NCBI RefSeq assembly: GCF_900143685.1
Contig: NZ_LT671675.1
Location: 1,481,985 to 1,545,984, forward strand
Direction of reading: 5' to 3'
Source of the DNA: Parolsenella massiliensis
GTDB lineage: Bacteria; Actinomycetota; Coriobacteriia; Coriobacteriales; Atopobiaceae
DNA length: 64,000 nucleotides
This document shows, one piece after another, positions 1 through 64,000 of this stretch (position 1 is the stretch's first letter; every line of letters starts with the position of its first letter). The notes beneath the pieces are model-generated. The model worked only from the letters and a program-made list of their open reading frames with translations, was not told the origin of the DNA and ran no database searches. The translations under genes and the position numbers were made by a program.

Positions 1-786
1 GAGGTTGTTGGCAGAGAGCGCCAGCGCCGTGAGGAAGCTCATGGACGAGCGGTGTCGGGGCTGCTCGGAGCCCTTCTCGGCGGCGCGCTGGGCGGCGAGC
101 TCGGCCGGCTCGATGGGGCGCGAGTCGCCCACGACGCGGCCGTCCTTGATGCGCACGATGCGCGTGGCGTAGTCCTCGGCGAGCTGCGGGTTGTGCGTCA
201 CCATGATGACGAGGCGGTCGCGGGCCACCTCGGCCAGCAGGTCCATGACCTGGATGCCCGTCTCGGTGTCCAGGGCGCCCGTGGGCTCGTCTGCCAGCAC
301 GATCTCTGGGTCGTTCACGAGAGCGCGAGCGATGGCGACGCGCTGCATCTGGCCGCCGGAGAGCTGGGCCGGACGCTTGTTGACGTGCTGGCCCAGGCCC
401 ACGCGCTCGAGCGCCGCACGCGCACGCTCGCGGCGCTCCGCGCGGCCCACACCGGCGAGCGTGAGCGCAAGCTCGACGTTCTGCAGGATCGTCTGGTGGG
501 GAATGAGGTTGTAGCTCTGGAACACGAAGCCGATGCGGTGGTTGCGGTACGTGTCCCAGTCCGCGTCCGTGTAGTCCTTGGTGGAGACGCCGTTCACGAC
601 GATGTCGCCGGAGTCTGCGTGGTCGAAGCCGCCAAGGATGTTGAGGAACGTCGTCTTGCCCGAGCCCGAGGGGCCAAGCACGGCCACAAACTCGCTCTCG
701 CGAAACGTGATGGAGACGCCGTCTAGCGCCCGTTGCACGAAGTCGCCCGTCTTGTAGGACTTGGTGATGTCCTTGATCTCGATCAT
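1..786 (-). CDS. ABC transporter ATP-binding protein fused to FtsX-type permease (partial, cut by left edge)
   Basis: The reading frame opens with ATG at 786 and stays open to base 1, so only the first 262 residues are present. It is a MacB/LolD-type ATPase: Walker A GPSGSGKT near residue 38, signature [15 protein letters not shown] near 142, and Walker [14 protein letters not shown]. The ATPase does not end where this family normally stops. After about 240 residues it runs into [16 protein letters not shown], the usual start of an FtsX-like permease, so ATPase and permease appear fused in one polypeptide. The permease lies outside the window. In this family the proteins export peptides, antibiotics or lipoproteins; the substrate here is unknown. 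A TetR-operator-like palindrome lies 56 bp upstream. Confidence 0.85.
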
Positions 787-841
787 GCGGTGGGGTCCGT
801 TTCTGCGCCGCGGCGCAGGGGCCGCGGCGTCTGGAGCCAGA

Positions 842-860
842 TACCTAATAACGTTAGGTA
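842..860. promoter_or_regulatory. Operator-like palindrome upstream of the ABC exporter
   Basis: Perfect 7-bp arms TACCTAA and TTAGGTA separated by TAACG form a 19-bp inverted repeat 56 bp before the exporter ATG. The size, symmetry and position match operators of TetR-family repressors that control efflux genes. No such regulator gene is inside the window; it may lie beyond the left edge. Binding is inferred, not shown. Confidence 0.5.
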
Positions 861-951
861 CTGTATTCCCATTCCGGACGCGCGCATGCGGCAATTCGAA
901 GGCATGGAGACTTGTCACATCTTTGGTCTGGCAGGTTCGATTCGAAGCCGA

Positions 952-1190
952 TGGCAGAAAAGGCCTTCGAGAGTGCGGTCGTGACCTCGAGATTGCAAAA
1001 AACACTCTAGGTTTGTGCGGTAGCCGTCAGTCAACGCCTTGCGTTTCCGAACGAATTCGTCAATTCGTTCGGAAACTAAGCCACCAGACATCCGTTCACA
1101 GGCAGGAGACGGGCCCTCATCGCACTCTCGAGGCCAATTACTGCCATCGGCTCGATTTTCACCGCACAAACCTCGCCCCGTTTTTGCACA
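952..1190. repeat. Composite intergenic inverted-repeat element (copy 1)
   Basis: This fills most of the 468-bp gap between the exporter and the peptidyl-tRNA hydrolase gene. A 26-base arm at 952-977 (TGGCAG...TTCGAGAGTGCG) recurs inverted at 1121-1146 with about 21 of 26 matches. Interleaved with it is a second arm type: 993-1021 (TTGCAAAAAA...AGGTTTGTGCGGT), inverted at 1161-1190. The first arm type also flanks the elements at 24398 and 52226, and the second flanks the element at 26061. No ORF is credible here. It may be a MITE-like element or a structured RNA. Confidence 0.65.
1043..1076. repeat. Perfect 15-bp hairpin inside the copy 1 element
   Basis: GTTTCCGAACGAATT at 1043-1057 and its exact complement at 1062-1076 enclose the loop CGTC. 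No U-tract follows on either strand, so it is not a standard intrinsic terminator. It sits in the middle of the composite repeat element. Confidence 0.7.
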
Positions 1191-1254
1191 TTCGGCAAAA
1201 CGAACGGGCGGCGAGGCCCGCAAAGACCCCGCCGCCCGAGAACCATGCCACTCG

Positions 1255-1776
1255 TTAGCGATACAGCGGCAGCTGGCCCGTGACGGGAGCGATCGTCTCC
1301 ACGTCCATGGGGGCAAATCCCACGCAGGTCCAGCGGCTACCACTCGCGTCGGGCGTGAGCTCGGTGCGACAGGCGTCGCGGATGCAGAAGAAGTCCATCC
1401 CCTCCATGAGGCCGCGGCTCTCCGCGCGGTTCACGAGCGACGCCAGCGCGCGCTCGCCGTCCACCGCCAGCACGATCTTGGGCTCGCCCTGGCGCACCCA
1501 CGCCGCAAGCACGTCGGCATCGACCGAGGTGCGCGCGAGGCTTCCGCTCCACTCCAGGCCGATGGGCGCCGCACCTGCGTCTCCCTGCTCCACGTAGCGC
1601 TGCGTACCAGCAAGAAGCGCCGCCACGCTCGCGTGCGCCACCTGCGCCGCAAGCTTTCCCGCGCTCATGCCCAGCGAGCGGTCAACGACCACGTACTGCC
1701 TCACGACGGGGCCGCCCACCTCGTCGTTCTCGCTCGCGCGCTTCGTCTCGCGGGGAGCCATCGTCGCCGCACCCAT
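1255..1776 (-). CDS. Peptidyl-tRNA hydrolase, PTH2 family
   Basis: It hydrolyses the ester bond of peptidyl-tRNA released from stalled ribosomes, in the cytoplasm. The protein is 173 residues; the PTH2 core starts near residue 25 with RQYVVVDRSLGMSAGKLAAQ followed by VAHAS, which carries the conserved Lys and His-Ala of the family. The first 24 residues are a charged extension not typical of the family, so a later start is possible, but GGGGACGAG directly precedes the chosen ATG. The PTH2 class is mainly archaeal and eukaryotic but is also found in actinobacteria. It lies 9 bp downstream of the HAD phosphatase gene and is probably cotranscribed with it. Confidence 0.8.
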   Translation of the reverse strand: MGAATMAPRETKRASENDEVGGPVVRQYVVVDRSLGMSAGKLAAQVAHASVAALLAGTQRYVEQGDAGAAPIGLEWSGSLARTSVDADVLAAWVRQGEPKIVLAVDGERALASLVNRAESRGLMEGMDFFCIRDACRTELTPDASGSRWTCVGFAPMDVETIAPVTGQLPLYR

Positions 1777-1785
1777 CTCGTCCCC

Positions 1786-2586
1786 CTAACCGCGCATGCC
1801 CTCGAGCACGCGCCTCATCTCGGCCTGAACGGCCTGCTCGGTGTTGCTGCCGATCACGCGCTCGGCAATCTGCTTGGCGGCGTAGCGCCCGTTGCCCATC
1901 GCAACGGGATGCCCCACCAGGCGCAGGATCTCGTAGTCGTTCATTGCGTCGCCAAACGCCATGACCTCGCTGGCCTCGATGCCCAGGTGGTGCATGATCT
2001 GCTGGATGCCCGACGCCTTGCTCACGCCCATCTGCATGACGTCAATCCACTTGGAGCCCGACGGCGCGAACACGAACCAGTCGCCCAGCTCGCGCTGCAG
2101 CACGTAGGCCATGTCCATCGTGTAGGCGGGCGTGTCGCAGAAGATCGACGCCTTGAGGATGTTCACCTCGGGCTCGGGCACGTCGTAGACGCGCACGGCC
2201 GAGAGCAGGTCCTTGTCGATCTCGCGCTCGAAGCAGTCCTCGTCGTCGAGCAGGAAGCTGCGGGTGCGGTCGAACAGCGCGATGTGCAGGCAGTCGAAGC
2301 GGTCCACCGTCTCCTTGAGCCGCTGGAGGCCAATGTGCGAGAACACCTCGCGGTCGATGAGCGCGCCACCCACCATGACCTGCGCCCCGTTGCTCGCCAC
2401 GAAGTCCATCTCGTCAACGACGGGCGCAAAGAACTCGTGGAGCGTGTCGAGGCGCCGGCCCGAGCTCGCGGCGAAGTGCACGCCCGCCTCGTGCAGCTCG
2501 TGGATGAGGCCATAGGTCTCAGGCGGCACCTGGGAGTTCTCGTCGAGCAGCGTGCCGTCCATGTCGGAGGCGATGAGCTTGATCAT
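1786..2586 (-). CDS. HAD-superfamily Cof-type phosphatase
   Basis: A 266-residue Cof/YidA-like hydrolase. HAD motif I is DMDGTLLDE (nucleophile and acid-base Asp) at residues 7-15, motif II includes the ASSGRR stretch near residue 40, and the late motif GDAMNDYEIL (near residue 210) binds Mg2+. Members dephosphorylate sugar phosphates, FMN or other small phosphoesters; the substrate cannot be read from sequence. The ATG at 2586 is chosen because GAAGGGAC lies just upstream and the family begins MIKLIASD; a longer frame to 2634 has no support. It is followed at 9 bp by the pth2 gene. Confidence 0.85.
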   Translation of the reverse strand: MIKLIASDMDGTLLDENSQVPPETYGLIHELHEAGVHFAASSGRRLDTLHEFFAPVVDEMDFVASNGAQVMVGGALIDREVFSHIGLQRLKETVDRFDCLHIALFDRTRSFLLDDEDCFEREIDKDLLSAVRVYDVPEPEVNILKASIFCDTPAYTMDMAYVLQRELGDWFVFAPSGSKWIDVMQMGVSKASGIQQIMHHLGIEASEVMAFGDAMNDYEILRLVGHPVAMGNGRYAAKQIAERVIGSNTEQAVQAEMRRVLEGMRG

Positions 2587-2691
2587 GTGAGTCCCTTCGA
2601 TTGCGAGACGAACGAGCGGGCGGGCCGGCGGCACCGGCCCCAGAGGCGGGCGCCGGCCACGCGCAGCACGCCGGCCGGAGCCTGCCAGACG

Positions 2692-3954
2692 CTACTTCTG
2701 GGCCACGGCGAAGCGCGCCACGAGCTGCTCGAGCGCGTCCACCATGAGCTCCATGCTACGCACGGGGATGAACTCCCGCACGCCATGGAAGTTGTACCCA
2801 CCCGTGGGCAGGTTGGGGCACGGCAGGCCGCGCAGCGTGAGCTGGGCGCCGTCGGTGCCGCCGCGGACGGGCACCACGCGCGGCTCCATGCCGCAGGCCG
2901 CCATGGCGTCGAGCGCGTTGTCGCGAAGGAAGTCCATGCCGCGCAGGTGCTCGACCATGTTGCGGTACTGCTCGCGGATCTCCACCGTGACAGTGCCGTC
3001 ACCGTAGCGAGCGTTGAGGAAGGCCGCGCAGTCGCGAAGCTGCTGCTCGCGGGCGGCGAAGCGCTTGGCGTCGAAGTCGCGCACGATGTAGGTGAGCGTG
3101 GCCTCGCCCGAGCCGCCCGAGACCTCGATGGGGTGGAAGAAGCCCTCGTAGCCCTCGGTGTACTCCGGGCGCTCGGCGGCCGGCAGCAGCTCGTCGAACT
3201 CGCGCAGCAGCGTGATGGCGTTCACCATGGCGCCCTTGGCGCTGCCGGGGTGCACCTCGACGCCATGCGCCGTCACGGAAGCCTGGCTGGCCGAGAAGCA
3301 CTCCCAGTTGAACTCGCCGAGCTCCTCGCCGTCCACGGTGTAGGCCCACGTGGCGCCGAACGCGTCCAGGTCGAGCAGCGCCGCGCCGTGGCCGATCTCC
3401 TCGTCGGGCACGAACGCCACCTTGATGCAGGGGTGCGGCAGCTCAGGGGTGGCGGCGAGGCGCGCGATGAGGGCGACGACCTCCGCCACACCGGCCTTGT
3501 CGTCGGCGCCAAGCAGCGTGGTGCCGTCCGTGCAGACGAGGTCCTCGCCCACGTGGGTGGCAAGCGCCGGGAGCTCCTCGGGCGTGGTCACGACGCGCTT
3601 GCCGTCGCGCTCGCCATGGACGAGCTCGCCTCCCTCGTAGTGAACGATGTGCGGGTGCACGCCGCTGGCCGGGGCGTCGGGCGCCGTGTCCATGTGGGCG
3701 ATGAGCCCCAGGGCAGGCAGCCCCTTGGCGCCGGCGCTTGCGGGAAGCGAGGCCGTGACGTAGGCGTGGTCGGTGAGCGTGACGTCCTCGCAGCCAAGCG
3801 CGGCGAGCTCGTCTGCGAGCAGGCGCGCGATGTCGTGCTGGCGGGCGGTCGAGGGCGTCTCGTCCTCGTTGTGGGGGTCGGACTGGGAGTCGACCTGCAC
3901 GTAGCGCAGGAAGCGCTCGAGCACGTCGCTGGGCTTGGGTTCATAGCCGGGCAT
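2692..3954 (-). CDS. pepT: Peptidase T (tripeptide aminopeptidase)
   Basis: A cytoplasmic di-zinc M20 aminopeptidase that removes the N-terminal residue from tripeptides. At 420 residues it has the usual PepT length. Metal and catalytic motifs are present: HMDTAPD (His, Asp), GADDKAGV (bridging Asp) and PDEEIGHG (catalytic Glu and metal ligand). The C-terminal NLPTGGYNFHG motif holds the last His ligand. The dimerisation (lid) domain spans roughly residues 210-320. The start is preceded by AGGAGGACCC. It is read as a single gene, divergent from the gene at 4103. Confidence 0.93.
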   Translation of the reverse strand: MPGYEPKPSDVLERFLRYVQVDSQSDPHNEDETPSTARQHDIARLLADELAALGCEDVTLTDHAYVTASLPASAGAKGLPALGLIAHMDTAPDAPASGVHPHIVHYEGGELVHGERDGKRVVTTPEELPALATHVGEDLVCTDGTTLLGADDKAGVAEVVALIARLAATPELPHPCIKVAFVPDEEIGHGAALLDLDAFGATWAYTVDGEELGEFNWECFSASQASVTAHGVEVHPGSAKGAMVNAITLLREFDELLPAAERPEYTEGYEGFFHPIEVSGGSGEATLTYIVRDFDAKRFAAREQQLRDCAAFLNARYGDGTVTVEIREQYRNMVEHLRGMDFLRDNALDAMAACGMEPRVVPVRGGTDGAQLTLRGLPCPNLPTGGYNFHGVREFIPVRSMELMVDALEQLVARFAVAQK

Positions 3955-4102
3955 GGGTCCTCCTTAGGCGTGGTCAAACGCCTCGACTATACCGCGCGCG
4001 AGCGGCATCGTGATAGCCTAGGGAGCAGACAATCACGCGCGAGGCGAACCCCGGGGCAACGATGCCGCGGCGCCTCGCGCCACGCATGGAACGAGGAGCA
4101 GC

Positions 4103-6121
4103 ATGGCAAAGAAGCACCTGACCGAGGAGGGCCCCGTGACGCTCACGGAGGCCAACAAGCTCTACCTGTACGCCCTGCTGAGGGACGCCGTTGGCTGCGG
4201 GCGCCAGGCGTTCATGCCCCGCGTGCTCGAGGCGCTCGGCGAGGCCGGCATCACGCCCGAGAACCTGGGCTACGACGACGCCGAGGCGCTCTTTGCCAAG
4301 CTCGGCGACTTCTGCCAGCTCACGACGTTCAAGGGCGGCCGCCACTACGTCACCGTGACGCCGCGCGCAGACTGGGACGAGGCGCTGGCCGCGGCCGAGG
4401 AGTCCAAGAAGCCCACGGGCAAGGGCGGCAAGCCCTGGAAGCGCAAGAAGGGCGCCGTGAAGCCCGTGCGCCCCAAGACGCTTGCGCCAAAGGTCGAGGA
4501 GATCGCGCAGGAGCCCCAGCCGGAGCCTGAGCCTGAGCCCGTGGCTGCGCCGGAGCCGAAGTCCGTCGAGCCCGAGCCCATCGAGGAGATCGCTGAGCCC
4601 GTGGCCGAGGAGCCCGCCCCCGAGCCCGAGGCGACAAACGACCCCATCCCCGCTGTCACGCCCGAACCCGAGCCTGAGGTGACAGTTAACCCCGTCCCCA
4701 CCGTCACCGCCGTCCCCTCCATCCTCGAGCAGATCGCCGCGCAGACGCCCGCGCCGGAGCCAGAGCCTGCCGCTGAGCCCACGCCAGCCCCCGCACCCGC
4801 GCCCGTCGCGCACACGCGAGACGACCTCCCGCGCTCGTTCGCGGACGAGGTCTCGGTCAAGCCCGCCATTCTCGGCCTGCTCACGCGCCTTTTGCCCTTC
4901 GACGCAGACGTCAACCGCGTCCTCGACGAGGACCTGCGCGTGGCCCGCGCCACGGGCACGGCCTCAGGCTCGCGCAACCTCGTGACGTTCCCGCTGCGCT
5001 ACCTGCACGAGGACGGCTCCGCCCCGCTCACCGTCACCATCCGCCGCCAGGCAAAGGCCGGCGATGCGCGACGCTGGCAGCTCACGCTCGTCGACGGAGA
5101 CGACGGCACGGGCAGCGCCCACGAAGCCGCCGGCATCGAGGGCCTTCCCCAGGCCGAGGGCGGCTGCTGGGCGCAGCTCGCCTCCACGTCGGCCACCGAC
5201 GCCGACCCGGTCCGCAACCTCGCGCAGTTCATGGAGATTGGCACGTGGGAGGCCGCGCTCGGCACGCTCGCGACGGCCGCGGCCCCCGAGAAGTGGAACT
5301 ACCCCGGCGAGGGCGTGGGCAAGGCCGGCCGCTATGGCGTGCTGCGCGACTACCTCGCCTCCACGCTCGCGCGCATCCGCGCCACGGACGCGCTCGCGGT
5401 TGCCGCAGACGGCTCGCTCGCCGCGTTCGACACCGGCCTTTCCACGCCCATGGACGAGGAGCTCTACGCGGTTCTCTCCCCCACCGACGCTGACATCCCC
5501 TGGCACCTCGACGGCTTTGCCACGGCCGGCTCGGGCGAGCTTGGCGCACGCCTCTCGGCCACGCTGCCGCAGCTGCCGGCGCGGGCAAGCTACCTCGAAA
5601 GTATCGACGATATCGTGCTGCGCCTCGAGGCCATGGTCATCCCCGATTACCGCTCCCTGCTCTCTGCGGGCCTCGACCGCCTGCCGCAGGGCTTCGTGTC
5701 CCAGCTCGTTGCCGGAACCGGCGCCGAGGCGCTGCTCGCCGGCCTTAGCGAGGCCCAGGCACCCGCGGCCCACGCCCACGCCATGCGTGACCTCGCCCGT
5801 GCCATCGCCGACGAGCCGGGACGCTTCCGCCGCGCCTGCCGTGCGCTCGAGGACGCCATCGAGCTGTCGCGCGCCCGCGCCCGCCGCAGCTACCGCCACG
5901 TGGCACCCGCCTACGACGCCGCACGCAACCGCATGCTGCTGCTCCTGCCGCTCGCCCTCGTGGACGACGCGCACGCGGACTGCGCGCTCGCGCTCGAGCT
6001 CATGCCGTCCGGCGCCTACCAGGCCGCAAGCGTCGTGAGCCTATCTCGCGCCTACGCCTGCGCCCGCATCGTGAGCGCCGAGACCCCCGCCTGGCTCGCC
6101 GCCGCAGACGTCCTCGCCTAG
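4103..6121 (+). CDS. Unknown protein with LOTUS-like N-terminus and Pro/Glu-rich linker
   Basis: A 672-residue protein not assigned to a known family. Residues 12-80 (LYLYALLRDAVGCGRQAFMP onward, closing with FKGGRHYVTV) resemble a small winged-helix OST-HTH/LOTUS RNA-binding domain; this is a pattern-based guess. A basic patch (KGGKPWKRKKG) follows, then about 120 residues of PEPEPEP-type acidic proline-rich linker. From about residue 245 to the end lies an alpha/beta then alpha-helical region with no recognised motif. No signal peptide or membrane span is seen, so it should be cytoplasmic. The start has GAGGAGCAGC just upstream. It is a single gene, ending in the long hairpin shared with the convergent phosphatase gene. 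Confidence 0.75.
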   Translation: MAKKHLTEEGPVTLTEANKLYLYALLRDAVGCGRQAFMPRVLEALGEAGITPENLGYDDAEALFAKLGDFCQLTTFKGGRHYVTVTPRADWDEALAAAEESKKPTGKGGKPWKRKKGAVKPVRPKTLAPKVEEIAQEPQPEPEPEPVAAPEPKSVEPEPIEEIAEPVAEEPAPEPEATNDPIPAVTPEPEPEVTVNPVPTVTAVPSILEQIAAQTPAPEPEPAAEPTPAPAPAPVAHTRDDLPRSFADEVSVKPAILGLLTRLLPFDADVNRVLDEDLRVARATGTASGSRNLVTFPLRYLHEDGSAPLTVTIRRQAKAGDARRWQLTLVDGDDGTGSAHEAAGIEGLPQAEGGCWAQLASTSATDADPVRNLAQFMEIGTWEAALGTLATAAAPEKWNYPGEGVGKAGRYGVLRDYLASTLARIRATDALAVAADGSLAAFDTGLSTPMDEELYAVLSPTDADIPWHLDGFATAGSGELGARLSATLPQLPARASYLESIDDIVLRLEAMVIPDYRSLLSAGLDRLPQGFVSQLVAGTGAEALLAGLSEAQAPAAHAHAMRDLARAIADEPGRFRRACRALEDAIELSRARARRSYRHVAPAYDAARNRMLLLLPLALVDDAHADCALALELMPSGAYQAASVVSLSRAYACARIVSAETPAWLAAADVLA

Positions 6122-6161
6122 GCACGCGAACGACAGACTCCTCCTCCCGGGATAAAACAAG

Positions 6162-6229
6162 CAAACTCCGCCTCTGAAGACGTTTTGGACGAGAAAATCG
6201 ACCAAAACCATCCCCGGAGGCGGAGTTTG
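6162..6229. terminator. Long two-stem hairpin between convergent genes
   Basis: The outer arms CAAACTCCGCCTC (6162-6174) and GAGGCGGAGTTTG (6217-6229) pair perfectly over 13 bp. Inside, GTTTTGG (6182-6188) pairs with CCAAAAC (6202-6208), extended by CGA/TCG. It lies between the ends of the 4103 gene and the phosphatase gene, so it can serve as a bidirectional terminator, although U-tracts are poor. Its build is like the hairpin at 22610-22693. Confidence 0.6.
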
Positions 6230-6256
6230 TCGTTCGGACCCCTTTGGGCGCGCTTC

Positions 6257-9394
<3,138 letters not shown>

Positions 9395-9400
9395 GTAGAT

Positions 9401-9458
9401 TGTGCCAAACGCATCTAATTATCAGGTCTGGAGCCGATAATTCGGTGCGTTCGGCACA
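9401..9458. repeat. Imperfect 23-base inverted repeat
   Basis: The arm at 9401-9423 (TGTGCCAAACGCAT, then ATTATC) recurs inverted at 9436-9458 (GATAAT, then TGCGTTCGGCACA) with an interior mismatch block and a 12-base loop. It lies upstream of ligA and behind the htrA terminator. It could be an operator or a hairpin; no partner is seen. Confidence 0.5.
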
Positions 9459-9483
9459 GTCTGGTCCCCAGACGCCCGCCATC

Positions 9484-9515
9484 AAAAAGGGGCGAGACGC
9501 GCGTGCGCCTCGCCC
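9484..9515 (-). terminator. Intrinsic terminator of the htrA gene
   Basis: Read on the minus strand, a GC-rich stem (GGGGCGAGGCGC, loop, GCGTCTCGCCCC) is followed by TTTTT. It lies 8 bp after the htrA stop codon. Confidence 0.85.
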
Positions 9516-9522
9516 CCGCCTT

Positions 9523-10848
9523 CTACCTGCGGCTGGACCCGTTGCCGGAGTTGCCGGAGTTTCCGTACTGCCGGCCGTACTGCTCGAGGTACTGCTCGAG
9601 AAGCGAGCCCTGCGACGAGCTGTCGCTCTCTTGCTGCTGCTGGAGCGCCTCGTCGGACCCCAGCGTCACCTGCACCTGCATCTGCTTGCTGCCGCGCATG
9701 AGCGTCACGGTCACGGTGTCGCCCACGCTGTGCGAGCGCACGGCCAGCACGAGGGCGTCGGAGCTCGTGATCTCCTCGTCGTCGAGCGCCGTGATGACGT
9801 CGCCGGTCTGGATGCCCGCCTTGGCCGCGGGGCCGTCGCTGGCAAGCTCGGCCACGTAGGCGCCCTGATTCACCGACAGGCTGTTACTGCGGGCGTTGTT
9901 GGCCGTCACGGTCTGGAACGAGCCGCCGATGTAGGCGTGCGTCACCGTCTCGCCGGCGATGAGCTTCTGGGCAACCTCAACCGCGTAGTTGCCCGGAATC
10001 GCGAAGCCCACGCCCGAGCTGGAGCCCGAGTAGCTCTCGATGAGCGAGTTGATGCCCACGAGCTGGCCCTTGTCGTTCACGAGGGCGCCGCCGGAGTTGC
10101 CGGGGTTGATGGTGGCGTCGGTCTGGATGAGATTCGTGTAGATGGTGTTGCCCGACGTGCTCTGCAGCATCGTGGAGCGGTACAGCGAGCTCACGATGCC
10201 CGTGGAGACGGACTGCTCGAGGCCAAACGGGCTGCCCAGGCTCATGACCCAGTCGCCCACCTCGAGCGTGCTGGAGTCGCCCACCTCGATGGGCGTGAGC
10301 GCGTCGTCGCCAGCGTCGATCTTGATGACGGCCAGGTCGCTCGACTCGTCGGAGCCCACGACCGTGGCGTCGTAGCTCTTGTCGTTGGCCGAGACGGTGA
10401 TGGACTGCGCGCCGTCGATGACGTGGTAGTTCGTGAGGATGTTGCCGTCCGCGTCGAGGACGACGCCCGAGCCCACGCCCTCGCCGTCACTCGTCGTGAC
10501 GTTGATGGAGACCACGGAGGGCAGCGCCTTCTGGGCCACGGCGTTCGCGAGCGTCGTGTCGGTGCTGTCGGAGGAGTTGACCGTCACGGTCTGGCCCGTG
10601 GAGGTCGCACCCGACGCGCTCGCCTTGCTCGAAGAGGACGAGGAGGGCAGCACCACGAAGCCGCCCACGAGAAGCACCGCCACCACGGCAACGGCTCCAA
10701 TCACGCCGCCGAGAAGGCCAAACAGTAGGGCCTTCAGGCCGGGGTGCGGCTTGCGCGGGCGCTTGGGCTGCTGCGGCTGCGGCGCCATGGGTTGGGTCTG
10801 CGGGGCCTGGGGCGGCACCGGGCCGCCGGAAACGAACGTGTCTGACAT
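9523..10848 (-). CDS. Membrane-anchored HtrA/DegP-type serine protease with PDZ domain
   Basis: A surface quality-control protease of 441 residues. An N-terminal Pro/Gln-rich cytoplasmic tail is followed by one transmembrane helix (about residues 40-68), a Ser-rich linker, a trypsin-like domain and a PDZ domain (about 315-400). The catalytic triad is visible as His142 (NYHVID), Asp171 (SDLAVI) and Ser252 (GNSGG). The C-terminus is a low-complexity Gln/Ser/Gly tail. The ATG at 10848 is chosen because AGGAG lies 5 bases upstream; the in-frame GTG 6 bases earlier would overlap that site. It is monocistronic, with its own terminator, and sits directly downstream of the regulator gene. Confidence 0.93.
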   Translation of the reverse strand: MSDTFVSGGPVPPQAPQTQPMAPQPQQPKRPRKPHPGLKALLFGLLGGVIGAVAVVAVLLVGGFVVLPSSSSSSKASASGATSTGQTVTVNSSDSTDTTLANAVAQKALPSVVSINVTTSDGEGVGSGVVLDADGNILTNYHVIDGAQSITVSANDKSYDATVVGSDESSDLAVIKIDAGDDALTPIEVGDSSTLEVGDWVMSLGSPFGLEQSVSTGIVSSLYRSTMLQSTSGNTIYTNLIQTDATINPGNSGGALVNDKGQLVGINSLIESYSGSSSGVGFAIPGNYAVEVAQKLIAGETVTHAYIGGSFQTVTANNARSNSLSVNQGAYVAELASDGPAAKAGIQTGDVITALDDEEITSSDALVLAVRSHSVGDTVTVTLMRGSKQMQVQVTLGSDEALQQQQESDSSSQGSLLEQYLEQYGRQYGNSGNSGNGSSRR

Positions 10849-11023
10849 GTCCACTCCTTTCGATGGCGGCCCTCGGCCGCGTTGCTGTCACTGTCGTTGT
10901 ACCCCACATAGCTGAAAAGAACATGCGGGCGGCCCGTGACCACCCGCATGCAACAACGCTTGCAGCAATCTGAAAAAATGGGTGCCCCACGGGCGGCCTA
11001 GCGCCGGCGCAGACGCACCCCGC

Positions 11024-11698
11024 CTACAGCTTGAACAGGTAGCCCACGCCACGGACGGTGACGATGTGGCTCGCAACCTGCGGCCCCACCTTGGAGCGCA
11101 CGCGACGGATGTGCACGTCGACCGTACGCGTGCCGCCGCAGTACTCGAAGCCCCAGACGCGGTGCAACAGCGTCTCGCGCGAGTAGGCGCGCGAGGGGTG
11201 CGTGGCCAGAAAGCTCAGCAGCGAGTACTCCATGAGCGTGAGGTCGACGGGCTTGTCGTCGATCGTGATCTGGTAGGTGGCCAGGTTGATCGTCATGTTG
11301 TCGATGACAACGATGTCGCTCGGGGTGTTCTCCTCGCCCGGCCACAGCAGCTGGGTCATGCGCACCTCGAACTCGGCGGCGCTACCCGTAGAGAGGATGA
11401 AGTCGTTGCGACCCTGCACGGGCATGCGAAGCTGGCCGAGGCGGTCCTCGTCGGTGACGAGCAGGATGGGGATGCAGCCGTTCTCGGAGGAGTAGGCGAC
11501 CACACGCGACACCAAATCGTCCGAGATGCCAGCGAGGTCAAGCGTCACGAGCCCAAAGTCGGCCGTGCTCGTGATGGCCTGGTCGAATGTGTCGGGCGTA
11601 GCGAGAAGGACCGAGATGTCGAGCTCGTGGGAGAGCTCGCGCATACGGTCGTGGAGCCTCGTCGTTCGCGATATGAGAAGGACCTTCTTGTGGTGCAT
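11024..11698 (-). CDS. Orphan OmpR-type winged-helix response regulator with degenerate receiver
   Basis: A 224-residue DNA-binding protein. The C-terminal half (about residues 125-224) is an OmpR/PhoB winged helix: the LTLMEYSLLSFLATHPSRAY turn, VDVHIRRVRSKVG recognition helix and a final RGVGYLF hairpin. The N-terminal receiver keeps an Asp at the end of strand 3 (LVTLDL) but lacks the paired acidic residues after strand 1 (LLISRTTRL). It is therefore probably not phosphorylated in the usual way. No histidine kinase lies beside it. It precedes htrA on the same strand and could regulate it; that is a positional guess. The start has GGGAGC upstream. Confidence 0.82.
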   Translation of the reverse strand: MHHKKVLLISRTTRLHDRMRELSHELDISVLLATPDTFDQAITSTADFGLVTLDLAGISDDLVSRVVAYSSENGCIPILLVTDEDRLGQLRMPVQGRNDFILSTGSAAEFEVRMTQLLWPGEENTPSDIVVIDNMTINLATYQITIDDKPVDLTLMEYSLLSFLATHPSRAYSRETLLHRVWGFEYCGGTRTVDVHIRRVRSKVGPQVASHIVTVRGVGYLFKL

Positions 11699-11858
11699 GA
11701 GGGTGCTCCCGTGTCCTTGGGACGCAAGGCGCCCCAGACCTACTCATCTGCGCTTATGTCAATGAGATTAGCACGATTTGGGCGCTCGTATCGGCCAATG
11801 GTCCAAACAGGGGAGCATGCGTTACCGCCCCGTTACCAACAGTGACACCCTGACAGAA

Positions 11859-11896
11859 GGGACGGGTCTCTTTGACATGACAACGGAACCCGTCCC
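11859..11896. repeat. GGGACGGGT/ACCCGTCCC hairpin with TTTGACATG repeats
   Basis: GGGACGGGT (11859-11867) pairs with ACCCGTCCC (11888-11896), and TTTGACATG occurs at 11871 and again right after the hairpin near 11898. It lies between the start of the regulator gene and the end of the amino-acid ABC ATPase gene, 11 bp past the stop, where a terminator for the transporter operon would be expected. No U-tract follows. Confidence 0.5.
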
Positions 11897-11906
11897 CTTT
11901 GACATG

Positions 11907-12689
<783 letters not shown>

Positions 12690-12702
12690 GGTCTGCACTC
12701 CC

Positions 12703-14034
12703 CTACGCGATGTGGTCGCCGTCGATGACGCCGGCTTCCTTCAGAGACTTCTTGCGACGGCGCGTGCCCGTGTCGGTGCCGAGCATGCGCGCCTCGAGCT
12801 TGCTCACGAGACGGGCAAGCGGGATCGTCACCACGAGGTAGAACAGGGCGGCGACGATGTAGGGCGTGATGGAGCCCGTGGCGGCCACGATCGTCTTGGA
12901 GTACATGACGACCTCCATGACGCCAACGGCGGCGAGCAGCGACGTGTCCTTGTACAGCAGGATGAACTCGCTCGTCATCGTGGGCAGGACGTTGCGGAAC
13001 GTCTGCGGGATGATGATGTAGATCATCGTCTGCGTGCTCGTCATGCCCAGCGAGCGAGCGGCCTCGCTCTGGCCCTTGGGGATGGACTGGATGCCGGCGC
13101 GGAAGATCTCGCACAGGTAGGCGGCCGAGTTCATCGCGAGCACCACGACGCCCAGCGGGTAGCTCGGGATCTGGACGCCAGCGAGCGGCAGGCCGAAGAA
13201 GGCGATGTAGATCTGCAGGAACGCCGGCGTGCCACGCACGATGTTCACGTAGAAGCCCGAGATGGCGCGCAGCACCCGCGGCTTGGAGATGCGCATGAGC
13301 GCCAGGATGAAGCCGAACGGGATGGCCAGCGGGAACGCCACGAGCACGATGGCAAGCGCCATGAGGAAGCCCTGGAACACCGACGGGATGCTCGAGACGA
13401 GAATGGGCGGGTTGAGGAACAGGCGCAGGAACGTGTTCTCGTTCCACTTCTGGACCCACTCCTGGTCCTTGAGCCAGTTGGAGGCGGAGTCCCAGAAGCT
13501 CGTGCCCGTCACGGTGATGGCGGGGATGTTCGAGATGTCGTGCGTCGAGCCGTCCGCAAGGGTGTAGGAGCCGCTGACCTGCTCGTCTCCGCCCGAGATG
13601 GGAAACACTATCTTGTACAGCTCGAGGCGCACGTAGGAGCCGGCGGGCGCGGCGTCACCGAGCGCGAACGTCACGGTCTGGCCGTCTGAGCTCACGTCGG
13701 TCTTGGGGCGCTCGCGCGTCATGAGGTCTGCGCCGGACAGCAGCGTGAGACGGGCGTCGTCGGTGGAGTACGACGTGCCCTCCGGCAGCGTGATCGAGAT
13801 GCTCTTGAGCTGCTCGGAGTCGTCTGCCTGGCCCTCCCACGTGATGCGCGTCTCCTGACCGCCGAGCACGTCGCTCGAGCCGCTGCCGTTGGGCTTGGCC
13901 GAGCACTTGGCCGTCTCGAGGGCGAGGGCGCCGGTGGGGGCCGAAAGGGCAAGGGCGCACGCGGCGACAAGAGCGCACGCGAGCGCGAGCACGCCCCGGC
14001 GGGCGCCGGTCCTGGGCTTGTTGCTGTCCTGCAT
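12703..14034 (-). CDS. Polar amino-acid ABC transporter permease with extra secreted beta-rich domain
   Basis: The 443-residue membrane subunit. The C-terminal 220 residues are a GlnP/HisM permease with the EAA-type loop [20 protein letters not shown] followed by RSLGM. Preceding it are a signal peptide ([15 protein letters not shown], ending near residue 27) and about 150 residues of beta-rich extracytoplasmic sequence ([36 protein letters not shown]). That domain is not a periplasmic-binding-protein fold as found in other GlnP fusions; a separate solute-binding protein is encoded next door. Its role is unknown. The ATG at 14034 has AAAGGAC upstream. Confidence 0.85.
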
Positions 14035-14058
14035 GAAGATCCGTCCTTTATGGCAAAC

Positions 14059-14085
14059 GCCCCTCCCCCGCATTCGGGAGAGGGG
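14059..14085. terminator. Hairpin between solute-binding protein and permease genes
   Basis: GCCCCTC and GAGGGGC flank an inner CCCG/CGGG around CATT, with TTT after it on the minus strand. It lies between the stop of the solute-binding protein gene (14113) and the start of the permease gene (14034). A partial terminator there would make more binding protein than permease, a common arrangement in such operons. That effect is inferred. Confidence 0.55.
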
Positions 14086-14112
14086 CAGGGGCCGTCTGTA
14101 CCTTACGAGATA

Positions 14113-14949
14113 CTAGCCGAAGTACTTGTTGGTGATGGAGTCGACCGTGCCGTCGCTCGTGAGCGCGGACAGGGCGTCGTTCACGGCGGAGAGCAGCGCG
14201 TCGTTGTCCTTGTTCACGCAGATGCCGTACTCCTCGCCCGTGGCGATCTCCTTGATGACCTGGGCGTCCTTGTAGGCGTCGGCGACCATCTTGGCGGCAA
14301 CGGCGTTGTTGGTGATGACGGCGCTGGCCTGGCCGGACTGCAGCGCGGCGAAGCTGTCGGTGGCGTTGCCGTAGGGCTGCGTCGTGGCGTTGGGGAAGTT
14401 CTCCTGGGCGTAGGACTCGCCCGTGGTGCCCGACTGCACGGCGATGACGACGCCGGCCTGGTTCAGGGCGTCGGCGTAGGTGTCGGCCGTGACGTCGGCG
14501 TTGTCCTTCATGGCAACGATGCCCAGGTCATCGATGTAGTAGGGGTCGGTGAAGTTCACCTGCTCCTCGCGCTCGGGCTCGATCGTGATGCCGGAGATGC
14601 CCAGGTCGACCTGGCCACCGGCGGCAACGGCCGGGACGATGGCGTCGAACTGCAGGTTCTTGATCTCGAGCTCGAGGCCGAGCTTGTCGGCGAGGGCCTT
14701 GGCGAGGTCCATGTCGAGGCCCACGTACTCGTCGTTCTCGAGGTTCTCGAACGGCGGGAAGTCGGGCGAGGTGCCCACGGTGAGCTTGCCGGCGGTGATG
14801 AGCGAAAGGTCGCCCGTGGCGGCGGCGGTGCTGGCGGCCGTGGTGGTGGAGGCGGTGTTGCCGCCCGTGGAGCCGCAGCCGGCCAGAGCGAGGATGCCGG
14901 CGAAGGCGCCCGCGGTGCCGAGGAACTCGCGCCTGCTCATGTTCTTCAT
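14113..14949 (-). CDS. Polar amino-acid ABC transporter substrate-binding lipoprotein
   Basis: A 278-residue extracellular binding protein of the SBP_bac_3 family. The N-terminus MKNMSRREFLGTAGA carries a twin-arginine-like motif and continues into LALAGCG, a lipobox with Cys near residue 25, so it should be exported and lipid-anchored by Lgt (gene at 47479). Family motifs include LTVGTSPDFPPFE, GLDMDLAKALADKL and the FTDPYY strand. A Thr/Ala-rich linker follows the lipobox. The ATG at 14949 has GGGGAGA four bases upstream. It is the first gene of the importer operon. Confidence 0.93.
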   Translation of the reverse strand: MKNMSRREFLGTAGAFAGILALAGCGSTGGNTASTTTAASTAAATGDLSLITAGKLTVGTSPDFPPFENLENDEYVGLDMDLAKALADKLGLELEIKNLQFDAIVPAVAAGGQVDLGISGITIEPEREEQVNFTDPYYIDDLGIVAMKDNADVTADTYADALNQAGVVIAVQSGTTGESYAQENFPNATTQPYGNATDSFAALQSGQASAVITNNAVAAKMVADAYKDAQVIKEIATGEEYGICVNKDNDALLSAVNDALSALTSDGTVDSITNKYFG

Positions 14950-15075
14950 GATGTCTCCCCTTTTCTCGCGCCCCTGGGCGCGGCTGAGACTCGCCACTGC
15001 GAGAAGCTGACTTCCCTGTATGCATGGCGACGAATCAATGGTTACTTTTATGCGTTGTCGTTATCGACGGTTGCT

Positions 15076-15102
15076 ATTGTACTCAGAATTTTGCATCAGC
15101 AA
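15076..15102 (-). promoter_or_regulatory. Possible promoter of the amino-acid transporter operon
   Basis: Read on the minus strand, TTGCTG, a 15-base spacer and TACAAT resemble -35 and -10 boxes. They lie in the only clearly AT-rich stretch of this area (about 15030-15130), 127 bp before the binding-protein ATG. The spacer is short for a standard sigma-70 promoter, so the assignment is weak. Confidence 0.35.
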
Positions 15103-15149
15103 ATGAAAATACTCGATTTCTTTGCATAATTCTCAATTACGAAATAGCC

Positions 15150-15183
15150 GGGGCGCGCCGCCATGAATAAACGGCGCGCCCCC
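15150..15183 (-). terminator. Hairpin after glnA
   Basis: GGGGCGCGCCG and CGGCGCGCCCC form a strong stem around a TTTATTCATG-type loop on the minus strand, 16 bp after the glnA stop. Only a weak T-rich stretch follows (CTATTTCG), so it is terminator-like rather than textbook. Confidence 0.65.
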
Positions 15184-15198
15184 ATGCGAAATCGAGCG

Positions 15199-16545
15199 CT
15201 AGAAGCCGCCGTAGTAGTGGCGCAGCTCCCAGTCGGTCACGGTCTGCGAGTACTCGGCCCACTCCTCGCGCTTCTCGGTGAGCAGGTAGTTGAAGATGTG
15301 ATCGCCGAGCGTCTCGCGCATAAGCTCGCTGCCCTCGAACGCCTCGACGGCCTCGCCCAGGTCGTGAGGCAGGCGCGTCACGCCGCTCTTCGCGAGCTCG
15401 GAGAACGGCACGCTGGACTCCTCGGGCAGCGGCAGCTCCTCGGCGATGCCCCTCATGCCCGCGGCGAGCGTCACGGCCATGGTGAGGTAGGGGTTGCACG
15501 TGGGATCGGGGCTGCGCAGCTCCACGCGGCGACTCAGCTGCTTGCCCGGCTTGTAGGTGGGCACGCGCACGAACGCGGAGCGGTTCTTGGAGCCCCACGT
15601 GGCGTAGCAGGGAACCTCGCCGTTGGGGACGAGGCGCTTGTAGGAGTTCACCGTGGGGTTCGTGACGAGCGCGAACTCCGGCGCGTACTCGAGCAGGCCG
15701 GCCACGTAGTGCTGCGCGGTGGCGGACAGGTGGTGCACCGAGCCCTTGCCCTCGGCCCAGAACAGGTTGTTGCCGTCGTGGTCGAACAGCGACTGGGAGA
15801 GGAACATCGCAGACCCCGCCACGCCGGAGAGCGGCTTGGGCATGAACGAGGCGAACATGCCGTGCTGACGGGCCGTCTGCTTGATGACGAGGCGGGCCGT
15901 CATGATGTTGTCGGCGCAGGTCACGGCCTCCGAGTAGCGCAGCGACACGCCGTTTTGCGAGGGCGCGGCGGCGTGGTAGGAGTACTCGACCGGAATGGAC
16001 ATCTGCTCGAGCTCGAGCGTGAGGTCGCGGCGCAGGTCGCGGGCCGAGTCGTCGGGCGTGAGGTCAAAGTAGCCGGCGTTGTCGAGCGGCACGGGCACGG
16101 CGGAGCCACACGAGACGGTGGTGTCCTCCTTGAAGTAGAAGAACTCGAGCTCGGGGCTCACGTTCAGAACGTAACCGGCCTTGTCCGCGGCACGGAAGGC
16201 GCGGTAGAGGCAGGCGCGCGGGTCGCCGGGGAACGGGTCTCCCTGGGGCGTGCGGATGTTGCAGAAGATGCGGGCCACACCGCTCTCGGACGGGCGCCAC
16301 GGCAGCACCTGGAACGTGCTCGCGTCCGGGAAGGCGAGCATGTCGGACTCCTCGAGCGCCGCGAAGCCGTCCACGGCCGAGCCGTCGAAGCCGATGCCCT
16401 CCTCGAACGCCTCCTCGAGGTCCTCGGGGGAGATGGCGAACGACTTGAGGTTGCCGAGAACGTCGGTGAACCACAGGCGCACGAAGCGAATGTCGCGCTC
16501 CTCGACGGAGCGCAGGACGAAGTCGATGTTCTGCTCGTTTGTCAT
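15199..16545 (-). CDS. glnA: Glutamine synthetase, type I
   Basis: It condenses ammonia and glutamate to glutamine with ATP, in the cytoplasm; it is the entry point of nitrogen assimilation. The 448 residues match the shorter GSI-alpha form. Visible motifs are the N-terminal beta-grasp segment (VRLWFTDVLGNLKSF), FDGSAVDGF, and the ATP and Glu-binding stretches MPKPLSGVAGSAMF and NPTVNSYKRLVPN. The adenylylation loop of the GSI-beta class is not evident. The ATG at 16545 follows GAGGTAG. Repeats at 16701-16784 lie in its upstream region. It is adjacent to the amino-acid importer operon on the same strand. Confidence 0.95.
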   Translation of the reverse strand: MTNEQNIDFVLRSVEERDIRFVRLWFTDVLGNLKSFAISPEDLEEAFEEGIGFDGSAVDGFAALEESDMLAFPDASTFQVLPWRPSESGVARIFCNIRTPQGDPFPGDPRACLYRAFRAADKAGYVLNVSPELEFFYFKEDTTVSCGSAVPVPLDNAGYFDLTPDDSARDLRRDLTLELEQMSIPVEYSYHAAAPSQNGVSLRYSEAVTCADNIMTARLVIKQTARQHGMFASFMPKPLSGVAGSAMFLSQSLFDHDGNNLFWAEGKGSVHHLSATAQHYVAGLLEYAPEFALVTNPTVNSYKRLVPNGEVPCYATWGSKNRSAFVRVPTYKPGKQLSRRVELRSPDPTCNPYLTMAVTLAAGMRGIAEELPLPEESSVPFSELAKSGVTRLPHDLGEAVEAFEGSELMRETLGDHIFNYLLTEKREEWAEYSQTVTDWELRHYYGGF

Positions 16546-16700
16546 CGAGCTACCTCGCAGACGTTGCAAAGCGCGCATGCGGGCGCGGAGGCGGCGCAGC
16601 GCTGTCCCAACCTAACGGGCCCACTGTCTCACATGCGTGTTTCTAGGCTGTTACCCGCGACTTCGACACAAGTGGACGTCGCGGCGTCGACCCCGTCACC

Positions 16701-16784
16701 ATTCTTGGCCCGATATTACGTGGGCAAGTCATTCTCGGCCCGATATTACGCATTATTTGGCGCCCGGACACGTAATTTCGGGCC
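16701..16784. promoter_or_regulatory. Three-copy GGCCCGATATTACG repeat cluster upstream of glnA
   Basis: ATTCTTGGCCCGATATTACG (16701-16720) is repeated with one mismatch at 16731-16750, a 30-bp period. A third, inverted copy (CACGTAATTTCGGGCC) lies at 16769-16784. The cluster is 155-240 bp before the glnA start and after the end of the small gene at 16840. Regularly spaced copies on one face suggest an operator array for a nitrogen or general regulator; which one is unknown. Confidence 0.55.
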
Positions 16785-16839
16785 TTCAACGGATGGGGCG
16801 CATGGACGTCCGCCCAAAGCGAACGATACGCAAGAGCCG

Positions 16840-17055
16840 CTAGTGCTTCTCGGCCTCATAGCGGGCGGCCGCAGCGGCGGCGTCGGCCATGAGCTTGGCT
16901 GACTCGTGGCAGTGGCCGGTCCTGTGGGCGTCGCACGAGCCGCCCGTGGCGCAGTCGGCGCACTCGCCGGCCCTCTGCGACCGGACGATGGCGCGCACGC
17001 ACAGCGCAAAGACGACGGCGACGGCCGCGACTACGATGACGTCGACGGGACTCAT
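16840..17055 (-). CDS. Small Cys-rich membrane protein (FeoB-associated type)
   Basis: A 71-residue protein with one N-terminal transmembrane helix (VDVIVVAAVAVVFALCVRAI, residues 4-23) followed by a Cys-rich tail with Cys near residues 33, 36, 41 and 49 (ECADCATGGSCDAHRTGHCH). This layout matches the FeoB-associated Cys-rich membrane protein family, which usually sits beside ferrous-iron transporter genes. No feo gene is in the window. Other frames in this stretch are weaker. The start is preceded by a GGGGAGG-type site. Confidence 0.65.
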   Translation of the reverse strand: MSPVDVIVVAAVAVVFALCVRAIVRSQRAGECADCATGGSCDAHRTGHCHESAKLMADAAAAAARYEAEKH

Positions 17056-17116
17056 ATGGATGCCTCCCCACGCGGCGAGATTCTCGGCGCCGCAGGATAG
17101 AAGTTAACTATAGTGA

Positions 17117-17152
17117 ACTTGCAAGTATCGCAAGGTAAACTCTACTTGCAAG
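17117..17152. promoter_or_regulatory. Paired ACTTGCAAG repeats before gpmA
   Basis: ACTTGCAAG occurs at 17117-17125 and 17144-17152, a 27-bp period; CTTGCAAG is itself palindromic. The pair lies 60-95 bp before the gpmA start in an otherwise GC-poorer stretch. It may bind a regulator of gpmA or of the divergent small gene, or overlap the promoter. Confidence 0.4.
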
Positions 17153-17211
17153 ACTATACGAGCAGAGCCGGTCGCGCACAAGCGATGCGGCAAACAACAG
17201 GGAGGTTTCAC

Positions 17212-17973
17212 ATGAGCGACGACACCATGCAACTCGTCATCATCAGGCACGGACAAAGCGAGTGGAACAAGCTCAACCTGTTCACCGGCTGGACCGACGT
17301 CGACCTCACGCAGGAGGGGCGCGCCGAGGCGCACGCCGGCGGCCGGGCACTAGCCGAGGAGGGCTTCGACTTCGACGTCTGCTACACCTCGCGGCTCAAG
17401 CGCGCCATCCACACCCTCGACATCGTGCTCGGCGAGCTCGACCGCGAGTGGCTGCCCGTCGTGAAGACCTGGAAGCTCAACGAGCGCCACTACGGCGCGC
17501 TGCAGGGTCTCAACAAGGCAGACGCCGCTGCCAAGCACGGCGACGAGCAGGTGCTCATCTGGCGCCGCTCGTTCGACGTGCGCCCGCCCGCGCTCGAGCC
17601 GGGAGATGCGCGCAACCCGCACGCGCAGCAGATGTATCGCGACGTGCCGGCAGACGAGCTACCCTACACCGAGTGCCTTGAGGACTGCATCGCCCGCGTG
17701 TGGCCCTACTTCGAGGAGAACATCCGCCCGCAGATGCTCGCCGGCAAGCGCGTCCTCATCGCCGCGCACGGCAACTCGCTGCGCTCGCTCGTCATGAAGC
17801 TCGAGGGGCTCACGCCAGAGCAGATCCTCAAGGTCAACATTCCCACGGGCGTGCCGCTCGTCTATACGTTCGACCGCGACCTCAACGTGCTCGACAAGCA
17901 CTACATCGGCGACGCCGATGCGATCGCGGCCAAGATCGACGCCGTGGCAAACCAGGGCAAGGCCCGCGGCTAG
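17212..17973 (+). CDS. gpmA: 2,3-bisphosphoglycerate-dependent phosphoglycerate mutase
   Basis: It interconverts 3- and 2-phosphoglycerate in glycolysis and gluconeogenesis. The 253-residue protein has the phosphohistidine motif [12 protein letters not shown] at the N-terminus, the [13 protein letters not shown] loop, [11 protein letters not shown], and the second catalytic His in [20 protein letters not shown] site lies 6 bases before the ATG; an upstream extension to 17113 has no support. It is followed after 52 bp by an unrelated ABC exporter gene on the same strand. Confidence 0.96.
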
Positions 17974-18025
17974 AGACGGCGCAGGTATACTTGTCGCAGG
18001 TAAACACGTTGGCGGGAGCGAGCCC

Positions 18026-18784
<759 letters not shown>

Positions 18785-18953
18785 AAAAAAAAAAAAAAAA
18801 CCTCTAATATAACTAGTCTCCTCAGTAACAGCTAACTTAACTCTCACAATAGCTTTCTCTCACAGCCATACCTAGATCACTCATAAATCAGCTGACAACC
18901 CCCAAGACCCCCCCCTCTCTATTCGTCGGCAGCGTCAGATGTGTATAGGAGAC

Positions 18954-18978
18954 GCCCCTCAGCCAGATCGAGTGGTAG
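18954..18978 (+). pseudogene. Severed C-terminal end of the ABC ATPase gene
   Basis: Directly after the adapter, CCC CTC AGC CAG ATC GAG followed by TGG TAG reads PLSQIEW and stop at 18976-18978. MacB-type ATPases often end in such an IEW tail before the permease gene. It completes the gene beginning at 18026 once the artefact is removed. A GC-rich hairpin and the permease start follow. Confidence 0.7.
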
Positions 18979-19047
18979 CGACCCCGCCTCCCCGGCACCG
19001 GTGACAAGCGCCGGGGTCGTAGTCACCACCGCCAAGAAGGAACCCAC

Positions 19048-22000
19048 ATGCGCTCAGCCCTCGCCACCGACACCCTGCGAACCATCCGCCACAGCGCCCG
19101 GCGCTTCCTGGCGCTCGCCGCCATCTGCGTGCTTGGCACCACGATGCTCATCGGCCTCACGATCGCCTGCGAGGATCTGCGCCTCTCGGCGGACAGCTTC
19201 TTTGACGACCAGCGCCTCTACGACGTGAGCGTGCAGTCCACGCTGGGCCTCACAAACGAGGACGTAGACGCCCTCGCTGCCCTGGACGGCGTCGACTCCG
19301 CCCAGGGCAGCTGGAGCGAGACGGCCTACACCGAGGTGGGAGACGCGCGCCAGTCTGTGAGCGTGAGCTCAATCGCCAAGGGCGGCATGAACGAGCCCTA
19401 CCTGCTCGAGGGACGCCTGCCCAAGGATGGCAGCGAGCTGGCCACGACCTCCGAGTACCTCGAGGCCTCCGGCAAGCGCATTGGCGACACCGTGACGTTC
19501 GGCGTCAACGCGGACGCGTCCACCTGGGCGGCCGACGACGCGTCCGAGCACCAGCGCGAGAAGGCCGCCGAGCTTCTCGACAAGATCGCGGACGATGAGG
19601 ACGGCAAGCTCACGGAGGACGAGCGCAAGCTGCTCGACGACGTCACGGCCGCCGACCTCGCCCGCGCCGCCGAGAGCGACGGCATCGACCTCGACCGCTG
19701 GGCCGACCTTTCGGACAACGAGCTCACGAACCTGCTCACGGACGCCTACGAGGGTCGCTTCGACGACATCGAGACGGACACCGGGGACAGCACCGAGCTG
19801 TTCGCCCGCCACACGTACACGATCGTGGGCGAGGTCATCGACCCCACGAGCGTGGCGGCAAAGAACGGCTCCGCGTCGTTTCGCTCCACGGGCTCCAAGT
19901 ACTCGTTCTTCGTGACGGACAAGGCCGCCACGGCAGAGGCCTACTCCGTGGTCTACCTGCGCGTCGCCGGAACGGATGGCCTCAGCTGCTTCTCGGACGA
20001 GTACGAGCGGCGCGTGGCGGCCGTCAAGGACGAGGCCGAGGCCATCAAGGCGCAGCGCGAGGACGCGCGCGAGCAGCAGATCGCCCGCGACGGCAACGCG
20101 AGGATCGACGACGCCGAGGCAAGCGCCAACGAACAGTTCAGCAAGGTCGAGGACCAACTCGCCCAGGCGCAGGCCACCATCGACGACGCCTTGGCCCAGA
20201 TCGAGGCGGGCCGCGAGCAGCTCGAGAGCCAGAAGGCCAGCGCCCTTGACGCCCTCGCCCAGGCGCAGGGCCAGATCGACGCGGGCCGCGCCCAGCTCGC
20301 CGACCCCGCCACGCGCGAGGCGGCGGTGGCCCAGGCACGCCAGGCCGCGGACGAGGCACTCGAGGCCAACGAGCAATACCAGCAGGGCAAGCAGGCGCTC
20401 GACGCCCTCACGCAGGCGCGAGACGCCTATGACGCTCTCGCGCAGGCAAAGGCGTCACTCGAGGCCCAGATAGCCCAGCTCGAGGAGAGCGGCCAGGACG
20501 CGACCCAGGCAAAGGCGCAGCTCGCGGCCGTCACCGCACACATGAAGGCCCTTGAGGCCCAGCTGGCCCAGCAGGGCGTGAAGCCCGAGCAGCTCCCCAC
20601 CCTCATCGAGCAGGCGCAGACCCAGCTCGACGCCGCGAGGCAGTCCGCCCACGACAGTGCCGACAAGGCCGTGGACGAGCAGCTCGCCGGCATGTCCTCC
20701 CAGCTCGACGAGGCCCAGGCCACGTTGAACGACCAGCGCGCCCAGGCCCTGCGGATGCTCGACGAGGCAGCCGCCCAGCTCGCGGACGCCCAGGCGCAGG
20801 CCGACGAGGGGCAGGCGACGCTCGACGAGAACCGCGCCGACTTCGAGAGCCAGAAGGCAGACGCCCTCGCCAAGATCGCCGACGCGCGCGCCAAGCTCGC
20901 GAGCGTGGGCAGCGCCACGTGGTACGTCCAGGACCGCTCGGCCATCTCGAGCTTTGCCTCCATCGGCACGGACGCCAGCTGCATCGAGACGATCGGCGTG
21001 GCGTTCCCCGCCATCTTCCTCACGGTGGCCATCCTCGTCTCCCTCACCACGGCGGCGCGCATGGTCGAGGAGGAGCGCGGGCTCATCGGCCTGTACAAGG
21101 CGCTCGGGTACCCCCGCGGCCGCATCATGGGCAAGTACGTTCTCTACACGACGGGCGCCGCCGTCGTGGGCGGCATCGTAGGCTCCGTGCTGGGGTTTGT
21201 CGCCCTGCCGGAGTTCCTGTTCACGTTCTTCCGCCTCATGTACACGTTCCCGGAGTTCTCGCTGCACTTCTCGGCCGGCCTGTGCGCGCTGGCCTGCGGG
21301 ATGTTCGTTGCGGGAATCGGGCTGGCAACCGCCCTCACCGTGCGCCACGAGCTTGCCGAGCAGCCCGCCCAGCTCATGCGGCCCCGCGCGCCCAAGGCCG
21401 GCAAGCGCATCCTGCTCGAGCGCGTGCGGCCCGTGTGGAACCGCCTGTCGTTCCTCAACAAGGTCACGGCACGCAACCTCTTCCGCTACAAGGGGCGCCT
21501 GGCCATGACGGTCTTTGGCGTGGCCGGCTGCTGCGCGCTCATGATTGCGGGCTTTGCCATCAACGACACCGTCCAGGCGCTCTCCGCCAACCAGTACGGC
21601 GCGGACGGTCGCGCGGGCATCTACGCCTATGACGTGCTCGCGGCCACGCAACCCGACGACCTCGAGTCCGCCGCGAGCAGCCTCACGGCAGACGCGCGCG
21701 TCCGCGACTACACGACGATCCGCACGGAGAACGTGAGCGCCGGCTTTGGCGACGCGCTCGAGACCGTCCAGCTCGTCGTCGTGCCCGACGGCTTCTCGCT
21801 TGACGGCTACATCGACCTGCGCGGCGAGGACGGAAGCCACCTGTCGCTCGCCGACGCCACGGCAGACGGCGGCGTCCTCGTCACGAAGAGCCTCGCGAAC
21901 GTCGCGGGCCTCGCCGCGGGCGACGACGTCTCGCTGCAGGACACGTCGCTCAACCGCGGAGCGGCCAAGGTGGACGCCGTCGTCATGAACTACCTCGGTG

Positions 22001-22599
22001 ACGCCGTCTACATGACCCAGTCCACCTACGAGGCCACGTTTGGAGAGAGGCTCGAGGCAAACGCCCTGCTCGCCCACCTCAACGGCACGACGAACGAGAA
22101 GATCGCCTACGCCGACGAGCTCGCGAGCGACACGACGTTCCTCTCGGTCGTGAGCACGCCCAAGGCCGTCCGCGACTTCTCGAACGTGTTTATGCTCATC
22201 AGCTGCGTGACGGTGCTGCTCACGGTGCTCGCCGCCGGCCTGTCGTTCGTCGTGCTGCTCACGCTGTCCGCAACGAACGTCTCCGAGCGCGAGCGCGAGC
22301 TGGCCACGATCAAGGTGTTGGGCTTCCGCAAGCGCGAGACGCGCACCTACATCAACAAGGAGATGCTCATCCTGGCGCTCATCGGCACGCTCGCGGGCAT
22401 TCCGCTGGGCATCGCCCTCTCGCATGCCCTGACGTACGTGCTCAACATGCCGTCGATGTACTTTGCCGTGGAGATCGCGCCCACGAGCATCCTCGCCTCG
22501 TGCGGGCTGTCGCTTCTGTTCGCCCTCATCGTCTGCATCATCTCCAGGCGCTCGATCGACCGCATCGACATGGTGGGCGCGCTCAAGTCCGCGGAGTAG
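19048..22599 (+). CDS. FtsX/MacB-family ABC permease with large coiled-coil extracellular insert
   Basis: A 1183-residue membrane protein, exporter partner of the ATPase at 18026. A first transmembrane helix lies at about residues 18-42. A large extracellular region follows, including about 290 residues (330-620) of Ala/Gln/Glu-rich coiled coil (AQAQATIDDALAQIEAGREQ-type heptads). FtsX core triplets lie at about 645-790 (VAFPAIFLTVAILVSLTTAA) and 1050-1180 (FMLISCVTVLLTVLAAGLSF), with an amphipathic stretch EERELA/KVLGFRKRE. Long coiled-coil forms are known in Gram-positive FtsX-like exporters. AAGGA precedes the ATG. Substrate unknown. Confidence 0.9.
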   Translation: MRSALATDTLRTIRHSARRFLALAAICVLGTTMLIGLTIACEDLRLSADSFFDDQRLYDVSVQSTLGLTNEDVDALAALDGVDSAQGSWSETAYTEVGDARQSVSVSSIAKGGMNEPYLLEGRLPKDGSELATTSEYLEASGKRIGDTVTFGVNADASTWAADDASEHQREKAAELLDKIADDEDGKLTEDERKLLDDVTAADLARAAESDGIDLDRWADLSDNELTNLLTDAYEGRFDDIETDTGDSTELFARHTYTIVGEVIDPTSVAAKNGSASFRSTGSKYSFFVTDKAATAEAYSVVYLRVAGTDGLSCFSDEYERRVAAVKDEAEAIKAQREDAREQQIARDGNARIDDAEASANEQFSKVEDQLAQAQATIDDALAQIEAGREQLESQKASALDALAQAQGQIDAGRAQLADPATREAAVAQARQAADEALEANEQYQQGKQALDALTQARDAYDALAQAKASLEAQIAQLEESGQDATQAKAQLAAVTAHMKALEAQLAQQGVKPEQLPTLIEQAQTQLDAARQSAHDSADKAVDEQLAGMSSQLDEAQATLNDQRAQALRMLDEAAAQLADAQAQADEGQATLDENRADFESQKADALAKIADARAKLASVGSATWYVQDRSAISSFASIGTDASCIETIGVAFPAIFLTVAILVSLTTAARMVEEERGLIGLYKALGYPRGRIMGKYVLYTTGAAVVGGIVGSVLGFVALPEFLFTFFRLMYTFPEFSLHFSAGLCALACGMFVAGIGLATALTVRHELAEQPAQLMRPRAPKAGKRILLERVRPVWNRLSFLNKVTARNLFRYKGRLAMTVFGVAGCCALMIAGFAINDTVQALSANQYGADGRAGIYAYDVLAATQPDDLESAASSLTADARVRDYTTIRTENVSAGFGDALETVQLVVVPDGFSLDGYIDLRGEDGSHLSLADATADGGVLVTKSLANVAGLAAGDDVSLQDTSLNRGAAKVDAVVMNYLGDAVYMTQSTYEATFGERLEANALLAHLNGTTNEKIAYADELASDTTFLSVVSTPKAVRDFSNVFMLISCVTVLLTVLAAGLSFVVLLTLSATNVSERERELATIKVLGFRKRETRTYINKEMLILALIGTLAGIPLGIALSHALTYVLNMPSMYFAVEIAPTSILASCGLSLLFALIVCIISRRSIDRIDMVGALKSAE

Positions 22600-22609
22600 G
22601 GCTTACGGA

Positions 22610-22693
22610 GGGGGCGCCAAGGAACCTTTCGAAAACGTCCTCGCCGTGCAAGCACGGCTGCGGAATGTTTTCTCCAGGATCCTTGGCGCCCCT
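22610..22693. terminator. Long branched hairpin after the exporter permease
   Basis: GGGGCGCCAAGGA (22611-22623) pairs perfectly with TCCTTGGCGCCCC (22680-22692). Inside, GAAAAC/GTTTTC and GCCGTGC/GCACGGC form further stems. It lies 11 bp after the permease stop and ahead of the flippase gene, so it could end the exporter transcript. Like the hairpin at 6162 it has a perfect 13-bp outer stem and inner stems but no clear U-tract. Confidence 0.6.
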
Positions 22694-22792
22694 CGCATGG
22701 GCTTGCGGCGGGCTTGAGGGTGCCCCGCGAGCGCGGGCGTCTCGCTGGCTTGGGTAGAATGGGAGCTTAGCGAAGACGATGAGGGGACGCGC

Positions 22793-24322
22793 ATGGATAA
22801 CCCGTTCAAGAGAAGCGCGGGAACGAGGGCCCAGGGCGCCGGGCGAAGGCATGAGCGCGGCGAGGCGCGCCGCGAGATGCTGGAGGCCGAGCGGCCAGCG
22901 GGCGAGCGCCAGGCTCGCCGACAGCGACAGGCGGCGCCGAGAAGACCTCGGCGCCCCAAGAGGCCAAGCCGTCTCGCCATGCTTGTCGGGAACTGGTGGA
23001 ACCGCCTCATCGGCGCCGTGTACTCCGGCTCGCTCTCGAGCCAGACGGAGCAGTACGCCGCGCACAACACCACACGCGACTACATCTGGAACTCCGTGGG
23101 CCTCGGCGCCTGGGGCGTGGTGTTTCCCATCCTCTCGATCGTGACAACGCAGCTCGTGGGCGTCGAGCAGGCGGGCCGCTTCTCCATGGCGTTCGTGACG
23201 GGCACGCTGCTTCTGTTCATCGCCAACTACGGCGTGCGCACGTTTCAGGTCTCCGACATCGCCGAGAAGCACTCGTTTGCCGACTACCAGGCAAACCGCG
23301 TGGTCACGTGCATCGTCATGATGTTCGTGGGCATCCTGTACTGCCAGCTTCGCGGCTACGACCCGCAGATGTTCACACTGTGCATGGGCATGTTCGTCTA
23401 CCGCGCCATCGACGGCCTCGCCGACGTCTACGAGGGACGCCTCCAGCAGATGGACAAGCTCTACCTCGCCGGCATCTCACAGGCCATTCGCTCGGCGGCC
23501 GTCATCATCGCCTACAGCGTGCTCATCCTCATCACGAAGAGCATCGGCACGGCGGGCATCGCCATGGCCGTGGCCTCCGTCGCCTCGTTCGTGCTGCTCA
23601 CGCTGCCGCTCACGTACTTTGAGACGCCCAAGAGCGCCAAGCTCTCCATCGCGAGCGTCAAGGACCTGTTCGTGCAGTGCTTCCCGCTGTTCGTGGCGCT
23701 GTTCCTGTACAACCTCATCGACAACATGCCCAAGTTCTCCATGGAGGGCGTGCTTTCCTACGACAACCAGCTGTACTTCAACGCGCTGTTCTCGCCCGCG
23801 CACATCATCATCATGGTGATTGGCTTCATTTACAAGCCGCAGCTCATGCGCCTGGCAGAGATCTGGGCAGACCCGAAGCGCCGCGGCCGGTTCGATCTCA
23901 TCGTGCTGGCGGTCCTTGCCATCATCGTGGCGCTCACGTTTGGCGTCGCGGCGTTCATGGGCACGATCGGCATCCCCATCATGAGCTTCCTGTACGGCGT
24001 GGACTTCGAGCAGTTCCGCGGGCTCGCCTACGTCATGGTGGCCACGGGCGGCGTCTGCGCGGCCATCGACTTCCTGTACCAGATCATCACGGTGCTGCGC
24101 CGCCAGAAGGCCGTCACGCGCGTCTACCTGCTGACGCTTGGCTTCTCGCTGTTCGTGCCCCCGCTGCTCATCGGGTTCACGGGGCTGCCGGGCGCCGTGC
24201 TGGGATACCTCATCGTCATGTGCATCCTGCTCGTGCTGCTCGTGACCGAGTATCTCTCCATCCATGCCGAGCTCTCCGAGACGCTCAAGAGCTATCGCAG
24301 GGGCGCCGAGGTCGAGGAGTAG
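22793..24322 (+). CDS. Polysaccharide flippase (Wzx/MATE-like)
   Basis: A 509-residue polytopic membrane protein of the polysaccharide-transporter type. About 65 residues of Arg/Ala-rich cytoplasmic leader are followed by roughly 12 to 14 hydrophobic helices, starting near SVGLGAWGVVFPILSIVTTQ and including AGRFSMAFVTGTLLLFIANY. Such proteins flip undecaprenyl-linked glycan units across the membrane for capsule or teichoic-acid-like polymers. No glycosyltransferase genes lie beside it, so the substrate is open. The ATG at 22793 is the first in frame; its ribosome site (GAGGGGAC) is good. A strong terminator follows. Confidence 0.85.
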   Translation: MDNPFKRSAGTRAQGAGRRHERGEARREMLEAERPAGERQARRQRQAAPRRPRRPKRPSRLAMLVGNWWNRLIGAVYSGSLSSQTEQYAAHNTTRDYIWNSVGLGAWGVVFPILSIVTTQLVGVEQAGRFSMAFVTGTLLLFIANYGVRTFQVSDIAEKHSFADYQANRVVTCIVMMFVGILYCQLRGYDPQMFTLCMGMFVYRAIDGLADVYEGRLQQMDKLYLAGISQAIRSAAVIIAYSVLILITKSIGTAGIAMAVASVASFVLLTLPLTYFETPKSAKLSIASVKDLFVQCFPLFVALFLYNLIDNMPKFSMEGVLSYDNQLYFNALFSPAHIIIMVIGFIYKPQLMRLAEIWADPKRRGRFDLIVLAVLAIIVALTFGVAAFMGTIGIPIMSFLYGVDFEQFRGLAYVMVATGGVCAAIDFLYQIITVLRRQKAVTRVYLLTLGFSLFVPPLLIGFTGLPGAVLGYLIVMCILLVLLVTEYLSIHAELSETLKSYRRGAEVEE

Positions 24323-24348
24323 CGGCGCGCCTCTGGTCGCAAGGACAC

Positions 24349-24390
24349 GAGCGCCTGGCTCCCCTAGCGGGGCGCCAGGCGCTCGTTTTT
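24349..24390 (+). terminator. Intrinsic terminator of the flippase gene
   Basis: GAGCGCCTGGC (24349-24359) pairs with GCCAGGCGCTC (24374-24384), with an inner CCCC/GGGG and a following TTTTT at 24386-24390. It lies 27 bp after the stop codon. Confidence 0.9.
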
Positions 24391-24397
24391 GCGTTGC

Positions 24398-24571
24398 TGG
24401 CAGTTTTTGCCCTCGAGAGTGCGCTATAGAGCCGCCATTGCCCCGCGCAGACGGCAATTTGCCCGCCATAACCTCCCGAGCGCGGCAAAAGGGGCCGCCA
24501 GTTGCTATTAACGGATATCTTTCGTCTTTCTCCGAGCCGTTCCACCGCACACTCGAAGCCCAAAACTGCCA
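24398..24571. repeat. 174-bp intergenic inverted-repeat element (copy 2)
   Basis: The arms at 24398-24423 (TGGCAGTTTTTGCC then CTCGAGAGTGCG) and 24546-24571 (inverted) match at 20 of 26 bases. The interior shares blocks with the equal-length copy at 52226: CAGACGGC, CGCCAT, CAAAAGGGGC and TTAACGGATA followed by CTTT, in the same order. It lies between convergent genes (flippase and LPQTG protein) and makes up most of the 329-bp gap. No ORF is present. Confidence 0.75.
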
Positions 24572-24590
24572 TAGAACGACGCTCGAACAT

Positions 24591-24625
24591 GAAAAACGGG
24601 CCGCCCCGCTGCGGTGGGGCGGCCC
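24591..24625 (-). terminator. Intrinsic terminator of the LPQTG surface protein gene
   Basis: On the minus strand GGGCCGCCCC, the loop ACCGCA and GCGGGGCGGCCC are followed by GTTTTTC. It lies 27 bp past the stop codon at 24652. Confidence 0.88.
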
Positions 24626-24651
24626 GGTATTGTCTCTGGAGACGTATGGCG

Positions 24652-25917
24652 CTAGCGACGCTTGGCGGCGACGCCCAGGGCTGCCGTCGCAGCTCCGGCG
24701 GCACCGAACAGGCCGGCGATGGCCAGGGCGTTGTCGCCCGTCTGGGGAAGGGCCTTCTTGGCGGCCTTGGCCGGCTTCTTGGCATCGGAAGCGGGCGCGT
24801 TGTCGTCGTTGCTGGGCGTGGTGGCCGGCGTCGTGGGAGCGGCCGGCGTGACGGGTGCGCTCGGCGTGGCAGGCTGCTCGGGCTCGGCGATGACGAGCGT
24901 CGCGTTGCCTACGACCTCGTTGTTGTAGCCGTCGCCGTCGTACATGAAGCTGATGGAGTACGTACCGGCCTTACCGTCCTGCAGGTCGCGGAGCTGCGTG
25001 CCCAGCATGACCTTGAAGCCATAGGCGTTCACGACGGACTCGCCGTTGACCTCGGCCTTCTTGACGAGCTTCTCCTTGATGCGCGCAATGAGCTTGTCGG
25101 TGGAGAGGCCCTTGACGTCGCCCGGGGCAACCGTGGCAGAGTCCGCGAACTCGAAGGCGCCGCTCTTGGCAAGCGTCACGTTGAACGTCACCCTTGCAGG
25201 CGTCTCGACGACCCACTTCTGGGCAGCCGCGTCGTACTTGAACGTGGCCGTGAGGCTGGAGGCGCCGGCGTCATAGACAACCTTGGCCTGCGCCACGGGC
25301 GGCACGAGGGGCTTGTAGTAGGCGTCGATGGCAGCCGGGTTGATCGCCACGTCCGTGTACCAGGCGTCGTCCGTGCCCTTGCGCGCAGCACCCACGGAGA
25401 AGGAGCCCGCGGGAAGCGCGTTCGGCTCGTTCGTGACGCCCTGACCCATGACCGTCAGCAGCACGCCGCCCCGCACGGCGGCCACGTCCGCGTCCGTGAG
25501 CTTGGGAGCCGCAGCGGTGGATGAGTCGGTGACGGTGAGCTTGGCGGTGCCCACGAGATCCGAACCGCCGTAGTAGAACGGGACGTCGTAGGTACCGAGA
25601 GTCTTGTTCGCAAGGGCGGCTGAGAAGTTGCCCAGGCCAGCCTCGACCATCCCGGTAATGTCACGGCCATCCTTGGTTGCCGACACGAGCATGAGGCTCT
25701 TGAGCTGGTTCTTGAGCTGATAGAAGTTGCCGCTCTTGAGCTGGCTCGCGTTAATGGTGGCGTCCTTGAGAACCACCTGCGGGCCGCTGGCCTCCCGCGT
25801 GGCCACGACGGCGTCGCCCGTAGCCGCGTCCTCGGCCAGGGCCACGGCGGGCAGGGCCGTGGGCGCAACCACGAGGGCAGTCGACGCAACGGCCACAAGC
25901 ACATGCTTGAACTTCAT
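24652..25917 (-). CDS. Sortase-anchored surface protein (LPQTG), function unknown
   Basis: A 421-residue secreted wall protein. It has an N-terminal signal peptide (MKFKHVLVAVASTALVVAPT, cleavage near AVALA-ED), a beta-rich ectodomain with three approximate repeats of about 115 residues (each with a YYGGSDLVGTAKL or MYDGDGYNNEVVGNATL-like close), a Pro/Ala/Thr wall-spanning linker (residues about 335-380) and a sorting signal LPQTG, hydrophobic stretch, KRR. It should be attached to peptidoglycan by a class A-like sortase encoded elsewhere. AGAAGGAG precedes the ATG. It is flanked by repeat elements on both sides. Confidence 0.85.
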   Translation of the reverse strand: MKFKHVLVAVASTALVVAPTALPAVALAEDAATGDAVVATREASGPQVVLKDATINASQLKSGNFYQLKNQLKSLMLVSATKDGRDITGMVEAGLGNFSAALANKTLGTYDVPFYYGGSDLVGTAKLTVTDSSTAAAPKLTDADVAAVRGGVLLTVMGQGVTNEPNALPAGSFSVGAARKGTDDAWYTDVAINPAAIDAYYKPLVPPVAQAKVVYDAGASSLTATFKYDAAAQKWVVETPARVTFNVTLAKSGAFEFADSATVAPGDVKGLSTDKLIARIKEKLVKKAEVNGESVVNAYGFKVMLGTQLRDLQDGKAGTYSISFMYDGDGYNNEVVGNATLVIAEPEQPATPSAPVTPAAPTTPATTPSNDDNAPASDAKKPAKAAKKALPQTGDNALAIAGLFGAAGAATAALGVAAKRR

Positions 25918-26060
25918 TGCAATGCTCCTTCTGTATCCATATCCGCTAATTCACGCACACGAACTAGATACTAGGAAGCCCGCAACAAGCCCCCGTCACG
26001 CCTTCGTAAGGGGAGCGTCACAAATGAAGGGATACCCGGCAAACGGCAAGCGAGCGGAAA

Positions 26061-26239
26061 TCTGCAAAAGCCAGTAGAGGTTTGTGCGGTAAACGGGCCT
26101 GATGCCCACGAAAAAGCGGCCCATTTCGCTCCGCAGCCCGTCAGAAGGCAAGAAAAGCCTTTCCAGCAGGCCCAAAACAACCCGCTACCGGGCCCGCCGC
26201 ATGCCCCGAGCGCACAAACCTCAGCTCTTTTTTGCAGAA
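26061..26239. repeat. 179-bp intergenic inverted-repeat element, second arm type
   Basis: The arm TCTGCAAAAG...AGGTTTGTGCGGT (26061-26090) is inverted at 26211-26239. The same arm type occurs interleaved in the 952-1190 element. The interior (26091-26210) is rich in short CGGGCC/GGCCCG blocks and has no ORF. It fills most of the 407-bp gap between the LPQTG gene and aspS. Confidence 0.6.
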
Positions 26240-26264
26240 AGCGCCGCGCGAACTCTCAGCACGC

Positions 26265-26300
26265 AAAAAGGGAGGGCCCGGCAAGCGCCGCGCCCTCCCC
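26265..26300 (-). terminator. Intrinsic terminator of aspS
   Basis: On the minus strand GGGGAGGGC, a short GC-rich loop and GCCCTCCC are followed by TTTTT. It lies 24 bp after the aspS stop. Confidence 0.85.
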
Positions 26301-26324
26301 TGTCGCACGTCTGCGCCCTTACGC

Positions 26325-28166
26325 CTACAGCGGACGGATGCTGACCTCCTTGAGCTGCTTGGCAGAGACCTCGCCAGGCGCGTCGCTCATGAGGTCCGAG
26401 CCGCTCGAGGTCTTCGGGAACGCCATGACCTCGCGGATGGAGTCGGAGCCGGTGAGCAGCATGCACACGCGGTCGAGGCCCAGGGCAAAGCCGCCCATGG
26501 GAGGCGCGCCGAACTCGAGCGCCTCCATGACGAAGCCAAACTGCTCGCGGGCGCGCTCCGGCGTGAAGCCGAGCAGCTCGAGCATGGCCTCCTGCATGGC
26601 GGCGTCGTGGATGCGCATGCCACCGCCGCCGGCTTCGTAGCCGTCCATGACGAAGTCATACGTGAAGCTGCCGGCAGCCAGCGGGTCGGCCTTGATCTTC
26701 TCGACGTTGGACTCGGTGGGCAGCGTGAACGGCTGGTGCTCGGCCGCGTAGGCCTTGCGCTCCTCGTCCCAGTGGAACAGCGGGAAGTTGACGACCCACA
26801 GGAAGTCGTGGCCCTCGCGCGGCACGTTGAGGGCGTCGGCCATGTGGCAGCGCATGCCGCCGAGGATCTCGTCGGAGGCAAGGCGCGGGCCGGCGGCGAA
26901 CATCACGAGGTCACCGGGCTCAACCTCGGCACGCTCGCGAAGGGCGGCCATCTCCTCGTCGGAGAAGAACTTGACGATCGGGCTGTTGATGGAGCCGTCC
27001 TCGCGGAAGGCAATCCAGGCCAGGCCCTTGGCGCCAAACGTCTTGGCGACGTCCTCGAGCTTATCGATCTGGGCGCGCGGCCAGGTGCCGGCACCCTTGG
27101 CGTTGATGCACTTGACGACGGAGCCCTCGGCGTTCGCGGCGCTCGAGAACACCTTGAACTTGGAGTTCGTGAAGATGTCCGTGACGTCCTTGAGCGTCAT
27201 GCCGTAGCGGGTGTCGGGCTTGTCGATGCCATAGGTGTCCATGGCGTCCCAGTACTGCATGCGGCGCAGCGGGCAGGGCAGCTCGACGCCCATCTTGGCG
27301 AAGGCGTCGCGCAGGACGTCCTCGAGCGCGTCCATGACGTCGTCCTGGTCAACGAAGCTCATCTCGATGTCCACCTGCGTGAACTCGGGCTGGCGGTCGG
27401 CGCGCAGGTCCTCGTCGCGGAAGCACTTGGCCACCTGGTAGTAACGCTCGACGCCACCCACCATGAGCAGCTGCTTGAGCAGCTGCGGGCTCTGCGGCAG
27501 CGCGTAGAAGTGGCCAGGCTGGATGCGGCACGGGACGAGGAAGTCACGCGCGCCCTCGGGCGTTGACTTGAACAGGGACGGCGTCTCGACCTCCATGAAG
27601 GCGCGCTTGTGCAGCGCCTCGCGAATGGCGAACGTGAAGTCGGAACGGAGCTTGAGGTTGGCCATCATCTCGGGCCTGCGAATGTCGAGGTAGCGGTAGC
27701 GCAGGCGCGTGTCCTCGGACGTGTCGATGCCGTCCTCGATCTGGAACGGCGGCGTCTTGGAGCGGTTGAGCACCTCGATGGTGTCGACGCAGACCTCGAC
27801 CTCGCCGGTGGGGAGCTTGGGGTTGATGGTCTCCTCGTCGCGGCCGCGAACGACGCCGTGGACGCGGATGGGCCACTCGGTGCGGATGACCTCGGCGGCG
27901 TGGAACGCCGTGCCGCCGGAGTGTTCGGGGTCGAACGTGCACTGCGTCATGCCGGAGCGGTCGCGAAGGTCAACGAAGATGAGGCCACCGTGGTCGCGGC
28001 GACGCCACACCCAGCCCGTGAGCGTGACCTCCTCGCCGATGTTCTCGCGGCGCAGCTCGCCGGCCGTGCGCGTGTGCATGGAGTGCTCGTGCATGGCCTC
28101 GGTCTCGGCGGCGAAGGCGCTGGCGGCCTGGGCCTCGACGGCGGGGGTGGTGCTGGTGTCTTGCAT
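26325..28166 (-). CDS. aspS: Aspartyl-tRNA synthetase
   Basis: It charges tRNA-Asp (in many bacteria also tRNA-Asn) with aspartate. The 613 residues show the bacterial form: OB-fold anticodon domain (VTLTGWVWRRRDHGGLIFVD), class II motif 1, motif 2 (YYQVAKCFRDEDLRADRQPE), a GAD insertion domain of about residues 290-420 and motif 3 (GFALGLDRVCMLL). The ATG at 28166 follows AGAGGAATCGC; a frame running to 28439 reads through an unrelated stretch. A hisS gene, a common upstream partner, is absent here. Whether the enzyme also misacylates tRNA-Asn cannot be decided by eye. Confidence 0.96.
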   Translation of the reverse strand: MQDTSTTPAVEAQAASAFAAETEAMHEHSMHTRTAGELRRENIGEEVTLTGWVWRRRDHGGLIFVDLRDRSGMTQCTFDPEHSGGTAFHAAEVIRTEWPIRVHGVVRGRDEETINPKLPTGEVEVCVDTIEVLNRSKTPPFQIEDGIDTSEDTRLRYRYLDIRRPEMMANLKLRSDFTFAIREALHKRAFMEVETPSLFKSTPEGARDFLVPCRIQPGHFYALPQSPQLLKQLLMVGGVERYYQVAKCFRDEDLRADRQPEFTQVDIEMSFVDQDDVMDALEDVLRDAFAKMGVELPCPLRRMQYWDAMDTYGIDKPDTRYGMTLKDVTDIFTNSKFKVFSSAANAEGSVVKCINAKGAGTWPRAQIDKLEDVAKTFGAKGLAWIAFREDGSINSPIVKFFSDEEMAALRERAEVEPGDLVMFAAGPRLASDEILGGMRCHMADALNVPREGHDFLWVVNFPLFHWDEERKAYAAEHQPFTLPTESNVEKIKADPLAAGSFTYDFVMDGYEAGGGGMRIHDAAMQEAMLELLGFTPERAREQFGFVMEALEFGAPPMGGFALGLDRVCMLLTGSDSIREVMAFPKTSSGSDLMSDAPGEVSAKQLKEVSIRPL

Positions 28167-28419
28167 GCGATTCCTCTCGTCTGTGCCATCCCGTGTCGGG
28201 GCGGATGGCAAGCCATCAGACGGCGAACGGCCCCGTAGACAGCGTGAGCGTTCGCGCAACGTCACATGATAGCGCAGCCGCCGCGCCCAAGGATTACCGG
28301 ACGGTTTCGCCATGTGCCCCACGAGCGTCTGCCACGGTGGCAGTTGGCCCCGGCACCACCGCCACCGCGGGCGTGCTACCCTGCGAGGGATTGGACGACG
28401 CAAGCGAGGGAGCAGCGAC

Positions 28420-29628
28420 ATGGCACAGACGGCGAACACGATTCGTGCGGCGGCACGCGAGACGAGCGACTACGTCATCGACCGGCGCCGCTGGTACCAC
28501 GCCCACCCCGAGGTCGCCTACGAGGAGACGGCCACCACCGCCCAGATCTGCGCGGACCTGGACGCCCTCGGCATCCCCTACGAGCGCCCCACGGCCACCG
28601 GCGTCGTCGCCACGATTCGCGGCCGCGCGGCCGGCGCCTACGACCAGGACGGCTCCCCGCGCCGTCGCCTCATGCTGCGTGCCGACATCGACGCCCTGCC
28701 CGTGACCGAGGAGACCGGCGAGCCGTTCTGCTCGCTTATCGAGGGCCGCATGCACGCCTGCGGCCACGACTGCCACATCGCCATGCTGCTTGGCGCCGCG
28801 CGCTTGCTCGCGCACCTCACCGACGAGCTGCACGGCGAGGTGCGCCTCTTGTTCCAGCCGGCCGAGGAGGGCGGCAACGGTTCCAAGACGATGATCGAGG
28901 CGGGCGTGCTCGAGGGCGTGGACGGCGTGTACGGCACGCATATCTGGAGCGACGTGCCGGCCGGCAAGGTCTCCGTCGAAGCGGGTCCGCGCATGGCCGC
29001 CACCGACTGGTGGCGCATCGACGTCACCGGCCGCAGCGCCCACGGCGCCATGCCCAACCAGGGCGCCGACGCCGTGCTGGCGGGAGCCGCCATCGTGGAG
29101 AGCCTGCAGGCCATCGTGAGCCGCAACATGAGCCCGTTCGAGCCCGCCGTGGTGACGGTGGGCCAGTTCCACGGCGGCACCGCGAGAAACGTCATGGCCG
29201 GCCGCGCCTGGATGGAGGGCACCGTGCGCACCTTCCACGAGGAGGCCCACGAGCGCATCCCCAAGCTCATGGAGCGTATGGCCGGCGAGGTGGCCGCGGC
29301 CTTTGGCTGCACGGCCAAGCTCACCTACGAGGTGGCCCACTCCACCGTCGTCAACACGCCCGAGGCAAGCGAGCGCGCGGCACGCGCCGCCCGCGAGGTC
29401 CTGGGCGAGGGCTCCATCGTGCGCTACCAGGGCTCCATGCCCGGCGAGGACTTCTCGGAGTACCTGCGCCGCCGCCCCGGCGTGTTCGTGTTCCTCGGCA
29501 GCGGCACGGCCGACCCGAGCGGCCGCGTGTGGCCGCAGCACTCCAGCCACTACGACCCCGACGAGTCCGTTCTCGTCCGCGGCTCCATGCTCGCCGCCCA
29601 GTACGCCGTCGACTTCCTGGCCGAGTAG
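28420..29628 (+). CDS. M20-family amidohydrolase/carboxypeptidase
   Basis: A 402-residue cytoplasmic di-metal peptidase of the M20D (hippurate hydrolase/N-acyl-amino-acid hydrolase) group. Motifs: WYHAHPEVAYEE, RADIDALPVTEETG, the ACGHDCHIAMLL metal site (Cys, His) and QPAEEGGNG with the catalytic Glu pair; the dimerisation domain is about residues 190-300; SSHYDPDES closes the metal site. It likely removes an acyl or aryl group from an N-acyl amino acid. GAGGGAG precedes the ATG at 28420. It is divergent from aspS. Confidence 0.9.
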   Translation: MAQTANTIRAAARETSDYVIDRRRWYHAHPEVAYEETATTAQICADLDALGIPYERPTATGVVATIRGRAAGAYDQDGSPRRRLMLRADIDALPVTEETGEPFCSLIEGRMHACGHDCHIAMLLGAARLLAHLTDELHGEVRLLFQPAEEGGNGSKTMIEAGVLEGVDGVYGTHIWSDVPAGKVSVEAGPRMAATDWWRIDVTGRSAHGAMPNQGADAVLAGAAIVESLQAIVSRNMSPFEPAVVTVGQFHGGTARNVMAGRAWMEGTVRTFHEEAHERIPKLMERMAGEVAAAFGCTAKLTYEVAHSTVVNTPEASERAARAAREVLGEGSIVRYQGSMPGEDFSEYLRRRPGVFVFLGSGTADPSGRVWPQHSSHYDPDESVLVRGSMLAAQYAVDFLAE

Positions 29629-29685
29629 CGCCCCACCGCGCCTCCCTAGCCCTATGCTTGAGAAAACCTCAAGGAGGGGGCACAA

Positions 29686-32600
29686 ATGGACGATGAGAGC
29701 GCAGCCAAGCTGCTCGCCTACATAGACGCGCTGCTCGAGGACCCAGACCACGCGGAGCTCGACGCAAGCGAGCTTCCGGGCAACCTTCGCCAGCTGGGAG
29801 AGCGCCTCTCCTACCTGGGCTCGTGCGTGCAGGAGGGCCGCGTCTTTGCCGAGGACCTCGCCCGCGGCAACCTCGAGGCCATAAGCTCACAGTACACGAA
29901 CCACGCCAACCCCCTCATCCCCAGCCTCGAGGACGTGCGCAAGAGCCTCGCGCAGTTCCTGTCCCTGGGCACGAGCTTCGTCGAGGCAGACAAGGCCGCC
30001 CAGTTCGAGGGCCAGGGCGAGTACATCGCCATGCTCAACCGCATGATCGGCGAGGTCCAGCGCCGCCACACCGAGCTCGAGCACAGCGCCAACACCGACC
30101 CGCTCACCGGCGTGGGCAACCGCAGGCTCTACGAGCGCACCATGGAGGCCCTGTGGGAGAAGGGCGAGCCGTTCACGGTGGCCTTCATCGACATCGACCA
30201 CCTCAAGCGCTGCAACGACCACTATGGCCACGAGGAGGGCAACCGCTACATCCTGCAGACGAGCCTCATGCTCAAGCTGCGCCGCAAGCGGGACGAGGAG
30301 CTCTTTCGCATCGGCGGCGACGAGTTCGTCTACGTGTCCGAGACGGACTCCGAGCACGAGCTTGCCAAGCGGCTCGAGCAGTGCCGCGAGCAGCTCATCG
30401 CGCAGTCGCGCCAGGAGGGGCGCATGGTCTACTCGTTCAGCTTCGGGTGCTCGCACGTCGACCCCAAGGCCGGCGACGACAGCCATCAGATGGTCACGGA
30501 CGCCGACAAGAAGATGTACCGCTACAAGCTCACGCATCGCGTCGCCCCCAGCCAGGGCGAGGCCGCCGAGGACAAGCCGGGCATCGACATCGACGAGCGC
30601 ATCTTCGAGGCGCTCGCCATGGCCTCGCCGGGCCGCTACTTCTTCGTGTGCGACATCGACAACAATGAGTCGCTGTGGTCGAGCAACGCCATCCGCGACT
30701 TCAATCTGCCCAGCCCCCACATGAGCCATGCCGGCGACATCTGGCTCGGGCGCATCCACCCAGACGACCGCCAGGGCTACGAGGACGAGATATCGCGCCT
30801 GCTCGCCGGAAAGACCCACCACCACGCCATGCGGTACCGCGCGCTCGACGCCCGTGGCCAGTACGTCATCTGCGAGTGCCGCGGCTACAGGCTCGACGCC
30901 GAGGAGGGCAAGCCGGCGCTGTTCGTGGGCACCATCGTGAACCGCAGCATCGCCGAGAACATCGACCCGGCCACGGGGCTCGGCGACATCCACGGCCTCG
31001 TCATCTCCGTCGGCAGGGCCCGGCACCTGCAGCGCCCCACGGGCATCATCGGCATCAAGGTCGTGGGCCTCTCGCAGATAAACGCCACGCACGGCTACGA
31101 GACGGGAGACCAGGTGCTCGCAGCGATCGCCGAGCGCATCGTGTCGGCCACCCGCGGGCGCATGACGGCGTTTCGCTCGCGCGGCACCCAGTTCGTCCTC
31201 ATCGGCAAGGACCTGAGCGAGCAGGACACCTGGGAGCTCTACCACCTCGTGAGAAACGTCATGAAAGCGCCGTTCAACATCGGCGGGGAGACGTTCTCGC
31301 TCGAGTCGGGCGTGGCCTGGGTGCACTACGACGAGGTGTCCTCGCAGCCCTTCTCCATCCTGTCTGACCTGAGCCGCCGCGTGCGCTTGTCGCTCAGGGA
31401 GGGCGTGGCGGCCCTGCCCGCCCCCACGACGACGAGCGACGAGCACGTCAACTCGCTCACGGGCCTCAGGAGCGGCTCTGCCCTGCTCAGGCTCGCGAGC
31501 AGGCACAACGCCTCGGCACCCGCCGGCATCCACTGCCTCGTCTCCATAGACCTGGGCAACATGCGCCTGTTCAACGAGTGGTACGGCCACGACGCCGGCG
31601 ACGCCCTGCTCGCCGAGGTGGGGCAGCTGCTCGCCAAGATCGAGGACGAGGGCTCTGCGCTCGCAGGCTACTGGGGCCAGGACGACTTCTGCCTCTACGC
31701 GCCGTTCGACCGCGTCCTCATCGACGACATCTACGGCCGCATGAGGCAGGTCGTGGCCAGGCGCGACGACTCGGTGGGCTTCTCGCCCTCGTTCGGCGTG
31801 CTGCCCCTCGACTACCATCACGAGGTCACGATCGACGACTACTCGAGAGCGATGTTCGCGAACAAGGAGTCGAAGGGCGACTTCAAGAACAGGATCTCGT
31901 TCTTCGAGCCGCTGAGCTACGAGCAGAAGAGCCAGGAGCACAGGCTGCTCTCGAGCTTCCAGTACGCCATCTCGGACGGCGGCATCTGCTTCGTCCTGCA
32001 GCCCCAGTGCGACCTCACGACCGGCAAGGTCGTGGGTGCCGAGGCCCTCGTGCGCTGGGCGAAGAAGGACGGCGAGCGCATCTCCCCGGCCGAGTTCATC
32101 CCCGTGCTCGAGAGGAACGGCTTCATCGTCACGCTCGACAAGCGCATCTGGACGCTCGTGGCCCGCTGGCTGCACGATGCCATCGAGCGCGGGCTCGTCC
32201 CCGTGCCCGTCTCGATCAACGTCTCGCGCGTCGACATCCTCGCGTTCGACGTGCCCGACTTCCTGGGGCGCCTGCTCACCGAGTTTGACCTGGCACCGCG
32301 CCTTCTCGAGGTCGAGATCACCGAGACGGCCTACATGCAGGACCAGGGGATGATGAGCGAGGTCGTGGGGCGCCTGCGCGCCATGGGCATGACCGTCCTC
32401 ATGGACGACTTTGGCACGGGCCACTCCTCACTGAGCATGCTCGGCGGCGTCAACGTGGACGTCATCAAGCTCGACCGCCAGTTCCTCCCCACGGCCGGCA
32501 TGGCGCAGGGCCGCGTCAACAGGGACGAGAGCATCCTGGCCTCGATGGTGGGCATGGCCCACGCGCTCGACCTGCCCATGATCGTCGAGGGCGTCGAGAC

Positions 32601-32799
32601 GAGGGAGCAGGCGGGGCTCGTGGGAGACCTGGGCGCGCGCTACGTTCAGGGCTTCTGGTGCTACCGCCCCATGCCCGTGCAGGAGTTCGAGGAGATCCTC
32701 GCAAGCCCCGACCTCGTGGACCTGGGCGGCCTCGTCTCGCCGAGCGAGCGCGGAGTGTATACCCCCCCCCGAGCAACTAAGGACTCGGGCAGGGCATAG
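29686..32799 (+). CDS. Cyclic-di-GMP enzyme with GGDEF, PAS, two degenerate GGDEF and EAL domains
   Basis: A 1037-residue soluble protein for cyclic-di-GMP synthesis and breakdown. Order: an alpha-helical N-terminus (1-130), a first GGDEF domain with an intact RIGGDEF site near residue 208, a PAS-like domain (about 300-430), a second GGDEF-like domain with a ruined site (RSRGTQF), a third with YWGQDDF (588-745) and an EAL domain (750-1010). The EAL domain keeps AEALVRW, ETAYMQ, DDFGTGHSSL, IKLDRQF and VEGVETREQ, so phosphodiesterase activity is likely. GGAGGGGG precedes the ATG. It is convergent, 12 bp apart, with the XrtG operon, which it may regulate. Confidence 0.92.
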   Translation: MDDESAAKLLAYIDALLEDPDHAELDASELPGNLRQLGERLSYLGSCVQEGRVFAEDLARGNLEAISSQYTNHANPLIPSLEDVRKSLAQFLSLGTSFVEADKAAQFEGQGEYIAMLNRMIGEVQRRHTELEHSANTDPLTGVGNRRLYERTMEALWEKGEPFTVAFIDIDHLKRCNDHYGHEEGNRYILQTSLMLKLRRKRDEELFRIGGDEFVYVSETDSEHELAKRLEQCREQLIAQSRQEGRMVYSFSFGCSHVDPKAGDDSHQMVTDADKKMYRYKLTHRVAPSQGEAAEDKPGIDIDERIFEALAMASPGRYFFVCDIDNNESLWSSNAIRDFNLPSPHMSHAGDIWLGRIHPDDRQGYEDEISRLLAGKTHHHAMRYRALDARGQYVICECRGYRLDAEEGKPALFVGTIVNRSIAENIDPATGLGDIHGLVISVGRARHLQRPTGIIGIKVVGLSQINATHGYETGDQVLAAIAERIVSATRGRMTAFRSRGTQFVLIGKDLSEQDTWELYHLVRNVMKAPFNIGGETFSLESGVAWVHYDEVSSQPFSILSDLSRRVRLSLREGVAALPAPTTTSDEHVNSLTGLRSGSALLRLASRHNASAPAGIHCLVSIDLGNMRLFNEWYGHDAGDALLAEVGQLLAKIEDEGSALAGYWGQDDFCLYAPFDRVLIDDIYGRMRQVVARRDDSVGFSPSFGVLPLDYHHEVTIDDYSRAMFANKESKGDFKNRISFFEPLSYEQKSQEHRLLSSFQYAISDGGICFVLQPQCDLTTGKVVGAEALVRWAKKDGERISPAEFIPVLERNGFIVTLDKRIWTLVARWLHDAIERGLVPVPVSINVSRVDILAFDVPDFLGRLLTEFDLAPRLLEVEITETAYMQDQGMMSEVVGRLRAMGMTVLMDDFGTGHSSLSMLGGVNVDVIKLDRQFLPTAGMAQGRVNRDESILASMVGMAHALDLPMIVEGVETREQAGLVGDLGARYVQGFWCYRPMPVQEFEEILASPDLVDLGGLVSPSERGVYTPPRATKDSGRA
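32762..32770. repeat. Run of nine C near the 3' end of the cyclic-di-GMP gene
   Basis: Nine consecutive C encode the Pro-Pro of the C-terminal tail (VYTPPRATK). One extra C would bring an early TAA, ending the protein 8 residues sooner; one fewer C would extend it past the current stop. The change would fall outside the EAL domain, so an effect on activity is doubtful. It may also be a base-calling error spot. Confidence 0.6.
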
Positions 32800-32811
32800 G
32801 GGGCAGCTCGG

Positions 32812-35262
32812 CTAGCTGCGGATACGCTTGTGCCCGCGACGGGCAAGGATGCCAAGAAACGCCACGAGCCCGGCGACGCCGGCCACACTCACGGCAACGC
32901 CGGTGGCAAGCCAAGGGCGTCGCAGCGGAATCGTCGTGGTGCCGGCGCCCACGTGCAGAAGGCCATCCCGCTCCCACGCGCCCTCGGTGGGCGCAAAGTC
33001 GTCCTGCCAGGCAAGTGTGGTGTCCACGTCGTCCTCGTCCGCCGTGACGGTGAGGGCGTCCGTACCCCACTGGGCCGAGACGGGCACGAGCGTGCGCTCG
33101 GGCACGGCGGCTGGATCGAGCGACAGCGAGTTCGCGAGCAGCGCCGCGATGCCGGCGTCTCCCGTCACAGCCTCGAAGTAGGTGAGGTTGAGACCCACGA
33201 ACACGACGTTGCCGCCGCACACCGAGCCGTAGAAGCCAAGGCTTCTGCCCTCCTCGTCCACCGAGCCCCAGACGTCATCGAGGCCGTTCAGGTAGACCGT
33301 CTGCCACTGCTCGTGGCCCGCGGGGAACAGCGAGCAGCTCAGCTGACCCAGACGGGTCGTGAGCTCGGGAAAGCCACCATGAAACGTGATGGGCTGCGCG
33401 CTCACGCCAAGGAAGGACGTCGTGGCCGCGTGCTCGTCTGCGGGCATGCCGTCGGCCATGATGACCACGCGCGTGCCCACGCTCGCCAGGCCGCGCACGA
33501 GCTCCTCGGCGCTCGCCTGGTCTGAGTAGGTGAAGCCGTCGAGGTAGACCACCTTGTAGGCGGAGAGCTCGCTCACCGTGTAGTCATCGAGGGACGCGTC
33601 GGTGGTCTCCTCGACGCTTGGGAACTGCAGCGCAATCTGGCCGGCGCCCGTGCCGATGGCGATGGCGTCGTAGCGCGACGTGACGCCGAATGCGCCGTCA
33701 ACGTCGCGATGGTAGAGGCGGTAGTCGCCGGCATCGTCCACGAGGGAATAGCCAGACTGGCCGGCGGCCGAGTCGATGCGCGTGACCACGTTTGCGCTCT
33801 GGTCCTGGACGAGCGAGGTGCGCACGATCACCGAGTCGCAGCCCAGCTCTAGGCTGCGGTCGAACAGGTAGCCAAAGCGGCCCTCCTCCAACGCACGGTC
33901 GAGCTGCTCGTAGTTCTTGGCCACGGCCGCGCGTGTGCTCGCACCCTCGGCGATGGCCACGGGATCCTCGAAGCCAGACGCGAGAAACGCGCTCTCGGCG
34001 TCCAGGCCACCCTCGTCGACGAGCGCCAGGCGCTGTTCCGTGACGGCGCGGGCCTGGTCGATGAGCGTCTCTGAGGCATGGCGCTCCAGGCGCTCGGAGG
34101 TCGATGCTCCGTTGTGCGCGCCACAGAGCAGCTGCCACGACGGAGCCGCGTCAACGGCCAGTAGCACGAGCGCAAGCGCCAGCAGCGGGGTGCGCAGCGT
34201 TCTCCAGCGCAGCAGGCCCAAGAGGACCAGCGCCAGGGCCACCGAGACGAGCCCCAGCGACCCCGCGCGAGACAGGCACGTGAGCGCGCCCACCGCCGGC
34301 TGGACCGTGGCCGCCGTGAGCGCCACGAGCACGGCCGCGGCCACGAAGGCGGGGCGTGCGGCGCGGCGCGAGCACAGGATGCCGAACACGATGAGCACGG
34401 AGGCGGCCGCTCCCAGGAAGATGCCACCCACAGATCCCAGCCAGCCCTGCGAGGCAAGCGTGGCGCCCAGGCCCTGGACGTCCACCTGGACCATGTTGGC
34501 AAGGCCACCGCCGGCCGCGAAGGGAACGAGCCAGAAGCCGCAGGCCGCGCATCCCAGAAGGCACGCGAGGATGGCTTGCGCGCCGCGGGCCCAGCACCCC
34601 TGCGAGACGCCCCGGCACGCGACGTAGGCAAGCACGCCGATGCCCGTGAGCGAGGCCGCGCCCACGTCCGTGAGCACGAGCAGTGCGCTCGTCACGAACA
34701 GGGCAGCCAGGGAGCACCTGCCGCCTCGCTCGAGGTGCGCGTCGAGTGCGGCCACGAGCCAGGGCAGAAGCGCGAGGCCAAGGCTTCGCGCGAGGTCGCC
34801 CTCGACGAACAGCGCCGTGAGGTTGGCGGGGAGCAAAAACCATAGCGCACCGGCGCAGAGTGCCAGCCAGCGGCGGCCGCGGCGCCAGCCCGCGCAGAGC
34901 CACCCCAGGGCGCCCACCAGGTAGACGAGGCCGCAGAAGACCACGAACCCCGAGGCGGCTCCTCCCACTGCGGCCTCGCACGCGGCGACGGCATAGGCAA
35001 AGACGGGGCCGCAGAAGCGCAGGAGCTGGGCGCCGTTGTACCACAGCGGCTCCACGAGCGGCCACGCGTCGCCGCGCGACAGCCCGCCGAGCAGCGACTC
35101 GCCCGCGAACAGGTGCGAGAAGGTGTCGGCGCCGGAGCATGCCGTGCCGCTCGTGGCCACAAGCCACATGACAAGCGCCGCAGCCGCCGCCTGGGCCAGG
35201 CACGCCAGCGCGAGCGCCCCGTGGCCCCGCCTCGCCGCGAAGCCGGCGTCAGATAGAGCCAT
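32812..35262 (-). CDS. PTPS-related polytopic membrane protein of the XrtG operon
   Basis: An 816-residue protein. About 12 hydrophobic helices fill residues 1-420 (ALACLAQAAAAALVMWLVAT, LLALALVLLAVDAAP), in the style of GT-C glycosyltransferases and of the family called 6-pyruvoyl-tetrahydropterin synthase-related membrane proteins. The stretch ADTFSHLFAGESLLGG, followed by PLWYNGAQLLRFCGPVFAYA, matches that family. Residues 420-780 are extracytoplasmic, and a final helix plus RRGHKRIRS anchors the C-terminus. The ATG at 35262 overlaps the preceding stop by one base (TAATG), so it is translationally coupled. It is the last gene of the operon. Role: probably polymer assembly or export. Confidence 0.75.
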   Translation of the reverse strand: MALSDAGFAARRGHGALALACLAQAAAAALVMWLVATSGTACSGADTFSHLFAGESLLGGLSRGDAWPLVEPLWYNGAQLLRFCGPVFAYAVAACEAAVGGAASGFVVFCGLVYLVGALGWLCAGWRRGRRWLALCAGALWFLLPANLTALFVEGDLARSLGLALLPWLVAALDAHLERGGRCSLAALFVTSALLVLTDVGAASLTGIGVLAYVACRGVSQGCWARGAQAILACLLGCAACGFWLVPFAAGGGLANMVQVDVQGLGATLASQGWLGSVGGIFLGAAASVLIVFGILCSRRAARPAFVAAAVLVALTAATVQPAVGALTCLSRAGSLGLVSVALALVLLGLLRWRTLRTPLLALALVLLAVDAAPSWQLLCGAHNGASTSERLERHASETLIDQARAVTEQRLALVDEGGLDAESAFLASGFEDPVAIAEGASTRAAVAKNYEQLDRALEEGRFGYLFDRSLELGCDSVIVRTSLVQDQSANVVTRIDSAAGQSGYSLVDDAGDYRLYHRDVDGAFGVTSRYDAIAIGTGAGQIALQFPSVEETTDASLDDYTVSELSAYKVVYLDGFTYSDQASAEELVRGLASVGTRVVIMADGMPADEHAATTSFLGVSAQPITFHGGFPELTTRLGQLSCSLFPAGHEQWQTVYLNGLDDVWGSVDEEGRSLGFYGSVCGGNVVFVGLNLTYFEAVTGDAGIAALLANSLSLDPAAVPERTLVPVSAQWGTDALTVTADEDDVDTTLAWQDDFAPTEGAWERDGLLHVGAGTTTIPLRRPWLATGVAVSVAGVAGLVAFLGILARRGHKRIRS

Positions 35263-36422
35263 TACGCGCGCTCCTCGTCGTCCGTCTCGGGACCGTAGGC
35301 CAGAAGGTAGCTGCGCGCCGGGGTCTCGGAGCCCTCGAACTCCACGAGCCGCGCGTCCATCCCGGCCGCCGCGGCGCGGACCTTCTCGCCCAGCACCTCG
35401 GTGAGGCTCTCGAGCGTGGGCACTATGGCGTCGAAGGGCTCGCACTCGTTGACCACACGGTTCTGGTAGGGCTCGAACACGGCCCCGATGGCGCGCTCGT
35501 ATTCCGCGAACGGCTTGGGATCGGTGGTGCCGGCCACGGCCACCTTGGCGCTGAACTGCCAGGTGTGGGGGTGAACCTCGCCGCGCTTGCCGTCAAAGCT
35601 CACGTAGTGGCTCGCGTTGAGATAGGTCTTGAAGCAGTAGGTGCGCCTCACCTCGTGTGCCATGGGGTCGTCTCCCTCGTCGTCGTTGCCAGCCTTGCCG
35701 TTGATGCCCAGAAGCTCGGAGAGCCTCTGGGTGCCCAGGCGCTCGTTCGTCTCGCGCAGGCGTGCCGCGTCACGTTCGGCTGCCTCGGCGCGGTCGAGCA
35801 GGCGGTCGCCGCGCAGCCCCATGACCACGCACGCGCCCACCATGAGCACGAGCGCGGCACCGATGGCCACGCCCAGCCCCACACGGGCGCTCAGGTAGGC
35901 GTTCTGGTCGATGATGACGTGGCGCGCCGTGAGCAGGCACAGCGACACCTTGGCGCCGCCCCGCTCCACGACCGTGCCCGAAGCGATGAAGTCTCGTCCG
36001 TCCACCTGGATGAGCGCGTGGGAGACGCCGTTCTCGGAGAGGTTGGAGACGAAGCTCCTTGCGGCGTCCGCGTCGTAGTAGGTCGAGTCCGAGAAGCCCC
36101 GATAGCGGTTCGTGTCGTCCACGTCCTTCACGAAGACGAGCGAGCCGTCCTCGGCCACCGTCCAGTACTTGGACGACGACGGGCCGATGGCGCCGAGAAG
36201 CGCCTCGACGTCATCGTCGCTGCCGCGCGAGACCTGCTCGGCCACGACGCGCACGTAGTCGTCCTGCTGGTTGGCGAACGTCTCGATGAGGCCGTCCTCG
36301 TAGTGGGAAAGCTGCCAGTAGCAGAAGGCCGCGAGCGCCACCGCCACGATGCAGGCGGCGGCCGTCACGACGCCGGTGCGAAGGCTCTGGAGCCTGCCGG
36401 CGCCGATGCTAGTCTTGGTCAC
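35262..36422 (-). CDS. Membrane protein with C-terminal 6-pyruvoyl-tetrahydropterin synthase-like domain
   Basis: A 386-residue protein: N-terminal helix (about 18-38), an extracytoplasmic sensor-like domain (40-165), a second helix (about 180-205), a short coiled coil and a cytoplasmic PTPS/QueD-like domain (about 255-375). The three zinc-ligand His residues are kept (NASHYV and VHPHTW). The catalytic Cys that normally lies between them is missing (SFDGKRGEVH), so pterin synthesis is unlikely. The ESLTEVLGE helix matches the family. This domain is a named companion of exosortase G. It overlaps the glycosyltransferase gene by 14 bases. Confidence 0.8.
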   Translation of the reverse strand: MTKTSIGAGRLQSLRTGVVTAAACIVAVALAAFCYWQLSHYEDGLIETFANQQDDYVRVVAEQVSRGSDDDVEALLGAIGPSSSKYWTVAEDGSLVFVKDVDDTNRYRGFSDSTYYDADAARSFVSNLSENGVSHALIQVDGRDFIASGTVVERGGAKVSLCLLTARHVIIDQNAYLSARVGLGVAIGAALVLMVGACVVMGLRGDRLLDRAEAAERDAARLRETNERLGTQRLSELLGINGKAGNDDEGDDPMAHEVRRTYCFKTYLNASHYVSFDGKRGEVHPHTWQFSAKVAVAGTTDPKPFAEYERAIGAVFEPYQNRVVNECEPFDAIVPTLESLTEVLGEKVRAAAAGMDARLVEFEGSETPARSYLLAYGPETDDEERA

Positions 36423-37815
36423 GGGTTGGTTCCTCCTCGGGATAGTTCACCAGGTCGCGCAGGCGCGCCACGACGCCCGTCGCGCGCGAGAAGTCCGAGC
36501 GCACGACGCTCGCGAAGGCGCCGCGCTCCTCCGAAAGGGTCCGCGTCTTCCAGGCCCCCGACGTGCCGATGCTGTTGATGACGCCAGCCAGGCGGATGAA
36601 GAAGACCACGAAGTTGAACGCCGGCAGCAGCGGGACCACCCACCACAGGCCGAGCGCGTAGCGGCGCAGGCGCGGCAGCCGGCGCAGAAACGACGCCACG
36701 GCCAGCAGGTAGAGGAAGCCGCAGACGACGTAGAGCACGTAGACCGCCGCCATGGCGCCGAGCACCACCGCGCCCGAGTAGCCCACGGCCAGAAGGCAGA
36801 TGAGCGCCACGTACCAGATCATACGCGGGAAGGCGAAGGTGTGGTCGTACAGCAGCGTGCTCACGTTGACGTCGGTGAGGGCGTGGCGCAGCGAGAGGTG
36901 CTCTCCCCCAAACTGGTGGGCCACCTCAAGGCTGCCGCGCTGCCAGCGCTGGCGCTGCGTGTAGAGCTTGTCGACGCCCTCGATGGGATCCACGAAGAAG
37001 ATGGCGTCCTCGCACACGTGCAGGCGCTGGCGCTGGTTGTAGCGCATCTGGAACGTGATCTGGGTGTCCTCGCAGATGGTGTCTGCGTTGTAGAGCCACG
37101 ACGTGAGGATGGCGCTGCTCCGGAAGGCCGTGAACGCGCCCGAGAGTGTGTAGACGCGGTCCACCTCGCTGGCGTAGTTTCGCCCGGCGAGAAACGCCTG
37201 CGCGTACTCCATGAACTCCAGGCGGCGCAGCAGCCGCGAGGGGCCGGGCTTGTAGGCCTCCACGAGGTCGGGCTCGACCATGATGGCGCCCGTGGCCACG
37301 TTCACGGACGGGTCCGCCTCGAAGCGGCGCACGAGGTTGGCAAGCGCCTCGCGCTCGAGCACGCCGTCGGAGTCCACGTGCACGATGTACTTGCCCTGAC
37401 TGTTGTACAGGGCGAGGTTGAGCGCGTTGGACTTGCCCTGGGCGGCGTCGAGCCACTGCATGGCAAGCTCGGGATGGGCCGCCTGGCAGCGCGAGAAGGC
37501 CGCGAACGAGTCGTCCGAGCTCGCGTTGTTCACGAGGAACACGTTGATCTTGTCGGCGGGATAGGTGCCGTTCGCAATCGAGTCCACGCAGGCCTCGAAC
37601 GTGTCGGCCGAGTTGTAGACCGGCACGATGACCGTGACGTCGGGGAAGATGATGGGGTCGGCCGGGCGGCGTGCCTCTCGCACGCGGCGGCGCACGAGCA
37701 AAGCCACGCTGCCGATGGCGGGCACGATCTCCATGATGAGCGGGATGATGATCCAGGCCGCCCAGAAGATGAAGCTCGAGGCGAGGCGGGCCAGCACGCT
37801 ACTCACCGCGCTCAT
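36409..37815 (-). CDS. Processive family-2 glycosyltransferase, exosortase G-associated
   Basis: A 468-residue membrane glycosyltransferase like cellulose or poly-GlcNAc synthases. Two N-terminal helices, a GT2 catalytic domain (TVIVPVYNSADTFEACVDSI; DSDG; EDTQITFQMRY) and the processive QRQRWQRG motif are followed by four to five C-terminal helices. All key residues for UDP-sugar binding and processive synthesis are present. A specific family of such enzymes accompanies XrtG in Gram-positive genomes. The start overlaps the xrtG end by 17 bases and the stop overlaps the next gene by 14, so the four genes are coupled. The sugar polymer is unknown. Confidence 0.88.
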   Translation of the reverse strand: MSAVSSVLARLASSFIFWAAWIIIPLIMEIVPAIGSVALLVRRRVREARRPADPIIFPDVTVIVPVYNSADTFEACVDSIANGTYPADKINVFLVNNASSDDSFAAFSRCQAAHPELAMQWLDAAQGKSNALNLALYNSQGKYIVHVDSDGVLEREALANLVRRFEADPSVNVATGAIMVEPDLVEAYKPGPSRLLRRLEFMEYAQAFLAGRNYASEVDRVYTLSGAFTAFRSSAILTSWLYNADTICEDTQITFQMRYNQRQRLHVCEDAIFFVDPIEGVDKLYTQRQRWQRGSLEVAHQFGGEHLSLRHALTDVNVSTLLYDHTFAFPRMIWYVALICLLAVGYSGAVVLGAMAAVYVLYVVCGFLYLLAVASFLRRLPRLRRYALGLWWVVPLLPAFNFVVFFIRLAGVINSIGTSGAWKTRTLSEERGAFASVVRSDFSRATGVVARLRDLVNYPEEEPTRDQD

Positions 37816-38395
37816 AGGAGAACCTCCCCACCCTCATGCGCACGACCTGCGGCTTAGTGAAGACGTAGAAGTACAGCCACACCGTGAGCGCATAGAAGAC
37901 GAGGCGCCCCACGAGCGAGTGGGCCACGTAGTAGACGCCCGGGCCCATGAAGTGGATGAGCTCGCAGATGAGGACGATGCGGATGGCGTTGGCGAGCAGG
38001 ATGAACAGCGTGCCCGCGATGCCCACGATCACGCGCTCGCTCCTGTTGTAGACCTGGAAGAACGACAGCAGCGAGACGAAGGCCATGATCTCGATGATGC
38101 CCGAGCACTCGAAGTCGATCTTGAGCGTGATGGGGCCCGACGCCGAGTCAACGAACAGCACGCCGTAGCGGAAGAACGCCTCGAACGTGTGCGTGAGGCT
38201 GCCCACGATGCCCGAGACGCCGGCCACCACCTGTGCGAGCGGCTGGGTGGCCCAGGGGCGCACGAAGATCATGAGCAGCACGAACAGCCCGAGCGACCCC
38301 ACGGCAAAGCGCCAGAACGCCAGGTTGGCGCGCGAGAGCACATGCAGGACGTAGAGCCACACGAGCGCCGCGGCCGCGCCTATCGCATAGACCAT
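37799..38395 (-). CDS. xrtG: Exosortase family protein XrtG
   Basis: A 198-residue polytopic membrane protein with the exosortase active-site signature: Cys97 in DFECSGIIE, Arg139 in LANAIRI and His159 in VAHSLVGR, each at or near a membrane helix. Exosortases cleave and transfer proteins carrying a C-terminal sorting signal; XrtG is the Gram-positive type found with a GT2 enzyme and PTPS-related proteins, exactly the set here. GGGGAGC lies before the ATG. The likely substrate is the gene just upstream, 10 bp away. Confidence 0.88.
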   Translation of the reverse strand: MVYAIGAAAALVWLYVLHVLSRANLAFWRFAVGSLGLFVLLMIFVRPWATQPLAQVVAGVSGIVGSLTHTFEAFFRYGVLFVDSASGPITLKIDFECSGIIEIMAFVSLLSFFQVYNRSERVIVGIAGTLFILLANAIRIVLICELIHFMGPGVYYVAHSLVGRLVFYALTVWLYFYVFTKPQVVRMRVGRFSYERGE

Positions 38396-38405
38396 GGACG
38401 CTCCC

Positions 38406-40153
38406 CTAGCGCCGCGCGCGACGACGGTGGGCGTAGGTGCCGCCCACGGCCGCCAGGCACAGGCCCACGCCCAGGATGGGCATCGTGGAGGTGCCGGCCG
38501 TGGTGACCCACTCCTGGCCGATGCGCCCGTACTGCGCCGAGAACTTCGTGATGCTGCTGGGGTCGATGGACGTGTCCTCCTTGGCCTGGCCCCTGTTGGC
38601 GTGCAGGTGCGCCGCGAGCGTGGGGATGTCGATGACGTACTCCATCTCGTCCTTGTCGACGCCTACGGTCACCATGGCGCGGCCGTAGATGACGTCGTCG
38701 TCCTTGAGGTCGTTGATGTTGGTGGAGGTGCCGTTCGTGGTGGTGGAGGCGAGGTAGAACTCGTAGGTGCCCGGCGCCAGGCCCGACGTCTGCGGGTTCC
38801 AGTTGATGTTGCCGCTGGCGTCCACCGCGATGAAGCGCGGCGTGAGCATGAGGTTCTCGTCGTCGTTGAGCTTGAGGGACACGGCGCTCGTGAACTCGCC
38901 GCCCGCCTCGCCAAGGTGCGCGGGCATGGAGGTCACGACGTGGCCGTAGAGCTTGTCGGTGTCCGCGTACAGGGCGCCACGGGCGTCCACGACCGTCTCG
39001 GACGTGCCGGAACCGGCGTACTGGATTGTCGTGTGGGGGTAGTAGTCCCAGTCGTCGTACTTGCCGTCGTAGGTAATGCCGTTGAACGTGTGGTCGCCGT
39101 CATCTGTGGGGTGGAGGTTGGCGACATTCGTGATGATGGGATCTACCTGGTAGAAGCCAAGGCCGATGGTCTTGGAGTAGAAGCCGAGCGCCGAGGTGGG
39201 GATGGCTACCTCCCACTTGAAGGGCTTCTGGGCCCAGGCGGTGCTGTTGGCGGCGATGGAGGCGCCGTCGATGCCCCTGACCTCGCCCGGGGCGCTCCTC
39301 AGGTCGATGAGCGTCTGGTTGCCCAGATCGGTCGTGATGGCAAACTGGCCGTTGCCACTGGGGCCGGCACCAGTCATGGAGCGCGGGTTGTCGTCATCGG
39401 ACTCGAGGTAGAGGTAGACCCAGTCGCCGTCCCAGACCATGGCCATCTTGTTGACATGGCCCCAGCCAACGGTGGCGTCGGTGTCCACCTTGGCAACGCC
39501 ATTCCAGTCGGAGAAGTCACCGTCGATGGTGATGCCGGTGTAGGCGGCGCCGGTGTTGGAGCCGTCGGTGTCGGTGGTCTCGGGCGTTGCGGGGGGGCGT
39601 CGGTGCCGGAGTTGTCACCGGCGTCGGGGGTCGAGGGCGTCTCGGGAGTGTCGGGCGTCTCGGGCGTTGTCGGGGTCTCGGGCTCGGTGGAGGCGCCGCC
39701 CATCTCGGCGCTCGTCTTGGTGGAGCCGCAGTACGAGGCCGAGAACGACTTGCCGCCAAAGTAGCTGGCGGGCACGGTCACCGTAATCGTGTTGCCATCG
39801 ATGGAGGTCGAGGCACCCGGGATGTCCTGCCAGTAGCCACCCTTGACCTCGGAGCAGTTCCAGGTGAGGATGAGCGCGTTCGCATTGCCCTGCGTGTCGT
39901 CGTCATAGGAGATGGCGATGGTGTTGTTGCCGCTGCCGACCGAGGTGACCTCGCCGGCGGCGTTGATGGTGAAGACGTAGCTCGAACCGTCAAAGGTGGC
40001 GTCCCAGCTCGAGACGGTGGCGTTGGACGAGGCCATGGCGATGGCCTCGCGGGTGATGTAGGGAACCGGCGCCAGGCCCAGCGTGAGCGCCATGGCGACG
40101 ACGGCACCCCTGCGGGCGAACACGTGCAGACGATCTTTGTTCAAACGAGACAT
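38406..40153 (-). CDS. Putative XrtG substrate, secreted two-repeat surface protein, out of frame at a G7 run
   Basis: The N-terminal frame starts with ATG at 40153 (AAAGGCCAGGC upstream): signal peptide (RRGAVVAMALTLGLAPV), a beta-rich domain and a PETPTTPETPDTPETPSTP linker. At 39591-39597 (seven C on the coding strand) the frame is lost. One extra C restores it, giving ATPETTDTDGSN and the rest: about 582 residues in all. The second half has ITIDGDFSDWNG and GITYDGKYDDWDY units and ends in TSTMPILGVGLCLAAVGGTY plus HRRRARR, a Gly, hydrophobic, Arg sorting tail without LPXTG. It is first in the XrtG operon. As assembled it would be truncated: phase-off, or an indel error. Confidence 0.78.
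39591..39597. repeat. G7 homopolymer at the frame break of the XrtG substrate gene
   Basis: Seven G on the plus strand (seven C in the gene). With eight the two halves of the surface protein join in one frame; with seven they do not. The site lies in the Pro/Thr linker between two folded domains, a place where switching gives clean truncation. Confidence 0.85.
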
Positions 40154-40194
40154 GCCTGGCCTTTCACCGCATGTAGTAAGCGTCCAAAGAAATA

Positions 40195-40224
40195 AGTATA
40201 GGCCCCCAGCTCGCTTTTGCATAA
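40195..40224 (-). promoter_or_regulatory. Candidate promoter of the XrtG operon
   Basis: On the minus strand TTATGC, an 18-base spacer and TATACT lie 42-71 bp before the substrate gene ATG. The -10 box matches five of six bases of the consensus. The IS3 element inserted at 40313 is about 90 bp further upstream and might disturb regulator sites. Confidence 0.45.
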
Positions 40225-40282
40225 ATTTCGACAAGCCTGAATACGGGCTTTGAGCAGTGGCATGGTGCGATAACCGCCGAGT

Positions 40283-40297
40283 GCTGCAAATCAGACA
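40283..40297. repeat. Left arm of the palindrome flanking the IS3 element
   Basis: GCTGCAAATCAGACA is the inverted partner (14 of 15) of 41625-41639, TGTCTGAATTGCAGC. Each arm is 15 bases from the IS edge (40298-40312 and 41610-41624), so the element sits in the exact centre of a pre-existing palindrome or has unusual extended ends. Confidence 0.7.
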
Positions 40298-40312
40298 CTT
40301 TGGCCCCCGTTT

Positions 40313-41609
40313 GGGGGTGCGGACCAAAAGTTGGACCACTGGGTGGTCCGGACTGGAGGTCCAGATGCACGACAGGGAGACCGTCGAGCTGTTCCTGCTC
40401 GGCCGGGAGGAGGGGATGTCCGTCCGGGCCGCGGCGGACCTCGCGGGCGTGACGAGGGGCACCGCGGGAGACTGGGCGAGCGGCAGGCTGCCGCGCAGCT
40501 ACACGGGCGCGCCGGCACCGCGTAGAATCCGTGGCGAGGACACCCGACGGAGGGAGCGCCCCATGGCCGAGCCCAGGTCGATCTACGAGCCGCCCAGGAG
40601 CGGGCCGCTGGCCGGCCTCACCCCCGACCAGATAGAGAACCTGCTGCTCAGGGCGGTGTTGGCCGACCTAAAAGCGGTCGGGTGGGACCCGGCTTCGATC
40701 TCGAACAGGAGCAAGTGCGAGCTCGGCGAGAGATTGAGGAGGGCGACCGCCCTGCCCCTCCGCTCGATCACCGGTTTCTTGAGGATATCGAAGAGCTCCT
40801 ATGAGTACCACCGCGCCAGGCTCGGCCGGGACCGCGACGCCGACATACGCGGCGCGGTGAGGGACGTCTTCGGGGAGGGCCGCGGCGCCTGGGGCTACCG
40901 GACGGTCTGGGCCCACCTGCGTCGCCGCGGCGTCCTCTGCAGCGAGAAGCGGGTGCGGAGGGTGATGCGCGAGGAGGGCCTGCGCCCCGTCTACGCGCGC
41001 CGGCGCCGCAGGGGCTACAGCTCCTACGCCGGCGAGGTCTCCAAGGCCCCTCCCAACCTCGTGGGGAGGAACTTCCGGGCCCCGGCGCCCAACCGCCTGT
41101 GGCTGACCGACATCACCGAGTTCCGGCTGCCGTCCGGGGCGAAGGTCTACCTCAGCGCCGTCGTGGGCTGCTTCGACGGCATGCCCGTCGGCTGGTCGGC
41201 CGGCCGGCACCCGGACAAGGCGCTCGCCAACTCCAGCCTCCTCGCGGCGCTCGAGACGAGGCCGGAGGGCGCCCCCACGCTCGTCCACTCCGACCGCGGC
41301 GGCCACTACCGCTGGGAGGAGTGGATAGGCATCTGCGACGCCGCCGGCCTGGTCAGGAGCATGTCGGCCAAGGGCTGCAGCCCCGACAACGCCGCCTGCG
41401 AGGGCTTCTTCGGCAGGCTCAAGAACGAGTTCTTCCACTGGCGTGACTGGAGGGGCGTCTCGGCGGAGGAGTTCATGGCCAGGCTCGAGGGGTACCTCGT
41501 GTACTACCGGGACCGAAGGATCAAGAGGTCGCTCGGGTGGCTCAGCCCGATGGAGTACCGGCACAAGCTTGGATACGCCTAGGCGGTCCAAGAAATTGTC
41601 CGCACCCCC
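40313..41609 (+). mobile_element. IS3-family insertion sequence
   Basis: A 1297-bp element. Terminal inverted repeats begin GGGGGTGCGGAC at both ends (40313 and, inverted, 41609), with TTGGACC as an inner block; 20 of 25 bases match. TTT flanks both sides (40310-40312, 41610-41612), a possible 3-bp target duplication as usual for IS3. It carries one transposase gene and appears intact. No second copy is in the window. Confidence 0.85.
40365..41582 (+). CDS. IS3-family transposase, single unshifted reading frame
   Basis: A 405-residue transposase. The N-terminus holds a helix-turn-helix (EGMSVRAAADLAGVTRGTAG), equivalent to OrfA. An HTH_21-type segment (YRTVWAHLRRRGVLCSEKRV) and the rve integrase core follow. 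The DDE residues are WLTDITEF, HSDRGGHY and CEGFFGRLKNEFF, with exactly 35 residues between the second Asp and the Glu. Most IS3 members make OrfAB by -1 frameshifting; here both parts are in one frame. An internal ATG at 40563 with GGAGGGAG upstream could give an OrfB-like product alone. GGAGG precedes the chosen ATG. Confidence 0.9.
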   Translation: MHDRETVELFLLGREEGMSVRAAADLAGVTRGTAGDWASGRLPRSYTGAPAPRRIRGEDTRRRERPMAEPRSIYEPPRSGPLAGLTPDQIENLLLRAVLADLKAVGWDPASISNRSKCELGERLRRATALPLRSITGFLRISKSSYEYHRARLGRDRDADIRGAVRDVFGEGRGAWGYRTVWAHLRRRGVLCSEKRVRRVMREEGLRPVYARRRRRGYSSYAGEVSKAPPNLVGRNFRAPAPNRLWLTDITEFRLPSGAKVYLSAVVGCFDGMPVGWSAGRHPDKALANSSLLAALETRPEGAPTLVHSDRGGHYRWEEWIGICDAAGLVRSMSAKGCSPDNAACEGFFGRLKNEFFHWRDWRGVSAEEFMARLEGYLVYYRDRRIKRSLGWLSPMEYRHKLGYA

Positions 41610-41624
41610 TTTGGACCCGATACC

Positions 41625-41639
41625 TGTCTGAATTGCAGC
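41625..41639. repeat. Right arm of the palindrome flanking the IS3 element
   Basis: TGTCTGAATTGCAGC is the inverted partner of 40283-40297 and lies 15 bases outside the right end of the IS. Confidence 0.7.
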
Positions 41640-41661
41640 GCTCGCGAGCGACGTCTATTTC

Positions 41662-42138
41662 CTAGGCGAGCAGCGCCAGGGCCTCCGACGGCGTGAGGGC
41701 CGGCACCACCGAGTGGCGGCGGAAGTCCTCGTCGTTCGTGACGATGTAGTCTGCCTTGGCACGCTTGGCAGCGGCCATGATCAGGCAATCCTCGAAGTCC
41801 GGATGGACCCTCTGCAGCTTCTCCGCCATCCAGACGTCCGAGACGTCGAGCGCCACGGGCGTTGCGCTCGCAACCATGCCCGACACGCATCCCGAGGCAA
41901 TGGAGCGCGCCGTCTCGACATCGCCCTGGCTCAGATGGCCCAGGGCCTGTCGGGCCTTCCTCTTGAGGCCATTTGCCACGAGGTAGTAGACGTCCTTTGC
42001 GCTGCTCACCGAAAAGAGCAGGTCCACGGACCCCCTCTTTGCGAGGTCGAGAACCGCCCGCGAAGACGGGGAGGTGGCCCGTCCTCCATCGAAGTTGTCG
42101 ATCCACACGTTCGTGTCTACGAGGATCCTCGCGCTCAT
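41662..42138 (-). CDS. PIN-domain toxin (VapC-like ribonuclease)
   Basis: A 158-residue PIN nuclease. The N-terminal acidic residue lies in ILVDTNVWIDNF (Asp8), and the C-terminal acidic cluster in DFEDCLIMAAAKRAKADYIV, then TNDEDF. Such toxins cleave tRNA or rRNA as Mg2+-dependent ribonucleases and are blocked by a cognate antitoxin. The start overlaps the antitoxin stop (ATGA), a classic coupled pair. The partner is of the DinJ/RelB type rather than a VapB type. It lies just outside the IS3 element, the only accessory genes of this gap. Confidence 0.85.
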   Translation of the reverse strand: MSARILVDTNVWIDNFDGGRATSPSSRAVLDLAKRGSVDLLFSVSSAKDVYYLVANGLKRKARQALGHLSQGDVETARSIASGCVSGMVASATPVALDVSDVWMAEKLQRVHPDFEDCLIMAAAKRAKADYIVTNDEDFRRHSVVPALTPSEALALLA

Positions 42139-42545
42139 CGGTCACCACCGTCTTCGGGGTAGTAGCGCTCCATCAGGTAGTCCGCATAGATGTCCTTGCA
42201 GCTCTTATCCTCATCGAACAGGGGCTCCCCTTGGGGAAGGCCGAGATGCTCGCGAAATCCATCGACTGCGGCGCGCGCATGGTCGAGCGCCGAGATGCCG
42301 GAGTCGCGCTCGCCGGCACGGTGCGGGTACAGAAGCTCCCTAACCTTGCTTGGGTTGTCAGCATCATCTGCGACGAGCTGATAGAAGGCACGAATCGCCT
42401 CCGAGGGAGTGAGGCCGGCCTGGGCCAGCGCATAGTCTCCCTCGCGCTTGAGCTCCGCGTCGATCCGAACGTTCATCTGAACGCTTCTGCCGCTGCGGGC
42501 ACGCTCGGCGGCCCTTGGTTTCTCAGCTGCTGCAACCGCTGCCAT
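42135..42545 (-). CDS. RelB/DinJ-type ribbon-helix-helix antitoxin
   Basis: A 136-residue antitoxin. The core QMNVRIDAELKREGDYALAQ then AGLTPSEAIRAFYQ is the ribbon-helix-helix DNA-binding domain of DinJ/RelB proteins. The C-terminal half, ending SCKDIYADYLMERYYPEDGG, should wrap the toxin. It probably neutralises the PIN toxin encoded next and represses its own promoter through the palindrome at 42566-42579. The ATG at 42545 has GGGGAGG upstream; starting at the internal MNVRID would drop 23 residues of unusual basic leader. Confidence 0.82.
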   Translation of the reverse strand: MAAVAAAEKPRAAERARSGRSVQMNVRIDAELKREGDYALAQAGLTPSEAIRAFYQLVADDADNPSKVRELLYPHRAGERDSGISALDHARAAVDGFREHLGLPQGEPLFDEDKSCKDIYADYLMERYYPEDGGDR

Positions 42546-42565
42546 TCCAGCCTCCCCTAGACGTG

Positions 42566-42579
42566 GCTATACGTATAGC
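42566..42579. promoter_or_regulatory. Operator palindrome of the toxin-antitoxin operon
   Basis: GCTATACGTATAGC is a perfect 14-bp palindrome 20 bp before the antitoxin ATG. On the minus strand a TAGAAT -10-like box lies directly upstream. Autoregulation by ribbon-helix-helix antitoxins commonly uses such sites; binding is inferred. Confidence 0.6.
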
Positions 42580-42596
42580 ATTCTAGCATGCGGAGC

Positions 42597-42626
42597 AAAA
42601 AGGGCGCACCCGGATGGATGCGCCCC
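42597..42626 (-). terminator. Intrinsic terminator of the murT-gatD operon
   Basis: On the minus strand GGGGCGCATCCATCCGGGTG then CGCCC forms a stem-loop followed by TTTTT. It lies 16 bp after the gatD stop, next to the antitoxin promoter. Confidence 0.85.
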
Positions 42627-42642
42627 GCAGACGAACGGTCCC

Positions 42643-43386
42643 CTACTCCTTCTCCTCGCCGGAGACGAGGCGCTGGTACATGGCATCGTTTGCCGCAAGC
42701 TCGAAGGCGTCGTCGAGCGGCTCGAGCGTGCCGTCGCCGTACTTGCGCTCCAGCGCGCGCCCGATGAGATAGTCGGCCACGCCGGGATTCTTGGGCAGGA
42801 GCGGCCCGTGGATGTAGGTGCCCACGACGTTCTTGTACAGGCACCCCTCGTATCCCGTCTCGCCGTCGTTGCCGTGCCCGTGCACGACGCGCCCGAGCGG
42901 CTCCACGCCCTCGCCCAGGTGCGTGCGGCCGCCGTGGTTCTCGTAGCCCACGATGGGCTGCTCGCAGATGCGGCTCTCGATGGCGATGTTGCCGATGAGA
43001 CGCGGGCTGCCGCGGTCCGTGTACAGGTCGACGAGCGACAGGCCCTCGACCTCCTCGTCACCCATGAGGTAGGAGTGGCCAAGCAGCTGGTAGCCGCCGC
43101 AGACGGCGCCCAGCGCGCCCCCGTCCTCCACATAGGCCGCGAGCTCGGCCCTCTCGGCGAGCAGGTGCTCGCACACGATGCGCTGCTCGCGGTCTGACCC
43201 GCCGCCGATGAAGACGATGTCCACATCGGCGAAGCTCGGACGGTCGTCGATGTGGACCTCCTGGACCTCGCAGCCGATGCCGCGCCACTCAAGGCGCTTC
43301 CTCAGCACGAGGATGTTGCCGCCGTCGCCATAGAGGTTCAGCAGCTCCGGATAGAGATGCGCGATGCGCAGGGTCCTCTCGCTCAC
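42643..43386 (-). CDS. gatD: Lipid II isoglutaminyl synthase, glutaminase subunit
   Basis: With MurT it amidates the D-Glu of lipid II to D-isoglutamine; GatD supplies ammonia from glutamine. The 247-residue class I glutamine amidotransferase has the nucleophile Cys96 in GAVCGGYQLLG and the catalytic His193 in GTYIHGPLLPKNP. The GTG start at 43386 overlaps the murT stop as GTGA; a frame extending to 43428 lies inside murT and is rejected. Coupled translation fits a 1:1 complex. A terminator follows. Confidence 0.93.
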   Translation of the reverse strand: MSERTLRIAHLYPELLNLYGDGGNILVLRKRLEWRGIGCEVQEVHIDDRPSFADVDIVFIGGGSDREQRIVCEHLLAERAELAAYVEDGGALGAVCGGYQLLGHSYLMGDEEVEGLSLVDLYTDRGSPRLIGNIAIESRICEQPIVGYENHGGRTHLGEGVEPLGRVVHGHGNDGETGYEGCLYKNVVGTYIHGPLLPKNPGVADYLIGRALERKYGDGTLEPLDDAFELAANDAMYQRLVSGEEKE

Positions 43387-44759
43387 AGGCGCTCCCCCAT
43401 CTTCTCGAGCTCGGCCTTTGCCGGCCACAGCGCCGAGTAGTTCGTCAGCACGTACAGCGGCTCGTCGAGCGGCAGGCCAGCCACGGCGTCGAGCGCCTCG
43501 CGCACCGTGTGCGCCACGGGCGCGTTGATGCCCGCGTACTTCATGCGGACGCGCACGTCCTCGGCGCGGTGCCCGCCCGCAACGACCGCGAGGTCGCCCT
43601 CCTGGACGACACCGCCCTTCTTGGGTGCGCCCACGGCGAGTCGCTCGAAGTCCACGTCCCAGATCCAGGAGATGTCCTTGCCGTCGTTGTAGTTGTCGTT
43701 GATGACGAAGAACGCCGCCTTCTTGCGATCGTCCGCGAGCATGAGCGAGATGTTCTGGTTGAAGCCTGTGGGGTTCTTGGCGAGGTTGAGCACAACCTCT
43801 CGGCCGTCGACGCGGAAGCGCTGCAGGCGGCCGTTCTCGGGATGGTAGTCATCGACCGTGCGCTGGAAGTCCTGGGCGTCAACGCCTGCGAGGTGAGCGC
43901 CCACGAACGCCGCCATGAGGTTGTAGACCATGTACACGCCGCCAAAGCTCGCGCTGATGCGCACGGGCTCGGGAAGGCCAGCGCCGCTCACGGTGAAGCT
44001 CACGCCCGTGCGACCCACCTCGACGCCCGTTGCCTGCCAGTCGAGCGAGGGGCGGCAGAAGTCGCCCTTGGGGCAGCGGAAGGCGCCCAGCTGGGCGTAG
44101 GCGCGGTAGTCGTACTCGAGCTCGGCGCCGCACACCTGGCAGAAGCGCGCCTCGGGCACGCGGTCTGCGGGCAGGTGCAGGTCCTCGCCGATGCCAAACG
44201 TCAGCACGCGCGTGCCAGCCTTGCGCGCGCGGTGCGCCACGCCCATGACGAGCGGGTCGTCTCCGCAGGCCACGAGCGTGGTCTTAGGGCTCGCGGCCAG
44301 GGCGCTCGCAATGACGTCCTGCACGCGGTCTATCTCGCCGGCGCGGTCGAGCTGGTCTCGGAAGAGGTTGAGAAGCACGAGGTAGCGAGGGCGCAGCTCG
44401 GGCAGGATGTTGATGGTCGACAGCTCGTCGGCCTCGATGACGGCCCAGTCTGCGGAGGCGCCGGGAAGCAGCGCTGCCGCAACGCCAGGCGCCATGTTCG
44501 CGCCCGCGCGGTTGCACAGCACGCGCGCACCGCTTGCCTCGACGGCACTCGCGAGCACGTTGTTCGTCGTGGTCTTGCCGTTCGTGCCGCACACGACGAT
44601 GGCCCCTTGGCCCAGCTTGGGCGCCATGTCCGCGATGGCATGGGGATCGATGGCGAGGGCCACGCGTCCCGGCAGCTGCGAGGCGGAGCGGCCCGCGAGA
44701 TGCAGGGCGCCGGCCGTGAGCCTGCCGGCGCCTCGGGCGATTGAGCTTCTCAGACCCAC
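43383..44759 (-). CDS. murT: Lipid II isoglutaminyl synthase, MurT subunit
   Basis: The Mur-ligase-like ATPase of the MurT/GatD complex acting at the inner face of the membrane. The 458 residues include a P-loop VVCGTNGKTTTNN (near residue 58), the Mur central domain with a zinc ribbon of Cys residues (CQVCGAELEY, then CPKGDFC) typical of MurT, and a C-terminal DUF1727 domain (YALTNYSALWPA-like end). The peptide substrate is lipid II. The gene begins the murT-gatD pair and lies 3 bp after the asp23 gene end on the same strand. Confidence 0.93.
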   Translation of the reverse strand: MGLRSSIARGAGRLTAGALHLAGRSASQLPGRVALAIDPHAIADMAPKLGQGAIVVCGTNGKTTTNNVLASAVEASGARVLCNRAGANMAPGVAAALLPGASADWAVIEADELSTINILPELRPRYLVLLNLFRDQLDRAGEIDRVQDVIASALAASPKTTLVACGDDPLVMGVAHRARKAGTRVLTFGIGEDLHLPADRVPEARFCQVCGAELEYDYRAYAQLGAFRCPKGDFCRPSLDWQATGVEVGRTGVSFTVSGAGLPEPVRISASFGGVYMVYNLMAAFVGAHLAGVDAQDFQRTVDDYHPENGRLQRFRVDGREVVLNLAKNPTGFNQNISLMLADDRKKAAFFVINDNYNDGKDISWIWDVDFERLAVGAPKKGGVVQEGDLAVVAGGHRAEDVRVRMKYAGINAPVAHTVREALDAVAGLPLDEPLYVLTNYSALWPAKAELEKMGERL

Positions 44760-44762
44760 GAG

Positions 44763-45290
44763 CTACTCCTCCGGCTCGGCTTCGTCTTCCTCGTGCACGC
44801 CCTGCATGCGCTCGTACTCCTCGGGCGTGAGGACGTCCTCGATGCGCAGGTTGACGCCACCCACCTCGAGGCCCGTCATGCCGGCGACCTGCTTCACGAC
44901 GACCTTCTTGACGTCCTCGAACACCTGCGGGGCATAGGCGCCGTACTCGATGAGCACGGAGATGTTCACGCGCACCGAGCTGTCGGGCATGACCTCGACC
45001 GAGACGCCCTTCGTGGGGTCCGACGCGCCAAACGTCTCCTGAACGCGGTTGATGAAGCCGCCCTTCATGCCCAGGACGCCGGGGACGTCACGCACGGAGA
45101 TGGCGACGATCTTCTCGATGACGCCGTTGGAGAACGTGAGCGAGTCCTCGCTGTCGAGGTCCTCGTCGGCGTCCGAGTACATGAGGTCGCCGGAGTCGTT
45201 CGTCGCGAGAACGCCCGTGGAGTCCTCGGGGGCCTCGGTGGTGGCCGCCTGCTCGACGGCCTCGTCCTGCGTAGTTGCCTTCGTGCTCAT
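44763..45290 (-). CDS. Asp23/Gls24 family envelope stress protein
   Basis: A 175-residue alkaline-shock protein. An acidic leader (residues 1-55) precedes the Asp23 domain (FSNGVIEKIVAISVRDVPGV, then VSVEVMPDSSVRVNISVLIE), which in Staphylococcus is held at the membrane by AmaP. Here amaP and the DUF2273 gene lie directly upstream on the same strand, the known gene set. GGAGCC precedes the ATG at 45290. murT follows after 3 bp, which ties cell-wall stress and peptidoglycan amidation genes into one transcript. Confidence 0.9.
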   Translation of the reverse strand: MSTKATTQDEAVEQAATTEAPEDSTGVLATNDSGDLMYSDADEDLDSEDSLTFSNGVIEKIVAISVRDVPGVLGMKGGFINRVQETFGASDPTKGVSVEVMPDSSVRVNISVLIEYGAYAPQVFEDVKKVVVKQVAGMTGLEVGGVNLRIEDVLTPEEYERMQGVHEEDEAEPEE

Positions 45291-45350
45291 GCTGGCTCCA
45301 ATCCTCAAGGGGTGGTCCCTCCTAGCAGTGCATTTGCGCCCACCGCGTGG

Positions 45351-45728
45351 CTAGCGGCGCTTCATGAGCTCGCGAACGAGGTTCACGAGCTTGGGGTCGC
45401 CGTCAGCGTACTGGCCGCACGCCACGCCAACGGTGACGAGAACCGCGATGACGGCGGTCTTGAACAGGCCGATGGAAAACAGCAGCAGCGCCACGACGAG
45501 GCCACACACGCCACCGATGACCGCATGGCGGCTGTGCGGGAACGTCTTGGCAAACCATGCCGAGAAGCGCGCCCACGCCCCCGGCTGCGGGGTCGGCGTC
45601 TGGGGCTGCTCCTGGGAGGCCTCCTTGTCCGCGGGCTCGGCACCCTGCTGGCTCTGGGGACGCGACGCCTGCGCGGCCTGTGCCGCGGGCGCCTGCTCTA
45701 TGCGCGCCTGGACCTTCTCGCTTGCCAT
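45351..45728 (-). CDS. DUF2273 small membrane protein
   Basis: A 125-residue protein with a Gln/Pro/Ala-rich cytoplasmic leader and two closely spaced hydrophobic helices (HAVIGGVCGLVVALLLFSIG and LFKTAVIAVLVTVGVACGQY), as in DUF2273 proteins that accompany AmaP and Asp23. Its role is not established; it likely sits in the same membrane complex. The start at 45728 lies 5 bp after the amaP stop. Confidence 0.8.
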   Translation of the reverse strand: MASEKVQARIEQAPAAQAAQASRPQSQQGAEPADKEASQEQPQTPTPQPGAWARFSAWFAKTFPHSRHAVIGGVCGLVVALLLFSIGLFKTAVIAVLVTVGVACGQYADGDPKLVNLVRELMKRR

Positions 45729-45733
45729 GGGCC

Positions 45734-46372
45734 TCACGCCTCCCTCTCGACGTTCATCGGGATCGTGATGTCTCCCGTGTCATCCGCTCCGCTTCCCTGG
45801 GCGGGGGCGTTCTCCTCGTCGCTCTCCTCGTCTTCCTCGAGCGTCACGAGCGAGGAGGCGTGCTGGGGCTCGAGGAACTCGACGTTCACGGCGCCGAGGT
45901 GCTCGCCCACCATGGCCGAGAGGCCCGCAACGAGCCCCTCGTGCAGCGTGGGCGCCTCGTCCGTGACGTCGATGGACTCGAACGGCGTCACCTTGACGTC
46001 GACGCGCACCACGCCCGAGCGCGAGGCGGAGACGTCGACGCTGCGGGCCTCGCCCACGCCAAGGGCCTCGACGATGTGGCCGGCCTGGGAGGCGACAGCG
46101 CTCTTCGTGACCGTGATGGCGCCGCCGTCCACGTCCATGACTGAGATGGCGTCGCGGCGCTTGCGCGAGAGAAGCGAGCGCAGCAGCTCGAAGACGAGCC
46201 ATGCGGCCGTCATGCCGAGGCAGACCTCGACGGCCGTGACGTACCAGTCGTAACCCTCGAGCATCGCGATCTCATCGGGGAACAGGCCGAACCACGGCAG
46301 CGCGAGCGCCGCGAGGCAGGCGATGCCCGCCAGCGAGAACACGAACAGGATGAAGCGTCTGAAGCCGCCCAT
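45734..46372 (-). CDS. amaP: Alkaline shock response membrane anchor protein AmaP
   Basis: A 212-residue membrane anchor. Two N-terminal helices (about residues 7-30 and 45-65) precede a cytoplasmic Asp23-like domain (VASQAGHIVEALGVGEARSV) and an acidic tail. It recruits Asp23-type proteins to the membrane. It is the first gene of the set amaP, DUF2273, asp23, murT, gatD. A terminator of the yebC gene lies 20 bp upstream. Confidence 0.85.
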   Translation of the reverse strand: MGGFRRFILFVFSLAGIACLAALALPWFGLFPDEIAMLEGYDWYVTAVEVCLGMTAAWLVFELLRSLLSRKRRDAISVMDVDGGAITVTKSAVASQAGHIVEALGVGEARSVDVSASRSGVVRVDVKVTPFESIDVTDEAPTLHEGLVAGLSAMVGEHLGAVNVEFLEPQHASSLVTLEEDEESDEENAPAQGSGADDTGDITIPMNVEREA

Positions 46373-46391
46373 GAGACCTCTCCCCTCGGAT

Positions 46392-46423
46392 AAAAAAGCG
46401 CCCCGGCCTGACGACCAGGGCGC
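46392..46423 (-). terminator. Intrinsic terminator after yebC
   Basis: On the minus strand GCGCCCTGG, TCGTCAGG and CCGGGGCGC form a stem-loop followed by TTTTTT. It lies 66 bp after the yebC stop and 20 bp before the amaP start. Confidence 0.85.
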
Positions 46424-46488
46424 GTTAGCACTAGGATACCCCGAATGCCGGACACGAACTCAAGCGACCGAAACGGCGACGGCGAGTC

Positions 46489-47289
46489 TTACTCGTCCTC
46501 CTCCAGGGCGGCGACGACCTCGTCGGTCATCTCCATGGTGTGGTAGACGTTCTGCACGTCCTCGAGCTCCTCGAGGCGGTCGACGAGACGCTGGACCTTC
46601 TTGGCGTCAGCGGCGGAGACCTGCGTCGGGGTGGTGGGGACCATGGTGAGCTCGGAGCCCTTGACCTCGATGCCCTGGGCCTCGAGACCCTTCTGGACCT
46701 CCTGCATCTTGTCGTAGGCCGTCCAGACGACCCACTCCTCGCCGGCGTCCTCGTAGTCGTCTCCGCCAGCCTCGGCGACGGCCATCATGAACTCGTCCTC
46801 GTCGACGGCGTTCTCCTTGTCGGCGACCTTCTTGTCGTCGGACTTGATGATCTTGTCGACGGCGATGGAGCCCTTGCGCTCGAACTGGAAGGCCACGGAG
46901 CCCGTGGTGCCCAGGGAGCCGCCGGAGTGCGTGAAGGCGGAGCGGACGTCAGCCGCGGTGCGGTTCTTGTTGTCGGTCAGGCAGTCGACGTAGACGGCGA
47001 CGCCAGCGGGGCCGTAGCCCTCGTAGGTGACCTCGGAGTAGACGGCGGCATCGGCACCGGCGCCAAAGGCCTTGTCGATGGCGGCCTTGATGCGGTCCTT
47101 TGGCATGGAGGACATGCGGGCCTTGGCCACGGCCGCGGCGAGCGAGGCGTTGTTCTCGGGAAGCGGGTCGCCGCCGAGCTTGGCAGCAACGGTGATGTTA
47201 CGAGAGAGCTTCGAGAACAGGGCAGAGCGCTTGGCGTCCTGCGCGCCCTTACGATGCTTGGTGGTTGCCCACTTGGAGTGTCCGGACAT
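46489..47289 (-). CDS. yebC: YebC/PmpR-type DNA-binding regulator
   Basis: A 266-residue member of the YebC family, in several bacteria a transcription regulator and in others a translation factor. The start MSGHSKWATTKHRKGAQDAK is the family signature, and KARMSSMPKDRIKAAIDKAF, TYEGYGPAGVAVYVD and NRTAADVRSAFTHSGGSLG are all conserved. It is slightly longer than usual because of an acidic insert (KVADKENAVDEDEF). The ATG at 47289 is fixed by the family start. In many genomes it sits by the ruv genes; not here. Confidence 0.93.
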   Translation of the reverse strand: MSGHSKWATTKHRKGAQDAKRSALFSKLSRNITVAAKLGGDPLPENNASLAAAVAKARMSSMPKDRIKAAIDKAFGAGADAAVYSEVTYEGYGPAGVAVYVDCLTDNKNRTAADVRSAFTHSGGSLGTTGSVAFQFERKGSIAVDKIIKSDDKKVADKENAVDEDEFMMAVAEAGGDDYEDAGEEWVVWTAYDKMQEVQKGLEAQGIEVKGSELTMVPTTPTQVSAADAKKVQRLVDRLEELEDVQNVYHTMEMTDEVVAALEEDE

Positions 47290-47430
47290 GCACGTCTCCT
47301 TACTTGCCGCAGCGCGCCCGTCCCTGTGGCCGACGCGCAATACTTCTAGCCTGCGCGAGCATACGCCAAAGCGGCACATGCGCGCAACTTGCTAATAGTA
47401 GCCCTTTTCTCGTGGTGGACGGCTGCAAGT

Positions 47431-47457
47431 GCCCAAAAGTGTCAAAGACTTTTGGGC
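47431..47457. terminator. Hairpin between lgt and yebC
   Basis: GCCCAAAAGT and ACTTTTGGGC are perfect 10-bp arms around GTCAAAG. It lies 22 bp after the lgt stop on the minus strand. No distinct U-tract follows the stem, but the A/T-rich half of the stem may serve. Confidence 0.6.
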
Positions 47458-47478
47458 CCGGCCGGAGCGTCTTGTGCC

Positions 47479-48291
47479 CTACTCCACGTGCCCCACCTGC
47501 GGGCGCTGGGTGCGCCTCGCGTACGCGAGCACCACGATGCCCGCGACGATCAGCGGCAGGCTCAGCAGCTGGCCCATCGTGATGGGGCCAAACAGGTAGC
47601 CGAGCTGCGCGTCCGGCACGCGCACGAACTCGATGAGGAAGCGAAACACGCCGTAGAGCACCAGAAACGTCCCCATGAACGTGCCCTGCGGGCGCGCCGG
47701 CCGCCTGCGGCTCATCCACAGCAGCACGGCGAAGATGGCGAGGCCCTCGAGCACGGCCTCGTACAGCTGGCTGGGGTGGCGGGCGACGTTTCCGCCCGTC
47801 TCGAACACGACGCCCCAGGGAAGGTCCGTGGGCTTGCCCCACAGCTCGCCGTTCACGAAGTTCGCGCACCTGCCAAAGAACAGGCCGAGAGGGGCGCCGA
47901 TCACGCCCAGGTCGCAGAAGCTCGCGATGGAGATGCCGCAGACGCGGCACATGGTGGCGCCGCCCACAAGGGCCCCCACGAGGCCGCCGTGGAAGCTCAT
48001 GCCGCCCTCGCCGAGCGCGAAGACCTTGATGGGGTTGGCCAGGTAGTAACCGTCACCGTAGAACACGACGTAGAAGAGGCGCGCCCCGATGATGATGCCC
48101 CAGGCGATGCCCACGACGACGTTCGTGACGTCCTCGGCGGAAAGGTCGAGGCCCCAGCGCCTGGCGACGCGATACACCACCACGCCCGCGAGGACAAATC
48201 CCACGAGGTAGGCAAGGGCGTACCAGTGGACCTGGAGCGGGCCCAGGGTGAAGGCGATGGGATTGAGGCTGTGATAGAGCTCGTTGAGCAT
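47479..48291 (-). CDS. lgt: Prolipoprotein diacylglyceryl transferase
   Basis: It moves diacylglycerol from phosphatidylglycerol to the lipobox Cys of prolipoproteins, such as the binding protein at 14113. The 270-residue protein has seven hydrophobic helices and the Lgt signature GRCANFVNGELWG, with HWYALAYLVGF near the N-terminus and GGMSFHGGLVGALV, which holds the essential His and neighbouring residues. The ATG at 48291 is preceded by AAGGGCAC; a longer frame to 48333 reads MPTPTTARG and lacks support. It is downstream of dcd. Confidence 0.95.
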   Translation of the reverse strand: MLNELYHSLNPIAFTLGPLQVHWYALAYLVGFVLAGVVVYRVARRWGLDLSAEDVTNVVVGIAWGIIIGARLFYVVFYGDGYYLANPIKVFALGEGGMSFHGGLVGALVGGATMCRVCGISIASFCDLGVIGAPLGLFFGRCANFVNGELWGKPTDLPWGVVFETGGNVARHPSQLYEAVLEGLAIFAVLLWMSRRRPARPQGTFMGTFLVLYGVFRFLIEFVRVPDAQLGYLFGPITMGQLLSLPLIVAGIVVLAYARRTQRPQVGHVE

Positions 48292-48366
48292 CGGGGTGCC
48301 CTTCTGGCCGCGGGCGGTCGTGGGTGTCGGCATATGACGGGGCCCGTCGCGCAGGACGGGCCCGGG

Positions 48367-48924
48367 TTAGTGCGTGAGGGTGTGGGCCGCGGCGGCGCCG
48401 CGCTGGCCCTGGTAGTGACTGCCGAGACCCGCCGAGCCATACGGCCGCTCCGCGGGGCTCGACATGCGCTCGAACGACATCTGGCCGATGCGCATGCCGG
48501 GGTGCAGCACGATGGGCAGCGTGGCGACGTTCGAGAGCTCGAGCGTGATCTCGCCGTCCCAGCCCGGGTCGACGTAGCCGGCCGTGGAGTGGATCATGAG
48601 GCCGAGGCGGCCGAGCGTCGACTTGCCCTCGAGCTTGCCGAGGATGTCGTCGGGCACGGCGATGCGCTCGAGCGTGGTCCCCAGCACGAACTGGCCGGGG
48701 TGCAGCACGAACTGCCCACCCTCGGGAACCTCCACGGCCTCCGTGAGCTCGGGCTGGTCGGTCGTGGGGTCGATGAAGGTGTGCGTGGAGTTGCGGAAGA
48801 TCCTGAAGCTCGAGCCCAGGCGCACGTCCACCGAGGCGGGCTGGACGTCCCTCATGTCAAGCGGCTCGATGACGATGCGGCCCTGCGCGAGCTCGCGCTT
48901 GATGTCACGGTCCGAGAGCACCAT
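48367..48924 (-). CDS. dcd: dCTP deaminase, probably bifunctional (dUMP-forming)
   Basis: It supplies dUMP for thymidylate synthesis. The 185 residues resemble the bifunctional DCD-DUT enzymes of Mycobacterium and Methanocaldococcus more than E. coli Dcd: the active-site stretch reads [20 protein letters not shown], then [15 protein letters not shown], with the HSTAG form. The N-terminus [17 protein letters not shown] is standard. If bifunctional it converts dCTP to dUMP directly, removing the need for a dUTPase. The gene overlaps nothing and stands just after the NifU-like gene. Confidence 0.9.
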
Positions 48925-49158
48925 CTACATCACCGCCTGGACGCGCGTGACGCCCGGAACGTTGTCCTTGAGCACGCGCTCGATGCCCTGCGACAGCGTC
49001 ACGTCGGAAAGCGAGCAGCCGGCGCACGCGCCCGTGAGCTCGAGCGACACGACGCCGGCATCGTCCACGCCCACGAGCTCGCAGTCGCCGCCGTCGGCCT
49101 GAAGGCTCGGGCGCACGGCGTCGAGCACAACCTTGAGAAGCTCTACGTCTACTGCCAT
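48925..49158 (-). CDS. NifU C-terminal-domain iron-sulphur scaffold protein
   Basis: A 77-residue one-domain NifU-like protein. The Cys pair GACAGCSLS binds and delivers a 4Fe-4S or 2Fe-2S cluster. The surrounding VRPSLQADGGDCELVGVDDA and GVVSLELTG are the family core. It is paralogous to the gene immediately upstream (49199). The ATG at 49158 is chosen from the short alternatives because the fold starts there. dcd follows directly, with the start of dcd one base before this stop codon. Confidence 0.85.
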   Translation of the reverse strand: MAVDVELLKVVLDAVRPSLQADGGDCELVGVDDAGVVSLELTGACAGCSLSDVTLSQGIERVLKDNVPGVTRVQAVM

Positions 49159-49198
49159 GGTCTCTCCCGTCTGGGCGCGAGCGCCCAAGAAATAGCAG

Positions 49199-49495
49199 CT
49201 AGTACATCACGGGGCGCACCGCGGTGACGCCCGGGACGTGCTCCTTGATGATGGTGTCGATGCCCTCGGAGATGTCCGACGAGGCGAACATGCACGCGGC
49301 GCACGCGCCCGTCATCTCGATGGTCACGACGCCCGTCTCGTCATCGACGCCGATGAGCTCGACGTCGCCGCCGTCGGCCTGGAAGCTCGGACGGATGGCG
49401 TCGAGCACGTCCTCAAGCAGGCGGTGGTCGATCTTGGCGGTCTTGTCGGCCTGGGGCTTGGCCTCGGGCGCGGCGTTGTTCTCGGTGTCTGCCAT
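49199..49495 (-). CDS. NifU C-terminal-domain iron-sulphur scaffold protein, paralogue
   Basis: A 98-residue NifU-like protein with a 20-residue Lys/Ala-rich leader, the core RPSFQADGGDVELIGVDDET and the Cys pair in GACAACMFAS. It shares the layout of the 48925 gene, including the order of conserved blocks, so the pair probably arose by tandem duplication. One copy may serve assembly and the other transfer; this is a guess. A 40-bp gap separates them. Confidence 0.85.
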   Translation of the reverse strand: MADTENNAAPEAKPQADKTAKIDHRLLEDVLDAIRPSFQADGGDVELIGVDDETGVVTIEMTGACAACMFASSDISEGIDTIIKEHVPGVTAVRPVMY

Positions 49496-49594
49496 GTCTA
49501 TCCTCTCTCCCCGGCGGTCGCCGGGCCGTTGTTGCGTTCATGTGGCCGCGGCGGGCGGCCTTTCGCGGCCCTTCTCGGCCACGCAGTCTTGATG

Positions 49595-52120
49595 CTACCC
49601 GATTCCCCAGAAGAGGTGACCGCTCGAGGCGTGGCGCTCGCGATCCGCGGGCTTGCGGCCGGCGGCCACCGCCGCGATCGCGCGCACGAGGCGCTCGACG
49701 GCCGCCGCGACCTCGGGGACGTCGAGCAGCGTGGCATCGACGGCCAGGCGCGAGACGCCGGCGGACATGAGCTCCCCCACCTGCGGCGTGAGGTCGAGCG
49801 GCACGGCGTCGTAGATGCGCGAACGGGCGTGGAGGTCCGTTCGCACGGGAAGCAGGCGGCCGTCGCGGTCGCGAAGCGAGAGGCGCCGGCGGCGCAGGCC
49901 GCAGCGGGCGCAGTCGTGGACGCAGGCATCGGCCACCTTGAGGACGCAGTGCTCGCTCGTCATGACGCGGGGCCTGCCCGAGACGACGAGCCCCACGGGA
50001 ACGCTCGCACGCGAGGCGAGGTGGCAGACCTCCTCGAGCGTGAGCTCGGGAGACAGCCACACGCCGGCCGCGCCCGCGGACTCCAGGACGGCCAGGCACG
50101 CCTCGTTGTGGACGGGGATGCAGCCGCGGACCTCGGGCTTGGCGCCAAGTCTGGCGGCAAGCGCGAGCTCGGAGACGTTGCCGATGGCCGCCGGGGCGTC
50201 GGCGCGGACCCAGCGGTCGAGGCGCTCGTGGTCGGGCTCGCGGCACACCTCGTCCAGGATGGGGACGGTGCCGGCGGGCCAGCCCTCGAGCGTGTCGAGC
50301 GCATCCGCCTGGGCATAGACGCGCGTGGCGCCCGCCGCCACGGCCGCGACGGCCACCTCGGGCGTCGGGGCGATGACGCACACCTCGGCATCGGCGGGCA
50401 GGCAGGGCGCGGGATCCGGCGCGGAGACGAGCGTCGAGGCTATGCAGGCCGAGGACTGCCTGGGCACAGGCGCGAGCACGGCGGCGCGGGCGGCGTACGG
50501 CTTGAGGATGGCGCGCTCGAGTGCCTCGCACGCGGCGGCACGCACCTTGTGGACGGCCGAGAAGCCCATGCCGCAGCCCTCGTCGAGATCGACGTCGAAA
50601 CCGCGCGGCTCAAACGGCGTGGATCCCATGCGGCCCACGTGCTCGATGAGGTCATCGACGGCGACGGCCTTCGTTCGCGCGGCCTCGACGACAAATCCCT
50701 TCGCCTGGGCGCGGGGCAGCGTGCCGTCGGGCAGCACCGGGCCGTCGACACAGGTGAGCTCCACGACGAACGGCTCGCTCAGGTGGGCGACGACGCGGAC
50801 ATCGACCGCGCGGCGGCGCGGGACCTCACGGGAGAGGGCAGCCGCGCTTCCGTCATGCGCGGCCTTGCTGCGGATGACGCGCACGGGGCAGCCCTTGGGC
50901 ATGGGGCGAGCCACGCGGCACTCGACGGTGCCACCGGCCTCGACGTCTTGGGGCACGGTGGCGGTCAGGAAGGCGTTTGGGTCGTCGACGGGTCTGAACT
51001 CGAGCAGGTCGCCGGCGCCAACGGTTTCGTTCACGCGAACGATGACGGTGCAGTGGGCGCTGTGCTTGTCCTGGCGCGGGTCCTTGTGGAGGTTTCCCCT
51101 GCCGTCCCGGCGCTGGACCTGGCCGCCGCTGCTGGAGAGCACCTCGCCCACGAGCTCGCCGCGGTTGTTCGAGCGCTCGTAGCTCATCATCTCGTCGTCG
51201 GCGCTTCCCCGCAGGTAGGCGTCGGTGAAGTCGCGGTTAAACGCACGCTTGAGCCGCCGGGCCACCGCGTCTGGCACCGGCGTGTCACCAAGCTCGGCGG
51301 AGGCGGAGCCGGGCGCAGCGAGCACGGAGTCGATCTGCTCGCGATAGGCGCCGACGACGCTCCACACGTAGTCGGGGGCCTTCATGCGGCCCTCCACCTT
51401 GAGCGAGCCCACGCCCGCCTCCATGAGGGCGGCGACGTCGGAGGCGGTGCAGGCGTCCTTGGGGCACAGCGGCCGGGTGCGGCCCGGCGCCGAGATGTCG
51501 CGGCCCTGCTCGTCGACGAGCTGGTAGAGCAGGCGGCATGGCTGGGCGCACAGGCCGCGGTTGGCGCTGCGGCCACCAACCATACTCGACATGAGGCAGA
51601 CACCCGAGTAGCAGAAGCACAGCGCGCCGTGGCCAAATACCTCGAGCTCGACGCCTTCCTTGGCGATGCGCGAGATCTCTGGGAGCGACAGCTCGCGAGA
51701 CAGCGTGACGCGGTGCGCCCCGCGCTCGCGCGCCCAGCGGACGCCGCGCGCGTCGTGCACGTTCGCCTGGGTGGAGACGTGGAGCTCGAGCTCGGGCCAC
51801 GTGTGGCGGATGGCCTCGAACAGGCCCCAGTCCTGAATGATGAACGCGTCGGCGCCGCGGAGCGCCGCGGAGCGAACGAGCGCGAGCGCCCGGTCCATCT
51901 CCTCGTCGCGAACGACAACGTTTATGGTTACGTACACGCGCGTGCCCGCGAGGTGGGCAGCGCGACATGCCTGCTCAAAGGTGTCATAGGTAAAGTTGCT
52001 TGCACCGCGGCGCGCGTTGAAGTCATTGCCCACGCCGCAGTAGATGGCGTCCGCCCCCGCAGCGAGCGCCGCGCGAAACGGCTCCTCACCGCCCGCCGGC
52101 GCCAGAAGCTCCATCGTCAT
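49595..52120 (-). CDS. U32-family peptidase/hydroxylation-type protein with DUF3656 domain
   Basis: An 841-residue cytoplasmic protein. The N-terminal U32 domain has MELLAPAGGEEPFRAALAAG and the signature EVFGHGALCFCYSGVCLMSS, followed by four Cys (LCAQPCRLLYQL, CPKDAC) that in this family bind an iron-sulphur cluster. A DUF3656 domain occupies about residues 380-470 and a C-terminal segment repeats the TIM-barrel fold with CARCGLRRRRLSL. U32 members include collagenase-like proteases and tRNA/ubiquinone hydroxylation factors; this one is unassigned. The ATG at 52120 has GGAGG five bases upstream; an in-frame ATG at 52132 overlaps that site. Confidence 0.85.
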   Translation of the reverse strand: MTMELLAPAGGEEPFRAALAAGADAIYCGVGNDFNARRGASNFTYDTFEQACRAAHLAGTRVYVTINVVVRDEEMDRALALVRSAALRGADAFIIQDWGLFEAIRHTWPELELHVSTQANVHDARGVRWARERGAHRVTLSRELSLPEISRIAKEGVELEVFGHGALCFCYSGVCLMSSMVGGRSANRGLCAQPCRLLYQLVDEQGRDISAPGRTRPLCPKDACTASDVAALMEAGVGSLKVEGRMKAPDYVWSVVGAYREQIDSVLAAPGSASAELGDTPVPDAVARRLKRAFNRDFTDAYLRGSADDEMMSYERSNNRGELVGEVLSSSGGQVQRRDGRGNLHKDPRQDKHSAHCTVIVRVNETVGAGDLLEFRPVDDPNAFLTATVPQDVEAGGTVECRVARPMPKGCPVRVIRSKAAHDGSAAALSREVPRRRAVDVRVVAHLSEPFVVELTCVDGPVLPDGTLPRAQAKGFVVEAARTKAVAVDDLIEHVGRMGSTPFEPRGFDVDLDEGCGMGFSAVHKVRAAACEALERAILKPYAARAAVLAPVPRQSSACIASTLVSAPDPAPCLPADAEVCVIAPTPEVAVAAVAAGATRVYAQADALDTLEGWPAGTVPILDEVCREPDHERLDRWVRADAPAAIGNVSELALAARLGAKPEVRGCIPVHNEACLAVLESAGAAGVWLSPELTLEEVCHLASRASVPVGLVVSGRPRVMTSEHCVLKVADACVHDCARCGLRRRRLSLRDRDGRLLPVRTDLHARSRIYDAVPLDLTPQVGELMSAGVSRLAVDATLLDVPEVAAAVERLVRAIAAVAAGRKPADRERHASSGHLFWGIG

Positions 52121-52225
52121 CGAGTCCTCCATCTGCCGATGTAACCCAATAACAATAGCGCAGCGACGTACAAGGGCATCCTTGTGGGGTCCTTGGAGCT
52201 TCCGAAAGACTCCGTTTTCCTTATT

Positions 52226-52399
52226 TGGCAGTTTTTGCCTTCGAGAGTGCGCTAGAGGCTCGCCCAGACGGCCAAAGGCTCGCCATCCTATAGCCAAAAG
52301 GGGCGATTCATAATTTAACGGATAACTTTTAGGCTCTAGAGACCCATTTCGCCCCAGCAAGTGTGCTTCCCATCGCACTCTCGAGGGCAAATACTGCCA
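52226..52399. repeat. 174-bp intergenic inverted-repeat element (copy 3)
   Basis: The arms at 52226-52251 (TGGCAGTTTTTGCC then TTCGAGAGTGCG) and 52374-52399 match at 24 of 26 bases. The total length equals copy 2 exactly. Interior blocks CAGACGGC, CGCCAT, CAAAAGGGGC and TTAACGGATA are shared with copy 2 in the same order. It lies 107 bp upstream of the U32 gene and 17 bp after the end of the next gene. No ORF is inside. Confidence 0.75.
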
Positions 52400-52416
52400 T
52401 CAACCCCTCTGCGAAG

Positions 52417-53364
52417 TCATCCAAGCCGTTTAAGGCCGGGAACGAGGCAGCTTCTCAGCAGTCTTTGCTTCGCCCAGAAGGTTTCAGCCGGCCTCACCCT
52501 TATCTCCAGAGCCTGAAGAAGTGAGCTCACAAGCCTTTGAAACAGCAGGTCATCAACCAGGTCTTCGTACCAGACGTTGAGAATCGTCCATCCACGACCA
52601 ACGATCTCGTTCTGGCGGCGATCGTCCCTGCCGCTTTGCTCAATCGTGTGATACAGCTTCCCCTTGTACTCAAGGCCTACTTTTTTCTTTGGAAAAGCTG
52701 CGTCTATCTTTCTGCCGATGCTCTTGACCTCATGGTTCATAGCAATACCGCCTATCCCAAGGCCTCCCACCCTCCGGGGCAGAGCAAGGAGCATTGCCAG
52801 GGTCGTTTCCATAGGAGAATGCGCCCCATCGACAACGAAAGGCAAAGCCTCGTTGACCGTTTTGATTCCTCGCTCGCCCTTAAGCGCACGCGCGACCGAC
52901 TCGATGCGCCGCACGGTCGTGGCGGAGGCATCGTTGTTGACGAAGCCCTTCCAGGAGTTGGGGTCCTGGTCGAGCAGGTACGTTCCGCACAGCTCGTAGG
53001 CGAGCTGCGCCACGTCCACGAGGTCGTGGTCGTCGCGGGCCGCCACCTGGCACAGCGCGAGCTCGGGGCCGGCGGCAAGCACGCCGCGACCCACGCGAAC
53101 GAGCGAGCCCCTGGGCAGCGCGTGGGCACGGCGGTGACGCACCACGCCGGGGCGCCCATACGTCGAGCCGCCATTCGCAACCATGAGATGCACCGGGCTC
53201 GTTCGCACGCCAGTGCCAGCCAAAAGGTCCTCGAGCTCGACGCCGCCAGGAATCCCACAGCCCTCAAGCTGCGAGCTGCGGGGACGCTCGAGCAGCTCCG
53301 GCAGGAGCATGCCGCTCGACCGCATGGCCTCGATCGCCGATATGTCACACAGGCAGATATCCAT
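52417..53364 (-). CDS. DUF559-like nuclease-fold protein of unknown function
   Basis: A 315-residue protein not placed firmly in a family. The N-terminal half (MDICLCDISAIEAMRSSGML, then LPELLERP) resembles winged-helix N-termini of AbiEi-type antitoxins. The C-terminal half (VGLEYKGKLYHTIEQSGRDD, then RRQNEIVGRGWTILNVWYED) looks like a DUF559/Vsr-type PD-(D/E)XK domain, with Glu and Lys of an EYKG-like core and a downstream helix. A signal peptide is absent. Function is open; defence or DNA repair is possible. Codon usage is slightly less GC-rich than its neighbours, a hint of transfer. Only an inverted repeat lies upstream. Confidence 0.65.
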   Translation of the reverse strand: MDICLCDISAIEAMRSSGMLLPELLERPRSSQLEGCGIPGGVELEDLLAGTGVRTSPVHLMVANGGSTYGRPGVVRHRRAHALPRGSLVRVGRGVLAAGPELALCQVAARDDHDLVDVAQLAYELCGTYLLDQDPNSWKGFVNNDASATTVRRIESVARALKGERGIKTVNEALPFVVDGAHSPMETTLAMLLALPRRVGGLGIGGIAMNHEVKSIGRKIDAAFPKKKVGLEYKGKLYHTIEQSGRDDRRQNEIVGRGWTILNVWYEDLVDDLLFQRLVSSLLQALEIRVRPAETFWAKQRLLRSCLVPGLKRLG

Positions 53365-53450
53365 ACGGGCAGGCTAGCGCGCCCACGCCAGCGCAAACGG
53401 CCGATGCCCAAGAAAGTCCCGCGCCGTCAAACGCAAACCTTGCAGAAACC

Positions 53451-53498
53451 CAACAGGATTTGCCGTCATCGTGCAACTTTTGTCCAAAGCTCCTGTTG
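53451..53498. repeat. CAACAGGA/TCCTGTTG inverted repeat upstream of the DUF559-like gene
   Basis: The 8-bp arms CAACAGGA (53451-53458) and TCCTGTTG (53491-53498) flank 32 bases, 87 bp before the gene at 53364. It may be an operator or only a hairpin behind tyrS. Confidence 0.35.
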
Positions 53499-53533
53499 AT
53501 AACTCGCAGACCACCAGCTAGACAACGCGCCAG

Positions 53534-53569
53534 AAAAAAACGCCCCGCGAACGCAAGGTTCACGGGGCG
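53534..53569 (-). terminator. Intrinsic terminator of tyrS
   Basis: On the minus strand CGCCCCGTGAAC, CTTGC and GTTCGCGGGGCG form a stem followed by TTTTTTT. It lies 24 bp after the tyrS stop. Confidence 0.9.
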
Positions 53570-53593
53570 CAAGCCAATCAATCAGGCGAAAAC

Positions 53594-54808
53594 TTACGCG
53601 AGACGGGCGAAGTGGCGTTTGCCAACCTGGAGGATGGCGCCCTTCTTCACGAGCGCGGGATCGACGTTGTAGCTCTTTGCCGGAAGAGCCTCGCCGTCGA
53701 TGCGGACGCCGCCGCCGTCGATGTCGCGGCGCGCCTGGCTCGCGGAGCTGGAGAGGCCCGCAGCAACCAGCACGCGCGGCAGGTAGACAAGGCCGTCGTC
53801 GCCAACCTCGACCTCGACGGAGACCTCGTCGATCTGCTCGGGCATCTCGCGCTTGGAGTGCACGCGTGTGAACTCCGCGGCAGCCTCCTCGCCCGCGCCG
53901 ACGCCGTGGTACAGGTCGCAGATGTTGGCGGCCAGGGCGCGCTTGAGCTCGTAGGGGTCGGCCGAGCCGTCGGCCAGGGCGGCGTCGATCTTGTCGACCT
54001 CGTCGACGGACAGGGTGCTCGCCAGGCGGTAGTACTTGCCGATCATGGTGTCGGGGATGCTCATGAGCTTGCCGTACATGTCGGCCGGCTCGTCGGTGAG
54101 GCCCACGTAGTTGCCATAGCTCTTCGACATCTTGCGCACGCCGTCCGTGCCCTCGAGCAGCGGCATCGTGAGCGCAATCTGCGGCTCCATGCCCATCTTC
54201 TCCATGAGCTCGCGGCCGGCAAGCAGGTTGAACAGCTGGTCGGTGCCGCCCATCTCGACGTCGGCCTTGATCTGGACCGAGTCGAACGCCTGCATGACGG
54301 GGTAGAGGAACTCGTGCAGCGCGATGGGGGTCTGCGACTGGTAGCGCTTCGTGAAGTCGTCGCGCTCGAGGATGCGGGCCACCGTGAACTTGCTGCACAG
54401 CTCGAGCATGCCCTTGAGGTCGAGCGACAGAATCCAGTCGCCGTTGTGCACGACGTTGGTCTTCTCGGGGTCGAGGATCTTCATGGCCTGGTTGACGTAG
54501 GTCTCGGCGTTGGCCTCGATCTGCTCCTGCGAGAGCTGCGGGCGCGTCGAGTTCTTGCCGGACGGGTCGCCGATGAGGGCGGTGCCGTTGCCGATGATGA
54601 GCGTCACCTGGTGGCCAAGGTCCTGGAACTGGCGCATCTTGCGCAGGGGCACGGCGTGGCCGAGGTGCAGGTCGGGGCTGGTGGGGTCAACGCCAAGCTT
54701 GATGTTGAGCGGCACGCCACGCTCGAGCTTCTTGCGAAGCTCGGCCTCGGGCACGATCTGGGCGGCGCCAGAGGCGATGACCTTCATCTGTTCGTCGACT
54801 GAGAGCAC
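53594..54808 (-). CDS. tyrS: Tyrosyl-tRNA synthetase
   Basis: It charges tRNA-Tyr. The 404 residues show class I motifs: the HIGH-equivalent HLGHAV (LGVDPTSPDLHLGHAVPLRK), the KMSKS loop (VRKMSKSYGN) and the QIKADVEMGGTDQ region for tyrosine. A C-terminal S4 RNA-binding domain (SSSASQARRDIDGGGVRIDG) binds the tRNA. It is of the shorter TyrRZ-like type that begins within the aminoacylation domain. The GTG at 54808 follows GGAGG by four bases; an ATG nine codons later is the alternative. No T-box leader was seen upstream. Confidence 0.95.
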   Translation of the reverse strand: MLSVDEQMKVIASGAAQIVPEAELRKKLERGVPLNIKLGVDPTSPDLHLGHAVPLRKMRQFQDLGHQVTLIIGNGTALIGDPSGKNSTRPQLSQEQIEANAETYVNQAMKILDPEKTNVVHNGDWILSLDLKGMLELCSKFTVARILERDDFTKRYQSQTPIALHEFLYPVMQAFDSVQIKADVEMGGTDQLFNLLAGRELMEKMGMEPQIALTMPLLEGTDGVRKMSKSYGNYVGLTDEPADMYGKLMSIPDTMIGKYYRLASTLSVDEVDKIDAALADGSADPYELKRALAANICDLYHGVGAGEEAAAEFTRVHSKREMPEQIDEVSVEVEVGDDGLVYLPRVLVAAGLSSSASQARRDIDGGGVRIDGEALPAKSYNVDPALVKKGAILQVGKRHFARLA

Positions 54809-54835
54809 GGTTCCTCCAATATGCGGCTAGCACCC

Positions 54836-56650
54836 TCACTCGCGGCCGCGGGCGGTGCTTGGTTTATGAGCTTCCCGACGATGCGGGAACAAACGGTTAG
54901 TGTAGCGCAACGCTGCGGAAAGGCCCGCCGAGGCAAGCGGGACGATTGCGATGGCAAACGGCAGGACGTAGACGGCCTTGGCCTCCCACAGCAGGTAGCA
55001 CCCGAAGCCCGTGAAGAACACGGCCGCGAGAAGGAGCAGGGTCGCGCGCGAGCCCTCCCCCGCCGGCGCGTCGCCCTCGGCCGCGGGCTCCCCGCGCCTG
55101 CCCCAGCGCCGGCACGCAACCGCCACGAGTCCGAACGCCGAGGCAAACGTCACGGTCTGGTAGCCGTCGAGCAGGTTCGTGAGCCGGGCGCAGGCGGCTC
55201 CCAGCAGCGTAGACTCGTCCGCGGGGTTCGCACGCACACCGCTGGCGTTTCCGCACATCGACAGGTAGTACAGCGACTGATAGGTGGGGTCGGCCCACTC
55301 GGTCGCGAGCTTCACGGCAAAGAAGCGGGCGGCGTAGGCGGGACGCGTGGCGAAGTCGAGCACGTCCGAGGCAAGCTCGTGGACGGCGATCGCGTTCTGC
55401 ACGTCGGCGTTCTCGCCCGAGGCCTGCCACACGGCGTTGGCGTGGTTGGACCAGCCGCCGGGGGCGTACTCGTAGACGCCGCCGTCCACGCTCACGTAGA
55501 ACTCGCCGGCACCCATGCGAAGCCCCAGCTCGATGTGGTTGAGCGTCGTGAGCGGCTCGCCAAACTCGTAGCCACCCGAGGCCGCCCTCAGCGCGGCGAA
55601 CGGCAGGCCCGACAGCGCGTGCGCGCACGCCACGACGGCGACGCAGCCCACGAGTCCCCACGCACGGCGGCGCATGAGCGCCAGCACGAGCCACGCGAGA
55701 ACGGCGCCGATCGCGAACAGCACGAACGTCGCCTTCACGCACAGGGCGGCCGTCAGCGGCACGAGCGAGCCCGCACACCAGGCCGCGGCCGCCCTGCCGC
55801 CGCATCCCATGGCGCGCGCCTGCATCGCGAGAAACGCGAGCGCCAGGCCGCAGCCGAGCGCGTTGCCATACAGAAACGTGGACAGCCAGTACATCGGCAG
55901 GCACAGGGCCACGAGCACCCACGCCACGCGTCGGGCGCCCGCAGAGGGCGTAAGGCTTTCCGTGAGCGACAGGAGCGCCCAGGTGCCCAGCGACGTGGAG
56001 AGCGCGGAGAGCACCTGAAACGCCATGAACGAGAACTCGCCAAAGACGAGCCTCAGCCCGTAGAGCAACCAGAAGAACGTTGCCTGGAACGGATAGCACG
56101 AGAAGTAGAGGCGCGCGTCGTAGAACAGCGTGTGGTACGGCCCGCGGAACAGCGACTCCACGCCGCCAGACATGGCCTTGTCCACGAAGTCCGAGACCAT
56201 CCAGGAGTCGCCCCAGTACGTGTCGCGCGCCTGCAGCGCGAGAATGACGACGAGCTGGAACACAAACGTGCCCACCACGAGCGCGCGCGTGGCGGCGCGA
56301 CCGTCGAGCACCCGCCCGCGGTTCCACGCCAGGCGGCACAGCGCCACGACCACGAGCGCGCCAGCCACGCCCAGCGCGAGGTCGACCCGGGTGCTGGCAC
56401 CCAGCCACGTGCGAAGCGACATGCTCTGCGTGAGGTTGCCGTCATCGGCGCCAACCATGAGCCACACGGTGGAGAAGCACACGACGAGCAGCACGACGCC
56501 CAGCATGCACGCGCTCAGCGCCAGCCCAACGCGGGCAAGCGCGCCACCCAGCCGCTCGACGCCGCTCGCCTCGCGCGTCTCGACGCCCGTCTCGCGCAGC
56601 GCCTCGTCCTTCTCGCGCGTCTCGGCCTGCTCGCGCACGCTAGGACGCAT
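54836..56650 (-). CDS. Polytopic membrane protein, GT-C/PMT-like, function unknown
   Basis: A 604-residue protein with about 11 to 12 hydrophobic helices and a charged N-terminus (MRPSVREQAETREKDEALRE). Between helices lies a conserved-looking stretch DTYWGDSWMVSDFVDKAMSG in which an aspartate follows the first helices, as in GT-C glycosyltransferases that use lipid-linked sugars. Its C-terminal half carries a soluble extracytoplasmic loop (YVSVDGGVYEYAPGGWSNHA). It overlaps the preceding DUF6056-like gene by 11 bases and is probably cotranscribed with it. The ATG at 56650 is chosen because earlier frames lie inside that gene. Polymer assembly is a plausible role. Confidence 0.7.
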   Translation of the reverse strand: MRPSVREQAETREKDEALRETGVETREASGVERLGGALARVGLALSACMLGVVLLVVCFSTVWLMVGADDGNLTQSMSLRTWLGASTRVDLALGVAGALVVVALCRLAWNRGRVLDGRAATRALVVGTFVFQLVVILALQARDTYWGDSWMVSDFVDKAMSGGVESLFRGPYHTLFYDARLYFSCYPFQATFFWLLYGLRLVFGEFSFMAFQVLSALSTSLGTWALLSLTESLTPSAGARRVAWVLVALCLPMYWLSTFLYGNALGCGLALAFLAMQARAMGCGGRAAAAWCAGSLVPLTAALCVKATFVLFAIGAVLAWLVLALMRRRAWGLVGCVAVVACAHALSGLPFAALRAASGGYEFGEPLTTLNHIELGLRMGAGEFYVSVDGGVYEYAPGGWSNHANAVWQASGENADVQNAIAVHELASDVLDFATRPAYAARFFAVKLATEWADPTYQSLYYLSMCGNASGVRANPADESTLLGAACARLTNLLDGYQTVTFASAFGLVAVACRRWGRRGEPAAEGDAPAGEGSRATLLLLAAVFFTGFGCYLLWEAKAVYVLPFAIAIVPLASAGLSAALRYTNRLFPHRREAHKPSTARGRE

Positions 56651-58205
56651 CGGAGACCGCCGTTCCCAGGCCCGTTCCGGAGGCGGCTCGGTAGCCCACG
56701 ATGGACTCCTTGCCGTACCACTGGCACAGGCGGTAGTTGATGTAGTTGTCCATGTTGTCGCGGATGTCGCCCATGAGCAGCACGTGCGGAACGTCCGTGT
56801 AGTAGGGCACGCGCAGGTCCTGCTCGTCGGTCGACTCGATGTAGTCCAGACGCTCCCAGACCTGCGCATCATAGGCGGCCGCCTGGCCCGAGGCCAGCGA
56901 GCGGGCGGCGGAGACGCTCGAGAGCTCCTCGCCCAGGTCCTTGTCGGCAGCCATGGAGCCCACGACGCAGCCGAGCACCACGACGGCCAGCGCCATGGCC
57001 CACGCGAGCGAGGCCGCGCTCACGACCTGGCCGCGCGGCGCTCCCATGCCAGCGGCCCGGCGGCGCGCGGCAAACCACCCGCACACCCAGAAGACGTCAA
57101 CGACGACGAGCACGACGAACAGGTCGAACCGGCAGTTCTGCACGCGGCCCGGACCCACGGATCCCTGGGCCCAGAACGTGGGCGTGAAGCTCGTGGCGAA
57201 CAGCGCGACCGACGCCGCCACGACGAGCACGGGCCACCTGAACGACCAGCCGCGGGCCGCGGCGCGCTCGCACGCGCGCACGGCGACGGGCACGCTCACG
57301 GCGGCCAGGATCACCACGAGCACGCTCGACCACTGCTGCAGGTACTGGAAGGCGGCAAGCGACGACTGCAGGATCGTCTGCCCCACGCCCAGGCCGTCAT
57401 CGGGGAACTGCGTCTGCTGGCGCACCTCGTTGCCCGGCGCGGCAAGCGACAGCGCCAGGCCCAAGACCATGAGCGCGAACGCCGGCAGCACGTCCGAGGC
57501 GCAGCGGCGCCCCTGGTAGATGAGCACGGCGAGGATGGCGACCATGACCTCGGCCGCCACGAGTGCCGTCACGAAGTTGCCGCCGGCGACGAACGCCGCC
57601 AGCACGCACGACGCCACCATGCAGCCCACGGGCCGCTGGGTTCGGCGTGGGTCGCACACGCGCAGCACGCAGCCGATGAGCGCAAGCGCCGCGGCATGAT
57701 AGCTCGTGTAGTACACGGCGCTGTTGAACCAGAAGATGCCCTCGACGGGGCTGGGCTGCAGCAGCAGCTGCACGGCCACCACAAGGCACGACAGGCCCAG
57801 CCACGAGCCGCGGTCTGCCCCCATGAGCTCCACGAGCACCACATGCGAGAAGAACAGCGTGCCCGCCACGAGCGAGGCCATCACGAGCGGGGCGGCGATG
57901 ACGTAGCACTGCTCGCCGAAGACGCTCGGCTCTATGGCCATGAGAAAGATCGCCGAGTAGGTGCCCTGCCAGTCGAACCAGGCCTTGCCCACCTGCTCGA
58001 GCGCCGTGACGATGGCCACGCCGACGTTGCCCGTCTGCTCGAGGGCGAGGTGGGCCCACACGCCGTAGTGCCAATCGTCTGCGTAGGAGTGGTTGTAGGC
58101 GCTGATGAGCACGAGCGGCACGAGCACGGCCACGAGCGCGGCCACGCCCATCGCCCCCACCGCCACGCTCGCGCGTCTGTCGGTCCTCGTCCTGTCCTGC
58201 GCCAT
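56640..58205 (-). CDS. DUF6056-like polytopic membrane protein
   Basis: A 521-residue protein with about 11 helices. The pattern NHSYADDWHYGVWAHLAL shortly after the first helix, and the Asp-Asp pair in it, fit the DUF6056 family and GT-C enzymes that use acidic residues in the first extracytoplasmic loop. The C-terminal 100 residues are extracytoplasmic (YIESTDEQDLRVPYYTDVPH). GAGGGAGGG precedes the ATG at 58205; a frame reaching to 58271 is not needed. Together with the gene at 54836 it forms a two-gene membrane operon. Function is inferred only. Confidence 0.7.
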   Translation of the reverse strand: MAQDRTRTDRRASVAVGAMGVAALVAVLVPLVLISAYNHSYADDWHYGVWAHLALEQTGNVGVAIVTALEQVGKAWFDWQGTYSAIFLMAIEPSVFGEQCYVIAAPLVMASLVAGTLFFSHVVLVELMGADRGSWLGLSCLVVAVQLLLQPSPVEGIFWFNSAVYYTSYHAAALALIGCVLRVCDPRRTQRPVGCMVASCVLAAFVAGGNFVTALVAAEVMVAILAVLIYQGRRCASDVLPAFALMVLGLALSLAAPGNEVRQQTQFPDDGLGVGQTILQSSLAAFQYLQQWSSVLVVILAAVSVPVAVRACERAAARGWSFRWPVLVVAASVALFATSFTPTFWAQGSVGPGRVQNCRFDLFVVLVVVDVFWVCGWFAARRRAAGMGAPRGQVVSAASLAWAMALAVVVLGCVVGSMAADKDLGEELSSVSAARSLASGQAAAYDAQVWERLDYIESTDEQDLRVPYYTDVPHVLLMGDIRDNMDNYINYRLCQWYGKESIVGYRAASGTGLGTAVSDAS

Positions 58206-58328
58206 GCGCCCTCCCTCGTTTTGCACTCGCACCAGTCTAAGGCACACGTCGGACAGAAAGGCACGCCCCATGCAACGCCCACGGACCGCCGTCGCGGCAA
58301 CGGCCCGGACCTGCCCCGAAGCGTCGCG

Positions 58329-58359
58329 GTGACAGTTCGACCCCGTCCCCAGGTGTCAC
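58329..58359. repeat. GTGACA/TGTCAC inverted repeat
   Basis: The 6-bp arms GTGACA and TGTCAC enclose TTCGACCCCGTCCCC-type sequence, echoing the GACCCGTCCC text at 11888. It lies between the divergent DUF6056 and PBP genes and may be an operator or part of a dispersed repeat. Support is weak. Confidence 0.3.
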
Positions 58360-58461
58360 GTCAAGGGATGTGGACGCGCCGTTGACTCTGCGTGCGCGCA
58401 ACCATATAGGACGTTTTGTCGGATAATGGGGGCGTATGTGTATCCGCATTGGAGGATTTGC

Positions 58462-60648
58462 ATGGGAATTCGAAACCGACGCGCCCGCGCCCACGCCAAG
58501 ACGCACATCATCGGCTTCTCGGCGGCCGGCATCCTGGGCTTTCTGGCCCTCTTGCTCATCGCCCTCGCCGTGTCGCTGGGCGCCGTCGTCGAGTCCTGGC
58601 TGCAGGACCTGCCCGACTACACCTCGGCCGACGCCTACCTCGTCGCCGAGCCCAGCGAGGTCTATGACGCAGACGGCAACACCATCGCGACGTTCTACCT
58701 CGAGAACCGCCGCTCCATCTCGCAGGACGAGGTCTCGCCCTACGTGTGGAAGGGCACGGTCGACGTCGAGGACGAGCGATTCTACACGCACAACGGCATA
58801 GACCCCGCCGGCATCGTCCGAGCCGTGTTCTCGCAGCTCGCGGGCCGCTCCGAGGGCGCCTCGACCATCACGCAGCAGCTCGTGCGCAACACGGTGCTCT
58901 CTGACGAGCAGTTCGACAAGACCATCAAGCGCAAGGTGCGCGAGGCCTACATCGCCGTCGAGATGGAGAAGATGTACTCCAAGGACCAGATCCTGCTCAT
59001 GTACCTCAACACCATCTACTACGGCCACGGCGCCTATGGCATCGAGGCGGCGAGCCTCACGTACTTCAACAAGCACGCGAGCGAGCTCACGCTCGCCGAG
59101 GCGGCCACGCTCATCGGCCTGCCCAACTCGCCCTCCTACTACGACCCCACCCAGAACCCCGACGCCGCCAAGGAGCGCCGCAACAAGGTCCTGGACAACA
59201 TGCTGCGCCTGGGCGACATCACGCAGGAGGAGCATGACGCGGCCCAGGCCGAGGACCTCGTGCTCAACCTCGGCGACACGAGCATGGACCAGCAGGGCAC
59301 CTACCCGTACTGGACGAACTACGTCAAGGGCCTGCTCGAGGGCGACTTCTCGCAGGACACGATCGTGCAGAGCGGTCTGAAGGTCTACACGACGCTCGAG
59401 CCCAAAACCCAGGAGGCCGCGCAGGACGCCGTGGTCCGCATGCTCGACGAGACCGGCGACTCCAAGCTCGAGGGCGCGCTCGTGGCCATCGACCCCTCCA
59501 CCGGCTACATCAAGGCCATGGTGGGCGGCAAGGACTTCTACGCCGACTCCGACAGCGCCCAGGTGAACGCCGCGAGCAACGCGTTCAAGCAGACGGGCTC
59601 GAGCTTCAAGATGTTCACGCTCGTCACGGCCCTCAAGCAGGGCATGAACCCCAACGTCATGCTCAACTGCAACTCGCCCATCCAGGTCACGAACTCCTGG
59701 AAGGTCCAGAACTTCGCCAACACCTCCTACGGCACGATCTCGCTGGCCCAGGCCACCGAGAAGTCCTCCAACACCGGCTACGTCCAGGTGGGCATGGCCG
59801 TGGGCGTGGACAACGTCGTCCAGACGGCCAAGGACATGGGCATCTCGTCTGACCTGCAGCCCTACGGCTCCACGATCCTGGGCGCCAACCTCACCTCGCC
59901 GCTCGAGATGGCCGAGGCCTACGCCGTTTTGGCCAACGGCGGCGAGCATCGCGACCCGGTGGCCGTCACCAAGATCGAGGACCGCAACGGCAACACCGTC
60001 TACGAGCACAAGGACAACCCCACGCGCGTCCTGGACGAGGGCGTGGCAAAGGCTGCCACCGACGTGCTCGAGGGCGTCGTCAAGAACGGCACCGCGAGCG
60101 CGATGAACTCCATGCTCACGATCAACCAGCCCGTGGCCGGCAAGACCGGCACCACGGACAACACCGAGAACCTGTGGTTCTGCGGCTACACCCCCCAGCT
60201 GTCCGTCGCCGTGTGGACGGGCTACAAGAGCTCGGACTCCAGCACCGGCAAGCACCCCGACAGGACCTCGAACAGGGCGTTCGCCTACTTCGTGAACGCG
60301 GTGCTCGCAGACACCCCGCGCGCCGACTGGCCCATGGCCAACGCCGCCGATCCCACCTACAAGGAGAACAGCACCTGGAAGTTCTCGAACACGGCGGCAA
60401 ACGCCAATGACGGCACCGCCGCCACGACCGAGGCCACCGAGGAGACCACCGAGGCCGAGAACACCCAGAGCGACTCGAACGCCACCGGAACCGGCGGCAC
60501 GGGCGGCAGCGGCGGAGACGGCGGCAACACCGGCACCGACGACAACGGCGGCACCACGCCGACGCCGACACCCACGCCCGAGCCCACGCCCGACCCCACG
60601 CCCACGCCCACGCCCACGCCCGGCGGCGACACGGGAACCACCGAGTAA
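58462..60648 (+). CDS. Class A penicillin-binding protein (bifunctional peptidoglycan synthase)
   Basis: It polymerises lipid II (glycosyltransferase, GT51) and crosslinks peptides (transpeptidase) on the outer face of the membrane. The 728 residues: one N-terminal helix (about 18-45), GT51 domain with catalytic Glu103 in VDVEDERFYTHNGID and RKVREAYIAVEMEKMYSKDQ, then a transpeptidase with SSFK (Ser380, Lys383), SSN and KTGTT (Lys561). A Thr/Pro-rich C-terminal tail (PTPTPTPEPTPDPTP) is like that of PBP1A-type proteins in actinobacteria. GGAGG precedes the ATG at 58462. A terminator follows. Confidence 0.94.
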   Translation: MGIRNRRARAHAKTHIIGFSAAGILGFLALLLIALAVSLGAVVESWLQDLPDYTSADAYLVAEPSEVYDADGNTIATFYLENRRSISQDEVSPYVWKGTVDVEDERFYTHNGIDPAGIVRAVFSQLAGRSEGASTITQQLVRNTVLSDEQFDKTIKRKVREAYIAVEMEKMYSKDQILLMYLNTIYYGHGAYGIEAASLTYFNKHASELTLAEAATLIGLPNSPSYYDPTQNPDAAKERRNKVLDNMLRLGDITQEEHDAAQAEDLVLNLGDTSMDQQGTYPYWTNYVKGLLEGDFSQDTIVQSGLKVYTTLEPKTQEAAQDAVVRMLDETGDSKLEGALVAIDPSTGYIKAMVGGKDFYADSDSAQVNAASNAFKQTGSSFKMFTLVTALKQGMNPNVMLNCNSPIQVTNSWKVQNFANTSYGTISLAQATEKSSNTGYVQVGMAVGVDNVVQTAKDMGISSDLQPYGSTILGANLTSPLEMAEAYAVLANGGEHRDPVAVTKIEDRNGNTVYEHKDNPTRVLDEGVAKAATDVLEGVVKNGTASAMNSMLTINQPVAGKTGTTDNTENLWFCGYTPQLSVAVWTGYKSSDSSTGKHPDRTSNRAFAYFVNAVLADTPRADWPMANAADPTYKENSTWKFSNTAANANDGTAATTEATEETTEAENTQSDSNATGTGGTGGSGGDGGNTGTDDNGGTTPTPTPTPEPTPDPTPTPTPTPGGDTGTTE

Positions 60649-60651
60649 GCG

Positions 60652-60688
60652 AAGCCCCCGCCTCTCGCGAGAGAGACGGGGGCTTTCT
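60652..60688 (+). terminator. Intrinsic terminator of the PBP gene
   Basis: AAGCCCCCG, CCTCTCGCGAGAGAGA and CGGGGGCTT form a stem-loop followed by TTTCTC on the plus strand, 4 bp after the stop codon. Read on the minus strand it stands behind the end of argH at 60732, giving possible two-way termination. Confidence 0.85.
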
Positions 60689-60731
60689 CATGCGCAATTC
60701 TCGGACGCGCGGCAGCCGCCCTGCGAGGAGG

Positions 60732-62174
60732 CTACTCGCCCAGCGCGGCCTCGTCGGCCTTAAGCGCCTCGGTCGCAAGCTTGAGCTGGGCGCGCACGGC
60801 CTTGTGGCCCGTGCCGCCAAACGTTGTGCGACGGCGGACGATGTTGTCGATGTCGAGCGCCTCGTGGGCGTCGTCGTCGAACAGCTCGGAGTAGCTGCGC
60901 AGCTCGTCGGTGGAGAGCTGCTGCAGCGTCACGCCCTCGCGCACGCAGTCGCCCACGATGCGGCCCACCACGGCGTGCGCCTGGCGGAACGGCAGGCCCT
61001 TGCCCACGAGGTAGTCGGCAAGGTCGGTGGCGGCCATGTAGCCCTCGTGCGAGGCCTCGCGCATGCGCTCCTCCTTGAAAGTGCACGTGGCGAGCATGCC
61101 CGTGCAGGCCATGAGCGAGCCCAGCACCGTGTCGGCGGCATCGAACAGCGGCTCCTTGTCCTCCTGGAGGTCCTTGTCGTAGGTGAGCGGCGTGCCCTTT
61201 ACCGTGACGAGCAGGCTTGTGAGGTCACCCACGACGCGGCCGGCCTTGCCGCGCACGAGCTCGGCGAAGTCGGGGTTCTTCTTCTGCGGCATGATCGAGG
61301 AGCCGGTGGAGTGGGCGTCGTCCATCTCCACGAAGCCAAACTCCGCGGAGCTCCACCACACGAGCTCCTCGCACAGGCGCGACAGGTGCACCTGGCAGAC
61401 GCTGCACGCGTAGATGAGGTCGAGCAGGTAGTCGCGATCGCTCACCGAGTCCATTGAGTTGGCGGTGGGACCCGAGAAGCCCAGGGCCTCGGCCGTCATG
61501 AAGCGGTCGAGCGAGTAGGTGGTGCCGGCGAGCGCAGCGGCGCCCAGCGGGCAGACGTTGGCCGCTTGCCTCGCGGCGGAAACGCGCCTGAAGTCGCGGT
61601 TGAACATCCAGAAGTAGGCGAGCAGGTGGTGGCTGAGAAGCACCGGCTGGGCGGGCTGCATGTGCGTGTAGCCCGGCATGACGACGCCGAACTCCCCCTC
61701 GGCGCGGTCAAGCAGGACCGCCTCGAGCTTGGCGAGCGAGGCCAGAATCTCGTCGGCAAGGTCGCGGGCGATGAGGTGGGTGTCTACGGCCGTCTGGTCG
61801 TTGCGCGAGCGGCCCGTGTGGAGCCTGCCGCCCGCCGCGCCGATGTTCTCGGTGAGCACGCGCTCGATGGCCATGTGGATGTCCTCGTCGCGGTCCACGT
61901 CGAACGTGAACTCGCCGCGTTCGATCTGGGCGGCGATGTCGTCGAGGCCGGCGCGGATGGCGTCGGCGTCCTCCTGCGAGATCACGCCCTGGTGCGCAAG
62001 CATGGCGGCGTGCGCCTTGGAGCCGCGGATGTCCTGGCGCCACATGCGCTTGTCAAACGGAAGCGACGCGCCGAAGCGCTCGAGCTCGCCGGTGGGGGCT
62101 GCGGAGAAGCGGCCTCCCCACAGGGGCTTGGGGGCGTCGGTGCCGGTCGTTGCGGTGGCGTTCGTATCGCTCAT
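60732..62174 (-). CDS. argH: Argininosuccinate lyase
   Basis: It splits argininosuccinate into arginine and fumarate, the last step of arginine biosynthesis. The 480 residues carry the superfamily signature GSSIMPQKKNPD, the substrate motif GGRLHTGRSRNDQ and the TYTHMQPAQP-like stretch (GYTHMQPAQPVLLSHHLLAY). The ATG at 62174 opens MSDTNATATTG before the conserved PLWGGRFS. No other arginine gene is in the window, so it stands alone here; a GTGAAC hairpin lies upstream. Confidence 0.95.
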   Translation of the reverse strand: MSDTNATATTGTDAPKPLWGGRFSAAPTGELERFGASLPFDKRMWRQDIRGSKAHAAMLAHQGVISQEDADAIRAGLDDIAAQIERGEFTFDVDRDEDIHMAIERVLTENIGAAGGRLHTGRSRNDQTAVDTHLIARDLADEILASLAKLEAVLLDRAEGEFGVVMPGYTHMQPAQPVLLSHHLLAYFWMFNRDFRRVSAARQAANVCPLGAAALAGTTYSLDRFMTAEALGFSGPTANSMDSVSDRDYLLDLIYACSVCQVHLSRLCEELVWWSSAEFGFVEMDDAHSTGSSIMPQKKNPDFAELVRGKAGRVVGDLTSLLVTVKGTPLTYDKDLQEDKEPLFDAADTVLGSLMACTGMLATCTFKEERMREASHEGYMAATDLADYLVGKGLPFRQAHAVVGRIVGDCVREGVTLQQLSTDELRSYSELFDDDAHEALDIDNIVRRRTTFGGTGHKAVRAQLKLATEALKADEAALGE

Positions 62175-62267
62175 GTCTTCGTCCTTGCCTGTGAGAAAAG
62201 CCCGCCCGGCACGCTGGCACCGGACGGGCAGGTGTTCTTGCCCCCTATGGTAGCGGGCTCGCGGAAG

Positions 62268-62297
62268 CGTGAACAGGGGTACGTCCCCCGTTCACGG
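62268..62297. repeat. Short GTGAAC/GTTCAC palindromic repeat, copy 2
   Basis: GTGAACAGGGGTACGTCCCC then CGTTCAC folds into a hairpin with paired GTGAAC/GTTCAC and GGGG/CCCC. It is nearly identical to 9366-9394. It lies just past the stop of the dehydratase-like gene (62301) on the minus strand, upstream of argH, where it may end transcription. Confidence 0.6.
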
Positions 62298-62300
62298 GCG

Positions 62301-64000
62301 CTACTCCTCCGTCTCGGAGGCTGCGCGCTCGGCAGCGGCGGCCTTGGCGGCCTCGATGCGGTCAAGCTGTGCGCGCGAGAGCGGCAGCGCGGCTGCGGCC
62401 GCGACGTCTACCCTCTCGGCCGCGGTGCCACGTGCCTCGCGGAAGTTCTCCTTGGCCACCGAGATCATGAGCTTGATGCGGTTGAGCTGGTTGACCTCGG
62501 AGGCGCCCGGGTCATAGTCCACGGCCACGATGTTGCTCTCGGGGTGCATCTCGCGCAGGCGCTTGATGACCGACTTGCCCACGACGTGGTTGGGCAGGCA
62601 CGCGAACGGCGAGCAGCACACGATGTTGGGCGTACCCGTCTCAATGAGGTCGCACATCTCGGCCGTGAGCAGCCAGCCCTCGCCCATCGTGTTGCACAGC
62701 GACAGGATCTGCTTGGCCTTGGCGGCGAGCTCGTAGATGTCAGGGTAGGGCTCGAAGCGCGTGGACTTCTCGAGCATGCGGTTGATGGGCTCGCGCATGG
62801 CCTCGATGACCTTGATGCCCGTCTGATGCGTGAGGCGCTTGCGGAACTTGGTGCCCAGCTCGCCGCGCATGTTCATGGGGCTCGTCATGCCAAACAGGAA
62901 GAAGTCGACAAGACCGGGGACCACGGCCTCGCAGCCCTCCTGCTCGATGACGCGCACGACCTCGTTGTTGGCCGTGGGGTGGAACTTGACGAGGATCTCT
63001 CCCACCACGCCCACGCGCGGCTTGGAGCGGTCGTCCACCACCGGCAGCGTCTCGAAGGCGTCCACCGTGTCCTGGCACAGCTTCAGGAACCCGCGCTGGC
63101 CGCAGCTGACGAGCTCGACCTTGGCGCGCTCCATGAGCCTCTCGTACAGGGCGTTGGCAGAGCCGGCCTCGGCCTCGTAGGGACGCACGCGATAGAGCGT
63201 CTGCATGATGAGGTCGCCGTAGAGCAGCGCGTAGATCGCGTGGATGATGAGGTCGGGTTTGAAGACGTTGAAGCCGGGGTTGTCCTCGTCAAGGCCGCTC
63301 GCCGCGGTGAGCGACACCACGGGGACCTCGGGATGCCCGGAGTCCTTGAGAGCCTTGCGGATGAGGGCGATGTAGTTCGTGGCGCGGCAGCCGCCGCCGG
63401 TCTGCGAGATGATGACGGCCGTGCGCGACAGGTCGTACTTGCCGCTCTCGATGGCCTCCATGATCTGGCCCGTCACGAGGATGGACGGGTAGCAGATGTC
63501 GTTGTTGACGTACTTGAGGCCCGCCTCTACCGCGCCGTGGTCGACGGAGGGCAGAAGCACCGCGTTGAAGCCGGCGTTGATGAGCAGCTGCTCCACGAGC
63601 TCGAAGTGGATGGGCGACATCTGCGGGCACAGCAGCGTGTAGCCGGCCTCCTGCATCTCCTTGGTGTAGCGCACCTTCTTGAACGCGGCGCTCTTGGCCT
63701 CGCGCCACACGGGCAGCTTGCCAGCCTCCACGGGCTTGGTGCGCTCGAGCGAGCCGTCGGCGCGGTGGACGTCCACGGGGCCCACGGGCGAAAGCTCGCC
63801 GGCCTCGGCCTTGCGCGCGAGCTCTTCGCGCTGCTCGGAGAGCGCCGCCATGAGCGAGCGCACGCGGATGCGTACGGCGCCAAGGTTGGACACCTCGTCG
63901 ATCTTGAGCGTGGTGTAGACCTTGCCGGAGGCCTCGAGGATCTCCTGGACCTGGTCGGTCGTGAGGGCGTCCAGGCCGCAGCCAAAGCTGTTGAGCTGGA
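62301..64000 (-). CDS. 2-hydroxyacyl-CoA dehydratase/activator-like large protein (C-terminal part, cut by right edge)
   Basis: The open frame runs off the right edge; at least 566 residues are present and the start is missing. The stretch [20 protein letters not shown] at the edge, [18 protein letters not shown] and [20 protein letters not shown] are hallmarks of a conserved family of about 1400-residue proteins combining a BcrAD/BadFG activator ATPase with a DUF2229 and dehydratase-like part. The family carries Fe-S clusters; Cys in FGCGLDA and GGGCRATN are candidate ligands. The apparent start at 63893 is an internal GTG, not a true start. The C-terminal tail is Ala-rich ([20 protein letters not shown]). 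Confidence 0.85.

Follow-up and report, generated by a model that had tools for sequence, protein, structure and literature searches.

The window analysed here, a 64,000-nucleotide stretch of the Parolsenella massiliensis genome, contains five co-oriented minus-strand genes running from 40153 to 32812, which in reading order encode a substrate, exosortase G (XrtG), a glycosyltransferase, a PTPS protein and a PTPS-related protein:

39374-40153, minus strand: first half of the substrate gene, from the ATG at 40153-40151, with signal peptide, N-terminal domain, Pro/Thr/Glu linker and out-of-frame tail
39591-39597, minus strand: run of seven C (C7; G7 on the plus strand), the site of the frame switch (sequence; codon-likelihood scan)
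38406-39590, minus strand: second half of the substrate gene in the other frame, with ITIDGDFSDW beta-sandwich repeats, AGTSTMP sorting motif, C-terminal transmembrane helix and basic tail (Firmicu-CTERM)
37799-38395, minus strand: XrtG, 198 aa, with Cys97, Arg139 and His159 (TIGR03110, 194 bits; cut-off 102.75)
36409-37815, minus strand: processive XrtG-associated GT2 glycosyltransferase with QRQRW motif (TIGR03111, 565 bits; cut-off 364; alignment)
35262-36422, minus strand: membrane protein with a C-terminal 6-pyruvoyl-tetrahydropterin synthase-related domain (TIGR03112, 87.5 bits; cut-off 69.4; PF01242, 37.9 bits)
32812-35262, minus strand: PTPS_related large membrane protein, start taken as ATG 35262 (PF10131, 353 bits; cut-off 26.4)

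The substrate stop and the XrtG start are 10 bp apart, the XrtG and glycosyltransferase genes overlap by 17 bp, the glycosyltransferase and PTPS genes by 14 bp, and the last two genes by 1 bp if the final one starts at ATG 35262 and not at the upstream GTG. An initial annotation, made from the letters of the sequence, had given the same order, strand and spacing (10 bp, then overlaps of 1 to 17 bases), and its assignment of exosortase G and its companions to known families is borne out by the above-cut-off scores. The Cys97, Arg139 and His159 that it listed for XrtG are present, and all 81 XrtG proteins aligned share them. As judged from its sequence, the locus is thus a complete exosortase G surface-display operon with the substrate gene first: XrtG scores above the TIGR03110 cut-off and has the Cys-Arg-His set, the TIGR03111 glycosyltransferase and PTPS-type partners adjoin it, and the adjacent substrate is of the Firmicu-CTERM type, recognised by TIGR04145 on its second half only. 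Signal peptide and sorting tail do not share a single open frame, being split at the C7 run. Upstream of the substrate start we read an SD-like GAAAGG at 40165-40160 and a TATACT at 40200-40195 (minus strand); a consensus promoter scan found no full sigma-70 match there.

Substrate frame 1 (start 40153) ends at a stop at 39376-39374. Frame 2 has an upstream stop at 39617, after which it continues to 38406, the second half of the gene being open for ~395 codons. A codon-likelihood scan for a single frame switch, which is blind to the position of the C7 run, has its optimum at 39595-39591 and lies within 2 nats of it over 39601-39581. The linker run consists of exactly seven C (minus strand 39597-39591), which confirms the break where the initial annotation had placed it. 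The chance that break and run coincide by accident is small, because only ~0.0005 G/C runs of at least seven are expected in a 21-base interval (43 such runs in 2.0 Mb, 0.021 per kb). The second half scores 88.6 bits against TIGR04145 (cut-off 50) and is 28-50% identical to 31 relatives; its AlphaFold2 model has a pLDDT of 87.5 and a terminal helix at 342-365, and, searched against PDB folds, it had no significant match (E above 0.005). A separate start for this half, which the initial annotation had named as a case that would speak against switching, is unlikely, since frame 2 opens only past the signal peptide, and the earliest start listed for it, GTG 39488, falls within a conserved domain and has no signal peptide.

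Considered as a slipped-strand locus, the substrate gene has its frame break at a simple repeat and sits in a permissive repair background; its run of seven falls short of the length of known switches (at least 8 G/C). Profile searches placed no MutS, MutL or NucS above cut-off in this genome or in the same-genus genome G059. Control genomes responded to the searches, 11 of 14 being positive for MutS1, and MutL gave sub-cut-off ATPase matches only. The 2.0 Mb contain 1983 G/C runs of length 5, 131 of length 6, 15 of length 7 and 28 of at least 8, the last against ~2 from geometric decay; 20 are left once 8 in artefact inserts are dropped. Genome-wide, the lengths of G/C runs are thus bimodally distributed. 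About half of the length-7 runs correspond to the amount expected from background decay, which speaks against switching at a run of seven. In an 864-kb sample, 62 runs of length 6 were seen against a first-order expectation of 363, and 7 of length 7 against 94; runs of 6-7 are so far below expectation that short G/C runs must be selected against. Across the family, runs of at least 9 occur in 75 of 81 genomes; the P. massiliensis genome, with 17 such runs (several of them artefact), is at the high end of the 81, and one other genome has 38. That all long G/C runs are contingency loci was rejected, because six lie in a Nextera artefact and two in a degraded adapter-like insert. A local frame-switch score computed around each run was also discarded, its background being too high (6.6% at G/C runs of 5).

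Other genes of this genome are split at long runs. A C5 DNA methyltransferase gene, a candidate for phase variation, is divided by a C8 run at genome position 1730266 (L151:3421-4418): one frame covers positions 2-59 of the PF00145 profile, the other positions 47-323. For a PARCEL-repeat (DUF285) surface protein at 753775 (L215:11945-13900), the signal peptide lies in the other frame across a C10 run. The C7 at 58846 and the G11 at 366260 look like frame changes by eye and are weaker than these two splits. Long runs are also found upstream of large pilin/LPXTG-featured proteins at 138940, 583457 and 1191133. A 2306-aa FctA/SpaA/LPXTG protein is closely preceded by a G11 and a G8 (1191133-1191193, L237), and the G12 at 583457 (L207) lies upstream of a 1519-aa fimbrial-type protein without an obvious in-frame signal peptide. 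The G11 at 366260 lies at the C-terminal end of a hexapeptide acetyltransferase in an exopolysaccharide cluster (L136, 366260-367396), in which one 702-aa frame combines a GT4-type and a GT2-type glycosyltransferase, linked at a G8 (367389). HAD hydrolase genes have further long runs at what appear to be their ribosome-binding sites; runs of the same kind occur in G059, and they may be ordinary.

The operon lies in accessory DNA next to an insertion sequence:

29632-42639, no strand assigned: ~13-kb segment missing from the same-genus genome G059, which has ~500 bp there (synteny breakpoints)
40313-41609, plus strand: IS3-family element with TTT flanking repeats at 40310-40312 and 41610-41612 (NF033516, 277.8 bits)

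G059 is collinear on both sides of the segment (89-94% identical), which holds a GGDEF/EAL gene, the XrtG operon, the IS3 copy and a PIN-domain-like toxin/antitoxin pair, the PIN/antitoxin label having been assigned by eye. The IS3 element lies 160 bp upstream of the substrate start, and a second copy, 84% identical, lies elsewhere in the genome. It interrupts an inverted repeat (40283-40297, GCTGCAAATCAGACA; 41625-41639, TGTCTGAATTGCAGC), the left side of which has 88% matches at two other genome sites (1966564 and 249103); it may be a small repeated element. Next to the operon, the convergent GGDEF/EAL gene (1037 aa) has a C9 run in its C-terminal tail (window 32762-32770). GGDEF/EAL neighbours as a rule for XrtG were rejected, being present at only 11 of 82 loci; an XrtG operon on a Lactococcus plasmid (L028) also has GGDEF and EAL genes next to it, and most XrtG loci do not.

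Among 140 same-family genomes, XrtG exceeds its cut-off in the P. massiliensis genome only. Its relatives are mostly from Lachnospiraceae and Oscillospiraceae, plus two short actinobacterial contigs, and an exact-pattern search found no sister copy in viral contigs. The 80 XrtG loci examined came from genome contigs (78) and plasmid records (two). Of these, 10 lack a directly upstream substrate and 3 are truncated at a contig end. Each of the remaining 67, among them loci that a simple script had marked odd, carries a complete upstream substrate whose N-terminus is hydrophobic and whose frame is unbroken (67/67). The break is therefore specific to the P. massiliensis genome. G/C runs of at least six are rare in the relatives' substrate genes, and one relative (L050) has a G7 yet is intact. 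Comparing the tract between related genomes, as the initial annotation had suggested, thus gave no relative with a broken substrate, and no comparable switching tract among the substrates compared. The intact relatives would fit a fixed, real frameshift, by which the substrate became a recent pseudogene in a horizontally variable operon and the enzymes were left behind; so would the accessory segment with its nearby IS copy, and a run length at the low end for switching. We consider such decay unlikely, if far from negligible: apart from the C7 break, the ~395 codons downstream and the four genes that follow are free of lesions, and the run is revertible because MutSL and NucS are missing.

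Homopolymers are the commonest site of assembly error, and this assembly is imperfectly curated, with a Nextera adapter and poly-G dark-cycle tail at window 18691-18955, absent from G059, and a degraded insert elsewhere. The substrate gene might accordingly be simply intact and the true run of another length. We regard a consensus error of this kind as rather improbable, because 639 kb aligned to G059 (89% identical) contain no recognisable break of an own gene at a homopolymer. The 57 isolated gaps not divisible by three in this alignment are balanced between both genomes, 13 of them falling inside predicted ORFs, and no adapter remnant was found near the XrtG operon. DNA alignment served as the control instead of a naive protein-versus-genome frameshift screen, which had returned ~50 apparent breaks per genome, mostly antisense ORFs; a filter on the codon position of changes removed nearly all of them. 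The artefact at 18691-18955 reads C10-a-C24-g-C22-a-C8-a-C15-ttctctttt-A18 then TCGTCGGCAGCGTCAGATGTGTATAgGAGACg, with the Nextera adapter at 18937-18955, and sits between an ABC ATPase gene and its permease gene. The degraded adapter-like insert of ~110 bases (C10, C8) lies in a zinc-ribbon protein gene at genome positions 1581032-1581083 (L143), is flanked by a short duplication and is absent from G059. A lone near-match to the mosaic end occurs at 512306.

That the C7 allele yields the full protein through programmed -1 ribosomal frameshifting, or through transcriptional slippage, at C CCC CCG is very improbable, for although the register of the run fits a heptamer of the X XXY YYZ type, there is no downstream RNA structure (z -0.68), no relative uses such a signal, and C-rich slippery sites are poor for frameshifting.

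The best-supported reading is slipped-strand switching, as the initial annotation proposed: the substrate would be an ON/OFF gene that is OFF in the sequence given because of the length of its C7 run. The missing MutS, MutL and NucS, the excess of long runs, the other split genes and the Bifidobacterium breve precedent argue for it; a run of seven, shorter than documented switches, argues against. We give this reading an even chance and do not rate it higher, because the run is only seven long and is known from a single assembled sequence. Two further points count against switching: the XrtG pathway has never been shown to switch in the Firmicutes relatives, which makes it a less economical home for such a mechanism, and some of the long runs are artefactual, in an assembly with one clear and one degraded adapter insert. 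If the reading is correct, replication slippage would alter C7 by one base at appreciable frequency. OFF cells would make a truncated secreted fragment and ON cells the full protein, which its AGTSTMP motif and transmembrane tail predict to be cleavable by XrtG. The OFF state would leave ~970 untranslated bases between the early stop and XrtG; transcriptional polarity and lost translational coupling would therefore be expected to lower XrtG and the glycosyltransferase, and with them the whole operon, as proposed for B. breve.

The absence of MutS, MutL and NucS would readily explain how short G/C runs could act as switches in the P. massiliensis genome; it also predicts which further genes there switch. 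More tentatively, and with somewhat less than an even chance, the XrtG operon may be one member of a wider poly-G/C contingency set (surface proteins, a DNA methyltransferase and exopolysaccharide genes) in a coriobacterial-type actinobacterium lacking MutSL and NucS. The initial annotation held ON/OFF switching of the substrate to be undescribed, and we too found no report joining XrtG with phase variation among the open-access papers searched, of which one (PMC12854382) mentions XrtG. Should the run vary, phase variation would be known for an exosortase/Firmicu-CTERM substrate for the first time.

The closest parallel is the sortase-dependent pilus clusters bbr_0113-0115 and bbr_1889-1886 of B. 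breve UCC2003, in which the signal peptide and LPXTG motif of the first gene lie in two ORFs across a G-tract (PMC9187656). As here, the host is an actinobacterial gut commensal and the first gene of a surface-display cluster is split across a G/C run. Bifidobacterium tracts measure 8-13 across strains and species, against seven here, and maximum depth sequencing was used to measure slippage in B. breve, where a polar effect on genes further downstream (transpeptidase) was proposed (PMC9187656), whereas the present run is known from one assembled sequence. Anchoring also differs, being by sortase/LPXTG in B. breve and by exosortase/Firmicu-CTERM here. If true, our reading would add a second actinobacterial class, and a second chemistry of anchoring, to the G-tract switching known from Bifidobacterium. 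Compared with XrtG/Firmicu-CTERM systems elsewhere (TIGR03110, TIGR04145, TIGR03111, TIGR03112), where the substrate is one intact ORF, the substrate of P. massiliensis is split. The system of Lachnospira eligens ATCC 27750 has the same order (substrate, XrtG, glycosyltransferase, PTPS, PTPS-related) and is 60% identical over the glycosyltransferase; unlike in that and other XrtG systems, the PTPS domain of the present operon is fused to a membrane protein. The same system in Lactiplantibacillus plantarum, reported as over-expressed in a strain comparison, has two associated glycosyltransferases and no described switching (PMC12854382).
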